Part shown: in pieces, positions 1 to 46,754 of the stretch | Numbering within the stretch: position 1 is the stretch's first letter | Layout of the letters: the number at the start of each line of letters is the position of its first letter | Assembly (NCBI GenBank): GCA_016869045.1 | Contig: VGFC01000008.1 | Coordinates: forward strand, 1-46,754 | DNA from: Armatimonadota bacterium | Lineage (GTDB): Bacteria > Armatimonadota > Zipacnadia > Zipacnadales > VGFC01 | Direction: 5' to 3' | Length of the DNA stretch: 46,754 bases | Notes under the pieces: model-generated | What the model saw: the letters and a program-made list of their open reading frames with translations, nothing else | Database searches by the model: none | Told to the model about the DNA's origin: nothing | Program-made: the position numbers and the translations under genes

Positions 1-963
1 CCGGTAGACGTACATCGAGCTGTAGTTCGGCCGGCACAGGATGTACGCCACGTGGCGCACCTCGATCTCGGCGGCGGGGATCGTCGCGTTCCCGCTCTTC
101 AGATCGCTGACCGTAACCCTCGCGCCCTTCAGGTCCTTCAGCGGCCAGACCGCGAACGTCAGCGGCTCGTACTCGCCCAGCGACGCGAAGGCGCGCAACT
201 CCGGGTTCAGCGTGTGCTCCAGCGGCACCGTGTTCGGCCAGATGGGCTCCAGGTAGTGCCGATGATGGACCAGGTATCCGCGTCGGACGTCGGCCTCCCG
301 CATCGGGAACCACGGCCGGCTGTCCACGTGCGGGTCGTCTTTCCACTTCGCCCATTCCTCGGGCGGCAGCACGAAGATCTCCTGCTTGAGCGGGGCGATG
401 ACCTCCGTCTCGACCGTGCCCCTCTCGCCCTCAGGCACGATCAGGATCGCGTTCACGCACCAGCGACTCAGCGGGTCGAAGCGGATCGCCAGGGGCTGAT
501 CGCCGACGGTCGCAGGCAAGGTCCGCCACACGAACCTCTGCGCACCCTCGATCTGCACGCGCGTCGATTGGTCTCCCACGGAAACGGTGAAGTCCCAGAA
601 CTGCGAGCGGTTGCCCGAACTCGTGCCACACAGCACATGCACATCGCACTTCCCGGCCGGCGCCTTCGCAAGGAACGTCGTCTGGTAGGCGCCCTGGATC
701 GAGTCCTCCGTCAGTTCATTCGTGTAGATCGGCGGCGGCTCCATCGCGCCCCGGCTCTTGTTCTCGACCGGCTCGCGGTACGCTTGCGCCTGCGCCTCCA
801 GGCCCTCGGTGCTCTGCCACCCGAAGCCCGCCGCCTCGGAGTATGCGCTGTCGATCAGCACCGGCTGGAACCCGGGCCGCACCGCCGACTCCGCCTTGCC
901 CATGTCGTACAGGTGCGCGCCATGCGCCGCACCAGCGATGGTGAGCATCAAGACCGACAGCAT
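1..963 (-). CDS. Secreted GH123/DUF4091-like carbohydrate-active protein (N-terminal 321 residues, runs off left edge)
   Basis: The frame is open from an ATG at 963 to the window edge, so only the N-terminal 321 codons are visible. It starts with a short signal peptide (MLSVLMLTIAGAAHGAH). Next comes a jelly-roll-like segment (residues about 20-150) with the LYDMG...GFGW pattern seen at the front of rhamnogalacturonan-active and similar secreted enzymes. From about residue 265, the stretch LGEYEPLTFAVWPLKDLKG followed by IPAAEIEVRHV resembles the N-terminal domain of GH123/DUF4091-type proteins. The catalytic part would lie outside the window, so no activity can be assigned. The start lies 1 bp after the stop of the upstream minus-strand gene, which makes a two-gene operon likely. 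The family call rests on motif memory only. Confidence 0.75.
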   Translation of the reverse strand, partial: MLSVLMLTIAGAAHGAHLYDMGKAESAVRPGFQPVLIDSAYSEAAGFGWQSTEGLEAQAQAYREPVENKSRGAMEPPPIYTNELTEDSIQGAYQTTFLAKAPAGKCDVHVLCGTSSGNRSQFWDFTVSVGDQSTRVQIEGAQRFVWRTLPATVGDQPLAIRFDPLSRWCVNAILIVPEGERGTVETEVIAPLKQEIFVLPPEEWAKWKDDPHVDSRPWFPMREADVRRGYLVHHRHYLEPIWPNTVPLEHTLNPELRAFASLGEYEPLTFAVWPLKDLKGARVTVSDLKSGNATIPAAEIEVRHVAYILCRPNYSSMYVYR

Positions 964-964
964 C

Positions 965-1843
965 TCACTTGCCCCCTTCCGCGTACGGACTGGCCACAAT
1001 CCGCACCTTCGCCGCCTGCTTCGACTCGCCAAGCGACAGCTCCAACGTCGCCTCCCCCGACGTCAGCGGCTTCTTGAGCGGCAGCCACATCTCGTGCTCG
1101 CCGCGCGCCAGTTCCCACTGCGCCTCCGCGACAGCCGCGCCGCCCTGCCGTATCGACGCCTTGACGGCGGCCGTCTTCCCCTCCTCGACTCCGAGCAACC
1201 GGAACCGCGCGCCCAGGCACGAGACATCGCTGAACGCAATCGACTGCAGGGCCACGAAGTCGCTCAGCGTCGGCCCGGCGTATCGCGTGAGCGCGATGTC
1301 GTCGATGTAGAAGTCGAGCACATCCCCGTGCTTGTAGTTCGACTCGGAGATGAAGAACTGGATGTGCGGCACGAAGTTGTGGCGCGGAATCTGGGAGAGC
1401 GGGATGACGATGGTCGTCGTCTCGCCCTTGCGGAGCTCTGCGAGGTTGCGGTTGTACGCGTTCTGCTTGTCCGGCGTATGCGCGATGAAGCCCAGCGGCG
1501 ACGAGGGCAGCGACTCGCGCGAGGTCTCCGTGTGGATGACGAGTTCCAGGAAGTCGCAGCGGCTCCAGTCCTGCAGCTCTGCCGGGGGCTTCATCGCCAT
1601 CCGCGGCCAGCCGATGGGGTAGTTCGGCTCGCCCGCCGTATGGTCCACGTCGATGTGGAAGTGCAGGCTCCTCCCATCCGCGCCCGCGAACTCCGCGCTC
1701 TCCTCCACCGTCGCCTCCGCCGGACTCCAGCGCGCCGCTCCCGAGCCATCCTCAATCGAGACGCGCTCCATCTTCGGCGCATCCTGCGCGCTACACGCCA
1801 GCGCCAGGCCAAGCCCTGCTGCCCACGCAAGCACTCTCGTCAT
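965..1843 (-). CDS. Secreted carbohydrate-binding-module-like protein
   Basis: A 292-residue protein with a signal peptide (MTRVLAWAAGLGLALACSAQ). A good ribosome binding site (GGGAGG, about 9 nt upstream) supports the ATG at 1843. The body looks like a beta-sandwich: paired aromatic and charged strands around HFHIDVDHT and a YIDDIAL strand typical of CBM-like jelly rolls (residues about 50-200). A second small beta domain follows, ending in a run that looks like a fibronectin-type or CARDB-like strand pattern. No catalytic motif is visible. It is the first gene of a minus-strand pair with the GH-like protein that starts 1 bp downstream, so it probably helps bind or process the same polysaccharide. 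The function is inferred from fold-like features and context, not from a recognised family. Confidence 0.7.
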   Translation of the reverse strand: MTRVLAWAAGLGLALACSAQDAPKMERVSIEDGSGAARWSPAEATVEESAEFAGADGRSLHFHIDVDHTAGEPNYPIGWPRMAMKPPAELQDWSRCDFLELVIHTETSRESLPSSPLGFIAHTPDKQNAYNRNLAELRKGETTTIVIPLSQIPRHNFVPHIQFFISESNYKHGDVLDFYIDDIALTRYAGPTLSDFVALQSIAFSDVSCLGARFRLLGVEEGKTAAVKASIRQGGAAVAEAQWELARGEHEMWLPLKKPLTSGEATLELSLGESKQAAKVRIVASPYAEGGK

Positions 1844-2024
1844 CGGCGAACACCTCCCGGGTCGTCAGCCTTCCCGACCAGTTCCCTTCCTCGCCCACAG
1901 AGTCCTCATCCTACGAGAGGGAATCGACGCGGGGCCGCGAAGACACCGGTGCTGTTCCCGGCCGCCTTCTGTTGTAGGTCGGAGCGCCGCTCCGAGACCA
2001 CCATCTGCCTGCGAGCAACCAACC

Positions 2025-2936
2025 TTGAGACTGCAACTTGGCATCAACTGCGGCTTTGCCATCAACCGCTTCCCGGAGCCCGAGGTCTGGACCCGGATCG
2101 TGGGCGAGGAGCTGGGCCTCCGCTGCTGTCAGTTTGTGGCCGACCTGCTGAACCCGTGGCTCCCGCAGGACCTCGTGGACGAGCAGGTCGCGCGGATCAG
2201 CCAGAGCGCGGCGAAGTACGATGTCGCGGTTCGCACGACGTTCACCAGCGCCTTCACGCGCGTGAACCACATCATGCACCCCGACCCGCACACGCGCGAG
2301 GTCTGGTTCGAGTGGTTCAAGCGCTTCTTCGACCTCTCCGCGAAGCTCGGGGCCGAGGCCTCCGGGTCGCACTTCGGCTCGCTCTCGGTGACGGACAACG
2401 CCGACCCCGCCCGCCGGCGCCAGCGCCTGGCTGAGGGCCTGCAGACCTGGCGCCGTCTTGCGGAGTACGGCGCGGGCTTGGGCTTCAGGTGCATCCTCTT
2501 CGAACCGATGTCGGTCTCCCGCGAGATCGCGCACACGATTCGGGAGACCCGAGAGATCCTGGACGCGTTCGAGTCGATGGACATGCCCATCCCGATGCGG
2601 CTCGTGCTGGACGTGGACCACGGCGATGTGGCGTCCCTCAACCCGGATGACACGGACCCGTACGCGTGGCTTCGGGAGTTCGGGAGCGTGTCGCCGGTGA
2701 TCCACCTGAAGCAGAGCAAGCGCGACAAGGGCGGTCACTGGGCCTTCACTCCGGAGCACAATGCGGAGGGGAAGATCACCGGCGAGCAGGTGCTCGCGAC
2801 CCTGGAGGCGTCAGGTGCGGAGGACGCGATGGTGGTCTTGGAGCTGTCCCACCGAGAGCGCGAGCCCGCCGAGTCGCGCGTGCTGCCCGAGCTGAAGGCT
2901 TCCGTTGACTACTGGCGGCAGTTCGTGTCGGAGTAG
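2025..2936 (+). CDS. Sugar phosphate isomerase/epimerase-like TIM barrel (AP endonuclease family 2 fold)
   Basis: The frame is open upstream to 1653, but homology-like sequence begins at (M)RLQLGINCGFAINRFPEP, so I place the start at TTG 2025 (303 aa). There is no strong ribosome binding site, so this start is uncertain. The sequence alternates beta strands and helices as in xylose-isomerase-like barrels. Likely metal ligands are a Glu in CILFEPM, Asp-His in LVLDVDHGD, a His in VIHLKQSK and a Glu in MVVLELSHRE. This family interconverts ketose and aldose sugars or their phosphates. The next genes are a GatD-like polyol dehydrogenase and a PfkB kinase, which suggests a sugar-alcohol or keto-sugar catabolic route. 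The exact substrate is unknown. Confidence 0.85.
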   Translation: MRLQLGINCGFAINRFPEPEVWTRIVGEELGLRCCQFVADLLNPWLPQDLVDEQVARISQSAAKYDVAVRTTFTSAFTRVNHIMHPDPHTREVWFEWFKRFFDLSAKLGAEASGSHFGSLSVTDNADPARRRQRLAEGLQTWRRLAEYGAGLGFRCILFEPMSVSREIAHTIRETREILDAFESMDMPIPMRLVLDVDHGDVASLNPDDTDPYAWLREFGSVSPVIHLKQSKRDKGGHWAFTPEHNAEGKITGEQVLATLEASGAEDAMVVLELSHREREPAESRVLPELKASVDYWRQFVSE

Positions 2937-2957
2937 GTTGCAGGAACGACGACGGCA

Positions 2958-3120
2958 CGAAAACGGGAGGATTCGAAGCTTGGAAGAACAGCGGAAGACG
3001 TCCAGGACAGGCGCAGCCGGAACCGGCCTTCCGACCCGTCCCGCGGGACGGGTCGGAAGGCCGGTTCCGGCTGCATGTAGTCTTCGCCGTTCTTCCAAGC
3101 TTCGAATCTCCCCGTTTTCG
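2958..3120. repeat. 163-bp interrupted inverted repeat with a perfect 62-nt palindrome core
   Basis: Outer arms: CGAAAACGGG at 2958 pairs with CCCGTTTTCG ending at 3120, and ATTCGAAGCTTGGAAGA at about 2971 pairs with TCTTCCAAGCTTCGAAT at 3091. The core at 3013-3074 is a perfect palindrome of 31-bp arms with no spacer, centred on CCCGCGGG (3040-3047). The element fills the gap between the isomerase-like gene and the GatD-like gene and ends 8 bp before the latter's ribosome binding site. It could be a REP-type element, a read-through attenuator or a cruciform. There is no T-tract after the stem to make it a clear terminator. Confidence 0.9.
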
Positions 3121-3137
3121 TTGCCGTGGAGGTCCCC

Positions 3138-4202
3138 ATGTCCGTCCCCTCTGAGATGACCGCCGCGGTGCTTCACGCGCCCGGCGACCTGCGCATCGAG
3201 CGCGCGCCCGTGCCTTCCCCCGCCGACGGGCAGGTGCTCGTGAAGGTCGGTGCGTGCGGGGTTTGCGGCTCGGACGTGCCCCGCGTGCTGACGAAGGGCA
3301 CCTACCGCTTCCCGCTGATCCCCGGGCATGAGTTCGCGGGCACCGTAGCGGCGCTCGGGAAGGGCGTGCGGGGCTTCCGCGAGGGCGAGGCGGTCGCCGT
3401 CTTCCCCCTGATCCCCTGCCGCAAGTGCGAGATGTGCGAGGGCCAGTGGTACGAGATGTGCGAGGACTACGACTACCTCGGCTCGCGGTCCAACGGCGCC
3501 TTCGCCGAGTATGTCGTCGCGCCCGCGTGGAATCTGCTGAAGGTGCCCAAGCGCGTCTCGATGGAGTGCGCCGCGATGGCCGAGCCCGCGGCGGTCGCCC
3601 TGCACGGGCTGGAGCGTGGCGGAATCGGCCCGGAGGACAGCGTCGCGATCTTCGGCGCGGGGCCCATCGGGATCACGCTGGCTCAGTGGGCCGTTGCGAA
3701 GGGCGCCTCGCCCGTGTTCCTGATCGACGTCCGCGCGGACAGGATTGAGGCTGCCAGGAAGGCGACGCGCGCTACCTGCCTCGAGGCGACACAGACCGAC
3801 GTGCTCGCTGAGATCTGCCGGTTGACTGAGAACGCAGGAGTGGACATCGCGGTGGAAGCGGCTGGTGTGCCGGTGACCGTGCCGCAGTGCATCCAGGTCA
3901 CGGCGCGCGGGGGCGACATTGTCTTGCTCGGGAACCCGTCGCAGGACGTGACGATCCCGATGGCGGACGTGTCGCTCATCCTGCGCAAGCAACTCGACGT
4001 CCACGGGACCTGGAACTCAAGCTACCGGGGCGACAACTGCGAGGACGACTGGACCGCGACGCTTGAGGCGATGGCGAAGGGCCACTTGCAGCTCGAACCG
4101 CTCATCACGCACCGCTACCGCATCGAGCAGGCCAACGAGGCCTTCGCGATGATGGCCGAGAACCGCGAGTTCCACAACAAGGTCATGTTCTGCTTCGAGT
4201 AG
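3138..4202 (+). CDS. Zinc-dependent medium-chain dehydrogenase, GatD/sorbitol dehydrogenase-like
   Basis: A 354-residue MDR-family alcohol dehydrogenase. I use ATG 3138, which follows GGAGG at 3128 with 5 nt spacing, in preference to the in-frame ATG at 3126. The catalytic zinc site is visible (CGVCGSD, then GHEFAG). So is the structural four-cysteine zinc loop (CRKCEMCEGQWYEMC) and the Rossmann glycine motif (IFGAGPIG). The YDYLGSR and FAEYVV stretches and overall pattern are closest to galactitol-1-phosphate 5-dehydrogenase and related polyol dehydrogenases. It would oxidise a polyol or polyol phosphate with NAD+. It follows the isomerase-like gene and faces a sugar kinase, which fits sugar-alcohol use. 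Galactitol phosphate itself is not established as the substrate. Confidence 0.93.
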   Translation: MSVPSEMTAAVLHAPGDLRIERAPVPSPADGQVLVKVGACGVCGSDVPRVLTKGTYRFPLIPGHEFAGTVAALGKGVRGFREGEAVAVFPLIPCRKCEMCEGQWYEMCEDYDYLGSRSNGAFAEYVVAPAWNLLKVPKRVSMECAAMAEPAAVALHGLERGGIGPEDSVAIFGAGPIGITLAQWAVAKGASPVFLIDVRADRIEAARKATRATCLEATQTDVLAEICRLTENAGVDIAVEAAGVPVTVPQCIQVTARGGDIVLLGNPSQDVTIPMADVSLILRKQLDVHGTWNSSYRGDNCEDDWTATLEAMAKGHLQLEPLITHRYRIEQANEAFAMMAENREFHNKVMFCFE

Positions 4203-4204
4203 GC

Positions 4205-4310
4205 GGGCGCCATGAATGGCGCCCCTACACGATTGGGCGCGATAAATCGCGCCCCTACATCACGGGCGAACACAGGTTGCCGTAAGGTAGGGGCGTGGTT
4301 CATCACGCCC
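4205..4310. repeat. Three GTAGGGGCG hairpin repeats with compensatory stem changes
   Basis: Units lie at 4205-4229 and 4235-4259 (read on the minus strand) and 4287-4310 (read on the plus strand). Each has a GTAGGGGCG head, a short stem, a TTY-type loop and a CGCCC tail. The inner stem bases differ between copies (GCCAT/ATGGC, GCGAT/ATCGC, GTGG/ATCAC) yet mostly remain paired. They occupy the gap between two convergent genes, where hairpins could also stop transcription from both sides, although no T-tracts follow. Confidence 0.85.
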
Positions 4311-4343
4311 GATGCCGTGACTGCCACACACCTCTCAAGGGGC

Positions 4344-5282
4344 TCAGTGCGCCAGCAGCGCCTGCGCCTGGCCGTCGGCGAGCAGGTGCGGCGCATTCCC
4401 CGGCGCGGTAGCGGTGAGGGCTCCACAGGCATTCCCGAGCCGTAGGCACTGCTCGACGTGCTTCCCCGCCAGCCAGTCACACAAGAACCCCGCGTCGAAC
4501 GCATCGCCGCAGCCTGTCGTGTCCACGACGTCTACCTTGAGCCCCGGGGCCACGTACATCTCGCCGTCGGCCGTCGCCATCGAGCCCTCCATGCCGACCT
4601 TCAGGGCCACGACGCGGCAGCGGCCGCCCAAGGACCGCAGCGCCTCCTGCGGCTCGGAGTGGCCGGTGATCCCCTCGGCCTCCGTCTCGTTAGGGAAGAG
4701 CACATCCACCTCGCGCAGCACTTCCTCCAAGCCTCCGTCCCACTGCTCGGCGGGGTCGAAGCCTGTGTCCAGCGAGGTGGTCAGCCCCAGCCCGTGCGCG
4801 CGCCGGAACACACCGGCCAGGCCCGGCCGGAGCTTCGACTGCAGGTAGAAACCACCGACGTGCAGGTGCTGGGCCTGCTCCAGCAGGTCCTCGGTCGCAT
4901 CGTCGGCGGTAAGCGAATCGATCGTGCCCAGATGGGTCACGAAGGCCCGGTCATCGCGCATCGAGAGCGACACCGTGAGCCCCGTGTTCAGCGTGTTGTG
5001 GCGCAGGATGTGCGCCGTAACCACGCCGAAGCGCTCCATCTCCTGGACCAGGAAGTCGCCGAAGGAGTCGTCGCCGACGTTGGTGACCAGCACGGTGGGC
5101 ATACCAAGCTGCGCGCAACACGCCGCCGCGTTCGCGGTCGATCCGCCGGCGTGCATGCCCAGCTTGTCCGCCAGCACCTCGCCGCCGAACTTCGGCATCT
5201 CCTGCAGCCCGGACAGCACCAGGTCCACGTTCAGATCCCCGAACGCGATCACCGAGTAGGGCCGCTTCTCTCCTGCCGTCAT
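4344..5282 (-). CDS. PfkB-family carbohydrate kinase (ribokinase-like)
   Basis: A 312-residue ribokinase-fold sugar kinase. The N-terminal PfkB signature is present (FGDLNVDLVL, then GGSTANAAACCAQLG), and the C-terminal catalytic and anion-hole signature reads DTTGCGDAFDAGF. The usual form is DTxGAGD, so here Cys replaces Ala; the catalytic Asp (GD) is kept. The family phosphorylates sugars or nucleosides with ATP; the substrate cannot be read from sequence. The gene is convergent with the GatD-like dehydrogenase and 28 bp upstream-spaced from an FAD oxidoreductase on the same strand, so the two minus-strand genes may form an operon with the oxidoreductase first. Confidence 0.93.
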   Translation of the reverse strand: MTAGEKRPYSVIAFGDLNVDLVLSGLQEMPKFGGEVLADKLGMHAGGSTANAAACCAQLGMPTVLVTNVGDDSFGDFLVQEMERFGVVTAHILRHNTLNTGLTVSLSMRDDRAFVTHLGTIDSLTADDATEDLLEQAQHLHVGGFYLQSKLRPGLAGVFRRAHGLGLTTSLDTGFDPAEQWDGGLEEVLREVDVLFPNETEAEGITGHSEPQEALRSLGGRCRVVALKVGMEGSMATADGEMYVAPGLKVDVVDTTGCGDAFDAGFLCDWLAGKHVEQCLRLGNACGALTATAPGNAPHLLADGQAQALLAH

Positions 5283-5310
5283 CCTGTCCTATCCTGCCTA
5301 TCCTGTAAGC

Positions 5311-6624
5311 CTAGACGTTCGCGCCGTTCGCCCGCAGCACGCCGATCAGCTCCTCCGCCGACAGCTCGCGCGGCACAAGGTCCCGGCTCGCGCAGAGGGC
5401 TGCCGCGACGCCGGCGGCCTCGCCGAACGCCCGGCAGTTCGCCTGGATGCGGATGCTCCCCTGCGCCTCGAAGGTCGCGGAGATGCACCGCCCCGCCACC
5501 AGCAGGTTGTCGATCTCCAGCGGCACCAGGCAGCGGTACGGCACCTCATGGTACTCGTCCGGCGGCAGGTGGCGCAAGATGGTCCCCTCGCCCGTCGGGT
5601 TGTGGATGTCGATCGGGTAGCGGTTCTTGGCGATGCTGTCCTCGAACTTGCGCGCCTCCAGAACATCCTCCGCCGTCAGCACGTACTCCCCCACGATCCG
5701 GCGCGTCTCCCTCACGCCGACCATCGGCGCCGTCCACGCGAGGTAGGCCCCTTCGAAGCCGCGCAGGTAGCGCCGGCAGAACTCGATGACCCTACGGATT
5801 CGCTGGCGGCCGAGAATCTCGCACTTGGTCAGGTCTTCGACGCGCGCCCCGTTCACGTGCGTGATTCGCGGGCAGTTGAACGCCATCTCCCCCGGCCGTC
5901 CCGGCACGCTGAAGGCCTGCACGTACCCGCCCTCTGCCGGCGACAGCACGCCATCGGCCTCCGCCCAGTTCACCAGCTCCTCGATCCACGGCGCCGTACC
6001 CAGCCCCCGCGAGAAGCCGAACGTGAGCTTCGGCGGCTGGTGCGTCTGTCCGCTGATCTCGGTCAGGAACTCCCCCAAGACCTCCAGGTCCACGTGGCCC
6101 ATGATGAACCGGAGCGACGCCGCCTGGTTCATCCCATCCTCTTCGCGGCCCGACATGCACGGCACACCCGCGCGGAACGCGACATCCGCATCCCCCGAGC
6201 AGTCGATCGTCTGCTTCGCGAAGAACGGCTTCCGCCCGGACTTGCTGAGCGTGTAGACGCCAACGATGCGGTTCCCGTCCAGGATCGGCTCAGCGAACTG
6301 GCAGTGGTACAGCAGCTCGACCCCGGCCTCCAGCGCCATCTCCTCGAGCACACACTTCACCGTCTCCGGGTCGAACCAGATGCCGTCCCCGACCGGGCTG
6401 AAGGCCTCGCAGCGCGCGATGATCTCCTCATTCAGCCCGCGGATGAGCACCTCGGCGGACGTGCGGAAGCTCATCATGGGGATGACGAGCGCGCCGGTCT
6501 GGCTCCCGCCCAGGAACCCGAACTGCTCGACGCACAGCGTCCGCGCGCCCTGCCTCCCCGCCGCAATCGCCGCGCATGCGCCGGCCGTCCCACCGCCGAC
6601 AACGATCACATCCCAGCCAGCCAT
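5311..6624 (-). CDS. FAD-dependent oxidoreductase (FAD_oxidored family)
   Basis: A 437-residue flavoprotein. The N-terminal dinucleotide-binding motif is VVGGGTAGACAA, followed by an acidic strand end (TLCVEQ) and FLGGSQTG. A second FAD-contact segment (QTIDCSGDADVAF) lies near residue 165. The C-terminal CISATFEAQGSIRIQ and AFGEAAGVAAAL stretches are typical of this family. Members are commonly found beside carbohydrate and amine catabolism genes in Planctomycetes- and Armatimonadota-type genomes, but few substrates are known. The gene lies directly downstream of the kinase-propeller gene (15 bp gap) and upstream of the PfkB gene on the same strand. No signal peptide is seen, so it is probably cytoplasmic. 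Confidence 0.92.
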   Translation of the reverse strand: MAGWDVIVVGGGTAGACAAIAAGRQGARTLCVEQFGFLGGSQTGALVIPMMSFRTSAEVLIRGLNEEIIARCEAFSPVGDGIWFDPETVKCVLEEMALEAGVELLYHCQFAEPILDGNRIVGVYTLSKSGRKPFFAKQTIDCSGDADVAFRAGVPCMSGREEDGMNQAASLRFIMGHVDLEVLGEFLTEISGQTHQPPKLTFGFSRGLGTAPWIEELVNWAEADGVLSPAEGGYVQAFSVPGRPGEMAFNCPRITHVNGARVEDLTKCEILGRQRIRRVIEFCRRYLRGFEGAYLAWTAPMVGVRETRRIVGEYVLTAEDVLEARKFEDSIAKNRYPIDIHNPTGEGTILRHLPPDEYHEVPYRCLVPLEIDNLLVAGRCISATFEAQGSIRIQANCRAFGEAAGVAAALCASRDLVPRELSAEELIGVLRANGANV

Positions 6625-6639
6625 CCTGACACTGTCTCC

Positions 6640-8949
6640 CTATCGCTGATTGAAGCAGTACACGTACCCGTCGGTGCAGCCGACGACGACGACGCCGCCG
6701 CCGACGGCGGGGGAGGAGCGCACTTCGCCACCGAGCTCCCACTTCCAGATCTGGGCGCCGGTTTCGGCTTCGAGGGCGTAGAGGGAGCCGTCGTGGGAGC
6801 CGCAGTAGACCACGCCGCCGGAGACCGCCGGGCTGGACTGCACCCAATCGCCCGTTTGGAAGGTCCAGCGGCGCTCGCCGGTGGCGGCGTCGAGGGCGTA
6901 GATGGTTCGGTCGCGCGAGCCGATGTAGATCAGCCCGTTGGCGACCGCCGGCGAAGACTCGACGGGGCCGTCGGTGCGGAACTCCCAGCGCTTCTTGCCG
7001 GAGGCCGCGTCGATGCAGTAGACCCGGTGGTCCAGCGAGCCGACGACCACCGTGTTGTGGGTGTAGGCCGGCGTCCCGACGACCTCGTCGCCGGTCATGA
7101 AGGCCCAGAGCCGGGCGCCGCTCTCCACGCTCAGGGCGTAGACGTTGTGGTCGCGGGAGCCGATGAACACGGCGCCCTTCCACATCGCGGGCGAGGAGAG
7201 GATGCCCATCTCCGTGCGCGCCACCCACACGCGCCGGCCCGAGGCCGCGTCCACCGCGTACACGTTGCCATCCTGCGAGCCGAAGTACACAACCCCGCGC
7301 CAGACAGCCGGGGAGCTCTGGATCACATCGTGGGTGCCGAAGTCCCAGCGCGTCGCGCCCGTGCGGGCGTCGAGACACGCCAGGTGTCGCTCGAGCCCCA
7401 CGAAGACCTGCCGGCCCTCGGCGACGGCGGGTGACGAGTTCACCTCATAGCCGGTCTCGGTCTCCCACAGCAGAGCGCCCCGCCGGTCGATGGCGCACAG
7501 GCGCCCGTACTTGCCCGCCTGTTCCTGGCGTCCGCCGACGTAGACGATCCCGTCGGCCAGCGTCGGCGCCGCGAAGACCCACTTGCCCACGCGGAACTGC
7601 CACCGTTGGCCGAGCGGCGGGAGCACGTGTTCCGGCGTGTAGCCCGTCCGCACCACCGAGCAGCGGAACATCGGCCAGTTGTAGACCTGCGCGTCCGCAG
7701 CGCGCTTCCGCTTGGAGTGCGCGTAGGCCAGCGCGACCTCGTCGAGCGCCGCGCGGATCGTCGCGTTGGAGGGGTCCGCCTCATGGGCTGCGCGCAGCTT
7801 CCCGAGGGCCTGGCGCAGGTCCCCCGTCTCGCGGAGTCGCGTGCCTTCCTGGTAGAGCGCCTGGGCGTCGCCCTCGGTCAGGGGCGAGCCGTTCGTTGAT
7901 GCCATCGCCTCCGCTGAGGCGACCTCGACCGCTCCGTCCGCCCCCAGCTGAATCGCGGTGAACAGGTCCTCCGGGGCAGCCGCGCGCTGGGTGTCGATCG
8001 GCTGCATGCGCCCCGAGCAGACGTGGCAGGCCGGGTAGCGCTGCGTGCTCAGGAACCCGCACGCGCTGCAGGTGAACCGCGCGTTCCCCGTCCCGACCTC
8101 CTCCGCGACTTGCGTCAGGTCGGCCAGCACGTCCTCGAACCGCTGGTAGCGCTCATCGCGGCGCTTGGCGATGCACTTCAGCACCACGTCCTCCAGCGCC
8201 GCCGGGACGTCCGGGTTGCGGCGCCCTATGGAGGTCGGCTCCTTGTGCAGGATTGCGTTCATCAGGGCACCGAGGTTCGCCCCCGAGAAGGGGATCGTGG
8301 CGGTCAGCGCCTGGTACATCACCACGCCCAGGGAGTAGATGTCGCTCGTGCGGTCGGCCGAGCTCGCGTCCACGAACTGCTCCGGGGGCATGTACGTGTA
8401 CGTGCCCATGCCCGTGGCGGAGGGCGTCAGACGGGTGCTGGTGCCGTAGGCCTTGGCGAGACCGAAGTCCGTGATCTTGATGACCCCACGCCGCGTGAGC
8501 ATCAGGTTCCCGGGCTTGATGTCGCGGTGCACGACGCCGACGCTCGAACCCGGCGGGGCGCTGTTGTGCACGTGCGCCATGCCCCGGCACGATTGCAGGG
8601 CGTAGTCAAGGACTTGCGCCACCGCCAGGGGGGCTTCCGCCTCGAGGAGGGTCTGGAGGTCGGTGCCCTCGACATACTCCAGGAACAGGAAGGGCTGCCC
8701 GTGGATCTCGCGACAGATGATCGCTTGCACCACGTTCGGGTGATTCGGGATGTTCATCCAGGTCCGCGCCTCGGTCGCGAACCGGTTGATCATCTGCCGG
8801 TCTTCGAGCCCCTCCTCCTTGAGCGTCTTTACGGCGAAGCGCTTCTGGCTGAAGTCGTCCAGCACCACATACAGCAGGCTCATGCCGCCTCGGTGCTTCT
8901 CGACGACCTTGAACTGGTCGTCGATCTTGTCGCGCAGTTGGAACTCCAC
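6640..8949 (-). CDS. Ser/Thr protein kinase fused to zinc ribbon, TPR-like linker and PQQ-type beta-propeller
   Basis: A 769-residue protein from a GTG start at 8949. The Hanks-type kinase domain spans residues about 10-275. It has the catalytic Lys41 (FAVK), a probable helix-C Glu60, HRDIKPGN at 141-148 and DFG at 161-163, so the core catalytic residues are intact. The glycine loop is loose (RGGMSLLY). Next is a CxxC...CxxC zinc ribbon (CSACGF...CHVCSG, about 300-320), an alpha-helical TPR-like segment (about 360-415), and then at least seven PQQ-type propeller blades with the recurring pattern SSPAV..G.VY.GS.D..VYALDA. There is no membrane segment. The propeller probably senses a ligand or partner. 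It is next to a CHASE2 cyclase and a FecR protein, forming a signalling block. Confidence 0.95.
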   Translation of the reverse strand: MEFQLRDKIDDQFKVVEKHRGGMSLLYVVLDDFSQKRFAVKTLKEEGLEDRQMINRFATEARTWMNIPNHPNVVQAIICREIHGQPFLFLEYVEGTDLQTLLEAEAPLAVAQVLDYALQSCRGMAHVHNSAPPGSSVGVVHRDIKPGNLMLTRRGVIKITDFGLAKAYGTSTRLTPSATGMGTYTYMPPEQFVDASSADRTSDIYSLGVVMYQALTATIPFSGANLGALMNAILHKEPTSIGRRNPDVPAALEDVVLKCIAKRRDERYQRFEDVLADLTQVAEEVGTGNARFTCSACGFLSTQRYPACHVCSGRMQPIDTQRAAAPEDLFTAIQLGADGAVEVASAEAMASTNGSPLTEGDAQALYQEGTRLRETGDLRQALGKLRAAHEADPSNATIRAALDEVALAYAHSKRKRAADAQVYNWPMFRCSVVRTGYTPEHVLPPLGQRWQFRVGKWVFAAPTLADGIVYVGGRQEQAGKYGRLCAIDRRGALLWETETGYEVNSSPAVAEGRQVFVGLERHLACLDARTGATRWDFGTHDVIQSSPAVWRGVVYFGSQDGNVYAVDAASGRRVWVARTEMGILSSPAMWKGAVFIGSRDHNVYALSVESGARLWAFMTGDEVVGTPAYTHNTVVVGSLDHRVYCIDAASGKKRWEFRTDGPVESSPAVANGLIYIGSRDRTIYALDAATGERRWTFQTGDWVQSSPAVSGGVVYCGSHDGSLYALEAETGAQIWKWELGGEVRSSPAVGGGVVVVGCTDGYVYCFNQR

Positions 8950-9064
8950 GCTCGGTGACTCCAGCCTTGGGTGGTCGAACGCGTTCGAACCTGTTCTTCC
9001 CCAACAACCGTCGGCTCACACGCTCCCGCCCTGCCGCCCGGCCTCGACGTACGCTGCGAGAGCC

Positions 9065-11053
9065 TCAGGCCTCGTCGCCCCGCCTTCTGTCGATCTCGGT
9101 CCCGGGTTCCGGCTCGCGCTTGCCCAGGACGGCATAAGCCTTCACCGGCGCCGACAGACCTCGGATCGCCAGCGCTCCCATCGGCTGCGCCTTCAGCAGA
9201 TGCCCGACTTTCTCGTGCAAGGCCGACGAGATGAGTATATCCGTGTCCAACAGCCGGTTCTCCTCCTCCAGCCGGGAGGCCAGGTTCACCACGGTCCCCA
9301 TGCACGTATACTGCATCCGCCCCTGCGAGCCCGCGAAACCCACGAGCACTTCCCCCGTGTCGAGCCCCATTCCCACCCGCAGCCGCTCCATCCCGTACTG
9401 CCGCCACTCATCCGCGCGTTCGGCGATCTGTCGCTGCATCTCGATGGCCGCCAACACGGCTCGCTCGGCGTGGTCGGGCTGCAACGTGGGCGCCCCGAAG
9501 AACGCCAACATCCCGTCGCCCATGTACTTGTCGAGCGTCCCCCCGAACTGCCACACCACCTCGTGCATCAGCGAGAAGTAGCGGTTCAGCAGCGCCACGA
9601 CATCCTCCGGCTGCCTACGCTCGGCGTACGCCGTGAAGTCTCGGATGTCCGCGAACAGGACGGTGATCTCCCGCCGTTCCGCCTCGAACCCTTCGACCTT
9701 GCCCTCCTCGCCCGTCAGCTCCTCGACCACTTGCGGCGGCACGAACAGCCCGAAGGTGTGGGTGATTCGGTTCCGCTGGCGTTCCTCCGTCGCGAGTCGA
9801 TATAGCAGGATACCGAACAGGCAGGCCACGATCGCGATGTTGGGCGCGGCCATCGGCAGCAGGTACGCCGCGCGCGTGAACGTGACCGTACACACCGAGT
9901 TGTACCCCAGGAACGCGAGCAGGCTGACCACCGCGCCATAGGCCGGCCGCGTCAGGGCCAGGATCAGCCCCAACACCAGCCCGAAGGCCCCGGTGATCAC
10001 GAGATCGATCAGCGGCGCGGAGACTCGCAGGGCGCGCTGCTCCAGGAGGTTCGCGATCGCGGTCGCCTGCAGCTCTACCCCATAGTAGTTGGGGCCGAAC
10101 GGCGAGGCCCGCACATCCGTCTGGCTCCCTTCGGCCGTCTGCCCGACCACCACGATTTTCCCCCGCACCTCGTTCTCGGCCCGACGGCGGTTGAGAATGT
10201 CGGCCACAGACTTGCGTGGGATCGTGCCCGATGGACCGTAGAAATCCAGGAAGACCGTGCCCTGACCCATCAGCGGGATCGCCCCCTGGTCGCCCAGTGT
10301 GATGGAGCGCCCCGGGTCCAGCGCGATCTCCTCCGGCGCCACGCCGAGGTCACCCGCCGCTACGGTCAGCGCCAGCGAGGGATAGATGGCGTCCTCGAAC
10401 CGCGCGGCGAGGATGTACCACCGGAACACGCCGTCGCCGCAGTCCACCACATTGCCGAATCCCACGCCCTGGGCGCTGTCGGTGAACTCGGCCAGGGGCG
10501 GCGTAACGCCCTCATAGGTGACGAGCGACCCCTCCGTGCCCGGCTCGACGCGCACCGGCCAGGCGTGCTTCCGGAATGCCGCCATCCGGTCCTTCTGCAC
10601 CCGTTCTCCGGAATCGGCGCGGCCGATCCACCCGTGGTACACGCAACCCAGCCGCCGCATCGTCGCCGCGAGCTTCCTGTCGGAGCTGATGTCCTCCGGC
10701 GCGCTCCCCTGCGGCTCGGCCAGGAACATGTCGAAGACGATCGCCCGGGCGCCACCCTCGTGCAGGGCCTCGGCCAGCTCCGCCAGCTTCTCCCGCGGCC
10801 ACGGCCACCGGCCGATCTGCTGGAGACTGTCGTCGTCCACTGCCGCGATCATCAGATCGGGGGGCGGCTTCCGCGTCGCCCGGAGCTGATAGCGCCAGTC
10901 GATCGTCTTCATCTCCAGCAGGTCGAACAAGGCCTTCCACGGCGTGACCCCCTGCCCCCATGTCAAGTTGGCCAGGATGACGCTCGTGGTGATCGAGAAC
11001 GCGATCAGCAGGCTCCACCGCCGGTATCGCGTCGCGAACAGGAACCGGAACAT
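9065..11053 (-). CDS. CHASE2-domain class III adenylate cyclase
   Basis: A 662-residue membrane protein. The frame extends to 11332, but MFRFLFATRYRR at 11053 is preceded by GGAG and starts the natural first membrane helix. Order: one N-terminal TM (about 12-30), an extracytoplasmic CHASE2 sensor (about 45-325), three TM helices (about 330-410), and a cytoplasmic cyclase domain (about 445-640). The two metal-binding Asp are present (LFADIRDF and MGDGML), as are the adenine-specifying Lys (TLDKYMGDG) and the transition-state Asn/Arg pair (VNLASR). The second specificity position is Thr (CMGTVVN) instead of Asp. A Lys/Thr pair is the hallmark of class IIIb adenylate cyclases, some of which respond to bicarbonate. 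It is divergent from a FecR-domain gene, a common pairing with CHASE2 cyclases. Confidence 0.94.
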   Translation of the reverse strand: MFRFLFATRYRRWSLLIAFSITTSVILANLTWGQGVTPWKALFDLLEMKTIDWRYQLRATRKPPPDLMIAAVDDDSLQQIGRWPWPREKLAELAEALHEGGARAIVFDMFLAEPQGSAPEDISSDRKLAATMRRLGCVYHGWIGRADSGERVQKDRMAAFRKHAWPVRVEPGTEGSLVTYEGVTPPLAEFTDSAQGVGFGNVVDCGDGVFRWYILAARFEDAIYPSLALTVAAGDLGVAPEEIALDPGRSITLGDQGAIPLMGQGTVFLDFYGPSGTIPRKSVADILNRRRAENEVRGKIVVVGQTAEGSQTDVRASPFGPNYYGVELQATAIANLLEQRALRVSAPLIDLVITGAFGLVLGLILALTRPAYGAVVSLLAFLGYNSVCTVTFTRAAYLLPMAAPNIAIVACLFGILLYRLATEERQRNRITHTFGLFVPPQVVEELTGEEGKVEGFEAERREITVLFADIRDFTAYAERRQPEDVVALLNRYFSLMHEVVWQFGGTLDKYMGDGMLAFFGAPTLQPDHAERAVLAAIEMQRQIAERADEWRQYGMERLRVGMGLDTGEVLVGFAGSQGRMQYTCMGTVVNLASRLEEENRLLDTDILISSALHEKVGHLLKAQPMGALAIRGLSAPVKAYAVLGKREPEPGTEIDRRRGDEA

Positions 11054-11242
11054 GCCCGCTCCGTCAACTCCCTCTTGTCGCCCGATGCGAACAGTGTACC
11101 ACGAACCTGCGTTAGAGGAAAGCGGAGCACGCGTTTGGCCTCCGCCCCGGTCGGGTAGAACAGGGGATGGACCGAGCCCGGTGGCGGGCTCGTGTATCAT
11201 TGTGTCGGCTGCCAGACGCCGGCGCACGGGAGGCGGGAACCA

Positions 11243-11902
11243 GTGCGACGAGCTGCGGTCCTTTTCATCATCGTGTTCGTGCTCATCGTCTTCTCGGCCA
11301 TCCTGCTCACCAATTCCATCACCATCGTGCAACGGATCGCCCGGATCAGCAACGTGCGCGGCTCGGTCGAGCTCCAGCCGCTGGGCGCCGAGGCCTTCAA
11401 GCCCGTCACGAGTGACCGGAATGTCCGTTCGGGCGCCGTGCTACGCACGGGCGCGGATGGCCGGGCGACGCTCCGCTGGTCTGACGGCACGAGCATCCGC
11501 GTGGCGCCTAATACCACCCTGACGATCGACAAGTGCCGCTTCGACAAGCGCCGCGAGTCGAGCCTCTCCCAGTTCACGCTCTCCGCCGGCCGCGTGTGGG
11601 TCCACGTCGTCAAGCTGCTCTCGGCCGAGTCGAAGTTCGAGATCAGCACGCCGACCGCGACGGCGGGCGTGCGCGGCACCGCCTTCGCCATCGACGTTGC
11701 CACCGACGGCGCCACGAACGTGCTGGTCTACGAGGGCAGGGTCGAGGTGCACGCCGGGAGCAAGCCCTTTGGCGTGAAGCAGGGGCAGGCCCTCGCCATC
11801 GCCAAGGGCGGCGACACCTCGCTCCGCGAACTCAGCGACAAGGAGCGCGCCGAGGGCGAGGAGGCCCTCGCCGACACCTCCGGTCCCCCGCCCAGCGGCT
11901 AA
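11243..11902 (+). CDS. Membrane-anchored FecR-domain protein
   Basis: A 219-residue protein. The GTG at 11243 follows GGGAGG with about 8 nt spacing and gives a clean start (MRRAAVLFIIVFVLIVFSA); the frame is open further upstream without a better site. One N-terminal TM anchor (about 5-27) precedes a FecR-type beta domain. That domain includes the strands VRSGAVLRTGADGRATLRW and FEISTPTATAGVRGTAFAI, where the TP...GVRGT motif is the hallmark. FecR domains in this context are periplasmic or surface sensors rather than iron-dicitrate regulators. It is divergent from the CHASE2 cyclase across a 189-bp shared promoter region, which suggests joint regulation or function. Confidence 0.92.
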   Translation: MRRAAVLFIIVFVLIVFSAILLTNSITIVQRIARISNVRGSVELQPLGAEAFKPVTSDRNVRSGAVLRTGADGRATLRWSDGTSIRVAPNTTLTIDKCRFDKRRESSLSQFTLSAGRVWVHVVKLLSAESKFEISTPTATAGVRGTAFAIDVATDGATNVLVYEGRVEVHAGSKPFGVKQGQALAIAKGGDTSLRELSDKERAEGEEALADTSGPPPSG

Positions 11903-11953
11903 GCCTCTCGGTGGGAGGGGCTTCAGACCCGATGCCTTCTCTGGGAGGGGAAC

Positions 11954-13402
11954 ATGCGCTTTGTCCGTCTCACCCTCTGCCTCACGCCCCTATGCCTGAC
12001 TACCCTCCTTCTGATCTCACCCAGCCCTTCGCGATCCGAGCCCACCTTCACCGATCGCACGACTGAACTCGGCCTGACGTTGGCGAACGAGGCGGCGTGC
12101 TGGGCGGACCTCAACAACGACGGCTGGGTTGACCTCTGCGCGGGGGGCGTCGTCTGGCGGAACGACGGCGGCCACGGCTTCACCCGCCTCGCTGAGGGGC
12201 TGGGAACCGTCGTCGCTGCGGACTACGACAACGACGGCTTCGTGGATCTGTTCTCCTGGTCGCAGCTGCGGGTCTACCACAACGATGACGGCGCAGCCTT
12301 CACCTCCATCCCAATGCCCGAGCTGCCGCAGTGCAGCTCGCGGGGCGCCTGCTGGGGCGACCTCAACAACGACGGCTTCGTGGACTTGTACGTCGGCGGC
12401 TACGAGGTCTGGGACACGCAGACGACCTTCCCCGACATGATCCTGATGAACGAGGGCGGCCGGGCCTTCCGGCTGGCCTGGAGCGAGACTCGCTACCGCG
12501 CGCGAGGCGTCACGGCCTGCGACTTCGACCGCGACGGCGACCTTGACGTGTATGTCTCAAACTACCGCCTCCAGCCCAACCTCCTGTGGCGGAACGATGG
12601 CACCGGGGTCTTCGAGGACGTCGCCGCGGCGTACAATGCGGTTGCCACATCCTCAGGCTTCGAGGGGGGCCACTCCATCGGCGCCGCGTGGGGCGACTTC
12701 GACAACGACGGGGAGATCGACCTGTTCGCCGGCAACTTCGCGCACGTGGACGACCGCGGCGACCAACCCAAGTCCCGCTTCCTGCGCAACCTCGGCGCGG
12801 CGGCGGGTCACGTCTTCGAGGACCGCGGCACCTGCGGCGTCTTCTACCAGGAGTCCTACGCCAGCCCCGCCGCAGGCGACTTCGATAACGACGGCGACCT
12901 CGATCTCCACTTCACCACGGTGTATGGCACGGCGTCCTTTGGCCGACCGAACTGCCCCGTCCTCTTCCGCAACGACGGCGCCTTCACGTTCACCGACGCA
13001 ACCTCAGCGGCCGGCCTCGCCGAGCAGCCGCCTACCTACCAGGCCGCTTGGGCCGACTTCGACAACGACGGCGACCTCGACCTCGCGACCGCCGGCAAGC
13101 TGTTCGTCAATGAGGGCACGCCGGGGCACTGGCTGAAGGTCCGACTGGAGGGCGACGGCCAGAAGGTCAACCGCTCCGCCATCGGCGCGCAGGTGCGGGT
13201 CCTGCTGCCCGACCACACGCTCACGCGTCAGGTCGAGGCCGGCACCGGAGAGGGGAACCAGAACGACCTCACCCTCCACTTCGGCCTGGGCGACCACACG
13301 GGCCCTGTCCGGCTGGAAGTCACCTGGCCGGGCGGCGCCGTCCGCAAGCTCAGGGGCGTGAAGGTGGACCGCCTCGCAACCATCCGCCGTCCTGGGGACT
13401 AG
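11954..13402 (+). CDS. Secreted FG-GAP/VCBS repeat protein with C-terminal ASPIC/UnbV domain
   Basis: A 482-residue secreted protein with a signal peptide (MRFVRLTLCLTPLCLTTLLL). It is built from at least seven calcium-binding repeats of the form DxDNDGxxDL (DLNNDGWVDL, DYDNDGFVDLF, DLNNDGFVDLY, DFDRDGDLDVY, DFDNDGEIDLF, DFDNDGDLDLH, DFDNDGDLDLA), which fold as an integrin-alpha-like beta-propeller. The last roughly 90 residues (GHWLKVRLEG, RSAIGAQVRV, LHFGLG, LEVTWPGG) match the ASPIC/UnbV domain, so the protein belongs to the CRTAC-like family. The function of these proteins is largely unknown; adhesion or surface binding is plausible. GGGAGGGG upstream of ATG 11954 supports the start. The gene sits 51 bp after the FecR gene on the same strand. 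Confidence 0.94.
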   Translation: MRFVRLTLCLTPLCLTTLLLISPSPSRSEPTFTDRTTELGLTLANEAACWADLNNDGWVDLCAGGVVWRNDGGHGFTRLAEGLGTVVAADYDNDGFVDLFSWSQLRVYHNDDGAAFTSIPMPELPQCSSRGACWGDLNNDGFVDLYVGGYEVWDTQTTFPDMILMNEGGRAFRLAWSETRYRARGVTACDFDRDGDLDVYVSNYRLQPNLLWRNDGTGVFEDVAAAYNAVATSSGFEGGHSIGAAWGDFDNDGEIDLFAGNFAHVDDRGDQPKSRFLRNLGAAAGHVFEDRGTCGVFYQESYASPAAGDFDNDGDLDLHFTTVYGTASFGRPNCPVLFRNDGAFTFTDATSAAGLAEQPPTYQAAWADFDNDGDLDLATAGKLFVNEGTPGHWLKVRLEGDGQKVNRSAIGAQVRVLLPDHTLTRQVEAGTGEGNQNDLTLHFGLGDHTGPVRLEVTWPGGAVRKLRGVKVDRLATIRRPGD

Positions 13403-13455
13403 GCCGTTGGAGGGGCCGCATGGCCGAAGGCCATCCGGCCCGACGTTTCGCCGCA

Positions 13456-13484
13456 TTGACCGTCCCTCGCCGCAATGTTAGAAT
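13456..13484 (+). promoter_or_regulatory. Sigma70-type promoter before the Trm112-like/GT2/ligase operon
   Basis: The -35 hexamer is TTGACC at 13456 and the -10 hexamer is TAGAAT at 13479, with 17 bp spacing. The site lies 39 bp before the ATG of the Trm112-like gene. Confidence 0.7.
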
Positions 13485-13522
13485 GCGCCCGTTGCACGAA
13501 GCCACGGAATGGGTGACGCCCC

Positions 13523-13720
13523 ATGGTTGACAAAGAGCTGCTGGAAATCCTGGCCTGCCCGAAGTGCAAGCAGCCCGTCGAGTATGACGAGAAGGCGGAG
13601 CGGATCGTCTGCACCAGCGCCGAGTGCGGTCTGCGCTATCCCGTCCGTGATGGGATTCCCATCATGCTCATCGACGAGGCCGAGGACCCCCGCGCGGGCA
13701 AGACCGATGAGGGCTCATGA
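13523..13720 (+). CDS. Trm112-family zinc-ribbon protein
   Basis: A 65-residue protein starting MVDKELLEILACPKCK. The CPKC and CTSAECGL pairs and the YPVRDGIPIMLIDEA segment are diagnostic of bacterial Trm112/YcaR-type proteins. These bind zinc and act as small chaperone-like partners of methyltransferases in eukaryotes and archaea; the bacterial role is poorly defined, and they are often encoded next to LPS or envelope genes. Its last codons overlap the start of the next gene (ATGA, 13717-13720), so translation is probably coupled to the glycosyltransferase. A sigma70-type promoter lies directly upstream. Confidence 0.93.
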   Translation: MVDKELLEILACPKCKQPVEYDEKAERIVCTSAECGLRYPVRDGIPIMLIDEAEDPRAGKTDEGS

Positions 13721-14622
13721 CGGCCGGGCCGGTCCGCATCACCCTGTGCATCGTCTCGTGGAATGTGCGGGACGACCTCCTCGCGTGCGTCGCAAGCCTC
13801 GTTGACGCCGCCTCGGGCCTTCAGGCGGAGGTCATCGTCGTTGACAACGCCTCGACGGACGACACGATCGAGGTCCTGGAGGACCGCTTTCCCCGGGTCC
13901 ACGTCATCCGCAACCCCTCGAACCGTGGTTTCGCGGCTGCGACGAATCAGGCGATGGCGGAGGCCTCGGGCGAGTACCTGCTGCTGCTGAATCCCGACAC
14001 GATCCTGCCGCCCGGCGCGCTGCCGGAGCTGCTGGGAGTAGCGGACGCGAATCCCGAGGCCGGGATCGTCGCGCCCAAGCTCTTGAACCCCGACGGGAGT
14101 CTCCAGCAGTCATGCCGTCGCTTCCCGACCCCCGCCGCCGCGCTGTTCCGCCACACATTGCTCGGCCGCCTCTTCCCGCGGAACCGTTGGGCCGCCGAGT
14201 ACGTCATGGCAGAATGGGGGCATGATGCGGTGCGTGAGGTGGATTGGGCCTCGGGCGCGTGTCTGCTGATCCGCCGCGACTTGTACGAGGCGATCGGGCC
14301 GCTGGATGAGGGCTTCTTCTGGGGGAGCGAGGACGTGGACTACTGCTACCGGGCGCACGTGGCCGGACGCCAGGTCCTCTACACCCCCCAGCCTGCGGTC
14401 GTCCACAAGATCGGCGCCAGCACCAACCAGGCTCCCGTCCGCACGATCCTCAACTTCCACCGCAGCATGGCGCGCCTGTACCGCAAGCACATGGCGCACA
14501 GCGTGCTCGACTTCGCGGTCATCACCTTCGGCGTCGCGTTGCGCGCCGGACTGCTGATCGCCTCCTGGTGGCTTCGCGACCTGTGCGCCCGCGTGCTGTC
14601 GCTCGTGCGGGGTAGAGGCTGA
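13717..14622 (+). CDS. Family 2 glycosyltransferase (rhamnosyltransferase-like)
   Basis: A 301-residue GT-A enzyme. The N-terminal nucleotide-binding segment is LCIVSWNVRDDLLACVASL, followed by VIVVDNASTDDT, NRGFAAATN and the DxD-like LLLNPDT. The acceptor-side catalytic stretch includes ASGACLLIRRDL and FFWGSEDVDYCYR (an ED dyad expected to supply the base). This pattern matches WbbL-type GT2 enzymes that add rhamnose or similar sugars to cell-surface glycans. A C-terminal hydrophobic helix (VITFGVALRAGLLIASWWL) suggests membrane association. It is overlapped by the Trm112-like gene in front and the O-antigen-ligase-like gene behind, so all three form one translationally coupled surface-glycan operon. 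Confidence 0.95.
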   Translation: MTAGPVRITLCIVSWNVRDDLLACVASLVDAASGLQAEVIVVDNASTDDTIEVLEDRFPRVHVIRNPSNRGFAAATNQAMAEASGEYLLLLNPDTILPPGALPELLGVADANPEAGIVAPKLLNPDGSLQQSCRRFPTPAAALFRHTLLGRLFPRNRWAAEYVMAEWGHDAVREVDWASGACLLIRRDLYEAIGPLDEGFFWGSEDVDYCYRAHVAGRQVLYTPQPAVVHKIGASTNQAPVRTILNFHRSMARLYRKHMAHSVLDFAVITFGVALRAGLLIASWWLRDLCARVLSLVRGRG

Positions 14623-16952
14623 TGACCCGCCTGGCCGGTCAGCTGACCGCCGCCTCCTCGTGGGCGCTCGTCGCCGGGCATTTCCTGGCGCCTGCGACGC
14701 TCGGCAAGCTCATCGAGGCCCGCGACCTGTGGGCGCACCTGCTGCTCTGCCTCATCGCCGGCGCCGCCGTTGTCGGAGCACTGCTGTCCGGTCGTCCCCG
14801 GGTCCGCCTCCGGCGAGCCGATGCCGCGGTGCTCGCTCTCCTGCTGGCCTACGTCGCGGCCTCGTTCGTCACCGTCTTCCCTCGCGGGTCCGTCATCGAG
14901 CTGATCCGCCTCCTCGACTACCTTGCGCTCTACGCGCTGATCCGCACCTTCCTCCAGGAACGACAGTTGTTCCTCGCCGGAGTGCTCGCCTTCGCCTGCG
15001 GGGGCGCGCTCTGCGCCGTGATTGGCCTGCAGGAGTACTTCGCGACCGCCGTCAGCGGCGACCTGAGCTGGCGCGCTTTCGGCCCCTTCTACAACCCGAA
15101 CCTCCTCGCCGCGATGCTGCTGATGGTCATCCCGGCCTGGGTGGCCCTCGTGCTCCTGGCGCGCCTGCCCGCCCTGAAGCTCGCCGCAGGCCTCGGGCTC
15201 GCGCTCTGCTGGCTCTGCTTCTTCGTCACCGGGTCCAAGGGCGGCGCTCTCTCGCTGATGGGCGCGCTGGTCGTGGGAGTCGTCCTCGCCCCCGACCCCG
15301 AGAAGGGCGGCCTCGCGAAGCGCGCGCTCATCGGCGTCGGCCTCGTGGTGCTCGCCGGAGCAGCAGCCCTGCTGCTGCCCCCGATCCGCATTCGCCTGGT
15401 CGAGGCCTTCGGGCCGCAGTCCAACTCCATGATGTTCCGCTACTACACGTGGCTGGCCACCTGGGACATGGCCTTGGCGCGCCCCCTCCTGGGCTTTGGC
15501 CCCGGCACGTTCAACGTCGCGTTGCCGCGTTTCGCGATCGCGGGGCACACGAGCCTGGCTCACGAGACGTACCTGCAGACAGCCGCCGAGACGGGCTTCG
15601 TGGGCCTGGCTGCGCTGCTGGCGGCCGTCGGGACGCTGTTGGCGTCGGCGGCGCGCGCGACCCGCGCCCTCTCCGGTGAGCGCCGCACCGTCGCCGTCGC
15701 CTGCGCCGCCGGAATGGTCGGCTTCCTGCTGCACAACGCAGTGGACTACGCCTGGCATGTCACGGCGACCGGCCTCGCCTTCTGGGCACTCGCCGGCCTC
15801 GCCGCCGCAGCCGCCGCGCAACCCCAGGATCCCGAGCCACTTCCCGAGCTTCCCGCTCGCGGCAAGCGCAAGAGGGCTGCGCCCAAGCCCACCGAGGCGC
15901 GCCGCATCCCATGGTCCGCCCTCGCCGCCGCAGTGGTAGCCACCGTCCTTCTCGCGCTGCCCGCCGCGCTCTTCCTGCAGGCGGGAAGCCTCGCCGCCGT
16001 CCAGGACTTCGAGGCCGCCTCGCGCTTCGATCCACTCAACGAGGTCTACCACCGCCGGCTCGCGCTCATGGCGCAGGACGCCGCCCGCTCCGGCCGCCCC
16101 GAGCTCTATGGCCGCGCCATCGAGGAGTGGCACCAGGTGGCGCGCCTTCGCCCCACCTATCCCGGGGCGCCCTACAACCTCGGCCTCATCTACGAGGCGC
16201 AGCACGACGCCGACAGCGCCCTCTTCGAGTACCGCGAAGCCCAGCGTCGCGCGCCGGCGTGGACCGAGGCCCTCGTCGCCGAGGGCCGCCTGCTGGAGAA
16301 GACCGGCCGCGCGCCCCAGGCTCTCAGCGTGTGGAAGCGGCTGGATGCCCTGTCCGAGTCTCCCCTCTTCCGCTATCGCGCCGTCACTGACGATCTCGAC
16401 CCGAACTTCGCCTGGGCCTGGCTCGGGATCGGCGACAGCCTCCCGGCCGCCGAGGCCCAGCCTCTCTACGTGAAGGCGGCCCGCTACCTCCGTGAGGTCG
16501 CGGCGGCCAACCGGCGCATGGAAGGCGTCTGGCGTCAGTCCGGCGAATGGGACCACCGCCAGGCTGCCCTCGCCGAACTGGCGGAGGAGACTGCGAGGCG
16601 CCACTGGGAGTTCACTGACCCCGGCCCGCTGCTGCGCGCCGCCCTTCTACTCGTGGACGCAGGTCTGCAGTCGCGGGCGGAGGAACAACCGATTCCGCCG
16701 GGGACGCGCGAACCAGATGGGCTCGCGAGCCTCGCGGCGATCCGGGGCTGGGCGGACTACGTCGCGGCGCTGCACTTGCGGGCGCAGGGCCGTCCCGAGG
16801 CCGCCGAGAACCTCTTCCGGGAGTCCGCCGCCCAGATGGGCAGCGCCCTGAGGAGTGGCCGGCTCGCCTCTCTCCGCACCGGCCCCTACGGATGGTCCGA
16901 CGCGGAGATGGCCACGCTGAACGAGCCGTCCGCCGCCGCCTCCCGCCTTTGA
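14622..16952 (+). CDS. O-antigen ligase/polymerase-like membrane protein with C-terminal TPR region
   Basis: A 776-residue protein starting at ATG 14622, which overlaps the stop of the GT2 gene. The first roughly 400 residues hold about ten TM helices with a Wzy/WaaL-type periplasmic loop (MMFRYYTWLATWDMALARP, then GFGPGTFNVALPRF and HETYLQTAAETGFVG). That combination is diagnostic of the O-antigen ligase (Wzy_C) superfamily. After another TM helix at about residue 440, a TPR-rich soluble domain follows (for example YPGAPYNLGLIYEAQHD), ending with further helical repeats. It probably joins or polymerises surface glycans, with the TPR domain outside the membrane for partner binding. The polymerase versus ligase role is undetermined. 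Confidence 0.93.
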   Translation: MTRLAGQLTAASSWALVAGHFLAPATLGKLIEARDLWAHLLLCLIAGAAVVGALLSGRPRVRLRRADAAVLALLLAYVAASFVTVFPRGSVIELIRLLDYLALYALIRTFLQERQLFLAGVLAFACGGALCAVIGLQEYFATAVSGDLSWRAFGPFYNPNLLAAMLLMVIPAWVALVLLARLPALKLAAGLGLALCWLCFFVTGSKGGALSLMGALVVGVVLAPDPEKGGLAKRALIGVGLVVLAGAAALLLPPIRIRLVEAFGPQSNSMMFRYYTWLATWDMALARPLLGFGPGTFNVALPRFAIAGHTSLAHETYLQTAAETGFVGLAALLAAVGTLLASAARATRALSGERRTVAVACAAGMVGFLLHNAVDYAWHVTATGLAFWALAGLAAAAAAQPQDPEPLPELPARGKRKRAAPKPTEARRIPWSALAAAVVATVLLALPAALFLQAGSLAAVQDFEAASRFDPLNEVYHRRLALMAQDAARSGRPELYGRAIEEWHQVARLRPTYPGAPYNLGLIYEAQHDADSALFEYREAQRRAPAWTEALVAEGRLLEKTGRAPQALSVWKRLDALSESPLFRYRAVTDDLDPNFAWAWLGIGDSLPAAEAQPLYVKAARYLREVAAANRRMEGVWRQSGEWDHRQAALAELAEETARRHWEFTDPGPLLRAALLLVDAGLQSRAEEQPIPPGTREPDGLASLAAIRGWADYVAALHLRAQGRPEAAENLFRESAAQMGSALRSGRLASLRTGPYGWSDAEMATLNEPSAAASRL

Positions 16953-17007
16953 CGTTCGCTGGGGAGCGAGGGCGTCCTGCCGGGGGCTGTGCCGTCGCCG
17001 TTGTCGT

Positions 17008-17034
17008 ATCACTTCGCACTCATCACTTCGCACT
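17008..17034 (+). repeat. Short direct repeat upstream of aroQ
   Basis: ATCACTTCGCACT occurs at 17008 and again at 17022, followed by a third partial CTTCGCACT. The 117-bp gap before aroQ holds nothing else that I recognise. Confidence 0.6.
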
Positions 17035-17069
17035 TCGCACTGCCGTTCCTACTGGGGGAATGCACCGTG

Positions 17070-17513
17070 ATGCGAGTACTGGTGATCCACGGCCCGAACC
17101 TCAACCTCCTCGGCATGAGGGAACCTAGCATCTATGGGGACCAGGACCTGGACACGATCAACGGTCTCATCGAGAAGGAGGCCGCCGAGCTTGGCCTCGA
17201 GGTGAAGATCGTCCAGTCCAACCGCGAGGGCGAGATCATCGACGCGATCCACGAGGCCCTCAACTGGGCGCAGGCGATCATCATCAACCCAGCCGGCTAC
17301 ACGCACACGAGTGTGGTGATCTTCGACGCGCTCGAGGCCGTGCGCCTGCCCGCCATCGAGGTGCACCTCAGCAACATCCACGCGCGCGAGGAGTTCCGCG
17401 CCAAGTCCGTCACCGCCCGCGCGTGCGTGGGCCAGATCTCCGGTTTCGGCGCTCGCAGCTATCTCCTGGCGTTGCGCGCCGCCAAGGCACTGCTCGAGAG
17501 GAGCGCCACTTGA
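17070..17513 (+). CDS. aroQ: Type II 3-dehydroquinate dehydratase
   Basis: A 147-residue enzyme of the usual type II length. It catalyses dehydration of 3-dehydroquinate to 3-dehydroshikimate in the shikimate pathway. The sequence shows the family signatures: [11 protein letters not shown] with MREPSIYG (active-site loop and Tyr), [24 protein letters not shown] and [14 protein letters not shown]. The start is ATG 17070 after GGGGGAA; a GTG one codon earlier is also possible, and the frame is open for 81 bp upstream but without conserved sequence. The stop overlaps the TTG start of the M24 peptidase by 4 bp. The aroQ-peptidase order is common in several phyla and is often followed by efp, which is absent here. 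Confidence 0.97.
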
Positions 17514-18571
17514 GAACCACCGGGCGCCTGGCCAGGCTGCGCGACCGTTTCGACGAACTGAAGATCGACGCTCTCATCCTCTCCTCACCGCCCAGTGTCC
17601 GCTACCTCACCGGCTTCTCCGGTGAGGGCTGGGCGATCATCGACGCCCGCGCGAGCATCATCACCGATGGCCGCTACACCCTCCGCGCCGAGCGCGAAGC
17701 CCCCCGCATCGAGCGCATTTGCCGCAGCGGGTCCATGCGCGACGCGGCGGTGGAGCGCGTGAAGGACGGCCGCGCCAAGCGCGTCGGCTTCGAGGCCGAT
17801 CACCTCACCGTCAGCGCCCGTGACGACCTGAAGAAGGGCCTGCGCGGCATTGCGCTTGTGCCCCTGAAGGGTGTCCTGCGCGTCCCGCGCATGATCAAGG
17901 ACGCGAGCGAGGTCAAGCTCCTCCGCCAAGCCATCGCCGCGACCGACAAGGCCTTCCGCAAGGTCGTGAAGGGCCTCAAACCGGGGATGACGGAGGTTCA
18001 GATCGCTCTGGAGATCGAGCGCCAGTTGCGCGTCGCCGGCGCCGAGGGCCCGGCCTTTCCCGTCATTGCTGCGGGGGGCCCTAACTCCGCCGACCCTCAC
18101 GCCGAGCCCACCGACCGCAAGCTTCGGCTGTCGGACAACGTGAAGCTCGACTTCGGCGGAACCGTACAGGGCTACCATGCCGACCTGACGCGCACTGTCT
18201 TCCTACGTGAGCCGACGAGGAAGCAGCGGGAGATCTACAACACCGTCCGCGAGGCTCAACTCCGGGCCATCGACGCCTGCCGACCCGGCGCCGTCTGCAA
18301 GGAGGTGGACGCGGTCGCTCGCGACTTCATCAAGGAAGCGGGCTACGGCGAGAACTTCTCCCACGGCCTGGGCCACGGCGTCGGCCTGGAGATCCACGAG
18401 GGCCCGGGCCTCGGCCACACCAGCGAGGACACGCTCCAACCCGGCATGTTGGTCACGGTCGAGCCCGGAATCTACCTCAACGGCTGGGGCGGCGTCCGCC
18501 TCGAAGACATCGTCCTCATCACCAACCGCGGCCATGAGGTCATCACCCAAGCCCCCAAACTCCGGTTCTGA
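17510..18571 (+). CDS. M24 family Xaa-Pro dipeptidase/aminopeptidase
   Basis: A 353-residue peptidase starting at TTG 17510, which overlaps the aroQ stop; GAGAGGAG just upstream is the ribosome binding site. An N-terminal creatinase-type domain (residues about 1-125, including [10 protein letters not shown]) is followed by the pita-bread catalytic domain. All five metal ligands are visible: Asp in [16 protein letters not shown] (two Asp), His in [16 protein letters not shown], Glu in VTVEPGIYL and Glu in [10 protein letters not shown]. The family cleaves N-terminal residues before proline in dipeptides or longer peptides using two metal ions. It is cytoplasmic, with no signal peptide. Coupled translation with aroQ is a frequent arrangement with no known biochemical link. 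Confidence 0.95.
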
Positions 18572-18575
18572 GCCA

Positions 18576-18620
18576 GGGACTGTCCTATCCCGCGCCAGCG
18601 GGATGAGGACTGTCCCTTGT
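18576..18620. repeat. REP-like element R1 (GGGACAGTCC family)
   Basis: An ATCCCGC/GCGGGAT hairpin flanked by GGGACTGTCC on the left and GGACTGTCCCTTGT on the right. It lies between the M24 peptidase gene and the RAYT remnant, in the same orientation as the element at 19383. Confidence 0.85.
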
Positions 18621-18678
18621 CCGCCGTCGCCGTTGCGCCCTCTCACACGATCCCGGGGCACCGAAGGGAGTGGTTGTC

Positions 18679-19299
18679 GTGGCACGGGCTGGGCGGCTGA
18701 TCCTACCGGGCCACCCCCATCACGTCACGCACCGCGGCAACCGTGGCCGCGACGTCTTCACCACCGACCGCGAGCGCCAGCGCTATCTTACTTGGCTCGC
18801 GCAAGGCGCCCGCCAACATGACGTCCGCGTCTGAGCCTACTGCCTCATGGACAACCACATCCACCTGATCGTGGTCCCTGATGAGCCGACCTCCCTCGCG
18901 CGCATGCTGCGTGATGTCCAGACGAAGCATGTGGTGGCGATGAACGCCGAGCACGGATGGGAGGGCCACCTCTGGCACGGCCGGTACTTCTCGTGCGCGC
19001 TGGGTGAGGACCACCTGCGGGAGGCGGTCCGGTACGTGGAGCGCAATCCGGTGCGAGCCCGCCTTGTCGCTGATGCGAGGGCCTACGCGTGGAGCAGCGC
19101 CCAGGCACACTGCGGGCTCCGTGCCGATGCCGTGCTCTCGCCGGATCTACCTCTGCTCCGCTGGGTCGACGACTGGGGCTCGTTCCTGGAGGACGAAGGC
19201 GACCCCGTCGCGGTCGAGAGGGTCAGGTTCGCGACGGCGAGAGGCATCCTGTGCTCGGCACACGCGACACAGGCCGTCGCTCAGCGGGGGAACGTCTAG
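18679..19299 (+). pseudogene. REP-associated tyrosine transposase (RAYT, IS200-like) interrupted by one TGA
   Basis: From GTG 18679 the frame reads MARAGRLILPGHPHHVTHRG and continues as a standard RAYT N-terminus to a TGA at 18832-18834. It then resumes in the same frame with AYCLMDNHIHLIVV and runs to TAG 19297. The codon before AYCLM is normally Trp (TGG), so a single base change would explain the stop. The HUH motif (NHIH) and the later REAVRYVERNPVRARLV block are intact. Read through, it is about 206 residues, a normal length. RAYTs are Y1 single-strand transposases thought to move or maintain REP elements, and REP-like elements flank this gene on both sides. A GTG at 18670 is an alternative start. 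It is either a recent pseudogene, a stop read through, or a sequencing error. Confidence 0.9.
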
Positions 19300-19346
19300 A
19301 CAAGGGACAGTCCTCGCGTCTCGCAAGCGAGACGCGGGACAGTCCC
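19300..19346. repeat. REP-like element R2 (inverse orientation)
   Basis: ACAAGGGACAGTCC, then a GCGTCTCGC/GCGAGACGC hairpin with an AA loop, then GGGACAGTCCC. It begins at the base after the RAYT stop codon and points opposite to the elements at 18576 and 19383. Confidence 0.85.
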
Positions 19347-19382
19347 AACCCGCAGCAGGGACCGTGCCGTCCCGCATTACTA

Positions 19383-19427
19383 GGGACTGTCCCATCCCGC
19401 GTTAGCGGGATGAGGACTGTCCCTTGT
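19383..19427. repeat. REP-like element R3
   Basis: GGGACTGTCCC, an ATCCCGC/GCGGGAT hairpin with a GTTA loop, then GGACTGTCCCTTGT. It is nearly identical to the element at 18576, so the two bracket the RAYT remnant as direct repeats. Confidence 0.85.
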
Positions 19428-19442
19428 TCGCCGTCCCCCTCC

Positions 19443-22400
19443 TCACTCCGGCCCGTAGAACACCACCCTCCCCACATACAGATTCCGATCCTCGCCGCCG
19501 ACGTTGCTGTCGTTCGTGAAGGTCACTCGTAGCTTCTGCACGCCTTGTGCAAGGTCGGCCTCGAGCAGGTAGGGCTTCAGACTCCCCGTGGTCAGTGCGA
19601 CCTGCCCCAGCATCCGCCCGTCCATCGCCACATCGACGATCGGGTACACGCCGGCGGCTGACGAGCCGCCCGCAACGAGTTCCACGCGGTAGCGACCCGC
19701 CCGCGCGACCTCGACGTCGGTCTCGATGTAGCCGGCGGTCGCGATGATGACCCGACCTCCGCCCTTCGAGAAGTACCGCATCCCGGGCTGCGGCTCCATG
19801 TTCTCGGCCTCCACGACCACGCCGATCTGCGAGCTGAACCGCGCGCCCAGGCCGGTCAGCAGCCCACAGATGAAGCGCGTCGCCTTCGCCCCGTTCGCCT
19901 CCTCGGTGTCCCACGTGATGTTGTCGATCACAAAGGACCCCTGCCCCTTGGGGAAGCGGACCAGCGCCGCCGGTCGCGTCAGGAACTCGCTGCGGTTCGT
20001 TGCTTCGGCGGGCGCAACCAGTACGCTCTTCACATACATGTTCCGGTCCTGGTTCGGCGGCTTGCTCGCATCGTTGGTGAAGGCCACCTCCACCTCGTGC
20101 GTCCCGGCCCCGACGTGCCCGAAGGTCGTGTACGTTTGCCACTCGTTGCTGCGCACCGAGATGGTCCCGAGCGACTGCCCGCCGACCCTCACCTCGCCAA
20201 TCGGGTAGACGTCATCCACCGGCGTCCCCCGGGCCACGACGCCGATGACGTACTCCCGGCTCTCAGGGAACCCGACCGGCAGCTTACCCGCGCCGACGGT
20301 CGCGAAGTAGACGCCGTCGCCGCCCTGGGTCTTCCCCACGATGCCTCCCGTCAGGGCCATGTCGATCGCGGGGTATTCGCGCGCCGCCTCCGGCTTCAGC
20401 GCCCGTTCGAAGGCCGCCGTCGCGGTCGTCTGCGCCAGCGGCGTCGTGGACCACGAGATCCCCGTGTGCTCGCCCAGCCAGTAGAGGTCCTCATTGGTGA
20501 AGGAGCTGAGCAGCGCACCGCTGCCCGTCGCGCGCAGCGCGTGTCCCCGATATGGCGCCAGCGTCAGCGCGGGATCGAGCGTCTCCGCCAGCTTCGCGTA
20601 CTCCTCCGGCGCCAGTCCGTGCAGCAGCACGTTGCCTCCGCGCTCCACCCATGGCACGAGCCGGTCCAGGACCGCCACGATCGGGTCCGCCGACGCCGAC
20701 GCGCACAGCAGCAGGCCGTATTGACTCAGATCCGTCTCGGCCAGCTTCCCCGTTACGTCCTCGACCTGCACATTGAGTTCACCCAGCTTCTTCCGCGTCG
20801 CCGGCAGGTCGCACCACAAGGCCGTCCTCCCGGCGGGCGCGCGGTACGCCGCGGCGTAGTCCAGCAGGTTGCGCAGCAGCACTCCCGCGATCGGCTCGCG
20901 GTCCACCTTCGCGACCACCTTCATCTGGCAGACGATGAACGCCCCGTCGCCCCGGGGCAGGACCGCCAGCGGCGCCTGGTTGATGCCGAGTGCGGAGCCC
21001 GACACCACGACCGGCAGACACGCACCTTCCATCGGCCGCACGGGCTCGGCGGCGGTCACGGTGTGGTCGCCCCGCCAGTACTTCAGGTCCTCCGCGCGGA
21101 CGTCTCCCAACAGCGGGTGGTCGGGCGCCTGCGGGAAGGTCAGCGTAGACGCGTGCGAGCTGAGTTGCACCGGGACCAGCCCTCCCGGCCAGCCTGTCTG
21201 CTCCAGGACGACCGCTCGCCCCCCTGCCGCGACCCACTCCGCCAACGCATTGGTCGCCGCCGCCCCGCCGATCAGCGGCCGCTGCTGCGTCTCGGCCTTC
21301 AGAGCGCCCGCCCCGATCACGAGCACTTGCAGGTTCCCGGGAATCTGCGCGAGGTCGCTCACCTTCGCTGCGCCCGGCAGCAGCTTCCCCGTCGTGTCCT
21401 GCGGATCGTACAGCCCGACCGTGGCGTCTACCTTCGGCGGTTCCGCGCGCGGGAAGATGCTGATCGCGTGCGCATCCTCGAACAGCACCTTGTCCCCTTC
21501 CCGCACCCGCACGGTGTACTCCCCCTCCGCCCGCGCCTGCACGGCCGGCATCTTCAGTTCCGCCGCCACAACCTCATGCGCGCCCGAAGGCATCGCCAGG
21601 CCCCGCCGACCGCCCGCGACGTCCTTCCCACCCAGGCGTGCGCTCCACTCGACTGTCAGGTTCCGGTCCGCGAACGAGTCGTTGAACACATCCAGCGTGC
21701 GTGTCACGGTCTCTCCCGCGAAGAACCGGCTGTCATACTCGCGGGGGAACGCAGCGGTCTCCTGATACGCATACCGGTGGGCCTGAACCAGCGGGTTCTC
21801 CTCACTCAGCGGCCCGCCCTCAATCATCGTCCACGGCGAGATGCCCCCTACCTCATGCCGCCGGTAGCCGATGATCTGCTGCCGCCAGCTCTCCGCCTTG
21901 CCGAGTACGTGGTACTTGGCGTAGTCGCGATAGCTCTCATCGCCGAACCAGACGGTCTCCCACGACGGATCGGATGACGGAATCCACAGGAACTCGCCGA
22001 TGTACAGCGGCTTGTTCTTCTGCCAGAAGAACTGCCCCGGGGTGTCGGTGAAGGCCCAGTCCAGCGGGATCGGCTTGTCCAGCCAGTCCGTCTCATTCGG
22101 CCACTGCACGTACGTCGGGTACTCGTGCGGATAGTGGATGCCGATCGCATCGGCCACGCCGCCCGGATCGCCGTCCGACTCGTAGAGGATCGGCCGCGTG
22201 GGATCGGCCTGCTTCACGACCCGGCCCATCTCGGCGAGCTTCTCCTCGTAGGGCGTGTTCTTGGCCAACCGCCCTCCGTAGAACTCGTTCTCCAGCGACC
22301 ACATGACCACCGACGGCTTGTTCTTGTCCCGCGCCACCATCCTGGTGAGGGCCAGCGCGTAGTTGTCCCAGAAGCGCTGGTCATCCAGCCGGTACAGCGA

Positions 22401-23516
22401 GTCGTCGTTCCAGACCGGCCCCTCCGGAATCATCAGGACCCCGACCTCATCCGCGATCTCATACCACCGCTCGCACCACGGCTGCGTATGCGTGCGGAAG
22501 GCCACGCACCGCCCGTACTTCATCCACTTCATCTCCTCGCGAATCGCCTCCGGCGTCATCGGGTCCGCCGTCGGCCACCACGAGGTCGCCAGCAGGTTGG
22601 TCTTCTTCCCGTTCAGGTAGAAGCTCGGCCCGCGCACCTGGAACTCCCGGAACCCAAACCGCGTCCGCCGCACACCTCCCGTCGAGAGCGTCGTCTTCAG
22701 GAAGTACAGGTGCGGGTCCAGGTGGCTCCACAGGTGCGGCTTGGTCCAGTCGGCTTCGAGCGTGACCGTCCTGCTCTGCCCCGCCGGGACGCTCACCGTC
22801 TGCGCCTCGAACCTCGGCAGCTCATCGGCCGCCTCGCTCCTCTCGACCTCGACCGACACCGTCGTCTCCGCCGCCGCCTGACTCTCGTTCGTGACCGTCA
22901 CATCCACCGTCAGCCGCTTCTTCTCGACGCTGCTCCTGATGAACAGGTCGCTGACGAAGACCGCCACGTGGGCCACGAGCCTCACGTCATCCCAGATACC
23001 GTAGTTCTCCGTCAGCCCGCCGACGGGCGACAGCGCCTGATCGCGCGGCACTTCCCGCGACCACGCGCCCCTGATCTCGCTCAGGTCGGTCGAGCGGTCC
23101 AGGAAGATGCCGGTCCAGTCGCACACCCCCACCAGTAGCTCGTTGTTGACGCCGGGCAGAACCGCGTCCGTGATGTCCACGTCGAAGGGCTCGAAACCGC
23201 CGAAGTTGCCACCGACGGGCTTGCCGTTGACGACGACCCGGCTGTTCCACTTCACCCCGCCGAAGTGGAGCTTCACCCGCCGATCCCGCGGCGCGTCGCA
23301 CGCGAACGTGCGCCGGAACCACGCGCGCTCGTAGTTGTACCCGCGCAGCTGTCCCGGCACCTCGAACGCCTTCCACCCCTCCACGGGCGGCGCCGCCTCC
23401 AGGTCCGCCACCCTCACATACTCCCACGTCCCGTTGAGCGACGTCTCCTGCCGCTCAACCGTCTGCGCCACCACCGTCACCGCCATCAAGGCTAAGAGCC
23501 AGGACACAGCAGTCAC
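19443..23516 (-). CDS. Secreted glycoside hydrolase family 2 enzyme with two Ca-dependent CBM36/60-like modules
   Basis: A 1357-residue protein from GTG 23516 with a signal peptide (MTAVSWLLALMAVTVVAQ). The first roughly 300 residues are the GH2 sugar-binding and immunoglobulin-like domains (LNGTWEYVRV, then WFRRTFAC and HFGGVKWNSRVVVNGK). The TIM barrel carries the acid/base Glu411 in MWSLENEF and a probable nucleophile Glu508 in LYIGEFLW. A long middle region is an unassigned beta-rich and GATase-like stretch. Two C-terminal modules carry the pattern FTND....DRNxYVxxV (VAFTNDASK...DRNMYVKSV and VTFTNDSNV...DRNLYVGRV), which matches calcium-dependent xylan-binding CBM36/60 domains. It probably degrades a plant or algal heteropolysaccharide outside the cytoplasm; the substrate is unknown. 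It stands alone between repeats and a toxin-antitoxin pair. Confidence 0.92.
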   Translation of the reverse strand: MTAVSWLLALMAVTVVAQTVERQETSLNGTWEYVRVADLEAAPPVEGWKAFEVPGQLRGYNYERAWFRRTFACDAPRDRRVKLHFGGVKWNSRVVVNGKPVGGNFGGFEPFDVDITDAVLPGVNNELLVGVCDWTGIFLDRSTDLSEIRGAWSREVPRDQALSPVGGLTENYGIWDDVRLVAHVAVFVSDLFIRSSVEKKRLTVDVTVTNESQAAAETTVSVEVERSEAADELPRFEAQTVSVPAGQSRTVTLEADWTKPHLWSHLDPHLYFLKTTLSTGGVRRTRFGFREFQVRGPSFYLNGKKTNLLATSWWPTADPMTPEAIREEMKWMKYGRCVAFRTHTQPWCERWYEIADEVGVLMIPEGPVWNDDSLYRLDDQRFWDNYALALTRMVARDKNKPSVVMWSLENEFYGGRLAKNTPYEEKLAEMGRVVKQADPTRPILYESDGDPGGVADAIGIHYPHEYPTYVQWPNETDWLDKPIPLDWAFTDTPGQFFWQKNKPLYIGEFLWIPSSDPSWETVWFGDESYRDYAKYHVLGKAESWRQQIIGYRRHEVGGISPWTMIEGGPLSEENPLVQAHRYAYQETAAFPREYDSRFFAGETVTRTLDVFNDSFADRNLTVEWSARLGGKDVAGGRRGLAMPSGAHEVVAAELKMPAVQARAEGEYTVRVREGDKVLFEDAHAISIFPRAEPPKVDATVGLYDPQDTTGKLLPGAAKVSDLAQIPGNLQVLVIGAGALKAETQQRPLIGGAAATNALAEWVAAGGRAVVLEQTGWPGGLVPVQLSSHASTLTFPQAPDHPLLGDVRAEDLKYWRGDHTVTAAEPVRPMEGACLPVVVSGSALGINQAPLAVLPRGDGAFIVCQMKVVAKVDREPIAGVLLRNLLDYAAAYRAPAGRTALWCDLPATRKKLGELNVQVEDVTGKLAETDLSQYGLLLCASASADPIVAVLDRLVPWVERGGNVLLHGLAPEEYAKLAETLDPALTLAPYRGHALRATGSGALLSSFTNEDLYWLGEHTGISWSTTPLAQTTATAAFERALKPEAAREYPAIDMALTGGIVGKTQGGDGVYFATVGAGKLPVGFPESREYVIGVVARGTPVDDVYPIGEVRVGGQSLGTISVRSNEWQTYTTFGHVGAGTHEVEVAFTNDASKPPNQDRNMYVKSVLVAPAEATNRSEFLTRPAALVRFPKGQGSFVIDNITWDTEEANGAKATRFICGLLTGLGARFSSQIGVVVEAENMEPQPGMRYFSKGGGRVIIATAGYIETDVEVARAGRYRVELVAGGSSAAGVYPIVDVAMDGRMLGQVALTTGSLKPYLLEADLAQGVQKLRVTFTNDSNVGGEDRNLYVGRVVFYGPE

Positions 23517-23578
23517 CTCGGTCTGTCATCGTCGTTGCCAAGAGCGCCGTTGCCGGGAGCGCCGCGCGGTGGGGCCGG

Positions 23579-23842
23579 TCAGCCGTAGATGGATTCGCGA
23601 GGGCCGATCTGCTCGACCACGATGACCTTGGGGTCGTGGAGCACCTCGAAGAGCACACGGTAGTCTCCGCAGCGGAGCCGGTAGGAGCCAGCCAACCGGC
23701 CCTTGAGTGCCTTCACGTCCTGACCATGCTCCGGCCACTCCCGAAGGCGCTCAATGCGACCGACGATGCGGGCCCGCACGGCGGTTGGCAGCGATGCGAG
23801 CTGCTTCGCAGCCGTCCGGGAGGTTCGCAGCTCATATCTCAT
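23579..23842 (-). CDS. RelE/ParE-superfamily toxin
   Basis: An 87-residue protein with the compact RelE fold pattern: MRYELRTSRTAAKQLASLP, a helical pair, then YRLRCGDYRVLFEV and VIVVEQIGPRE. Basic residues in the RLRCGDYRV strand are those expected to contact mRNA on the ribosome. Its start overlaps the end of the upstream antitoxin gene by 11 bp, the usual antitoxin-first order. Members cleave mRNA on stalled ribosomes or, for ParE types, inhibit gyrase; the sequence looks closer to RelE/StbE, but activity is not proven. Nothing appears truncated. Confidence 0.88.
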   Translation of the reverse strand: MRYELRTSRTAAKQLASLPTAVRARIVGRIERLREWPEHGQDVKALKGRLAGSYRLRCGDYRVLFEVLHDPKVIVVEQIGPRESIYG

Positions 23843-24092
23843 CAGGACGCCCCCGGAGTATGGCGTCCTTCACACTATCGAAGGGAACGGTGTCACAGAG
23901 GTCGCCCTCTCGATGGCGCGCAATCGCTTCGTAGTCGTCCTCCGACAGCTCCCACTCCTCCGCTTCCTCGCGCTCCACCACGAAGTCGATGTAGTCCACG
24001 ATCTCCTCCTGCCGGTCGAGGGGCAAACGGCAGACGCGTTCGTAGGCGCGCTCCCACAGGTTCCGGTCTATCGTTCGGTCGGTCTTGGCCAT
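23832..24092 (-). CDS. Antitoxin partner of the RelE-type toxin
   Basis: An 86-residue acidic protein. The frame is open to 24140, but ATG 24092 (MAKTDRTIDRNLWERAYERV) is preceded by GGAG at 4 nt and gives the more natural start. The middle (LPLDRQEEIVDYIDFVVE) resembles short helical antitoxins of the DUF2281 type, and the acidic C-terminal half (EREEAEEWELSEDDYEAIA) is a likely toxin-wrapping tail. It overlaps the toxin gene by 11 bp, so the two are co-translated. No separate DNA-binding domain is clear. The assignment rests mainly on its position and acidic composition. Confidence 0.8.
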   Translation of the reverse strand: MAKTDRTIDRNLWERAYERVCRLPLDRQEEIVDYIDFVVEREEAEEWELSEDDYEAIARHREGDLCDTVPFDSVKDAILRGRPDEI

Positions 24093-24194
24093 CTGACTCC
24101 ACCGTGGGCATGGCGGTGTCGGGTTGGAAGCCCGACCCACGAGCTGCGGTTAGCTTCGCCCCGTGAGGCGTAGGCTCCTGCCCGGCAGCGCCAT

Positions 24195-25046
24195 TCAGCG
24201 GGCCTCGGCGCGCTGCAGCAGGAGGGCGAGGTGGTGGAGGTGCTGCATGTGGTCGGGGCCGGTAGTGCCGGTGAAGCCGAAGAGGTGGAAGCCGGCGCGC
24301 TCGAAGCGCGAGATGCAGGTGAGGCCGGGGGCCCACTCGTCCGAGCAGGTCTCGCGTGTGGCGCCGAGTTGAGACAGGAGGTAGTCGGCGGTCTCGGTGG
24401 TGGAGGCGTAGGTGTCAGGGTGGATCTCGGAGTGGGAGATCACCATGATCTTCTTCCCGGCGGCGGCGTCGCGGGCGAAGCGCAGGAAGCCCTGCATGGC
24501 GACGGGATCGACCTGCCGCAGTGTGGGATCGCCCACGAAGCCCGCGTGGATCGAATCGGCCATCACGAGGGCGTCGATGCGCTCGTAGAGGTCGTCGTGC
24601 TTCAGCAGCTCGCGGACGCCGCCGAAACCGGCACTGAACGAGCTGACGGTCACGCGGGTGGGAATACGGGGACACGATCCCGATTCGATACGGCCGAATC
24701 GGGTCATGTCCCCGTATTCCGCGTGGGCGCGGGTCTCCGTCAGGATCGAGCGGAAGACCGCAGGATCGCGGAACTGCTCGGTGTGGACTGCCGAGAGGCC
24801 GTTGAGCACGACCGGCACCATCACCGCGTTCCAGCCGGACTCGACGAGGGCTTGCTCCGCTGCCCAGTGGGCGCCGTGGAGATGAACGACGAGGTGAATG
24901 CCCGCGGGGTCGGGGCGGTAGGTCTCCGGTACAAAGAGGCGGCCGACGGTGAGGTCGATGCGGCGGCCGGGAGGGTCGGAAGGCTGAGGGGCCGCGTAGG
25001 GAGCGGAGAGGAGAGGGAGGATGGTAGCGAGGGCGGGAGAGGGCAA
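24195..25046 (-). CDS. Secreted alpha/beta-hydrolase-like esterase carrying an in-frame palindromic insertion
   Basis: A 283-residue protein. The open frame reaches an ATG at 25097, but that lies inside a REP element; TTG 25046 follows AAGGAG with 6 nt spacing and starts a signal-like stretch (MPSPALATILPLLSAPYAA). The family-like parts are LVVHLHGAHWAAEQAL (oxyanion region), VSSFSAGFGGVREL (probable nucleophile Ser in SFSAG), ALVMADSIHAGF and a late His-rich DHMQHLHHL. Between TETRAHA and TRVTVSSF lie 20 residues encoded by a 60-bp palindrome at 24661-24720. Removing them restores a normal strand just before the nucleophile. The substrate is unknown. Whether the enzyme tolerates the insertion is unclear. 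Confidence 0.78.
   Translation of the reverse strand: MPSPALATILPLLSAPYAAPQPSDPPGRRIDLTVGRLFVPETYRPDPAGIHLVVHLHGAHWAAEQALVESGWNAVMVPVVLNGLSAVHTEQFRDPAVFRSILTETRAHAEYGDMTRFGRIESGSCPRIPTRVTVSSFSAGFGGVRELLKHDDLYERIDALVMADSIHAGFVGDPTLRQVDPVAMQGFLRFARDAAAGKKIMVISHSEIHPDTYASTTETADYLLSQLGATRETCSDEWAPGLTCISRFERAGFHLFGFTGTTGPDHMQHLHHLALLLQRAEAR
24661..24720. repeat. 60-bp palindromic REP-like insertion inside a coding sequence
   Basis: Outer arms GGAATACGGGGACA (24661) and TGTCCCCGTATTCC (ending 24720) pair perfectly over 14 bp. Inner arms CCCGATTCG and CGAATCGGG add 9 bp around a short loop. The length is exactly 60 bp, so the host frame is kept and 20 codons are added. The core differs from the GGGACAGTCC family in this window, so this is a separate repeat type, although both contain GGGGACA-like ends. 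Confidence 0.85.
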
Positions 25047-25084
25047 GGGGGGCTCCTTGGCGGAGGATGGACGGCACGGCAACA

Positions 25085-25140
25085 GTGGACAGTCCATGCG
25101 TCCTGATCCCGCGAGGCGGGGTCAGGACTTGGACAGTCCC
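25085..25140. repeat. REP-like element R4
   Basis: GTGGACAGTCC, a GTCCTGATCCCGC stem with a GAG loop and one mismatch, then GGACAGTCCC. It fills the gap between the esterase-like and deacetylase-like genes and shares its last base with the stop codon of the latter. Confidence 0.85.
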
Positions 25141-26393
25141 TAACGGCTGGCGGTCTGCAGTGTCACCGTTACGCGGCGCTCGGCGGGGCTGAAGGCGAGG
25201 AGAGCGCCATCGGGTTCGGTGAGGAAGGTGTCGGTCGAGAAGTCGCGGCGGCACGTTGCGCGGCGCAAGGGGCGGCCCTGGACGGCAACGGAGACGACCG
25301 GTGCGCCCGTGATGCGGAGCGTGAGGTCGGGCACGAGCACCGGGAGGTCGAGGGTGATCGTGTTGCCCTCGACCAAGACCTCTGCCATTTCGCGCGCGCA
25401 GGCGTAGTTGGTGATCTCGCTGCACTTCATCCAACGGGTGCGCTCGCCGGAGGGGTCGAGTTCCTGCAGGCGCTGCACGACTACTTGCAGGACGCGGAAG
25501 CCGCGGCGGTCCTCGTTGTGCATCCCGTAGAAGCCCTGCCAGTGGCTGCAGAAGATGACCGGCTCGCCGGCGTCGATCAGCTCCGGGAGGCGGCCGCCCT
25601 GGAGGTCGGCGGTGAGGTAGCGGTCCGCGTCGGCCTCGCCGTAGCCGGTCCAGGAGCCGGTCCAGTCGCCGGTGGAGGCGATGATCTCGCCGACGGCGGT
25701 GCCGGCATCACGGTCGGCATACCAGACGGGGGTCTCCACCGTCCCCTCGTTGCTGACGCGCTTGAAGAAGTAAGGTGTGGGATTGCCGGTGACGGAGCGG
25801 ACGGCGTCGCCGGCGACGCGGGCGTAGAAGTCGAGGGTGCGGCCGCCGAAGCCGCCGGGGGAGGTGACCCCCTCGGGCGGGAGGCCGCAGTTCGCGAGGA
25901 TGCGGCAGGCGGTTGCGATGTACTCGAAGACGAGTTCCTCCTGGTCGATGGGGAGCGTCTCCCACTCGTACTGCTCCCAGATCGGCGGCTCGACCGGGCG
26001 GAAGGTCTGCAGGTCGAGGACGAAGGTGTGGGTCAGCATCTCCGGGGTGATGTCGAAAGCGGGGACGATCAGCTCGCGGCACATGCGGAGCCAGCTGTCC
26101 TGTTGAGCCGGGCTGAACAGCGGAAGGCCCTCGTCGAGGCGGCCGAGTGCCGCCGGGCACGGCACCACGCTGAACTTGCCGCGGACGCCGTGCGCCAGGC
26201 AGAACTCGGCGAACTCGCGGGTGAACGACTCGGGGTGGACGACCGGCACGTCCTCCCAGCGGCGCGCCTGACCATCGGCGAGGTTCCGGTCGCGTAGGAA
26301 GAAGTAGTTGAGGTTCACGAGCACGGTGGAGTCGTCGATGATGAGCGAGAGGGGTACGCGATCCAGCGGGTGGCGGGCGATCTCGACGTGCAT
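25140..26393 (-). CDS. Polysaccharide-deacetylase-like protein (NodB-type barrel)
   Basis: The frame extends to 26879, but the upstream part opposes a TPR gene and looks non-coding; ATG 26393 (MHVEIARHPLDRVPLSLIID) with GGAG upstream gives 417 residues. The N-terminal LSLIIDDSTVLVNL has the double-Asp start typical of NodB-like deacetylases. HGVRGKFSVVPCPAAL resembles the following strand and loop. Later segments (ITPEMLTHTFVLDL, TSPGGFGGRTLDFYARV, PVIFCSHWQGFYG) add His residues that could complete a metal site. The C-terminal 100 residues look beta-rich. This suggests carbohydrate-ester or amide hydrolysis, but the match is to the fold, not to a characterised enzyme. No signal peptide is visible. 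Confidence 0.75.
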   Translation of the reverse strand: MHVEIARHPLDRVPLSLIIDDSTVLVNLNYFFLRDRNLADGQARRWEDVPVVHPESFTREFAEFCLAHGVRGKFSVVPCPAALGRLDEGLPLFSPAQQDSWLRMCRELIVPAFDITPEMLTHTFVLDLQTFRPVEPPIWEQYEWETLPIDQEELVFEYIATACRILANCGLPPEGVTSPGGFGGRTLDFYARVAGDAVRSVTGNPTPYFFKRVSNEGTVETPVWYADRDAGTAVGEIIASTGDWTGSWTGYGEADADRYLTADLQGGRLPELIDAGEPVIFCSHWQGFYGMHNEDRRGFRVLQVVVQRLQELDPSGERTRWMKCSEITNYACAREMAEVLVEGNTITLDLPVLVPDLTLRITGAPVVSVAVQGRPLRRATCRRDFSTDTFLTEPDGALLAFSPAERRVTVTLQTASR

Positions 26394-26546
26394 GGGTCGG
26401 GAGGCCTCCGGTTGCAGGGAGCGGTTCGCCAGGCATTGGCAAGAAGCCTGTGTCCGGCTCCGAAGGGAGAGAGGAGTCGGCCGGAGGGGCGAGGAATAGC
26501 GCCGAGCACGTCGGCGACACCGCTGTCCACCGGCAGGAGTGGTACG

Positions 26547-26945
26547 GTGAGCGCGTTCGAGCGAGGGCTGGACCTGATCCGCGCGGCCCGGTACGATCGG
26601 GCGCAGGTCGAGCTGACCGTAGCGGTCCAGGAGGAGCCCGGCAACCCCCAGGCCTGGCGCTACCTGGCGGCCGCTTACTTCGGCGTGGGTGACTTCGCCA
26701 ACGCGGAGGAGCCAGCTCGCGCCTGCGCGGAGCTGACCCCCGGCGACCCCGCGGCTCACCTCAACCTCGCCATCATCCTGCGCAAGCTTGGGCGATGGGA
26801 AGAGGCCCGGGCCGCGCTGGACGAGTGCCTCCGCCTGCGCCCCGACTACGAGGCGGCGCGCATCGAGCTCAGCAAACACAACACGTACGCTCCCCCGCCG
26901 GCGTCCTGGACGGAGGAGCCGGAGTTCGAGCCGTTCTCCGAGTAG
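26547..26945 (+). CDS. Small TPR-repeat protein
   Basis: A 132-residue protein from GTG 26547, with GGAG 8 nt upstream; the longer open frame upstream has no such support. Three consecutive TPR motifs are visible (FERGLDLIRAARYDRAQVEL, AWRYLAAAYFGVGDFANAE, AHLNLAIILRKLGRWEEAR), followed by an unstructured Pro/Glu-rich tail. TPR proteins are scaffolds for protein-protein contact; no partner is indicated. It is divergent from the deacetylase-like gene and convergent with the amidohydrolase pair, 12 bp from its end. Confidence 0.85.
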   Translation: MSAFERGLDLIRAARYDRAQVELTVAVQEEPGNPQAWRYLAAAYFGVGDFANAEEPARACAELTPGDPAAHLNLAIILRKLGRWEEARAALDECLRLRPDYEAARIELSKHNTYAPPPASWTEEPEFEPFSE

Positions 26946-26957
26946 CCGGCTGGACCC

Positions 26958-27770
26958 CTACAGCCCAAACACGCGCTTCGTGGTGAGGCCGAGGATCTGG
27001 CGCTTGTCGTCGTCGGAGAGGCGGGCCATGAGGATGCGGCCGAGGCCCGGGGCGGGGTCGATGAAAGGGATGTCGCTGCCGAAGAGGATCTTCGCCGCGC
27101 CGACGCGCTCCACCATCTTCTCCAGCGCCATGTAGAGCAGTTGTGACCCCGTGAGGTCGAGAACGACGTTGTCCTTGCCCTGAGCCTCGCCGCAGGCCTC
27201 GTCGATCATGCTCCACGAACTCGCCGCGTGACCGACGATGAAGGTCACGTTCGGCATCTCACCCGCCATCCGCGACAGCAGCGTAGCGCCCGCCTGGGAG
27301 TCGCCCGCCCAGGAGTGCGAGAGGACCGGCACGGAGTGCTCGCGGGCGTACTCGAACATCAGGCCGTAGCCGGGGCCGTCCACCTTGTAGCTGTGACAGG
27401 CGGGGTGAATCTTGAAGGCCTTGATGCGCGCAAACGAATGCCAGTGCTCGATCTCCTCGCGGGTCTCGGCCTCGGGGTAGTTCGGATTGATCGTCACGTA
27501 GGGGATGATCCGCTCCGGGTACTCGTCCGCCGCGGCCATCACCTGCCGGTTGCCCTCGCGGTAGCAGGGGCCGATCGCGACGTGAGGGCTCGAGACGCAC
27601 GCGTCGATCCCGAGTTGATCCAGCCGCTCCACCATGCCGCGCGCGGAGTTGTGGGGGATGTGGAAGTTGTGCCAGGGGCCCATGTGCGCGTGGGCGTCGA
27701 TCACGAGTTCACCGGCGAGCGCCTGCCCCAGCCGACATGCGTCCACGAACGTGTCGGTCATCTCAGTCAC
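26958..27770 (-). CDS. Amidohydrolase family 2 protein (metal site intact)
   Basis: A 270-residue TIM-barrel hydrolase. The N-terminal HxH metal motif is present (VIDAHAHMGPW). A His in IKAFKIHPACHSY, His residues in VLSHSW and FIVGHAAS and the late Asp in LFGSDIPF complete a plausible mononuclear or binuclear site. Family 2 members include decarboxylases and lactonases; the substrate here is unknown. It overlaps the previous gene by 8 bp if the GTG at 27770 is used; ATG 27761 is an equally plausible start. The last residues (GLTTKRVFGL) match the family's LTxxNAxRLFGL ending. It forms a tight pair with the next entry, a distant paralogue. Confidence 0.9.
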   Translation of the reverse strand: MTEMTDTFVDACRLGQALAGELVIDAHAHMGPWHNFHIPHNSARGMVERLDQLGIDACVSSPHVAIGPCYREGNRQVMAAADEYPERIIPYVTINPNYPEAETREEIEHWHSFARIKAFKIHPACHSYKVDGPGYGLMFEYAREHSVPVLSHSWAGDSQAGATLLSRMAGEMPNVTFIVGHAASSWSMIDEACGEAQGKDNVVLDLTGSQLLYMALEKMVERVGAAKILFGSDIPFIDPAPGLGRILMARLSDDDKRQILGLTTKRVFGL

Positions 27771-28509
27771 TCACTCCCAGCACTCGGCGGAGGTTGCCGC
27801 CGGCTATGAGCTGCTTGTCGTCGTCGGAGATCGCCGCATAGGTGACCAGCGCCATCGGCCCGCCGACCTCGTGGATGGGGAGATCGGTGCCGAACAGGAG
27901 ACGCTCGGCGCCGAAGCGCTGGCAGACGGCTTCGATCCCCCGATGCACGCCGTAGGAGCCGCAGTCCAGGTGCAGGTTGCCGAACCGATCCCATAGCGGA
28001 TAGAGGTTGCGATCGACCCGGTAGTACGTGTTGAGGACGATCAGGTTGAGTGCGGGATGGCGCGCGAGGACCTGGCTGATGTCGCGCCAGTTCGTCTGCC
28101 CAATGTCGATCAGCACGGGCACGCGCTCGAAGCTCAGGGCGTCGAGAAAATGCCCGACGGACACGTCATCCAGAGTATAGGAGTGCTGCGTCGGGAAGAG
28201 TCGGACGGCGCCGTGGGCCTGGCGGACCTGGCGGGCGAAGTCCCTCGGCGACGGCAGCTCGCGAGTCGCCGACGGCAGTGCGGCGAAGCAAGGATGAAGG
28301 CGCTCTTCGTCGGCGATGTCCCGCAGCAGGGCCTGGTTGCCCTCGTGGGGGTCCCACTCCACGGACCAGGCGTGATGCACGAGCGCGCGCTCGATGCCCG
28401 CGCAGTCCATCTCCGCCAGCAGGCCCGCGGCGTCTAGGAAGTGCTCGGGGCGCGGTGTCGAGCAGCGACCGATCCGCGTGTTGCAGTCGAAGAACCGTAA
28501 CTCCGCCAA
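27763..28509 (-). CDS. Amidohydrolase family 2-like protein lacking the N-terminal HxH
   Basis: The frame reaches 28629, but TTG 28509 follows GGGAGGG with 6 nt spacing and starts directly at AELRFFDCNTRIG (248 aa). Where the paralogue has HAHMG, this protein has NTRIG, so the first two metal ligands are missing. The barrel is otherwise kept: ALVHHAW, AVRLFPTQHSY, PVLIDIGQTNW, LNLIVLNTYYR, LLFGTDLPIHE with the late Asp, and the NLRRVLGV ending. It may be a metal-independent or structural partner of the downstream amidohydrolase, with which it overlaps. HxH-less members of this superfamily occur in other environmental genomes, so this is probably not a pseudogene. Confidence 0.85.
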   Translation of the reverse strand: MAELRFFDCNTRIGRCSTPRPEHFLDAAGLLAEMDCAGIERALVHHAWSVEWDPHEGNQALLRDIADEERLHPCFAALPSATRELPSPRDFARQVRQAHGAVRLFPTQHSYTLDDVSVGHFLDALSFERVPVLIDIGQTNWRDISQVLARHPALNLIVLNTYYRVDRNLYPLWDRFGNLHLDCGSYGVHRGIEAVCQRFGAERLLFGTDLPIHEVGGPMALVTYAAISDDDKQLIAGGNLRRVLGVSD

Positions 28510-28650
28510 GGCGAACCCTCCCGGACGCCGGCGTGGCGCCGCCGGCGCGACCGCCCTTTCCGCGAGGGGCAGGATCGACCTCCACGGGTTCGGAGGATTC
28601 GCCGGGCAGGATGCGCAAACAGGGAGCAACCAGCGAGGGAGGCGCGCCGG

Positions 28651-29736
28651 ATGGTCAGCCTACGGCGAGGCAGCGTGAGCCGGGTCGTCAAGGAGCGACC
28701 GGGCGCTCAGTTCCTGGAGGTTGCCCTGGACGGTGGCCTGCAGCGCGCGGTGTGCTTCCCCGAGCTGACGGGAGCTTGCGTCGAGGGTGACGAGGTCCTC
28801 CTGAACACGACCGCGGTCGAGCTGGCCCTGGGCACGGGTGGATACCACTTCGTCGTCGCCAACCTGACGCGACCGGAGCGCGCCTCAGCCGGTCCCGGCC
28901 ACGTGATGAAGCTGCGTTACACGCCGCTGCAGGTGCGCGTGGAGGCCGCTGGCGAGAGGGAGGAGTTGAGGGAAACGCTGAGTGCGGAGGCCTCGCTGCG
29001 CGGGCTGCCGGTCATCGTGCTGCCGCTCCACAGCCTGCTGCCGGCCGCGGCGGTTGCCTTCCGCGAGACGTCCCGCGGGGCGCCGCTCGCCTATCTGATG
29101 ACCGACTCGGCGGCGCTGCCGATGGCCTTCAGCGACACCGTCGCGGCGCTGCGCGAGAAGGGGCTGCTGAGCGGCACGGTCACGAGCGGCCACGCGTTCC
29201 GCGGCGACATCGAGGCGGTCGGCCTGTACGACGGGCTGCTGCTCGCAGCCACGCTGGCAGGGGGCGGCGCCATCGTCACGGCGCCCGGGCCGGGGATCGT
29301 CGGCACGGGCACCACCTTCGGTACGAGCGCCCTGGAGATGGGGCAGATCGTCAACGCGGTCGCGGCCCTCGGCGGCCGGTGCATCGTCGTCCCGCGCCTC
29401 AGCCTCGCCGACCCGCGCGACCGCCACCACGGCCTCAGCCACCACACCGTCACGGCGCTGACCGTAGTGGCGCTCGCGCCGGCGACTGTGGCGTTCCCGG
29501 AGGGCTACCCGGAACTGCTGGAGGAGACGACGCGGAAGCTGACAGCGCCGCGCGCAGACGGCCGGCCGGGGCTCACGCCCGAGCACATCGTCACCGTCGA
29601 TGCGTCACGCACTCGGGAGTGGCTGCGAGCACACGACCTCTGGCCGAGGAGCATGGGACGCACGCCCGACGAGGACCCGGCGCTGTTCGAGGCGGGAGGG
29701 GCGGGAGGAGTGATGGCACGCACGCTGAGACGGTAG
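28651..29736 (+). CDS. DUF3866 family protein
   Basis: A 361-residue protein from ATG 28651, with GGGAGG upstream. It matches the DUF3866 pattern: an N-terminal beta domain (VEGDEVLLNTTAVELALGTGG), then GPGHVMKLRYTPLQV, followed by a long alpha/beta region (YLMTDSAALPMAFSDTV, VTSGHAFRGDIEAVGLYDGL, APGPGIVGTGTTFGTSALEMG, DPRDRHHGLSHHTVTAL). The family is best known from actinobacteria and Firmicutes-like genomes and has no established function; conserved His, Asp and Gly residues hint at an enzyme. No signal peptide or TM helix is visible. It is divergent from the amidohydrolase pair across about 140 bp in which I see no strong promoter. Confidence 0.92.
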   Translation: MVSLRRGSVSRVVKERPGAQFLEVALDGGLQRAVCFPELTGACVEGDEVLLNTTAVELALGTGGYHFVVANLTRPERASAGPGHVMKLRYTPLQVRVEAAGEREELRETLSAEASLRGLPVIVLPLHSLLPAAAVAFRETSRGAPLAYLMTDSAALPMAFSDTVAALREKGLLSGTVTSGHAFRGDIEAVGLYDGLLLAATLAGGGAIVTAPGPGIVGTGTTFGTSALEMGQIVNAVAALGGRCIVVPRLSLADPRDRHHGLSHHTVTALTVVALAPATVAFPEGYPELLEETTRKLTAPRADGRPGLTPEHIVTVDASRTREWLRAHDLWPRSMGRTPDEDPALFEAGGAGGVMARTLRR

Positions 29737-29838
29737 GCCCTCGGTCCCGACGTTCGGGGCTCGCGCCACGGGTCGGGCTCAGCCCAATGCGTCGGCGGTC
29801 CATACCGTCCCGTGAGCCCGAACCCCCAGGGCTCTGCG

Positions 29839-30180
29839 CTACTTCGCCAGCTCCTGCAACACGGAGATCGTCTTGTCGAGGTCCGGCTCAGTCGCTGCCT
29901 GAACGGCTGCCACAAGCTCACCCATCGCGGCGTCCAGCTCCTGGACTCCTGTGCGAGGCTTCGCGTGGATCCGGTCGAGGACTTCGCCGCCTGGATCGCT
30001 GAGTTCGAGGTCCCAAAGGCGTCCCTCGGCTCCCCCCCGAAGGGTGAACGCCTGCCGGTCGGGCAGCACAGCCACGAACTCGTCCCAGTCGCTGGCGGAC
30101 AGAGGCTTCCACTTCACCCGCCCTTTGCGGGTCGCCTCGGTCAGGGCTCTCAGGACTGTCAGGTGCTTGTCTTCCCTCAT
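29839..30180 (-). CDS. Hypothetical helical protein
   Basis: A 113-residue protein (MREDKHLTVLRALTEATRKG) that I do not recognise. The first half has a short helix and a few beta strands (VKWKPLSASDWDEFVAVLP, FTLRGG, LWDLELSDPGG), and the second half is amphipathic helix ending in DLDKTISVLQELAK. There are no cysteines, TM helices or catalytic motifs. It lies 5 bp after the small membrane protein on the same strand, so the two are probably co-transcribed from the promoter at 30693-30722. It ends in a convergent 102-bp gap facing DUF3866. Confidence 0.65.
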   Translation of the reverse strand: MREDKHLTVLRALTEATRKGRVKWKPLSASDWDEFVAVLPDRQAFTLRGGAEGRLWDLELSDPGGEVLDRIHAKPRTGVQELDAAMGELVAAVQAATEPDLDKTISVLQELAK

Positions 30181-30185
30181 GTCGG

Positions 30186-30668
30186 CTACCCCTCCTCGGC
30201 GCTACGGCCCGTGTGTGACTGCACGTGAGCGCGGACGGTGGCAAGCAGAGAGCCGCACTCCCGGGACCTGCGTACCGCCGCGTACACGTCCTCATCGCCC
30301 ATCGGCCCCGCGGTCAGAGCGTCCGCGATCCGAGCGACGTGCCCGCGAACACGGTGCAGGTCGCCGATGTCGTCGGTGTTCAGAGCGCGGGGTTCGCGTG
30401 CCGCCACCGCCGCGGCGCTCCTGTGGACTTGCTGAGCAAGGAGGCGCGCCTCGTCCTGATGCCCACTACGCAGCGCCGCCGTCAGCTGCTCTGCGTCATG
30501 CTGTAGAGCAGCCAGCTCCTCGCTCAGTGTCCGAACTCGGACCTCCTCCAGAAGGCGCTGCGCCCTCCGGCCCCACGCGAGCGCAGCCGCGAACACCCCC
30601 AGGGACACGACAGCCCCCACGATGCTCGCGATTGCCGCCGTCCAGGACAGCCATTCCGGCACACGCAT
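30186..30668 (-). CDS. Small membrane-anchored coiled-coil protein
   Basis: The frame extends upstream, but ATG 30668 (MRVPEWLSWTAAIASIVGAV) gives a 160-residue protein whose start lies 25 bp after a TATAAT box. One TM helix (residues about 8-33) is followed by a basic patch (WGRRAQRLLEEVRVRT) and then long charged helices likely to be coiled coil (SEELAALQHDAEQLTAALRS). No known domain is recognised. It is followed after 5 bp by another hypothetical gene on the same strand; the pair may form a small inner-membrane complex. The function is unknown. Confidence 0.7.
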   Translation of the reverse strand: MRVPEWLSWTAAIASIVGAVVSLGVFAAALAWGRRAQRLLEEVRVRTLSEELAALQHDAEQLTAALRSGHQDEARLLAQQVHRSAAAVAAREPRALNTDDIGDLHRVRGHVARIADALTAGPMGDEDVYAAVRRSRECGSLLATVRAHVQSHTGRSAEEG

Positions 30669-30692
30669 CACTCTTCGTGTGTTGGTGGCGCG

Positions 30693-30722
30693 ATTATAGC
30701 AGGTTCCCTGTGGGCCTGCCAG
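30693..30722 (-). promoter_or_regulatory. Sigma70-type promoter for the two small hypotheticals
   Basis: On the minus strand the -35 hexamer is CTGGCA (30722-30717) and the -10 hexamer is TATAAT (30698-30693), with 18 bp spacing. The -10 lies 25 bp before the ATG at 30668. Confidence 0.6.
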
Positions 30723-30757
30723 AGGCCTGCGGAGCGTGACAGAGGAAACCGACAGCC

Positions 30758-30865
30758 ATGTTTGCGGGTCATTGCCACGCGGCGACGCTTGACGATCTGC
30801 CGCAGGGCCTGGCCGACGCGGACTTCCTGTTCGTGGGCGAGACCGAAGTCTTCGAGGAGCTGTGA
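30758..30865 (+). CDS. Possible 35-residue ORF, perhaps a gene remnant
   Basis: ATG 30758 with AGAGGAAA about 9 nt upstream encodes MFAGHCHAATLDDLPQGLAD and ends in FVGETEVFEEL before TGA 30863. It lies 7 bp before the UroD-like gene. The composition looks protein-like, but I recognise no family. It could be a leader peptide, a small protein, or the tail of a deleted gene. Confidence 0.3.
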   Translation: MFAGHCHAATLDDLPQGLADADFLFVGETEVFEEL

Positions 30866-30872
30866 ACCACCG

Positions 30873-32015
30873 ATGCTGCCGAAGGAACGCGTTGCCGCCG
30901 TCTTCGACCATCAGCCGACCGACAAGGTGCCGATCTACCAGGCCGGAATCTCGTCGCGGGTTGCCTCCGCGATCCTGGGCCGCGAGGCCTACGTCGGCGG
31001 GGGGATTCAGCAGTACCGCGAAGCGCGGGCGCTGTGGGAAGGCGAGGCCGCGCACAAGGAGTACCTCGAACGCTCGCGTCGGGATGCGTTCGATCTGATC
31101 CATGCGCTGGACCTCGACTTGGTGCGGCCGTCATACTGGCGCATGGCGACGAAGCCTACGCAGCGGATCGACGAGTTCACGTTCTTGTACGGCGATCCCG
31201 GCGGGGCGTGGCATGTGATGCGTTTCAGCCCGGAGACCGAGTTGTACCAGGTGATCGATCGCAGCCTGACGCCGGAGCCGAGCGTCGATGAGCTGGGGAG
31301 CGCAGTGGAGGCGTCGGAGGCGGGGATCGAGGGGTACGACCCGAAGCCGGAGGGCTTCCCGGACCTGTTGGCGGCGATCGAGGAGTTCGGCGAGGAGCGG
31401 GCGGTGCCCGGTGCGGGGGTCGGGGTGTGTGTGCCGCGGGAGCGCGTGTGGCTAGAGGCGATCGTGCTGCGGCCCGACCTCGTGGGCCGGTACCTCATGG
31501 CCCAGGCGCGGCACGCCCCGGGGGTCGTCCGGGCGATGGAGGGGATGGGGCTCCGGTTCATCATGGGCGGCGGCGACTTTGCCTCGAAGCACGGGCCGTT
31601 CTACTCGCCGAAGGCCTTCCACGCGCTGATGCTGCCGGCGCTAGAGGTGGTGAGCGAGGCGTGCCACGAGCGCGGGTGCTACCACATGTTCGCCAGCGAC
31701 GGGGACCTGTGGCCGGTCGCGGAGGACCTGTTCGGCGCGTCGGGGGTGGACTGCTTCTACGAGATCGACCGTCGGGCCGGCATGGACCTGCGCCTGCTCC
31801 GCGAGCGCTACCCGCACCTGACGCTGCTAGGCGGTATCGCGTCCGAGACGCTGCACATCGGGACGCGAGAGGAGGTCGTCGAGGAGACGCTGAGCGCGCT
31901 GGAGGTGGCCAAGGAGCTTGGGAGCTGCATCATCGGGTGCTCGAACCAGATCGTGGCGCCGACGCCGATCGCCAACGTCGAGGCGATGATGGAGACGCTG
32001 CACGGGTGGCGGTGA
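30873..32015 (+). CDS. Uroporphyrinogen decarboxylase-like protein (UroD/MtaA superfamily)
   Basis: A 380-residue protein from ATG 30873 (MLPKERVAAVFDHQPTDKVP), the usual start pattern for this family; the open frame upstream is not conserved. Family segments are visible: GREAYVGGG, a central GGGDFASKHGPFYSPKAFHA with the family DFA/YSP pattern, CYHMFASDGDLWPV, FYEIDRRAGMDLRLLRERYP, LLGGIASETLHIGT and GCSNQIVAPTPIANVEAM. True HemE has a strict FAGAPFT-like N-terminus that is missing here. The UroD-like branch includes methylcobamide:CoM-type methyltransferases, but no corrinoid protein is encoded nearby. It is therefore annotated as UroD-like with an unknown substrate. Confidence 0.9.
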   Translation: MLPKERVAAVFDHQPTDKVPIYQAGISSRVASAILGREAYVGGGIQQYREARALWEGEAAHKEYLERSRRDAFDLIHALDLDLVRPSYWRMATKPTQRIDEFTFLYGDPGGAWHVMRFSPETELYQVIDRSLTPEPSVDELGSAVEASEAGIEGYDPKPEGFPDLLAAIEEFGEERAVPGAGVGVCVPRERVWLEAIVLRPDLVGRYLMAQARHAPGVVRAMEGMGLRFIMGGGDFASKHGPFYSPKAFHALMLPALEVVSEACHERGCYHMFASDGDLWPVAEDLFGASGVDCFYEIDRRAGMDLRLLRERYPHLTLLGGIASETLHIGTREEVVEETLSALEVAKELGSCIIGCSNQIVAPTPIANVEAMMETLHGWR

Positions 32016-32030
32016 CCGGAATCGGTCGCG

Positions 32031-32059
32031 TTGACGGTGCAGGGCGGGTTTGGTATAAT
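32031..32059 (+). promoter_or_regulatory. Strong sigma70-type promoter at the start of the pilT region
   Basis: TTGACG at 32031 and TATAAT at 32054 with exactly 17 bp between them, close to the consensus. Transcription would begin near 32066, leaving a leader of about 117 nt before ATG 32183. Confidence 0.85.
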
Positions 32060-32065
32060 CCGGCC

Positions 32066-32182
32066 AGTATGCGGGATGGCGGCTCGGAGCGGTCTCCGGG
32101 AGTCTGTGACCGTGGGACGGGCGGAGCCCGTCCCTTCGCGTTTCCGGCCGGTGCGCAAGGCCGGTGAAACGGGTGTCTGCGG
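32066..32182 (+). promoter_or_regulatory. Structured 5' leader of the membrane protein/pilT region
   Basis: The leader contains a perfect 9-bp hairpin (GGGACGGGC, GGA loop, GCCCGTCCC, about 32114-32134) and a second 6-bp one (CCGGCC/GGCCGG, about 32154-32164). I looked for cyclic-di-GMP, cobalamin and similar riboswitch cores and could not match one. It may be only a stable leader. Confidence 0.3.
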
Positions 32183-32983
32183 ATGCGCGGTGATCGGGCG
32201 ATCTACGGCGTTCGGGTTCGCGTGGCGGTTGCGGTCGCGGTGGTTCTGCTTCTGGCGGCGGGCGGCGCAACCCCTCAGGAGAAGGCGGAGACGCCGCTGT
32301 ACATTGCGGTGGCCGGAGTCGGGGGTTCGATGAGCACGCTGACCATCGCGTACCCTACGGACCCCGGGCTCGAGCAGGCACAGAAGGACGTGGCGGAGCT
32401 GGCGGCGGCCGGGCAGTGGACCATCTCCCCCCCACAACGGGCCGAGAGCGCCGACGGGGTTCTGTACGAATCGCAGATCACGCCTGCCGTGACGCTGGAC
32501 GCCGCCGGGCAAGTGCCGGTCTTCCCGTTTCTGGCTGCGTTTCGGCGCTTTCCGCGCGTAACGTTCGGGTTCGTGGGCGAAGCCGCCGGGGCGCCGGGTA
32601 AGTACCACGACGAGAATCGCTACGTCGCCGCCGAGTGGGATCGCGCGGGTCAGTCGGTCAAGTACGACTTCCGGATCAAGGACCAAGGGTTCGCGACGGC
32701 GGAGGATGTGCGGCTCATAGACCGGCCGGCGGAGCAGCCCATTCCGGTGGTGGCGGTTGCCCCGCGGCGGCCGAATGTGGCGGCCTTGTGGGTGCTGCTG
32801 CTGGTGGGCTCGGCGGGTACGGGGGTGTTCGTGTGGGGGCTGACATGGTGGTTCCTCACACGCGGGGAGGCGCCGACCGAGCCGGCGAAGAAGGGGAAGC
32901 CCGCTACTGAGGGCGAAGATACCATCTCGGCGTCGGAGCATGAGGAGGGGGCCGACGGCGACGAGGCGGCGATGGAAGTCTGA
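32183..32983 (+). CDS. Membrane-anchored exported protein of unknown function
   Basis: A 266-residue protein. An N-terminal signal-like helix (VRVAVAVAVVLLLAAGG) is followed by an extracytoplasmic domain of about 160 residues with no family that I recognise (strands around YIAVAGVGGSMSTLTIAYP and VTFGFVGEAAG). A TM helix at about residues 207-228 (ALWVLLLVGSAGTGVFVWG) precedes an acidic, disordered cytoplasmic tail. It is the first gene after the TATAAT promoter and leads into three PilT-type ATPase genes, so a role in a surface or pilus-like structure is plausible but unproven. Confidence 0.78.
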   Translation: MRGDRAIYGVRVRVAVAVAVVLLLAAGGATPQEKAETPLYIAVAGVGGSMSTLTIAYPTDPGLEQAQKDVAELAAAGQWTISPPQRAESADGVLYESQITPAVTLDAAGQVPVFPFLAAFRRFPRVTFGFVGEAAGAPGKYHDENRYVAAEWDRAGQSVKYDFRIKDQGFATAEDVRLIDRPAEQPIPVVAVAPRRPNVAALWVLLLVGSAGTGVFVWGLTWWFLTRGEAPTEPAKKGKPATEGEDTISASEHEEGADGDEAAMEV

Positions 32984-33030
32984 AGTGCACGTGCAGGCCG
33001 CGCGCGTGAGGCAGGGAGGACTGCCCGCGC

Positions 33031-33048
33031 CGTTGGCACGCGCCAACG
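33031..33048. other. Short hairpin before the first pilT-like gene
   Basis: CGTTGGC, ACGC loop, GCCAACG: a perfect 7-bp stem in the 114-bp gap upstream of the first ATPase gene. There is no T-tract, so termination is not supported. Confidence 0.35.
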
Positions 33049-33097
33049 ACACGCATCGGGCCGCGGCAGGCGGCGACCGATCCAGGAGAGTGCTCCG

Positions 33098-34411
33098 TTG
33101 ATCGACTGGCGACAGGTTGTGATCGACGCGGCGGCGGTGAACGCGTCCGACGTATTCTGGAAGCCCTTGGCTGTACCGTGCATCCGCCTCAAGAGCGTGA
33201 TCGAGAGGGTCGAGGGTATGCCCGTGCTGTCCGAGCGGGACACCTGGGAAATCGCTCACTCGCTGATGAGCGAGAAGCAGCGGGCGCAGTTCGAGGAGTA
33301 CCATGAGCGGGACATCGGCCTGACGATCGAGGGCGTGTGCCGGCTGCGGATCAACATCTACCAGGAGCGCGGCAACATCGGGCTGGTCATGCGGATCATC
33401 CCGCTCAAGATCAAGACGGTGGCGGAACTCGAGCTGCCGCTCGTCCTGAACCAGATCGCCGAGGAGCGTCAGGGCTTCATCCTCGTCACCGGGCCGACTG
33501 GCTGCGGGAAGTCCACGACGCTCGCCGCCATGATCGACCACATCAACCAGAACCGGCAGGCCAACATCGTCACGATCGAGGACCCGATCGAGTACGTGCA
33601 CATGGACAGGAAGTGCATCGTCAACCAGCGGGAGGTCGGCCTGGATACCGAGTCGTTCACCGATGCGCTGAAGTACGTCGTCCGTCAGTCGCCGGACGTC
33701 ATCCTCATCGGTGAGATGCGCGACATCGAGACGATGAATGTCGCGATGCAGGCCGCCGAGACCGGCCACCTCGTGTTCGCCACGGTCCACACGAACAGCG
33801 CCACGGAGACCCTGGACCGTGTCATCAACATGTTCCCGCCGCATGACCAGCACATCATCTGCTTGCGCCTCTCCAAGACGCTGCGGGGCGTGCTGTCTCA
33901 GTCCCTCGTGCCGCGCGCCGACGGTCCCGGGCGCGTCTGCGCTCTGGAGATCATGCGGGTCACGCCGACGGTCGCCAAGTGCATCGAGGAGAACCGGCCC
34001 GGTGAGGCCTATCCGCTGATCGCGGACGGCGAGTTCTGGGGGATGATGACGAAGAACCAGAGCTTGCTGAAGCACTACGTCGCGGGAAGAATCTCGCCGC
34101 AGAGCTCGCTGTTCTACGCGGGGAACTACACGGAGATGCGCCAGATGCTGCGGCGCGCCAACCCGAACGTGGATCTGACGGACCGGACGGCGCCGTTGCT
34201 CGCGGCGGAGGTGGACGACGACAAGGCCGAACGTGAAGAACAGCGCAAGCGCCGCCCGCACGGTACGCAACACCCGATGTCCGCCCAGCAGCAGCGACCA
34301 GCGCCCGGGGCAGCGCCGCGTCCGGCGGCGCCGGGCGCCCCTCAGCCGGTGGCCCGTCCGGCACCCGCTGCGCCGAGGCCGCCGGGAGCACCGGGAGCGC
34401 CGACGCGGTAG
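33098..34411 (+). CDS. PilT-type secretion/retraction ATPase, divergent paralogue with Pro-rich tail
   Basis: A 437-residue ATPase from TTG 33098, with AGGAGAG 8 nt upstream. The RecA-like domain has Walker A GPTGCGKST at residues 132-140, the Asp box (VTIEDPIEYVH), Walker B (VILIGEMRDIET) and the His box (TGHLVFATVHTNSA). It differs from the two downstream paralogues in lacking a clear AIREGKxHQ-type PilT tail. It also carries a disordered Pro/Ala/Gln-rich C-terminus of about 80 residues (QQQRPAPGAAPRPAAPGAP). Such ATPases power type IV pilus retraction or related motors. No pilin, PilB or PilC gene is in the window, so the machine must be assembled from elsewhere. Probably an atypical partner rather than the primary retraction motor. 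Confidence 0.88.
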   Translation: MIDWRQVVIDAAAVNASDVFWKPLAVPCIRLKSVIERVEGMPVLSERDTWEIAHSLMSEKQRAQFEEYHERDIGLTIEGVCRLRINIYQERGNIGLVMRIIPLKIKTVAELELPLVLNQIAEERQGFILVTGPTGCGKSTTLAAMIDHINQNRQANIVTIEDPIEYVHMDRKCIVNQREVGLDTESFTDALKYVVRQSPDVILIGEMRDIETMNVAMQAAETGHLVFATVHTNSATETLDRVINMFPPHDQHIICLRLSKTLRGVLSQSLVPRADGPGRVCALEIMRVTPTVAKCIEENRPGEAYPLIADGEFWGMMTKNQSLLKHYVAGRISPQSSLFYAGNYTEMRQMLRRANPNVDLTDRTAPLLAAEVDDDKAEREEQRKRRPHGTQHPMSAQQQRPAPGAAPRPAAPGAPQPVARPAPAAPRPPGAPGAPTR

Positions 34412-34445
34412 GCGCGGGCGGAGAGGTTGGCCGGGGCTGACGTCA

Positions 34446-34503
34446 ACAAGGGACAGTCCTGCGTCCTGATCCCGCGAGGCGGGATCGGGACTCGGACAGT
34501 CCC
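34446..34503. repeat. REP-like element R5
   Basis: ACAAGGGACAGTCC, a GTCCTGATCCCGC stem with a GAG loop, then GGACAGTCCC. It is nearly the same as R4 (25085) and sits between the first and second pilT-like genes, 24 bp before the ATG. Confidence 0.85.
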
Positions 34504-34527
34504 TGCACGAACCGGGAGGCGGGACCC

Positions 34528-35625
34528 ATGCCGCTGAACTACAACCTCGACGATCTGCTGCGTCAGATGCCGAGCTACGACGCTTCAGACCTCCACCTGC
34601 GGGTGGGCGAGCCGCCCGTATTCCGCGTCCACGGACGTCTCCAACGCCTCGACCAGTACCCCGTCCTGCAGCCCGGCGACCCCGAAGAGATCATGTACGC
34701 CATCATGGACGAGCGCCGCCGGACCACGTACCAGCAGATGTGGGAGATGGACATGGCGTATGAGCTGGAGGACGTGGCGCGCTTCCGGGTCAACTGCTTC
34801 CGGCAGAAGGGCCACCTGGGCGCCGTCCTGCGCCGCATCCCGATCGACATCCAGACGATCGATGAGCTGGCACTCCCCGAGATCCTGAAGCGGGTCGCGC
34901 TCCTGCCGCGCGGCCTGGTGCTGGTGACGGGCCCCACCGGTTCGGGCAAGTCCACGACGCTCGCCGCTATGGTGGATGAGATCAACCGGGCGCTCCGCAA
35001 GCACATCGTGACCATCGAGGACCCCATCGAGTTCGTGCACCGGGACAAGCGGTGCATCATCAACCAGCGCGAGATCGGGCAGGATACCCACAGCTTCCCC
35101 TCGGCGCTAAAGCGGGTCGTCCGTCAGGCGCCGGACGTGATCCTCGTCGGCGAGATGCGCGACCTGGAGACGATCTCGCTGGCGATCACGGCAGCCGAAA
35201 CGGGCCACTTGGTCTTCGCCACCCTGCACACGACCGACGCGATGCAGACCGTGGACCGCGCAATCGACGTCTTCCCGCCGCAGCAGCAGGCGCAGATCCG
35301 CACGCAGCTCGCCGTGACGCTGCAGGCGGTGGTCTGCCAGGCGCTCCTTCCGCTGAAGGCCGGCGGGGGCCGGGTGCCGGCGTTCGAGATCATGCTGGGG
35401 ACCCTCGGTGTGCGCGCGGCAATCCGCGAGGGGAAGACCCACATGCTCTACAACATGATCCAGGCCGGCGCCGAGGAGGGGATGATCGTCCTGGACCAGC
35501 ACCTCGTGGGTCTCGTGCGCGAGGAGGTCGTGAGCTTCGAGGAGGCCCTGGCGAAGTCGTCCTACCCGAAGGAGTTCTACATGCGCTGCGGCGTGCAGCC
35601 GCCGGACGATACGACGGTGGCGTAG
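34528..35625 (+). CDS. pilT: PilT-type twitching motility ATPase (second of three)
   Basis: A 365-residue protein of normal PilT length, ATG 34528 with GGAGGCGGG upstream. N-terminal PAS-like domain (ASDLHLRVGEPPVFRVHG), Walker A GPTGSGKST, Asp box VTIEDPIEF, Walker B VILVGEMRDLE and His box TGHLVFATLHTTDA. The PilT-specific end is present (AIREGKTHMLYNMIQAG...GMIVLDQHLVGLV), which supports a pilus retraction role. This motif and the intact ATPase boxes make it the best canonical PilT candidate of the three. It is separated from its neighbours only by a REP element and a short repeat, so the paralogues may be co-transcribed. Confidence 0.93.
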   Translation: MPLNYNLDDLLRQMPSYDASDLHLRVGEPPVFRVHGRLQRLDQYPVLQPGDPEEIMYAIMDERRRTTYQQMWEMDMAYELEDVARFRVNCFRQKGHLGAVLRRIPIDIQTIDELALPEILKRVALLPRGLVLVTGPTGSGKSTTLAAMVDEINRALRKHIVTIEDPIEFVHRDKRCIINQREIGQDTHSFPSALKRVVRQAPDVILVGEMRDLETISLAITAAETGHLVFATLHTTDAMQTVDRAIDVFPPQQQAQIRTQLAVTLQAVVCQALLPLKAGGGRVPAFEIMLGTLGVRAAIREGKTHMLYNMIQAGAEEGMIVLDQHLVGLVREEVVSFEEALAKSSYPKEFYMRCGVQPPDDTTVA

Positions 35626-35642
35626 GACGGCAGCCGCGGTTT

Positions 35643-35669
35643 GGGGTTCGGCGTTCGGGGTTCGGGGTC
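35643..35669 (+). repeat. Short G/T/C-rich tandem repeat between pilT-like genes
   Basis: About four tandem 7-mers of the type GGGTTCG/GCGTTCG. They lie upstream of the third ATPase gene's ribosome binding site (GGAGG at about 35690). Confidence 0.55.
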
Positions 35670-35704
35670 TCTGACGGACGTCAACGGCATGGAGGCGCGT
35701 AAGA

Positions 35705-36844
35705 ATGGACATGACGCTCGACAATTTGCTGCGTTTCACGGCCAAGCAGGATGCTTCGGACCTGTTCATCAAGGCCCATTGCCCCCCGCTGCTGCGCATC
35801 TACGGAGAGATGGTGCCGATGAAGATGCCGGCGCTGACCCCGGATGAGGCGCGGGAGCTGACATACCAGAATCTCTCCGAGGAGCAGATCACCCGCTTCG
35901 AGGATGAGTGGGAGCTGGACTATGCCCACGAGATCGAGGGCCTGGCCCGCTTCCGCTGCAACGTGTGCAAGCAGAAGGGCAATGTTGGGAGCTTCTACCG
36001 GGTCATCCCGTTCAGCATCAAGACGATGGCTGAACTCGGCCTGCCCGAACTCGCGCAACGGGCCTCGGACCGTCCGCGCGGAATGGTCCTCGTCACCGGG
36101 CCGACGGGCTGCGGCAAGTCGACCTCGCTGGCGGCGATGCTGCGCTACATCAACGAGACGCGTCACGACCACATCATGACCGTAGAGGACCCGGTCGAGT
36201 TCCTCCACGATGACCTCAGCTGCGTGGTGAACCAGCGAGAGGTCGGGGCGGACACGCTGAGCTTCCAGAACGCGCTGAAGTTCGTGCTGCGGCAGGACCC
36301 GGACGTGATCCTCATCGGTGAGATGCGCGACCTGGAGACGATCCACCTGGCGATCACCGCGGCGGAGACGGGCCACCTGGTGTTCGCGACGCTGCACACC
36401 ACGGACGCAGTGCAGACCGTGGACCGCGTCATTGACGTGTTCCCCACTCACCAGCAGCAGCAAGTCCGAATGCAGCTGTCGGTGAACCTCGTGGCGGTGC
36501 TGTCACAGGTGCTGGTGAAGCGCGCGGACGGGAAGGGCCGGGTGCCGGCGTTCGAGACGATGGAGGCCATCCCCGCGATCCGCAACCTGGTGCGCGAGGC
36601 GAAGACCCACCAGATCGCGTCGATCATCCAGACGGGCGCCAAGCGCGGGATGTGGTCCTTGACGCAGCACCTCGCGGACCTCGTCATCCGGGGCATGGCC
36701 GATCCGGCCGATGCCCGTTCGAAGGCCTCGGTCCCGGTGGAGTTCGATGAGCTCGTGGCCGTCGGAAAGCCGATGCTCCAGGACCAGGCCTCGGCGCGGG
36801 CGGGGGCGTTGGTCCACACGCACGAGGACCATCAGGATATGTGA
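35705..36844 (+). CDS. pilT: PilT-type twitching motility ATPase (third of three)
   Basis: A 379-residue ATPase, ATG 35705 with GGAGG about 10 nt upstream; an ATG two codons later is possible. Boxes: ASDLFIKAHCPPLLRIYGE, Walker A GPTGCGKSTS, MTVEDPVEFLH, Walker B VILIGEMRDLETI, His box TGHLVFATLHTTDAVQTVDR. The PilT tail is present (AIRNLVREAKTHQIASII...GMWSLTQHLADLV). It resembles the second copy more than the first. The gene ends in a 4-bp overlap (GTGA) with the two-CW membrane protein, implying translational coupling between this ATPase and that protein. Confidence 0.92.
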   Translation: MDMTLDNLLRFTAKQDASDLFIKAHCPPLLRIYGEMVPMKMPALTPDEARELTYQNLSEEQITRFEDEWELDYAHEIEGLARFRCNVCKQKGNVGSFYRVIPFSIKTMAELGLPELAQRASDRPRGMVLVTGPTGCGKSTSLAAMLRYINETRHDHIMTVEDPVEFLHDDLSCVVNQREVGADTLSFQNALKFVLRQDPDVILIGEMRDLETIHLAITAAETGHLVFATLHTTDAVQTVDRVIDVFPTHQQQQVRMQLSVNLVAVLSQVLVKRADGKGRVPAFETMEAIPAIRNLVREAKTHQIASIIQTGAKRGMWSLTQHLADLVIRGMADPADARSKASVPVEFDELVAVGKPMLQDQASARAGALVHTHEDHQDM

Positions 36845-38109
36845 GCCGCCCCCCGAACGTTGTACCGAGGGGGGAGGAGGTGAGCGCACTGCCCAGGGAC
36901 CGCAAAGAGAGCGCTGCTCTGCCGACGAAGAAGCGTGAGGTGGAGCGCGATTGGTATGATGTCGTCGCGGGCTACGCAGGCCTGGTCGCCAAGATCAGCG
37001 CGGTCGTGTTCGTACTGGCGCTCGGCTACATCATCTACGGGGTGTACGGCGGGCATCTCAACGGCACCGTTGAGCCGCGGGTCGTGCGCAACATCGAGTG
37101 GATGGGGAAGCTGCTCATGGCCGCCGGCACCGTAGGCACGGTGGCGCTGGCGCTGGCGACGTTGGATGAGGTGGCCTACAGCATCGCGGTGCTGATCCTG
37201 GGGGTCGGGCTGATCTTCGGGCCGCCGGCACTCATCATCAGCAAGCTCGACCAGGCCACGAGCCCCGTGGGCCTGGCGATCGCGACGTGGACCAAGAACA
37301 CGGGGTTCGCCATCTGCGGCATCGTCACGATCCGCGTGATCTACTACATCGTGGAGACGATCCGCAGCGGCCCGAAGGCGCGGACGAAGGCCCAGGAGGA
37401 AGAGGACAGCCTCTTCGGTCCCAAGAAGGTGAAGCGGACGCAGGGGCTCTGGTCGCGGTGCTGGCAACTGCCGTACTGCCACGACACGATTCGCGAGGTG
37501 TGTCCGGCCTATAAGGAGCGGAGGAACTGCTGGAAGTTCGGGCGGGGCTGCAACTGCGACCCGATGCTGGTGGAGACGATGATCCGCTCCGGGGCGGCGC
37601 GGGTCGGCAAGGGCCAGGACAAGGTGTCGGCGCAGAAGCAGACGACGGCCGATGCGTACCTGCGGGAGGCGCTGGGAGCCGGCAAGCCTGCGACGGGGCC
37701 CGGTGCGGCGGCCAGCCGGACCGTGGACTGCAAGAAGTGCCCGATCTACGGTGAGCATCAGCGTCAGAAGTTCAACATCGTCAACCCGGTCGCGATTGCC
37801 CTGACGATCGCGCTGCTCGTGGCGGCCTACCCGATCGTCAACAACCTGTACCACGCGACGATCGAAGCGATGGCGCGGGCTGCCTCCCAGTTGGAGATGC
37901 CCGGCAAGGAGGGCACGCCCGGGCAGACGACGGCAGGCTCGGAGACGGGTTCGGAGACAGGGGGAGCAAGCGAGTCGGCGCTCAACCGGTGGATCGGCTA
38001 CCTCGATACGCTGACGGTGAAGGTCTTCTTCTTCGGGATCCTCTCGCTGTTCCTGCTCTCGTACGTCCTGAAGCTCGTCGAGTGGGCCGTGTTCGTCAAG
38101 AAGCTGTAG
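36841..38109 (+). CDS. Polytopic membrane protein with a two-CW-like cysteine cluster
   Basis: A 422-residue protein. The GTG at 36841 overlaps the pilT stop; an in-frame GTG at 36880 with strong G/A-rich sequence before it is an alternative start. About five TM helices lie at residues 50-190, followed by a soluble loop holding CWQLPYC...VCPAY...NCWKFGRGCNC (about 205-240) and a later CKKCPIYG (about 300-308). The CW...CPA...CW...GC spacing resembles the two-CW domain, a small metal- or FeS-like cysteine module. Two further TM helices close the protein. I know no named family for the whole. Its coupling to pilT suggests a membrane role with the ATPases. Confidence 0.85.
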   Translation: MSRPPNVVPRGEEVSALPRDRKESAALPTKKREVERDWYDVVAGYAGLVAKISAVVFVLALGYIIYGVYGGHLNGTVEPRVVRNIEWMGKLLMAAGTVGTVALALATLDEVAYSIAVLILGVGLIFGPPALIISKLDQATSPVGLAIATWTKNTGFAICGIVTIRVIYYIVETIRSGPKARTKAQEEEDSLFGPKKVKRTQGLWSRCWQLPYCHDTIREVCPAYKERRNCWKFGRGCNCDPMLVETMIRSGAARVGKGQDKVSAQKQTTADAYLREALGAGKPATGPGAAASRTVDCKKCPIYGEHQRQKFNIVNPVAIALTIALLVAAYPIVNNLYHATIEAMARAASQLEMPGKEGTPGQTTAGSETGSETGGASESALNRWIGYLDTLTVKVFFFGILSLFLLSYVLKLVEWAVFVKKL

Positions 38110-38133
38110 GCGGCCCGGCCAACCCGGGCCGCA

Positions 38134-38176
38134 GGAAAACGGGACGGAGGCCATCGTGCCCTCCGTCCCGTTTTCC
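38134..38176 (+). terminator. Intrinsic terminator-like hairpin after the two-CW gene
   Basis: A perfect 17-bp stem: GGAAAACGGGACGGAGG at 38134 pairs with CCTCCGTCCCGTTTTCC at 38160, loop 38151-38159. A T4 run on the distal arm and an A4 run on the proximal arm make it usable in both directions. A new promoter follows at 38198. Confidence 0.7.
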
Positions 38177-38197
38177 GTCCCGCCGAGGTGGCCCACC

Positions 38198-38227
38198 TTG
38201 CCCGTCTGCGACGGCCTGTGGTATACT
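38198..38227 (+). promoter_or_regulatory. Sigma70-type promoter for the small membrane protein and acylphosphatase
   Basis: TTGCCC at 38198 and TATACT at 38222 with 18 bp spacing, 36 bp before the GTG start at 38263. It directly follows the terminator-like hairpin. Confidence 0.65.
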
Positions 38228-38262
38228 CCGGGCGCCGCCAAGAGGCGTGGGAGGCCGAGTCC

Positions 38263-38691
38263 GTGGGAGAGGAACCGACAACCGAGAGCGGGGCCCGTGA
38301 GGCGCTGGGCAAGCCCCTTGAGACTCGGGCAACGGCGCTCGATCTGGCAGGCGGAGTGCTGGGCCTGATCGTCTTCCTGGCAGGCGTGGCGCTCGTGATC
38401 GTCACGTACTACCAGGCGAGGGACTGGTACCGGGAGATCGGGCCGGCGATCAAGCAGGCGCGGGCGGAGTGGTCGCCGACCCCGGCGCGGGGGTCACACG
38501 ACCCCGGCGAGAAGGGGAAGGCAGCCCCGCCGGGCCCCGTGAGCGCGAAGCCGGGCGGCACGCCCCTCGCCGACGTGGCGGCGGAGTTCGGCCTGAAGCT
38601 GGTCTGGCTGATCCTGATGGCGTTCATCGGTTTCCTGGTCGCTGCGCTGGGCGCGAGACTGGCCGGCGCCCATCGCGGGAAGCGAACATGA
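38263..38691 (+). CDS. Small bitopic membrane protein
   Basis: A 142-residue protein from GTG 38263, with GGGAGG about 8 nt upstream; the longer frame upstream overlaps the promoter. Two TM helices (ALDLAGGVLGLIVFLAGVAL at about 25-47 and LKLVWLILMAFIGFLVAALG near the end) are separated by a Pro/Gly/Lys-rich linker. No family is recognised. Its stop overlaps the ATG of the acylphosphatase gene by 4 bp, so the two are co-translated. A link to the neighbouring pilT or ftsEX genes is possible only from position. Confidence 0.75.
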   Translation: MGEEPTTESGAREALGKPLETRATALDLAGGVLGLIVFLAGVALVIVTYYQARDWYREIGPAIKQARAEWSPTPARGSHDPGEKGKAAPPGPVSAKPGGTPLADVAAEFGLKLVWLILMAFIGFLVAALGARLAGAHRGKRT

Positions 38692-38960
38692 AACTCGCCG
38701 CCCGCGTCAAAGGACGTGTGCAGGGCGTGGGCTTCCGGTACTTCGTGCAGCACCACGCCTGGGATCTGGGCTTGGACGGGTGGGTCCGGAACCTGCCGGA
38801 CGGTGGCGTGGAGGTCGAGGCGGTCGGTTCGCCGGAGGACCTGGACCGGCTGGAGGCCTTGCTGCGCAAGGGGCCGCCGGGCGCCCGCGTTGACCGCGTG
38901 GCCGCCGAACGGGGACCGGGCGAGCCAAACGGCTCGGGATTCGCGGTGCGGTTCTTCTGA
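38688..38960 (+). CDS. Acylphosphatase
   Basis: A 90-residue protein of the standard length, ATG 38688 (MKLAARVKGRVQGVGFRYFV). The active-site Arg (GVGFRY) and Asn (GWVRNLPDGGVEV) are both present, and the LDRLEALLRKGPPGARVDRV helix-strand end is typical. The enzyme hydrolyses acyl phosphates to carboxylate and phosphate. It is overlapped by the preceding small membrane protein gene and followed by a hairpin and a promoter, so it ends that two-gene unit. Confidence 0.96.
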   Translation: MKLAARVKGRVQGVGFRYFVQHHAWDLGLDGWVRNLPDGGVEVEAVGSPEDLDRLEALLRKGPPGARVDRVAAERGPGEPNGSGFAVRFF

Positions 38961-38964
38961 GCGG

Positions 38965-38984
38965 CCGCCGGGCTTGCCCGGCGG
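38965..38984. terminator. Hairpin overlapping the ftsE promoter
   Basis: CCGCCGGGC, TT loop, GCCCGGCGG: a perfect 9-bp stem directly after the acylphosphatase stop. It overlaps the -35 element of the next promoter and has no T-tract, so it may end the upstream transcript or modulate the promoter. Confidence 0.4.
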
Positions 38985-39003
38985 AGCCGAATCCTGGTAG
39001 AAT
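38974..39003 (+). promoter_or_regulatory. Sigma70-type promoter for ftsEX
   Basis: TTGCCC at 38974 and TAGAAT at 38998 with 18 bp spacing. It lies 69 bp before the ftsE ATG. Confidence 0.6.
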
Positions 39004-39071
39004 CCGGGCTGCCTTACATCGCAGCAGAGGACGCAGCATAGGTCGCACCACGTTCCGAGGCCTTCACAATC

Positions 39072-39755
39072 ATGGTACGCTTCGTCGGGGTGAGCCTGCT
39101 CTACCCCACCGGTACGCGGGCCCTGTCCGATGTGAACCTCCACATTCGGAAGGGCGAGTTCGTGTTCATCACCGGGGCTTCGGGGAGCGGCAAGTCCTCA
39201 CTCCTGCATCTGGTCTACCGGGAGTCTGAGCCGACCGAGGGCAGCGTCGTGGTCGCCGGTCAGGACGTGGCCGCCATGGACCGGGCGCGCGTGCCCTTCC
39301 TGCGGCGGCAGATCGGCATTGTCTTCCAGGACTTCCGCCTCCTGCCCCAACTCACGGTCCGCGAGAACGTGGGCTTCGCACTCGATGTGGTGGGCGCCAG
39401 TCGCCGCGAGAAGTCGCGCAAGGTGCCGGTGGCGCTGGAGTTGGTGGGTCTCACCCACAAAGCCGAGTCTCTTCCCGATCAACTCTCCGGCGGCGAGCAG
39501 CAGCGCGTGTGCATCGCCCGGGCGCTCGTGAACAGTCCGCCCCTGTTGCTGGCCGATGAGCCGACCGGGAACCTCGACCCGGAGACCTCGTGGGACATCG
39601 TGCAACTGCTGTCGAACATCGCCGATCGCGGGACGACCGTGATCGTGGCCACACACGACAAGTACATCGTGGACGGCATGCGCAAACGCGTGGTCGCGCT
39701 GGCCCAAGGGGTGGTCGTCCGCGACGATGTGGGGGGGGCCTACGATTACGCCTAA
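39072..39755 (+). CDS. ftsE: Cell division ATP-binding protein FtsE
   Basis: A 227-residue ABC ATPase, the standard FtsE length. Walker A is GASGSGKSS, the signature is LSGGEQQRV, Walker B is [12 protein letters not shown], and the switch His is in VIVATHDK. The N-terminal [20 protein letters not shown] and [16 protein letters not shown] stretches are FtsE-typical. With FtsX it forms a membrane complex that uses ATP to control peptidoglycan hydrolases at the septum rather than to transport. It overlaps ftsX by 29 bp, and two M23 proteins with coiled coils follow, the expected FtsEX targets. Confidence 0.95.
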
Positions 39756-40623
39756 CACGATCGGGTTTCTTCTCAGCCAGGCCTGGTCGGGGATCCGGCG
39801 CAACGGTCTGCTAACCCTGGCGAGCGTGTCCAACATCGCGGTATCGCTGGCGATCCTGGGCGGCATGTTCCTGGTCGCGGTGAACCTCGAACGGATGGCC
39901 CGGCTGGAGGCCGAGAAGGCGGTCATCACCGTCGAGCTGAAGGAGGACGCCAAGGACTCGGAGGTGGAGATCGCGGTGTGGCAGGACCCGCGCGTGGGCG
40001 ACGTGGAGTACCTGAGCAAGGAGGACAGCCTCCGGCGCATCTTCGAGCGGTACGTCGCCAACCCGCAGGCGGTGACGCTGATCGGCGGCAATCCGCTGCC
40101 GGACTCGCTGCGCGTGAAGCCGGCCTCGCCAAGGGAGATCAAGCCGCTGGCGGCGTCACTGGGGAAGGTGAGCGGCGTCGCCAAGGTGCGCTACGGCCAG
40201 CAGGTGGTGGAGAAGATCCTCGTGCTGGCGCGCTCGGTGCAGGTGTCGGGGGCGATCCTGCTCGTGCTCATGGCCTTCGGCATGATGCTCATCGTGAACG
40301 CCACGATTCGGCTGACGGTCTACGCGCGGCGCCGCGAGATTCGCATCATGCAACTCGTGGGCGCGACGAACGGCTTCATCCGCATGCCCTTCATCTGTGA
40401 GGGGCTGTTCCACGGGATCGTAGGGGGCGTGTTCGCCGCGGCGATCTGTCTGCTCGTGTACTTGGAGGTCGTGCGGTACGTCGATGTGCACCTGGCCTTC
40501 ATCGATCTACTGTACAGCACGAGGCTTCTGGTGGCATTCGGCCTGGCGATGGTGACCGTAGGCGGGGTCGTCGGAGGTACCGGAAGCGCCCTGAGCCTGC
40601 GGCGGTATCTGAGGCTGGCGTGA
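39727..40623 (+). CDS. ftsX: Cell division permease-like protein FtsX
   Basis: A 298-residue protein starting at ATG 39727 inside ftsE. Four TM helices (about 22-45, 170-195, 222-246 and 265-285) and a large extracytoplasmic loop after the first are the FtsX topology. Loop segments such as [33 protein letters not shown] and [11 protein letters not shown] are typical. The C-terminal [19 protein letters not shown] and [10 protein letters not shown] motifs are conserved across FtsX. It transmits FtsE ATP hydrolysis to periplasmic or surface M23 activators, which here are encoded directly downstream. Confidence 0.95.
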
Positions 40624-40695
40624 GGGCGGCAGGAGATGCGGAGTTCCGGAGTTGCGGAGATCAGGAGAACGGCAACGGCGAACGGCGGGAGACGG

Positions 40696-41838
40696 ATGGG
40701 ACGGCGGACGGCGGTAGGCATGGGGCTCGTGGGCCTGCTGATCGGGCTTGCGGTGCTTCCCGGTGCGAGCGGGCAGGGCGCGTATGGGCGCCTGAACCGC
40801 AACCGAGCGGAGCAGGCCAACGTTCGCGGGAAGCTGCGCGACCTGAAGACCGAGCAGTCGGCGCAGCGGAAGGCGCTGGCCGCCGCCGAGGCACAGGCCG
40901 ATCGTGCGCGCGCCGTGTACAACGCGGCGAAGGAGAAGCTCCAGGAGACGCGCGCACAGGTTCGCCAGGCCCGGAAGCAGCACGCCGCCTGTGTCGAGCG
41001 GGTGCGGAAGCACGATGCAGCGCTGCGCGCGCGCCTGAAGGTGATCTACGAGGTCGGCGAGCCCTCCTACATGGAGGTGCTGCTGGACGCGACGTCCTTC
41101 TCGGACTTCGTCGAGCGCGCGGACTACATGCAGCGGATCGCGCAGAGCGACGCGAACCTCCTCGTGCGCTACACCAACGAGCGCAAGGAGGCCGAGTTGC
41201 TCCGCAACAAGCTGGAGGCGGTGCAGGCGCGGGAGGAGGAGGAGACCGAAGTCCTGGCGGCGCAGAAGGCCCAGGCTGAGGCCAGGGAAGACGAGGCGGT
41301 CGCGCTCCTGCGGCAGGTCAATTCGGAACGAGCGAAGGCCGAGCAGGAACTGGCGGAACTGGAGCGCAACGAGGAGGAGATCGAGGAGTTCCTGTCCCGC
41401 GTCCAGTCGGGCACGGCGTACTCGGACCTGGCCTACGCGGGGGAATGGCACGGCTGGGGCGCTGCGCCGATCCGGTCCGGCTACCGGTTGACCAGCGGTT
41501 TCGGCCACCGGATGCACCCGATCCTGCGCACGTGGAAGATGCACAACGGGGTGGACCTGGCCTGCGCGTACGGCACGCCAATCCACGCCGCGGCGGCGGG
41601 GCGAGTCGTGCGGGCCGGGTATGACGGGATCAACGGGAACCACGTGATCATCGACCACGGCAGTGGCTGGTCGTCCGCCTACTGCCATTGCAGCAGCCTG
41701 GCCGTGGGCGCAGGCGAAGACGTGAGTTCGGGGCAGGTTGTCGGTTACGTCGGCTCAACCGGTCGGTCCACGGGTCCGCACCTGCACTTCGCGGTGCGCA
41801 GCTACGGGCGGTTCGTAGACCCGAGCGGGGCGTATTGA
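40696..41838 (+). CDS. EnvC-like coiled-coil M23 peptidase (first tandem copy)
   Basis: A 380-residue exported protein; ATG 40696 follows GGGAG and begins the signal peptide (MGRRTAVGMGLVGLLIGLAV). A long coiled coil (about 35-255) precedes a C-terminal LytM/M23 domain. The metal site looks intact: HNGVDLACAYGTPIHA (HxxxD), a His in YCHCSSL, and PHLHF (HxH). Whether it cleaves peptidoglycan or only activates amidases cannot be told from sequence, but the full site suggests hydrolysis is possible. It follows ftsX by 72 bp, which fits control by FtsEX as for EnvC and PcsB-type proteins. A close paralogue follows. Confidence 0.93.
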   Translation: MGRRTAVGMGLVGLLIGLAVLPGASGQGAYGRLNRNRAEQANVRGKLRDLKTEQSAQRKALAAAEAQADRARAVYNAAKEKLQETRAQVRQARKQHAACVERVRKHDAALRARLKVIYEVGEPSYMEVLLDATSFSDFVERADYMQRIAQSDANLLVRYTNERKEAELLRNKLEAVQAREEEETEVLAAQKAQAEAREDEAVALLRQVNSERAKAEQELAELERNEEEIEEFLSRVQSGTAYSDLAYAGEWHGWGAAPIRSGYRLTSGFGHRMHPILRTWKMHNGVDLACAYGTPIHAAAAGRVVRAGYDGINGNHVIIDHGSGWSSAYCHCSSLAVGAGEDVSSGQVVGYVGSTGRSTGPHLHFAVRSYGRFVDPSGAY

Positions 41839-41858
41839 ACGGGGGAGATACGCGCATC

Positions 41859-43007
41859 ATGCGGGTCCGACGGATCATCTCAGGCCTGGGCACGCTGCTG
41901 GTCCTGCTGACGCTGCCGATGCTGCCCGGAGCGAGCGGGCAAGGGCTCTGGGGGCGGCTGCACTCGAACCGGGCGCAGAAGGCGGCGGTTCAGGAGCGGC
42001 TGAAGAACCTGAAGGCGGAGCAGGCGACGCGACGCAACGCACTTACGGCCGCGCAGCAGGATGCTCGCGAGGCGAAGGTCGCCTACAACAAGGCCAAGGG
42101 TCAGTTGGACAACACGCGGGCGAAGCTCCGTGGAGCGCGCAAGGAGCTGGCGGCATGCACGGCCCGCCTCGACAAGCACAGCGCGGCGGTGAGTGCGCGG
42201 GTCAAGGTGATCTACGAGGTCGGAGAGCCCTCCTACCTCGAGGTGCTGCTCGACGCGACGAGTTTCTCGGACTTCGTCGAGCGCGCAGACTACATGCAGC
42301 GGGTGACGGACCGGGACGCGGACCTGCTGGTGAGGTTCACCGCCGACAAGAAGCGGGCCGACGATCTGCGCCACCAGCTCGAGGAGGCCGAGTCGCGCGA
42401 GCGCCGGGAGACGGCCGAGCTGAACCGGATCAAGGCGGAGGAGGAGAGTAAGGCCGCAGCGGCCGAGCGGTTGCTGAAGAAGGCAAACTCGGACCGCGCC
42501 GCGGCGGAGCAGCAATTGGAGGAGCTGGAGAAGGCCTCCAACGAGATCGAGGCGATGTTGGCCGATCTCCAGCGCGGGCGAGGCAGCTACGCCGAGCTGC
42601 GCTACTCGGGGACGTGGAGCGGTTGGGGCTCGGCGCCGATCAGCGCGGGCTACCATGTGTCCAGTGGGTTCGGCTACCGCGTCCACCCGATCAGCGGGCG
42701 GCGGAGCTTCCACGACGGCGTCGATCTGGCGTGCGGCTACGGAACGCCCATCCACGCCGCGGCCTCGGGTCGCGTGGTGCACGCGGGGTGGTATGGGGCG
42801 TACGGGATGGCCATCATTGTAGACCACGGGAGCGGCTGGTCCACGCTCTACGGTCACTGCAGCAGCCTTGCCGTGGGGGCGGGGCAGTCGGTCGCGGCCG
42901 GACAGGTGATTGGCAGCGTCGGATCGACCGGCTACTCCACCGGGCCGCACCTACATTTCAGCGTGCGCTACTACGGATCGCCCCGGTCACCGGGTGGGGC
43001 CTACTGA
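41859..43007 (+). CDS. EnvC-like coiled-coil M23 peptidase (second tandem copy)
   Basis: A 382-residue paralogue of the previous gene; the start ATG 41859 (MRVRRIISGLGTLLVLLTLP) follows GGGGGAG. Shared blocks include ARVKVIYEVGEPSYLEVLL and SFSDFVERADYMQR in the coiled coil and STGPHLHFSV in M23. The metal ligands are HDGVDLACGYG, LYGHCSSLAV and PHLHF, all intact. The coiled-coil regions diverge more than the M23 domains. The tandem pair indicates a local duplication after ftsEX, perhaps with different partners or substrates. The C-terminus ends shortly after HLHF, as in the first copy. Confidence 0.93.
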   Translation: MRVRRIISGLGTLLVLLTLPMLPGASGQGLWGRLHSNRAQKAAVQERLKNLKAEQATRRNALTAAQQDAREAKVAYNKAKGQLDNTRAKLRGARKELAACTARLDKHSAAVSARVKVIYEVGEPSYLEVLLDATSFSDFVERADYMQRVTDRDADLLVRFTADKKRADDLRHQLEEAESRERRETAELNRIKAEEESKAAAAERLLKKANSDRAAAEQQLEELEKASNEIEAMLADLQRGRGSYAELRYSGTWSGWGSAPISAGYHVSSGFGYRVHPISGRRSFHDGVDLACGYGTPIHAAASGRVVHAGWYGAYGMAIIVDHGSGWSTLYGHCSSLAVGAGQSVAAGQVIGSVGSTGYSTGPHLHFSVRYYGSPRSPGGAY

Positions 43008-43053
43008 ACGCCTGCACGCAAGGGTGCGCGCGATCCCAGGAGACGGCAACTTC

Positions 43054-43093
43054 GGGGACAGACAATCCCGCTGAGGCGGGATCGTCAGTCCCC
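43054..43093. repeat. REP-like element R6 (diverged)
   Basis: GGGGACAGAC, then an ATCCCGC/GCGGGAT hairpin with a TGAG loop, then GTCAGTCCCC. It is the least similar copy of the GGGACAGTCC family and sits between the second M23 gene and the S41 protease gene. Confidence 0.7.
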
Positions 43094-43122
43094 TCGTGAA
43101 CCTGGAGCAAGAGGAGAGGACT

Positions 43123-44481
43123 GTGAGAAGACATCCGCTGTCGCCAAGCATGGTATCGGGGATGCTCATTGCGCTGGTGGCGTTTGTGGCCGGGACGTTC
43201 GCGGGCCAGCAGCTGCAACGTGAGGACATGCTGAAGTGGGTCGCCGACGTGGCGCAGCTCATGCCGGGCGCGTACACGTACGACCGGGCCGAGAACGTCC
43301 CGTCGCCCGGGGACCTGCAGCCGCTGGCGACCTTCTGGGAGGCCCGGAAGGAGCTGCGGAAGCGCTTCTACCGGCCCATCAAGGACGAGAAGGCGCTGAC
43401 CTACGGCGCCATCCGGGGGATGCTGGCCGCGGTGGACGACCCGTACACGCGTCTCATGGAGCCCGAGGACTTCAAGGCCTTTGAGGAGGAGAACGAGGGC
43501 AACTTCGAGGGCATCGGAGCGATGCTGGGGGTGCGCGAGAAGGAGGAGAACGGAGAGAAGGTCCAGGAGATCTTCATTCAGTCCGTCATCGAGGACGGTC
43601 CGGCGGAGAAGCGGGGACTGCGGCCGAAGGACATCATCATCGGCGTGGACGGCATCTCGGTGGAGGGGCTCCGGGTGGACCAGGTAGTGGACCGCATCCG
43701 CGGCAAGCAGGGCACTACGGTGAAGCTGACGGTCCTGCGCGAGGGTGAGAAGGAGCCGCTCGACATCCCGATCGTGCGCGACCGCATCGAGTACCCGGTC
43801 GTCGAGTACGAGATGAAGGACGGGAAGATCGGGTACGTCTGGCTGCGGCAGTTCAGCCAGCCCGCCACGCCCAAGGTTCGGGCGGCGCTGCAGGACCTGC
43901 TGGCACAGGGCGCCAAGGGGATCGTGCTCGACCTGTCGAGCAATGGCGGCGGCCTACTCGATACGGCGGTCGAGATCGAGAGCTTCTTCTTCGACGGGGG
44001 ACCGGCCGCGTACATCCTGGAGAAGGGTGCCGAGGAACCGGAACTGCTCGAGGCGACACCGGGCGTTCTGGTGCCGGAGAGCCTGCCGGTGGTCTGCCTG
44101 ATCAACGAGGGCAGCGCGAGTGCTTCGGAGATCGTCGCGGGCGCGCTGCAAGACCGGCAGCGAGCCAAGATCGTCGGTCAGCACAGCTTCGGGAAGTCCA
44201 AGGTGCAGACGATCGTGCAGCTGGGCGACGAGTCGGCGATGCTCATCACGACGGCGCTGTGGCTGACGCCCGGGAAGCACGACATCGGCGAGGTGCGCAG
44301 CGGTAAGGTAGGGGTGATCCCGGACGTGGAACTGCCGGAATGGACGCCGGAGACGAAGCTGACCGGCGGGGAGTGGCACGATCAGCAAGTGGAGAAGGCC
44401 ATCGACGTGCTGAAGCAGGAGATGGCGAAGGTGGGCGGCCCTCGTGAGGCCGCGCGCCCGGCGCGCCGGCCCGCGGCCTGA
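43123..44481 (+). CDS. CtpA-type S41 carboxy-terminal processing protease
   Basis: A 452-residue protein. GTG 43123 after AAGAGGAGAGG starts a signal-anchor (MRRHPLSPSMVSGMLIALVA); a GTG at 43096 is less likely. The order is N-terminal helical region, PDZ domain (about 130-215, with GPAEKRGLRPKDIIIGVDG), then the S41 core. The catalytic Ser lies in NEGSASASEI and the Lys in HSFGKSKVQTI. Family proteases cleave C-termini of exported proteins and often control peptidoglycan hydrolases. Its place directly after ftsEX and two M23 genes matches a widely seen ftsEX-envC-ctpA order, so it probably processes or limits one of these M23 proteins. Confidence 0.94.
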   Translation: MRRHPLSPSMVSGMLIALVAFVAGTFAGQQLQREDMLKWVADVAQLMPGAYTYDRAENVPSPGDLQPLATFWEARKELRKRFYRPIKDEKALTYGAIRGMLAAVDDPYTRLMEPEDFKAFEEENEGNFEGIGAMLGVREKEENGEKVQEIFIQSVIEDGPAEKRGLRPKDIIIGVDGISVEGLRVDQVVDRIRGKQGTTVKLTVLREGEKEPLDIPIVRDRIEYPVVEYEMKDGKIGYVWLRQFSQPATPKVRAALQDLLAQGAKGIVLDLSSNGGGLLDTAVEIESFFFDGGPAAYILEKGAEEPELLEATPGVLVPESLPVVCLINEGSASASEIVAGALQDRQRAKIVGQHSFGKSKVQTIVQLGDESAMLITTALWLTPGKHDIGEVRSGKVGVIPDVELPEWTPETKLTGGEWHDQQVEKAIDVLKQEMAKVGGPREAARPARRPAA

Positions 44482-44513
44482 GGGGCCGCGGTTCCCGCCG
44501 ACGGGGATCCGCG

Positions 44514-45551
44514 ATGGCTGACAACGGCTTGACGGAGCGGCGGACCACGAGGCTCCACGGCACGGTGACGTTCCTGCGTCGTGCGCTTCTGGTCTCGTTC
44601 GCGCTGAACCTCATCCTGGCGGCGCTGCTTGTCCGTGGTTGTGTGACGCGCAGCGCCGCGCGCGCGATTCTGGTGGACGGGGAGCTGATGTGTCTGGTCC
44701 GCAGCGAGAAGGCGGCCGACGAGGTGCACGACAAGGTCCTGGCGATCAAGCGGGGGGAGTTCCGGGGCGAAGCCTCGTTCAGGCAGAGGTGGGAGGACAA
44801 GCCGTGGCCGGCGAAGGGTGAGCGGGTCCACACGGTGAGTGAGGCGGTGGAGCTGCTCAAGCGGCGCCTGGACGTCGCTGTCGAGGGGTGGGCCATACAG
44901 GTGAAGGGCCGGAACCTGGTCGTGCTGCCCAGCAAGCAGAAGGCCGAGGAGACGCTGAGCACGCTGAAGGCCAAGTTCCTCTCCGAGGGCGAGACGGCGC
45001 TGGAGCCGCAGAGGTTCGGAACGGAGCCGGCGGTCGCCCGGACGCAGGTTCCGCCGGAGGACCTCCTCGATGACATCCGTACGGCAGCCAATGAGCTGCT
45101 GCGCGGAGCGGAGCAGCCGCAGGAGTACGTCGTCAAGACCGGAGACACGCCCTACAAGGTGGCCGAAGCCCACGCGATGTCGGTGGAGCAGCTGTACAAG
45201 CTGAACCGCGGCCTGCGGGAGAAGGCGTCTCGGAACGAGATTCAGCCCGGGGACACGTGGATTGTCGCAGGGCCGCGCCCAGCCATCGTGGTGATCACCC
45301 GCAAAGAGAAGACGGAGGTTGGGCCGGTTCCGTTCAAGGTCATCCAGAGGCCCAGCGAGACACTCCCCAAGGGCGAGAGGCGGGTCATGCGGGACGGGCA
45401 GGAGGGCGAGGCGAAGCAGCGGATCCAGGGCACCTGGCGGAACGACAAGCTGGTGCCCGCGTCGCGGCGGGTTGTCGGTCAGGAGATCATTCGCGAACCG
45501 ATCGACAAGGTCGTATCGGTCGGGACGGCCGTTCCCCCGGCGAACCCCTAG
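44514..45551 (+). CDS. Membrane-anchored LysM and G5 domain protein
   Basis: A 345-residue protein with one N-terminal TM helix (about residues 22-43, ALLVSFALNLILAALLVRG). A region with ILVDGELMCLVRSEKAADEV resembles the first part of YabE-type and M23-associated envelope proteins. A LysM domain follows (YVVKTGDTPYKVAEAHAMSV...IQPGDTWIV, about 203-252), then a G5-like domain (VPFKVIQRPSETLPKGERRV, about 265-330). There is no M23 or other catalytic domain. LysM binds peptidoglycan, and G5 probably does so too. It is 32 bp after the S41 protease, so it is likely part of the same peptidoglycan-remodelling unit as a binding or positioning factor. Confidence 0.88.
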   Translation: MADNGLTERRTTRLHGTVTFLRRALLVSFALNLILAALLVRGCVTRSAARAILVDGELMCLVRSEKAADEVHDKVLAIKRGEFRGEASFRQRWEDKPWPAKGERVHTVSEAVELLKRRLDVAVEGWAIQVKGRNLVVLPSKQKAEETLSTLKAKFLSEGETALEPQRFGTEPAVARTQVPPEDLLDDIRTAANELLRGAEQPQEYVVKTGDTPYKVAEAHAMSVEQLYKLNRGLREKASRNEIQPGDTWIVAGPRPAIVVITRKEKTEVGPVPFKVIQRPSETLPKGERRVMRDGQEGEAKQRIQGTWRNDKLVPASRRVVGQEIIREPIDKVVSVGTAVPPANP

Positions 45552-45559
45552 GAGCCCCC

Positions 45560-46306
45560 GTGCGCTACCAGTTGATTGCCTGCGAGATCATGCTCCGCGA
45601 GGCGGCGCTCCGCGCAGCAACGTCGCCGAACGTGATCGACCTGCACTTCCTGACGAAGGGCCTGCACGACAACCCCGATGCTCTGCGGGAGAGGGTGCAG
45701 GCGAAGATCGATGCCCTCGATGGTCAACCCCACGATGCGGTGATCCTGGGCTACGCGCTATGCAGCAACGGGGCGGTCGGTCTGCAGGCGCGCAGCACGC
45801 CGCTCATCGTCCCCCGCGCGCATGATTGCATCACGTTCTTTCTCGGCTCCAAGGCGCTCTACGCCCAACGTCACAGCGAGAAGCCGGGCACGTACTACTA
45901 CACAGCGGGCTGGATCGAGCGGGACGCGGCCCACGCCGAACGCCGACCGGCCGACGGGGCGGGCCTGGACCAGTCCTTCGAAGCCCTGGTGGCGAAGTAC
46001 GGTGAGGACAACGCGCGCTTCCTGATGGACTTCCAGAACCAGTGGATCAGCAACTACACGACTGCGGCGTACATCAAGACCGAGTTGGGCCATCGGCCGG
46101 ACGTCGAGGCTGAGGCGCGACGGGCCGCTGAGTCGCACGAGTGGGAATTCGAGATCATCGAGGGCAGCGACCGGCTGATCCGCGCCCTCATCGACGGGGC
46201 CTGGAACGAGGAGGAGTTCCTCGTCGTTCCGCCAGGGCACCGAGTCGTCGCGGCGTACGACGAGCGAATCATCGGGGCTGAAGGCCCTCCCACGAGTGGC
46301 GCGTAG
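45560..46306 (+). CDS. DUF1638 family protein
   Basis: A 248-residue protein from GTG 45560, with GGAG 5 nt upstream. DUF1638 features: YQLIACEIMLREAAL at the start, then HFLTKGLHDNPD, ILGYALCSNGAVGL with the conserved Cys, PLIVPRAHDCITFFLGS (His and Cys), YYTAGWIERDA, and late WEFEIIEGSDRLIRALIDG and FLVVPPGHRVVAAYD. The family occurs near corrinoid and methylamine genes in methanogens and sulfate reducers but has no assigned reaction; the conserved Cys and His suggest metal binding. Here it lies 8 bp after the LysM gene and 7 bp before ispH, with no corrinoid partner nearby. Confidence 0.9.
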   Translation: MRYQLIACEIMLREAALRAATSPNVIDLHFLTKGLHDNPDALRERVQAKIDALDGQPHDAVILGYALCSNGAVGLQARSTPLIVPRAHDCITFFLGSKALYAQRHSEKPGTYYYTAGWIERDAAHAERRPADGAGLDQSFEALVAKYGEDNARFLMDFQNQWISNYTTAAYIKTELGHRPDVEAEARRAAESHEWEFEIIEGSDRLIRALIDGAWNEEEFLVVPPGHRVVAAYDERIIGAEGPPTSGA

Positions 46307-46313
46307 GATCAAC

Positions 46314-46754
46314 ATGGAGATCATCGTCGCCGAACATGCCGGGTTCTGCTTCGGGGTCAAGCGCAGCCTCGAGATGGCCGAGGAGGCGCTTGCCGACCGC
46401 GGGCACGTCTACTGCCTGGGCGAACTGATCCACAACTCGCAGGTGGTCGCGGACCTCGAGGTCAGGGGCTTGCGTGTGGTCTCGTCCCTGGACGCGGTGC
46501 CTGAGGGCGCGGTTGCGATGATCCGCGCGCACGGAGCCGGGCCGGCGGCCTACGAGGTCGCCCAAGCGCGCAACATCACGCTACTCGATGCCACTTGCCC
46601 GTTCGTGCGCCGTGCGCAGAAGGCAGCGGCCGATCTGGCGGAGGAAGGCTACCAGGTCCTGGTCGTGGGCGAGCGTGATCACCCGGAGGCGCGGGGAATC
46701 GTGGAGCATACGGGCGGTCGGGCGACCGTGGTTGAGAACCCCGCCGAAACGGAT
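46314..46754 (+). CDS. ispH: 4-hydroxy-3-methylbut-2-enyl diphosphate reductase (N-terminal part, runs off right edge)
   Basis: 147 codons from ATG 46314 (MEIIVAEHAGFCFGVKRSLE) with the frame open at the window edge. IspH carries a [4Fe-4S] cluster bound by three Cys; the first, Cys12 in GFCFGV, and the second, Cys95 in DATCPFV, are visible and the third lies outside. The substrate-binding His is in LGELIHNSQ and the second His in IRAHGAG. The enzyme makes IPP and DMAPP in the non-mevalonate (MEP) isoprenoid pathway. It starts 7 bp after the DUF1638 stop, so the two are probably co-transcribed. Confidence 0.96.
   Translation, partial: MEIIVAEHAGFCFGVKRSLEMAEEALADRGHVYCLGELIHNSQVVADLEVRGLRVVSSLDAVPEGAVAMIRAHGAGPAAYEVAQARNITLLDATCPFVRRAQKAAADLAEEGYQVLVVGERDHPEARGIVEHTGGRATVVENPAETD

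Follow-up and report, generated by a model that had tools for sequence, protein, structure and literature searches.

The 60-bp palindrome that lies in frame within an esterase-like gene of an Armatimonadota bacterium is, in the explanation that best accounts for the data and that we hold with good confidence, one copy of a young, species-specific mobile hairpin of REPIN/TIR-like type, whose copies in genes are in-frame survivors. The family, its hairpin, its restriction to one species, its in-frame copies with their frame-specific use, and the replacement of native residues are read directly from the genome sequences. The window, that is, the whole stretch of 46,754 nucleotides that was analysed, contains the following features of this copy and its host gene.

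24661..24720, plus strand: 60-bp palindromic mobile element, one family copy, whole hairpin
24661..24674, plus strand: left outer arm GGAATACGGGGACA, containing GGGGACAC; these bases (24668-24675) match the GGGGWSAS motif known from TIRs next to Y1 transposases
24675, plus strand: C that opposes the A at 24706 in the invariant C.A mismatch, in 37/37 distinct 60-bp copies
24678, plus strand: invariant bulged T, in 37/37 distinct 60-bp copies
24679..24703, plus strand: inner stem CCCGATTCG/CGAATCGGG with 7-nt loop
24707..24720, plus strand: right outer arm TGTCCCCGTATTCC; from copy to copy, the two arms covary in the A/T at arm position 6
24195..25046, minus strand: host gene, putative secreted alpha/beta-hydrolase (esterase-like), from homology, structural model, and a start inferred from sequence
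24627..24641, minus strand: nucleophile motif SFSAG; 30 relatives all keep its F, second S, A, and G

The element reads GGAATACGGGGACACGATCCCGATTCGATACGGCCGAATCGGGTCATGTCCCCGTATTCC and folds, from the outside inward, into a 14-bp outer stem, the C.A mismatch, 2 bp, the bulged T, 9 bp, and the 7-nt loop. Coordinates, arms, and the in-frame position agree with the preliminary description, which had reported a two-part palindrome in frame at this position. DNA folding of the region yields z = -5.9, and 0 of 200 shuffles are equally stable. Across the 37 distinct 60-bp copies, 868 of 925 stem cells form Watson-Crick pairs, and 24 cells in 10 pairs are changed on both sides, compared with a shuffle mean of 3.3 and a maximum of 9. 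Each arm (GAATTcGGGgacacgaTCCCaATTC) is self-complementary by eye (GAATT..GGG..CCC..AATTC), like REP doublets. GGGGACAC in the F arm is near-invariant among copies; in the R arm, GGGGACAT departs from GGGGWSAS at the last base. The ends are sharp and common to the family. Outside the 60 bp, the flanks carry almost no information apart from a mild preference for G before and C after the element, and flanking direct repeats of 1-9 bp show no excess over shuffled pairs. The element contains no T-run.

The source genome (7.87 Mb in 723 contigs, a fragmented assembly that is 95% complete) holds about 110 copies of this element of two inverted REP-like halves. Both the earlier suspicion of a REP-like element and the proposed search for the same palindrome elsewhere in the genome were thereby borne out. 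The end motif with up to three mismatches matches 222 times and the reversed motif 0 times, and BLAST returns more than 40 full-length matches at 87-100%. A chance palindrome is ruled out by the copy number, the end-motif counts, and the folding score. Complete copies measure 60 bp (45 rows), 61 bp (16), or 62 bp (10); some solo and tandem halves also occur. The strict motif matches 73 times in the source genome and 0 times in the 290 other phylum genomes (291 in all), including the same-genus genome G001, which argues for a burst that is species-level and probably recent. The loose three-mismatch count in 150 relatives was uninformative at a background that reached about 20 matches per genome, and the strict motif decided.

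The reading frame around the copies was assessed by a codon model trained on the fetched loci, with homology for part of the set; these statistics cover the 67 complete copies with enough flank, out of about 110. In 22 of the 67, both flanks are coding in one continuous frame, whereas 460 of 600 random 60-bp stretches from the same loci (77%) pass this test; thus, genes are avoided overall by the element. When the frame was slipped in silico by taking out 1 or 2 bases behind the element, only 2 of 67 passed. The in-frame intragenic copies comprise 12 of 60 bp, 9 of 61 bp, and 1 of 62 bp, so that ten of the 22 have lengths that are no multiple of three. Consequently, selection on the net change, and not the element length, preserves the frame, and the earlier proposal that it is retained because the palindrome measures exactly 60 bp fails. 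The same description had treated an in-frame copy as an exception to an intergenic norm. Most copies do lie between genes, many of them directly 3′ of gene ends, but at least 22 are intragenic and in frame.

Each of these in-frame copies adds about 20 amino acids, and their orientation is even (11 versus 11). Most copies are stop-free in five of the six frames, one of the five being open in about half. The sixth frame always carries a TGA (open in 0/37 copies) and is never used internally among the intragenic copies, which use only stop-free frames. This TGA, at bases 15-17 in reverse orientation, serves as the stop codon of seven neighbouring genes (loci L094, L099 with two copies, L103, L112, L113, and L121). 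Within host proteins, the insert occupies residues 117-137 inside the Anth_synt_I_N domain (61-215, Pfam) of a PabB-like protein and residues 514-534 inside a Pfam domain (200-699) of a PFL-like protein; further hosts are MoeA-like, glycosidase, nitrilase-like, and ABC transporter proteins. Copies of 61 bp are seemingly over-represented in genes (9/16, versus 12/45 for 60 bp and 1/10 for 62 bp; L064-L123), which could be chance or a different deletion spectrum. In four genes, a whole and a half element stand side by side, both in frame (L105 on C298, L081 on C77, L083 on C88, and L111 on C351), which suggests that insertion recurred at one site or that the site was duplicated.

In the esterase-like gene, the frame runs through the palindrome on the minus strand (300-aa ORF, 24195-25097). 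The likely start is the TTG at 25046-25044, which follows AAGGAG and precedes a signal-peptide-like stretch; the ATG at 25097, which lies inside a copy of a second repeat family, is a less likely start. The 20 element-encoded residues EYGDMTRFGRIESGSCPRIP are followed by TRVTVSSFSAG, placing them just before the nucleophile motif as had been noted. SFSAG is common to relatives in Armatimonadota, Planctomycetota, Verrucomicrobiota, Acidobacteriota, and Gemmatimonadota. A Pfam search of the esterase returned no family. Its AlphaFold model (mean pLDDT 89.6) matches PDB esterases and cutinases (best E 2.3e-06) and places the insert (127-146) in a predicted low-pLDDT loop between helix 112-127 and strand 148-154, which leads to the nucleophile. 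Within the fold core of this model, poor prediction is confined to this loop.

None of the 43 aligned orthologues carries the same 20 residues, and G001 has no esterase orthologue. The outcome that would have spoken against an insertion, namely distant orthologues sharing the residues, did not occur. From FRSIL to SFSAG, the loop is 43 residues long here; the closest orthologues have 34, and almost all orthologues have 27-35, a comparison that rests on distant orthologues. Therefore, about 11 native residues were replaced for a net gain of about 9. The stated gain of 20 codons is correct for the element but not for the gene, and the anticipated protein variant takes the form of a loop lengthened by a net 9 residues over the closest orthologues. 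The insert would thus have replaced about 11 residues of a variable loop, beside but outside the catalytic core, and esterase activity is presumably retained.

Empty sites in G001, which diverges from the source genome by about 12-25% in DNA, extend this picture to other genes. At every informative pair (C7_24889, C54, C77 with two sites, C88, C106, C201, C298, and C365), the orthologous G001 frame lacks the element and shows, where the element would sit, a native stretch of about 3-12 residues. This stretch is missing from the source genome exactly at the element edges, and the net length differences are multiples of three, also for 61- and 62-bp copies. Orthologues with a native stretch at the element's place indicate that the copies replaced some host sequence; its deletion at insertion, rather than later, is what we infer. 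Differences at codon positions 1/2/3 relative to G001 amount to 343/256/925 downstream and 503/419/1189 upstream of the inserts. The matching patterns place the frame beyond the insert under purifying selection, part of which predates the insertion.

As a possible route, the element would be copied as a single-stranded hairpin, probably by a Y1 (HUH) transposase supplied in trans, and would land with a short loss of target sequence and without target duplication. Surviving copies would lie mostly between genes; genic copies would survive only where the net length changes by a multiple of three and a stop-free frame is read, the resulting peptide of about 20 residues being tolerated as a surface loop. 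The invariant mismatch and bulge, the missing target duplication, and the inverted REP halves point to such Y1/HUH single-strand handling in trans. The source genome contains 10 Y1_Tnp matches, and its Y1 genes include some with NHVH and YVEHNP/YVELNP motifs; the same-genus genome has 6 Y1 loci. No member of the palindrome family was found in the searched flanks of the 10 Y1_Tnp loci of this fragmented, 95% complete assembly. Since no Y1 gene is adjoined by the exact element, the link to a transposase is drawn by analogy, and a Y1 enzyme as the mobilising activity is a guess. The analogy is provided by one Y1 gene (NHVH, YVEHNP; contig C183 of the source genome, G000), which has similarly laid-out palindromes on either side (L195, 1214-1282 and 1964-2038); this related family (GGAAATTAGGGACAGGCCCC...) has about 74 genomic copies. 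We tentatively propose, at somewhat less than even confidence, that the hairpin swaps itself for about 6-35 bp of host DNA, so that selection could keep in-frame outcomes at any element length, with loops seeded in dozens of one species' enzymes.

The window contains further repeats and genes. Hairpins tagged by GGACAGTCC, with 10 exact copies versus 0.7 expected, constitute the second repeat family; they border a Y1 transposase gene whose frame contains a TGA near 18833, and one copy each is found a short distance upstream of the esterase gene and at 34451. A 102-aa ORF that overlaps a ParE-like toxin ORF looks like its antitoxin partner.

18577-19422, 25087-25139, and 34451-34502: GGACAGTCC hairpins, the first range including the Y1 gene between them
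~18680-19300: Y1 transposase gene
23579-24140, minus strand: ParE-like toxin ORF (Pfam ParE_toxin, E 1e-8)

The explanation that competes most closely concerns the landing step. A clean insertion, with the missing native residues due to later trimming or to independent divergence of the loop and with no replacement mechanism, is a plausible if doubtful reading. The sites lie in variable loops, DNA divergence from the compared relative is about 12-25%, and the esterase comparison depends on distant orthologues; loss of the replaced residues could postdate insertion, or the loop could have diverged in the relative. Against this stand the exact coincidence of the missing stretch with the element edges in every informative same-genus pair and a net change that is a multiple of three even with 61- and 62-bp copies. 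The missing bases also bear on a classical MITE, which would derive by deletion from a DDE insertion sequence, move by cut-and-paste, and leave target-site duplications. Such an origin would suit a short, non-coding, dispersed element with terminal inverted repeats; however, host bases are missing and not duplicated, no target-site duplication of 1-9 bp exceeds the shuffled expectation, and pairing with covariation extends along the whole length rather than only the ends. This reading is largely refuted already, and we regard it as very improbable.

A different view would see the repeat as kept for a role in DNA or RNA (gyrase, IHF, or nucleoid binding, mRNA stabilisation, or termination), with the intragenic copies as side effects. 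Such roles are known for other REPs (PMC6006769), and many copies directly follow gene ends; yet the strict motif is absent from the same-genus genome, both orientations are equal in genes, and a T-run is lacking. As the main explanation, this is unlikely, whereas a secondary role may be compatible with all of these points. It is hardly credible that these 20 residues form a normal segment of the enzyme, with an incidental palindrome: the frame is open with good codon scores on both sides, but the same 60 bp recur in unrelated genes and between genes, the 43 aligned orthologues lack the residues, and the encoded loop is the sole poorly predicted piece of the modelled fold core.

The favoured reading of a mobile REPIN/TIR-like hairpin shares features with several known systems. 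Protein-coding palindromes were first described as a peculiarity of Rickettsia and later as occasional intragenic REPs. Rickettsia palindromic elements (RPEs) are likewise mobile hairpins that sit in frame in many unrelated genes and between genes and add a short peptide at tolerant sites. The present family also enters unrelated genes in frame (22/67, against 2 in the slip control and 77% of random sites). Unlike RPEs, which are longer, it belongs to Armatimonadota, measures 60-62 bp, and lacks host residues at the insertion point, a comparison drawn by behaviour; moreover, its source genome has a hairpin family of the same build flanking a Y1 transposase.

TIR repeats of TIRYT (Y1) genes share GGGGWSAS (PMC3733652; TnpAREP subclass 2.1 in PMC6006769). 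The palindrome resembles them as an inverted-repeat family with GGGGACAC in its F arm, in a genome where a family built the same way flanks one of the Y1 genes. It differs in that it flanks no Y1 gene found in the searched DNA of the 10 Y1_Tnp loci and in that its second arm GGGGACAT misses the last base of the motif. With REPINs/BIMEs, the REP doublets moved by cognate RAYTs, which cut a conserved tetranucleotide, it has in common two inverted REP-like halves in one covarying hairpin, solo halves and tandems, and about 110 dispersed copies that lie near gene ends in both orientations. In contrast to these, no GTAG/GGAG-type tag was seen here, and a third of the testable copies lie inside genes. 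The target-site duplication that would mark a MITE of a DDE insertion sequence was not found.

Intragenic REPs of the GTAG and CGTC type are documented, including Rickettsia elements, in O. terrae, R. conorii, and others, and likewise encode 20-30 residues within ORFs (PMC3733652). They belong to another repeat class, and here frame use, a frame-slip control, and empty orthologues were tested. Coxiella MITEs occur in functional genes at 3′ ends (PMC5896051). A literature search on the bare motif GGGGACA gave unrelated matches only. A young burst in a large-genome bacterium, together with same-genus empty sites, offers a test of how hairpins enter proteins, of target-base deletion, and of the tolerance of enzymes to random 20-residue peptides. 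The palindrome family behaves like known intragenic REPs; new are a class not listed as intragenic in PMC3733652, another phylum, the high intragenic share, and the apparent replacement of the target.
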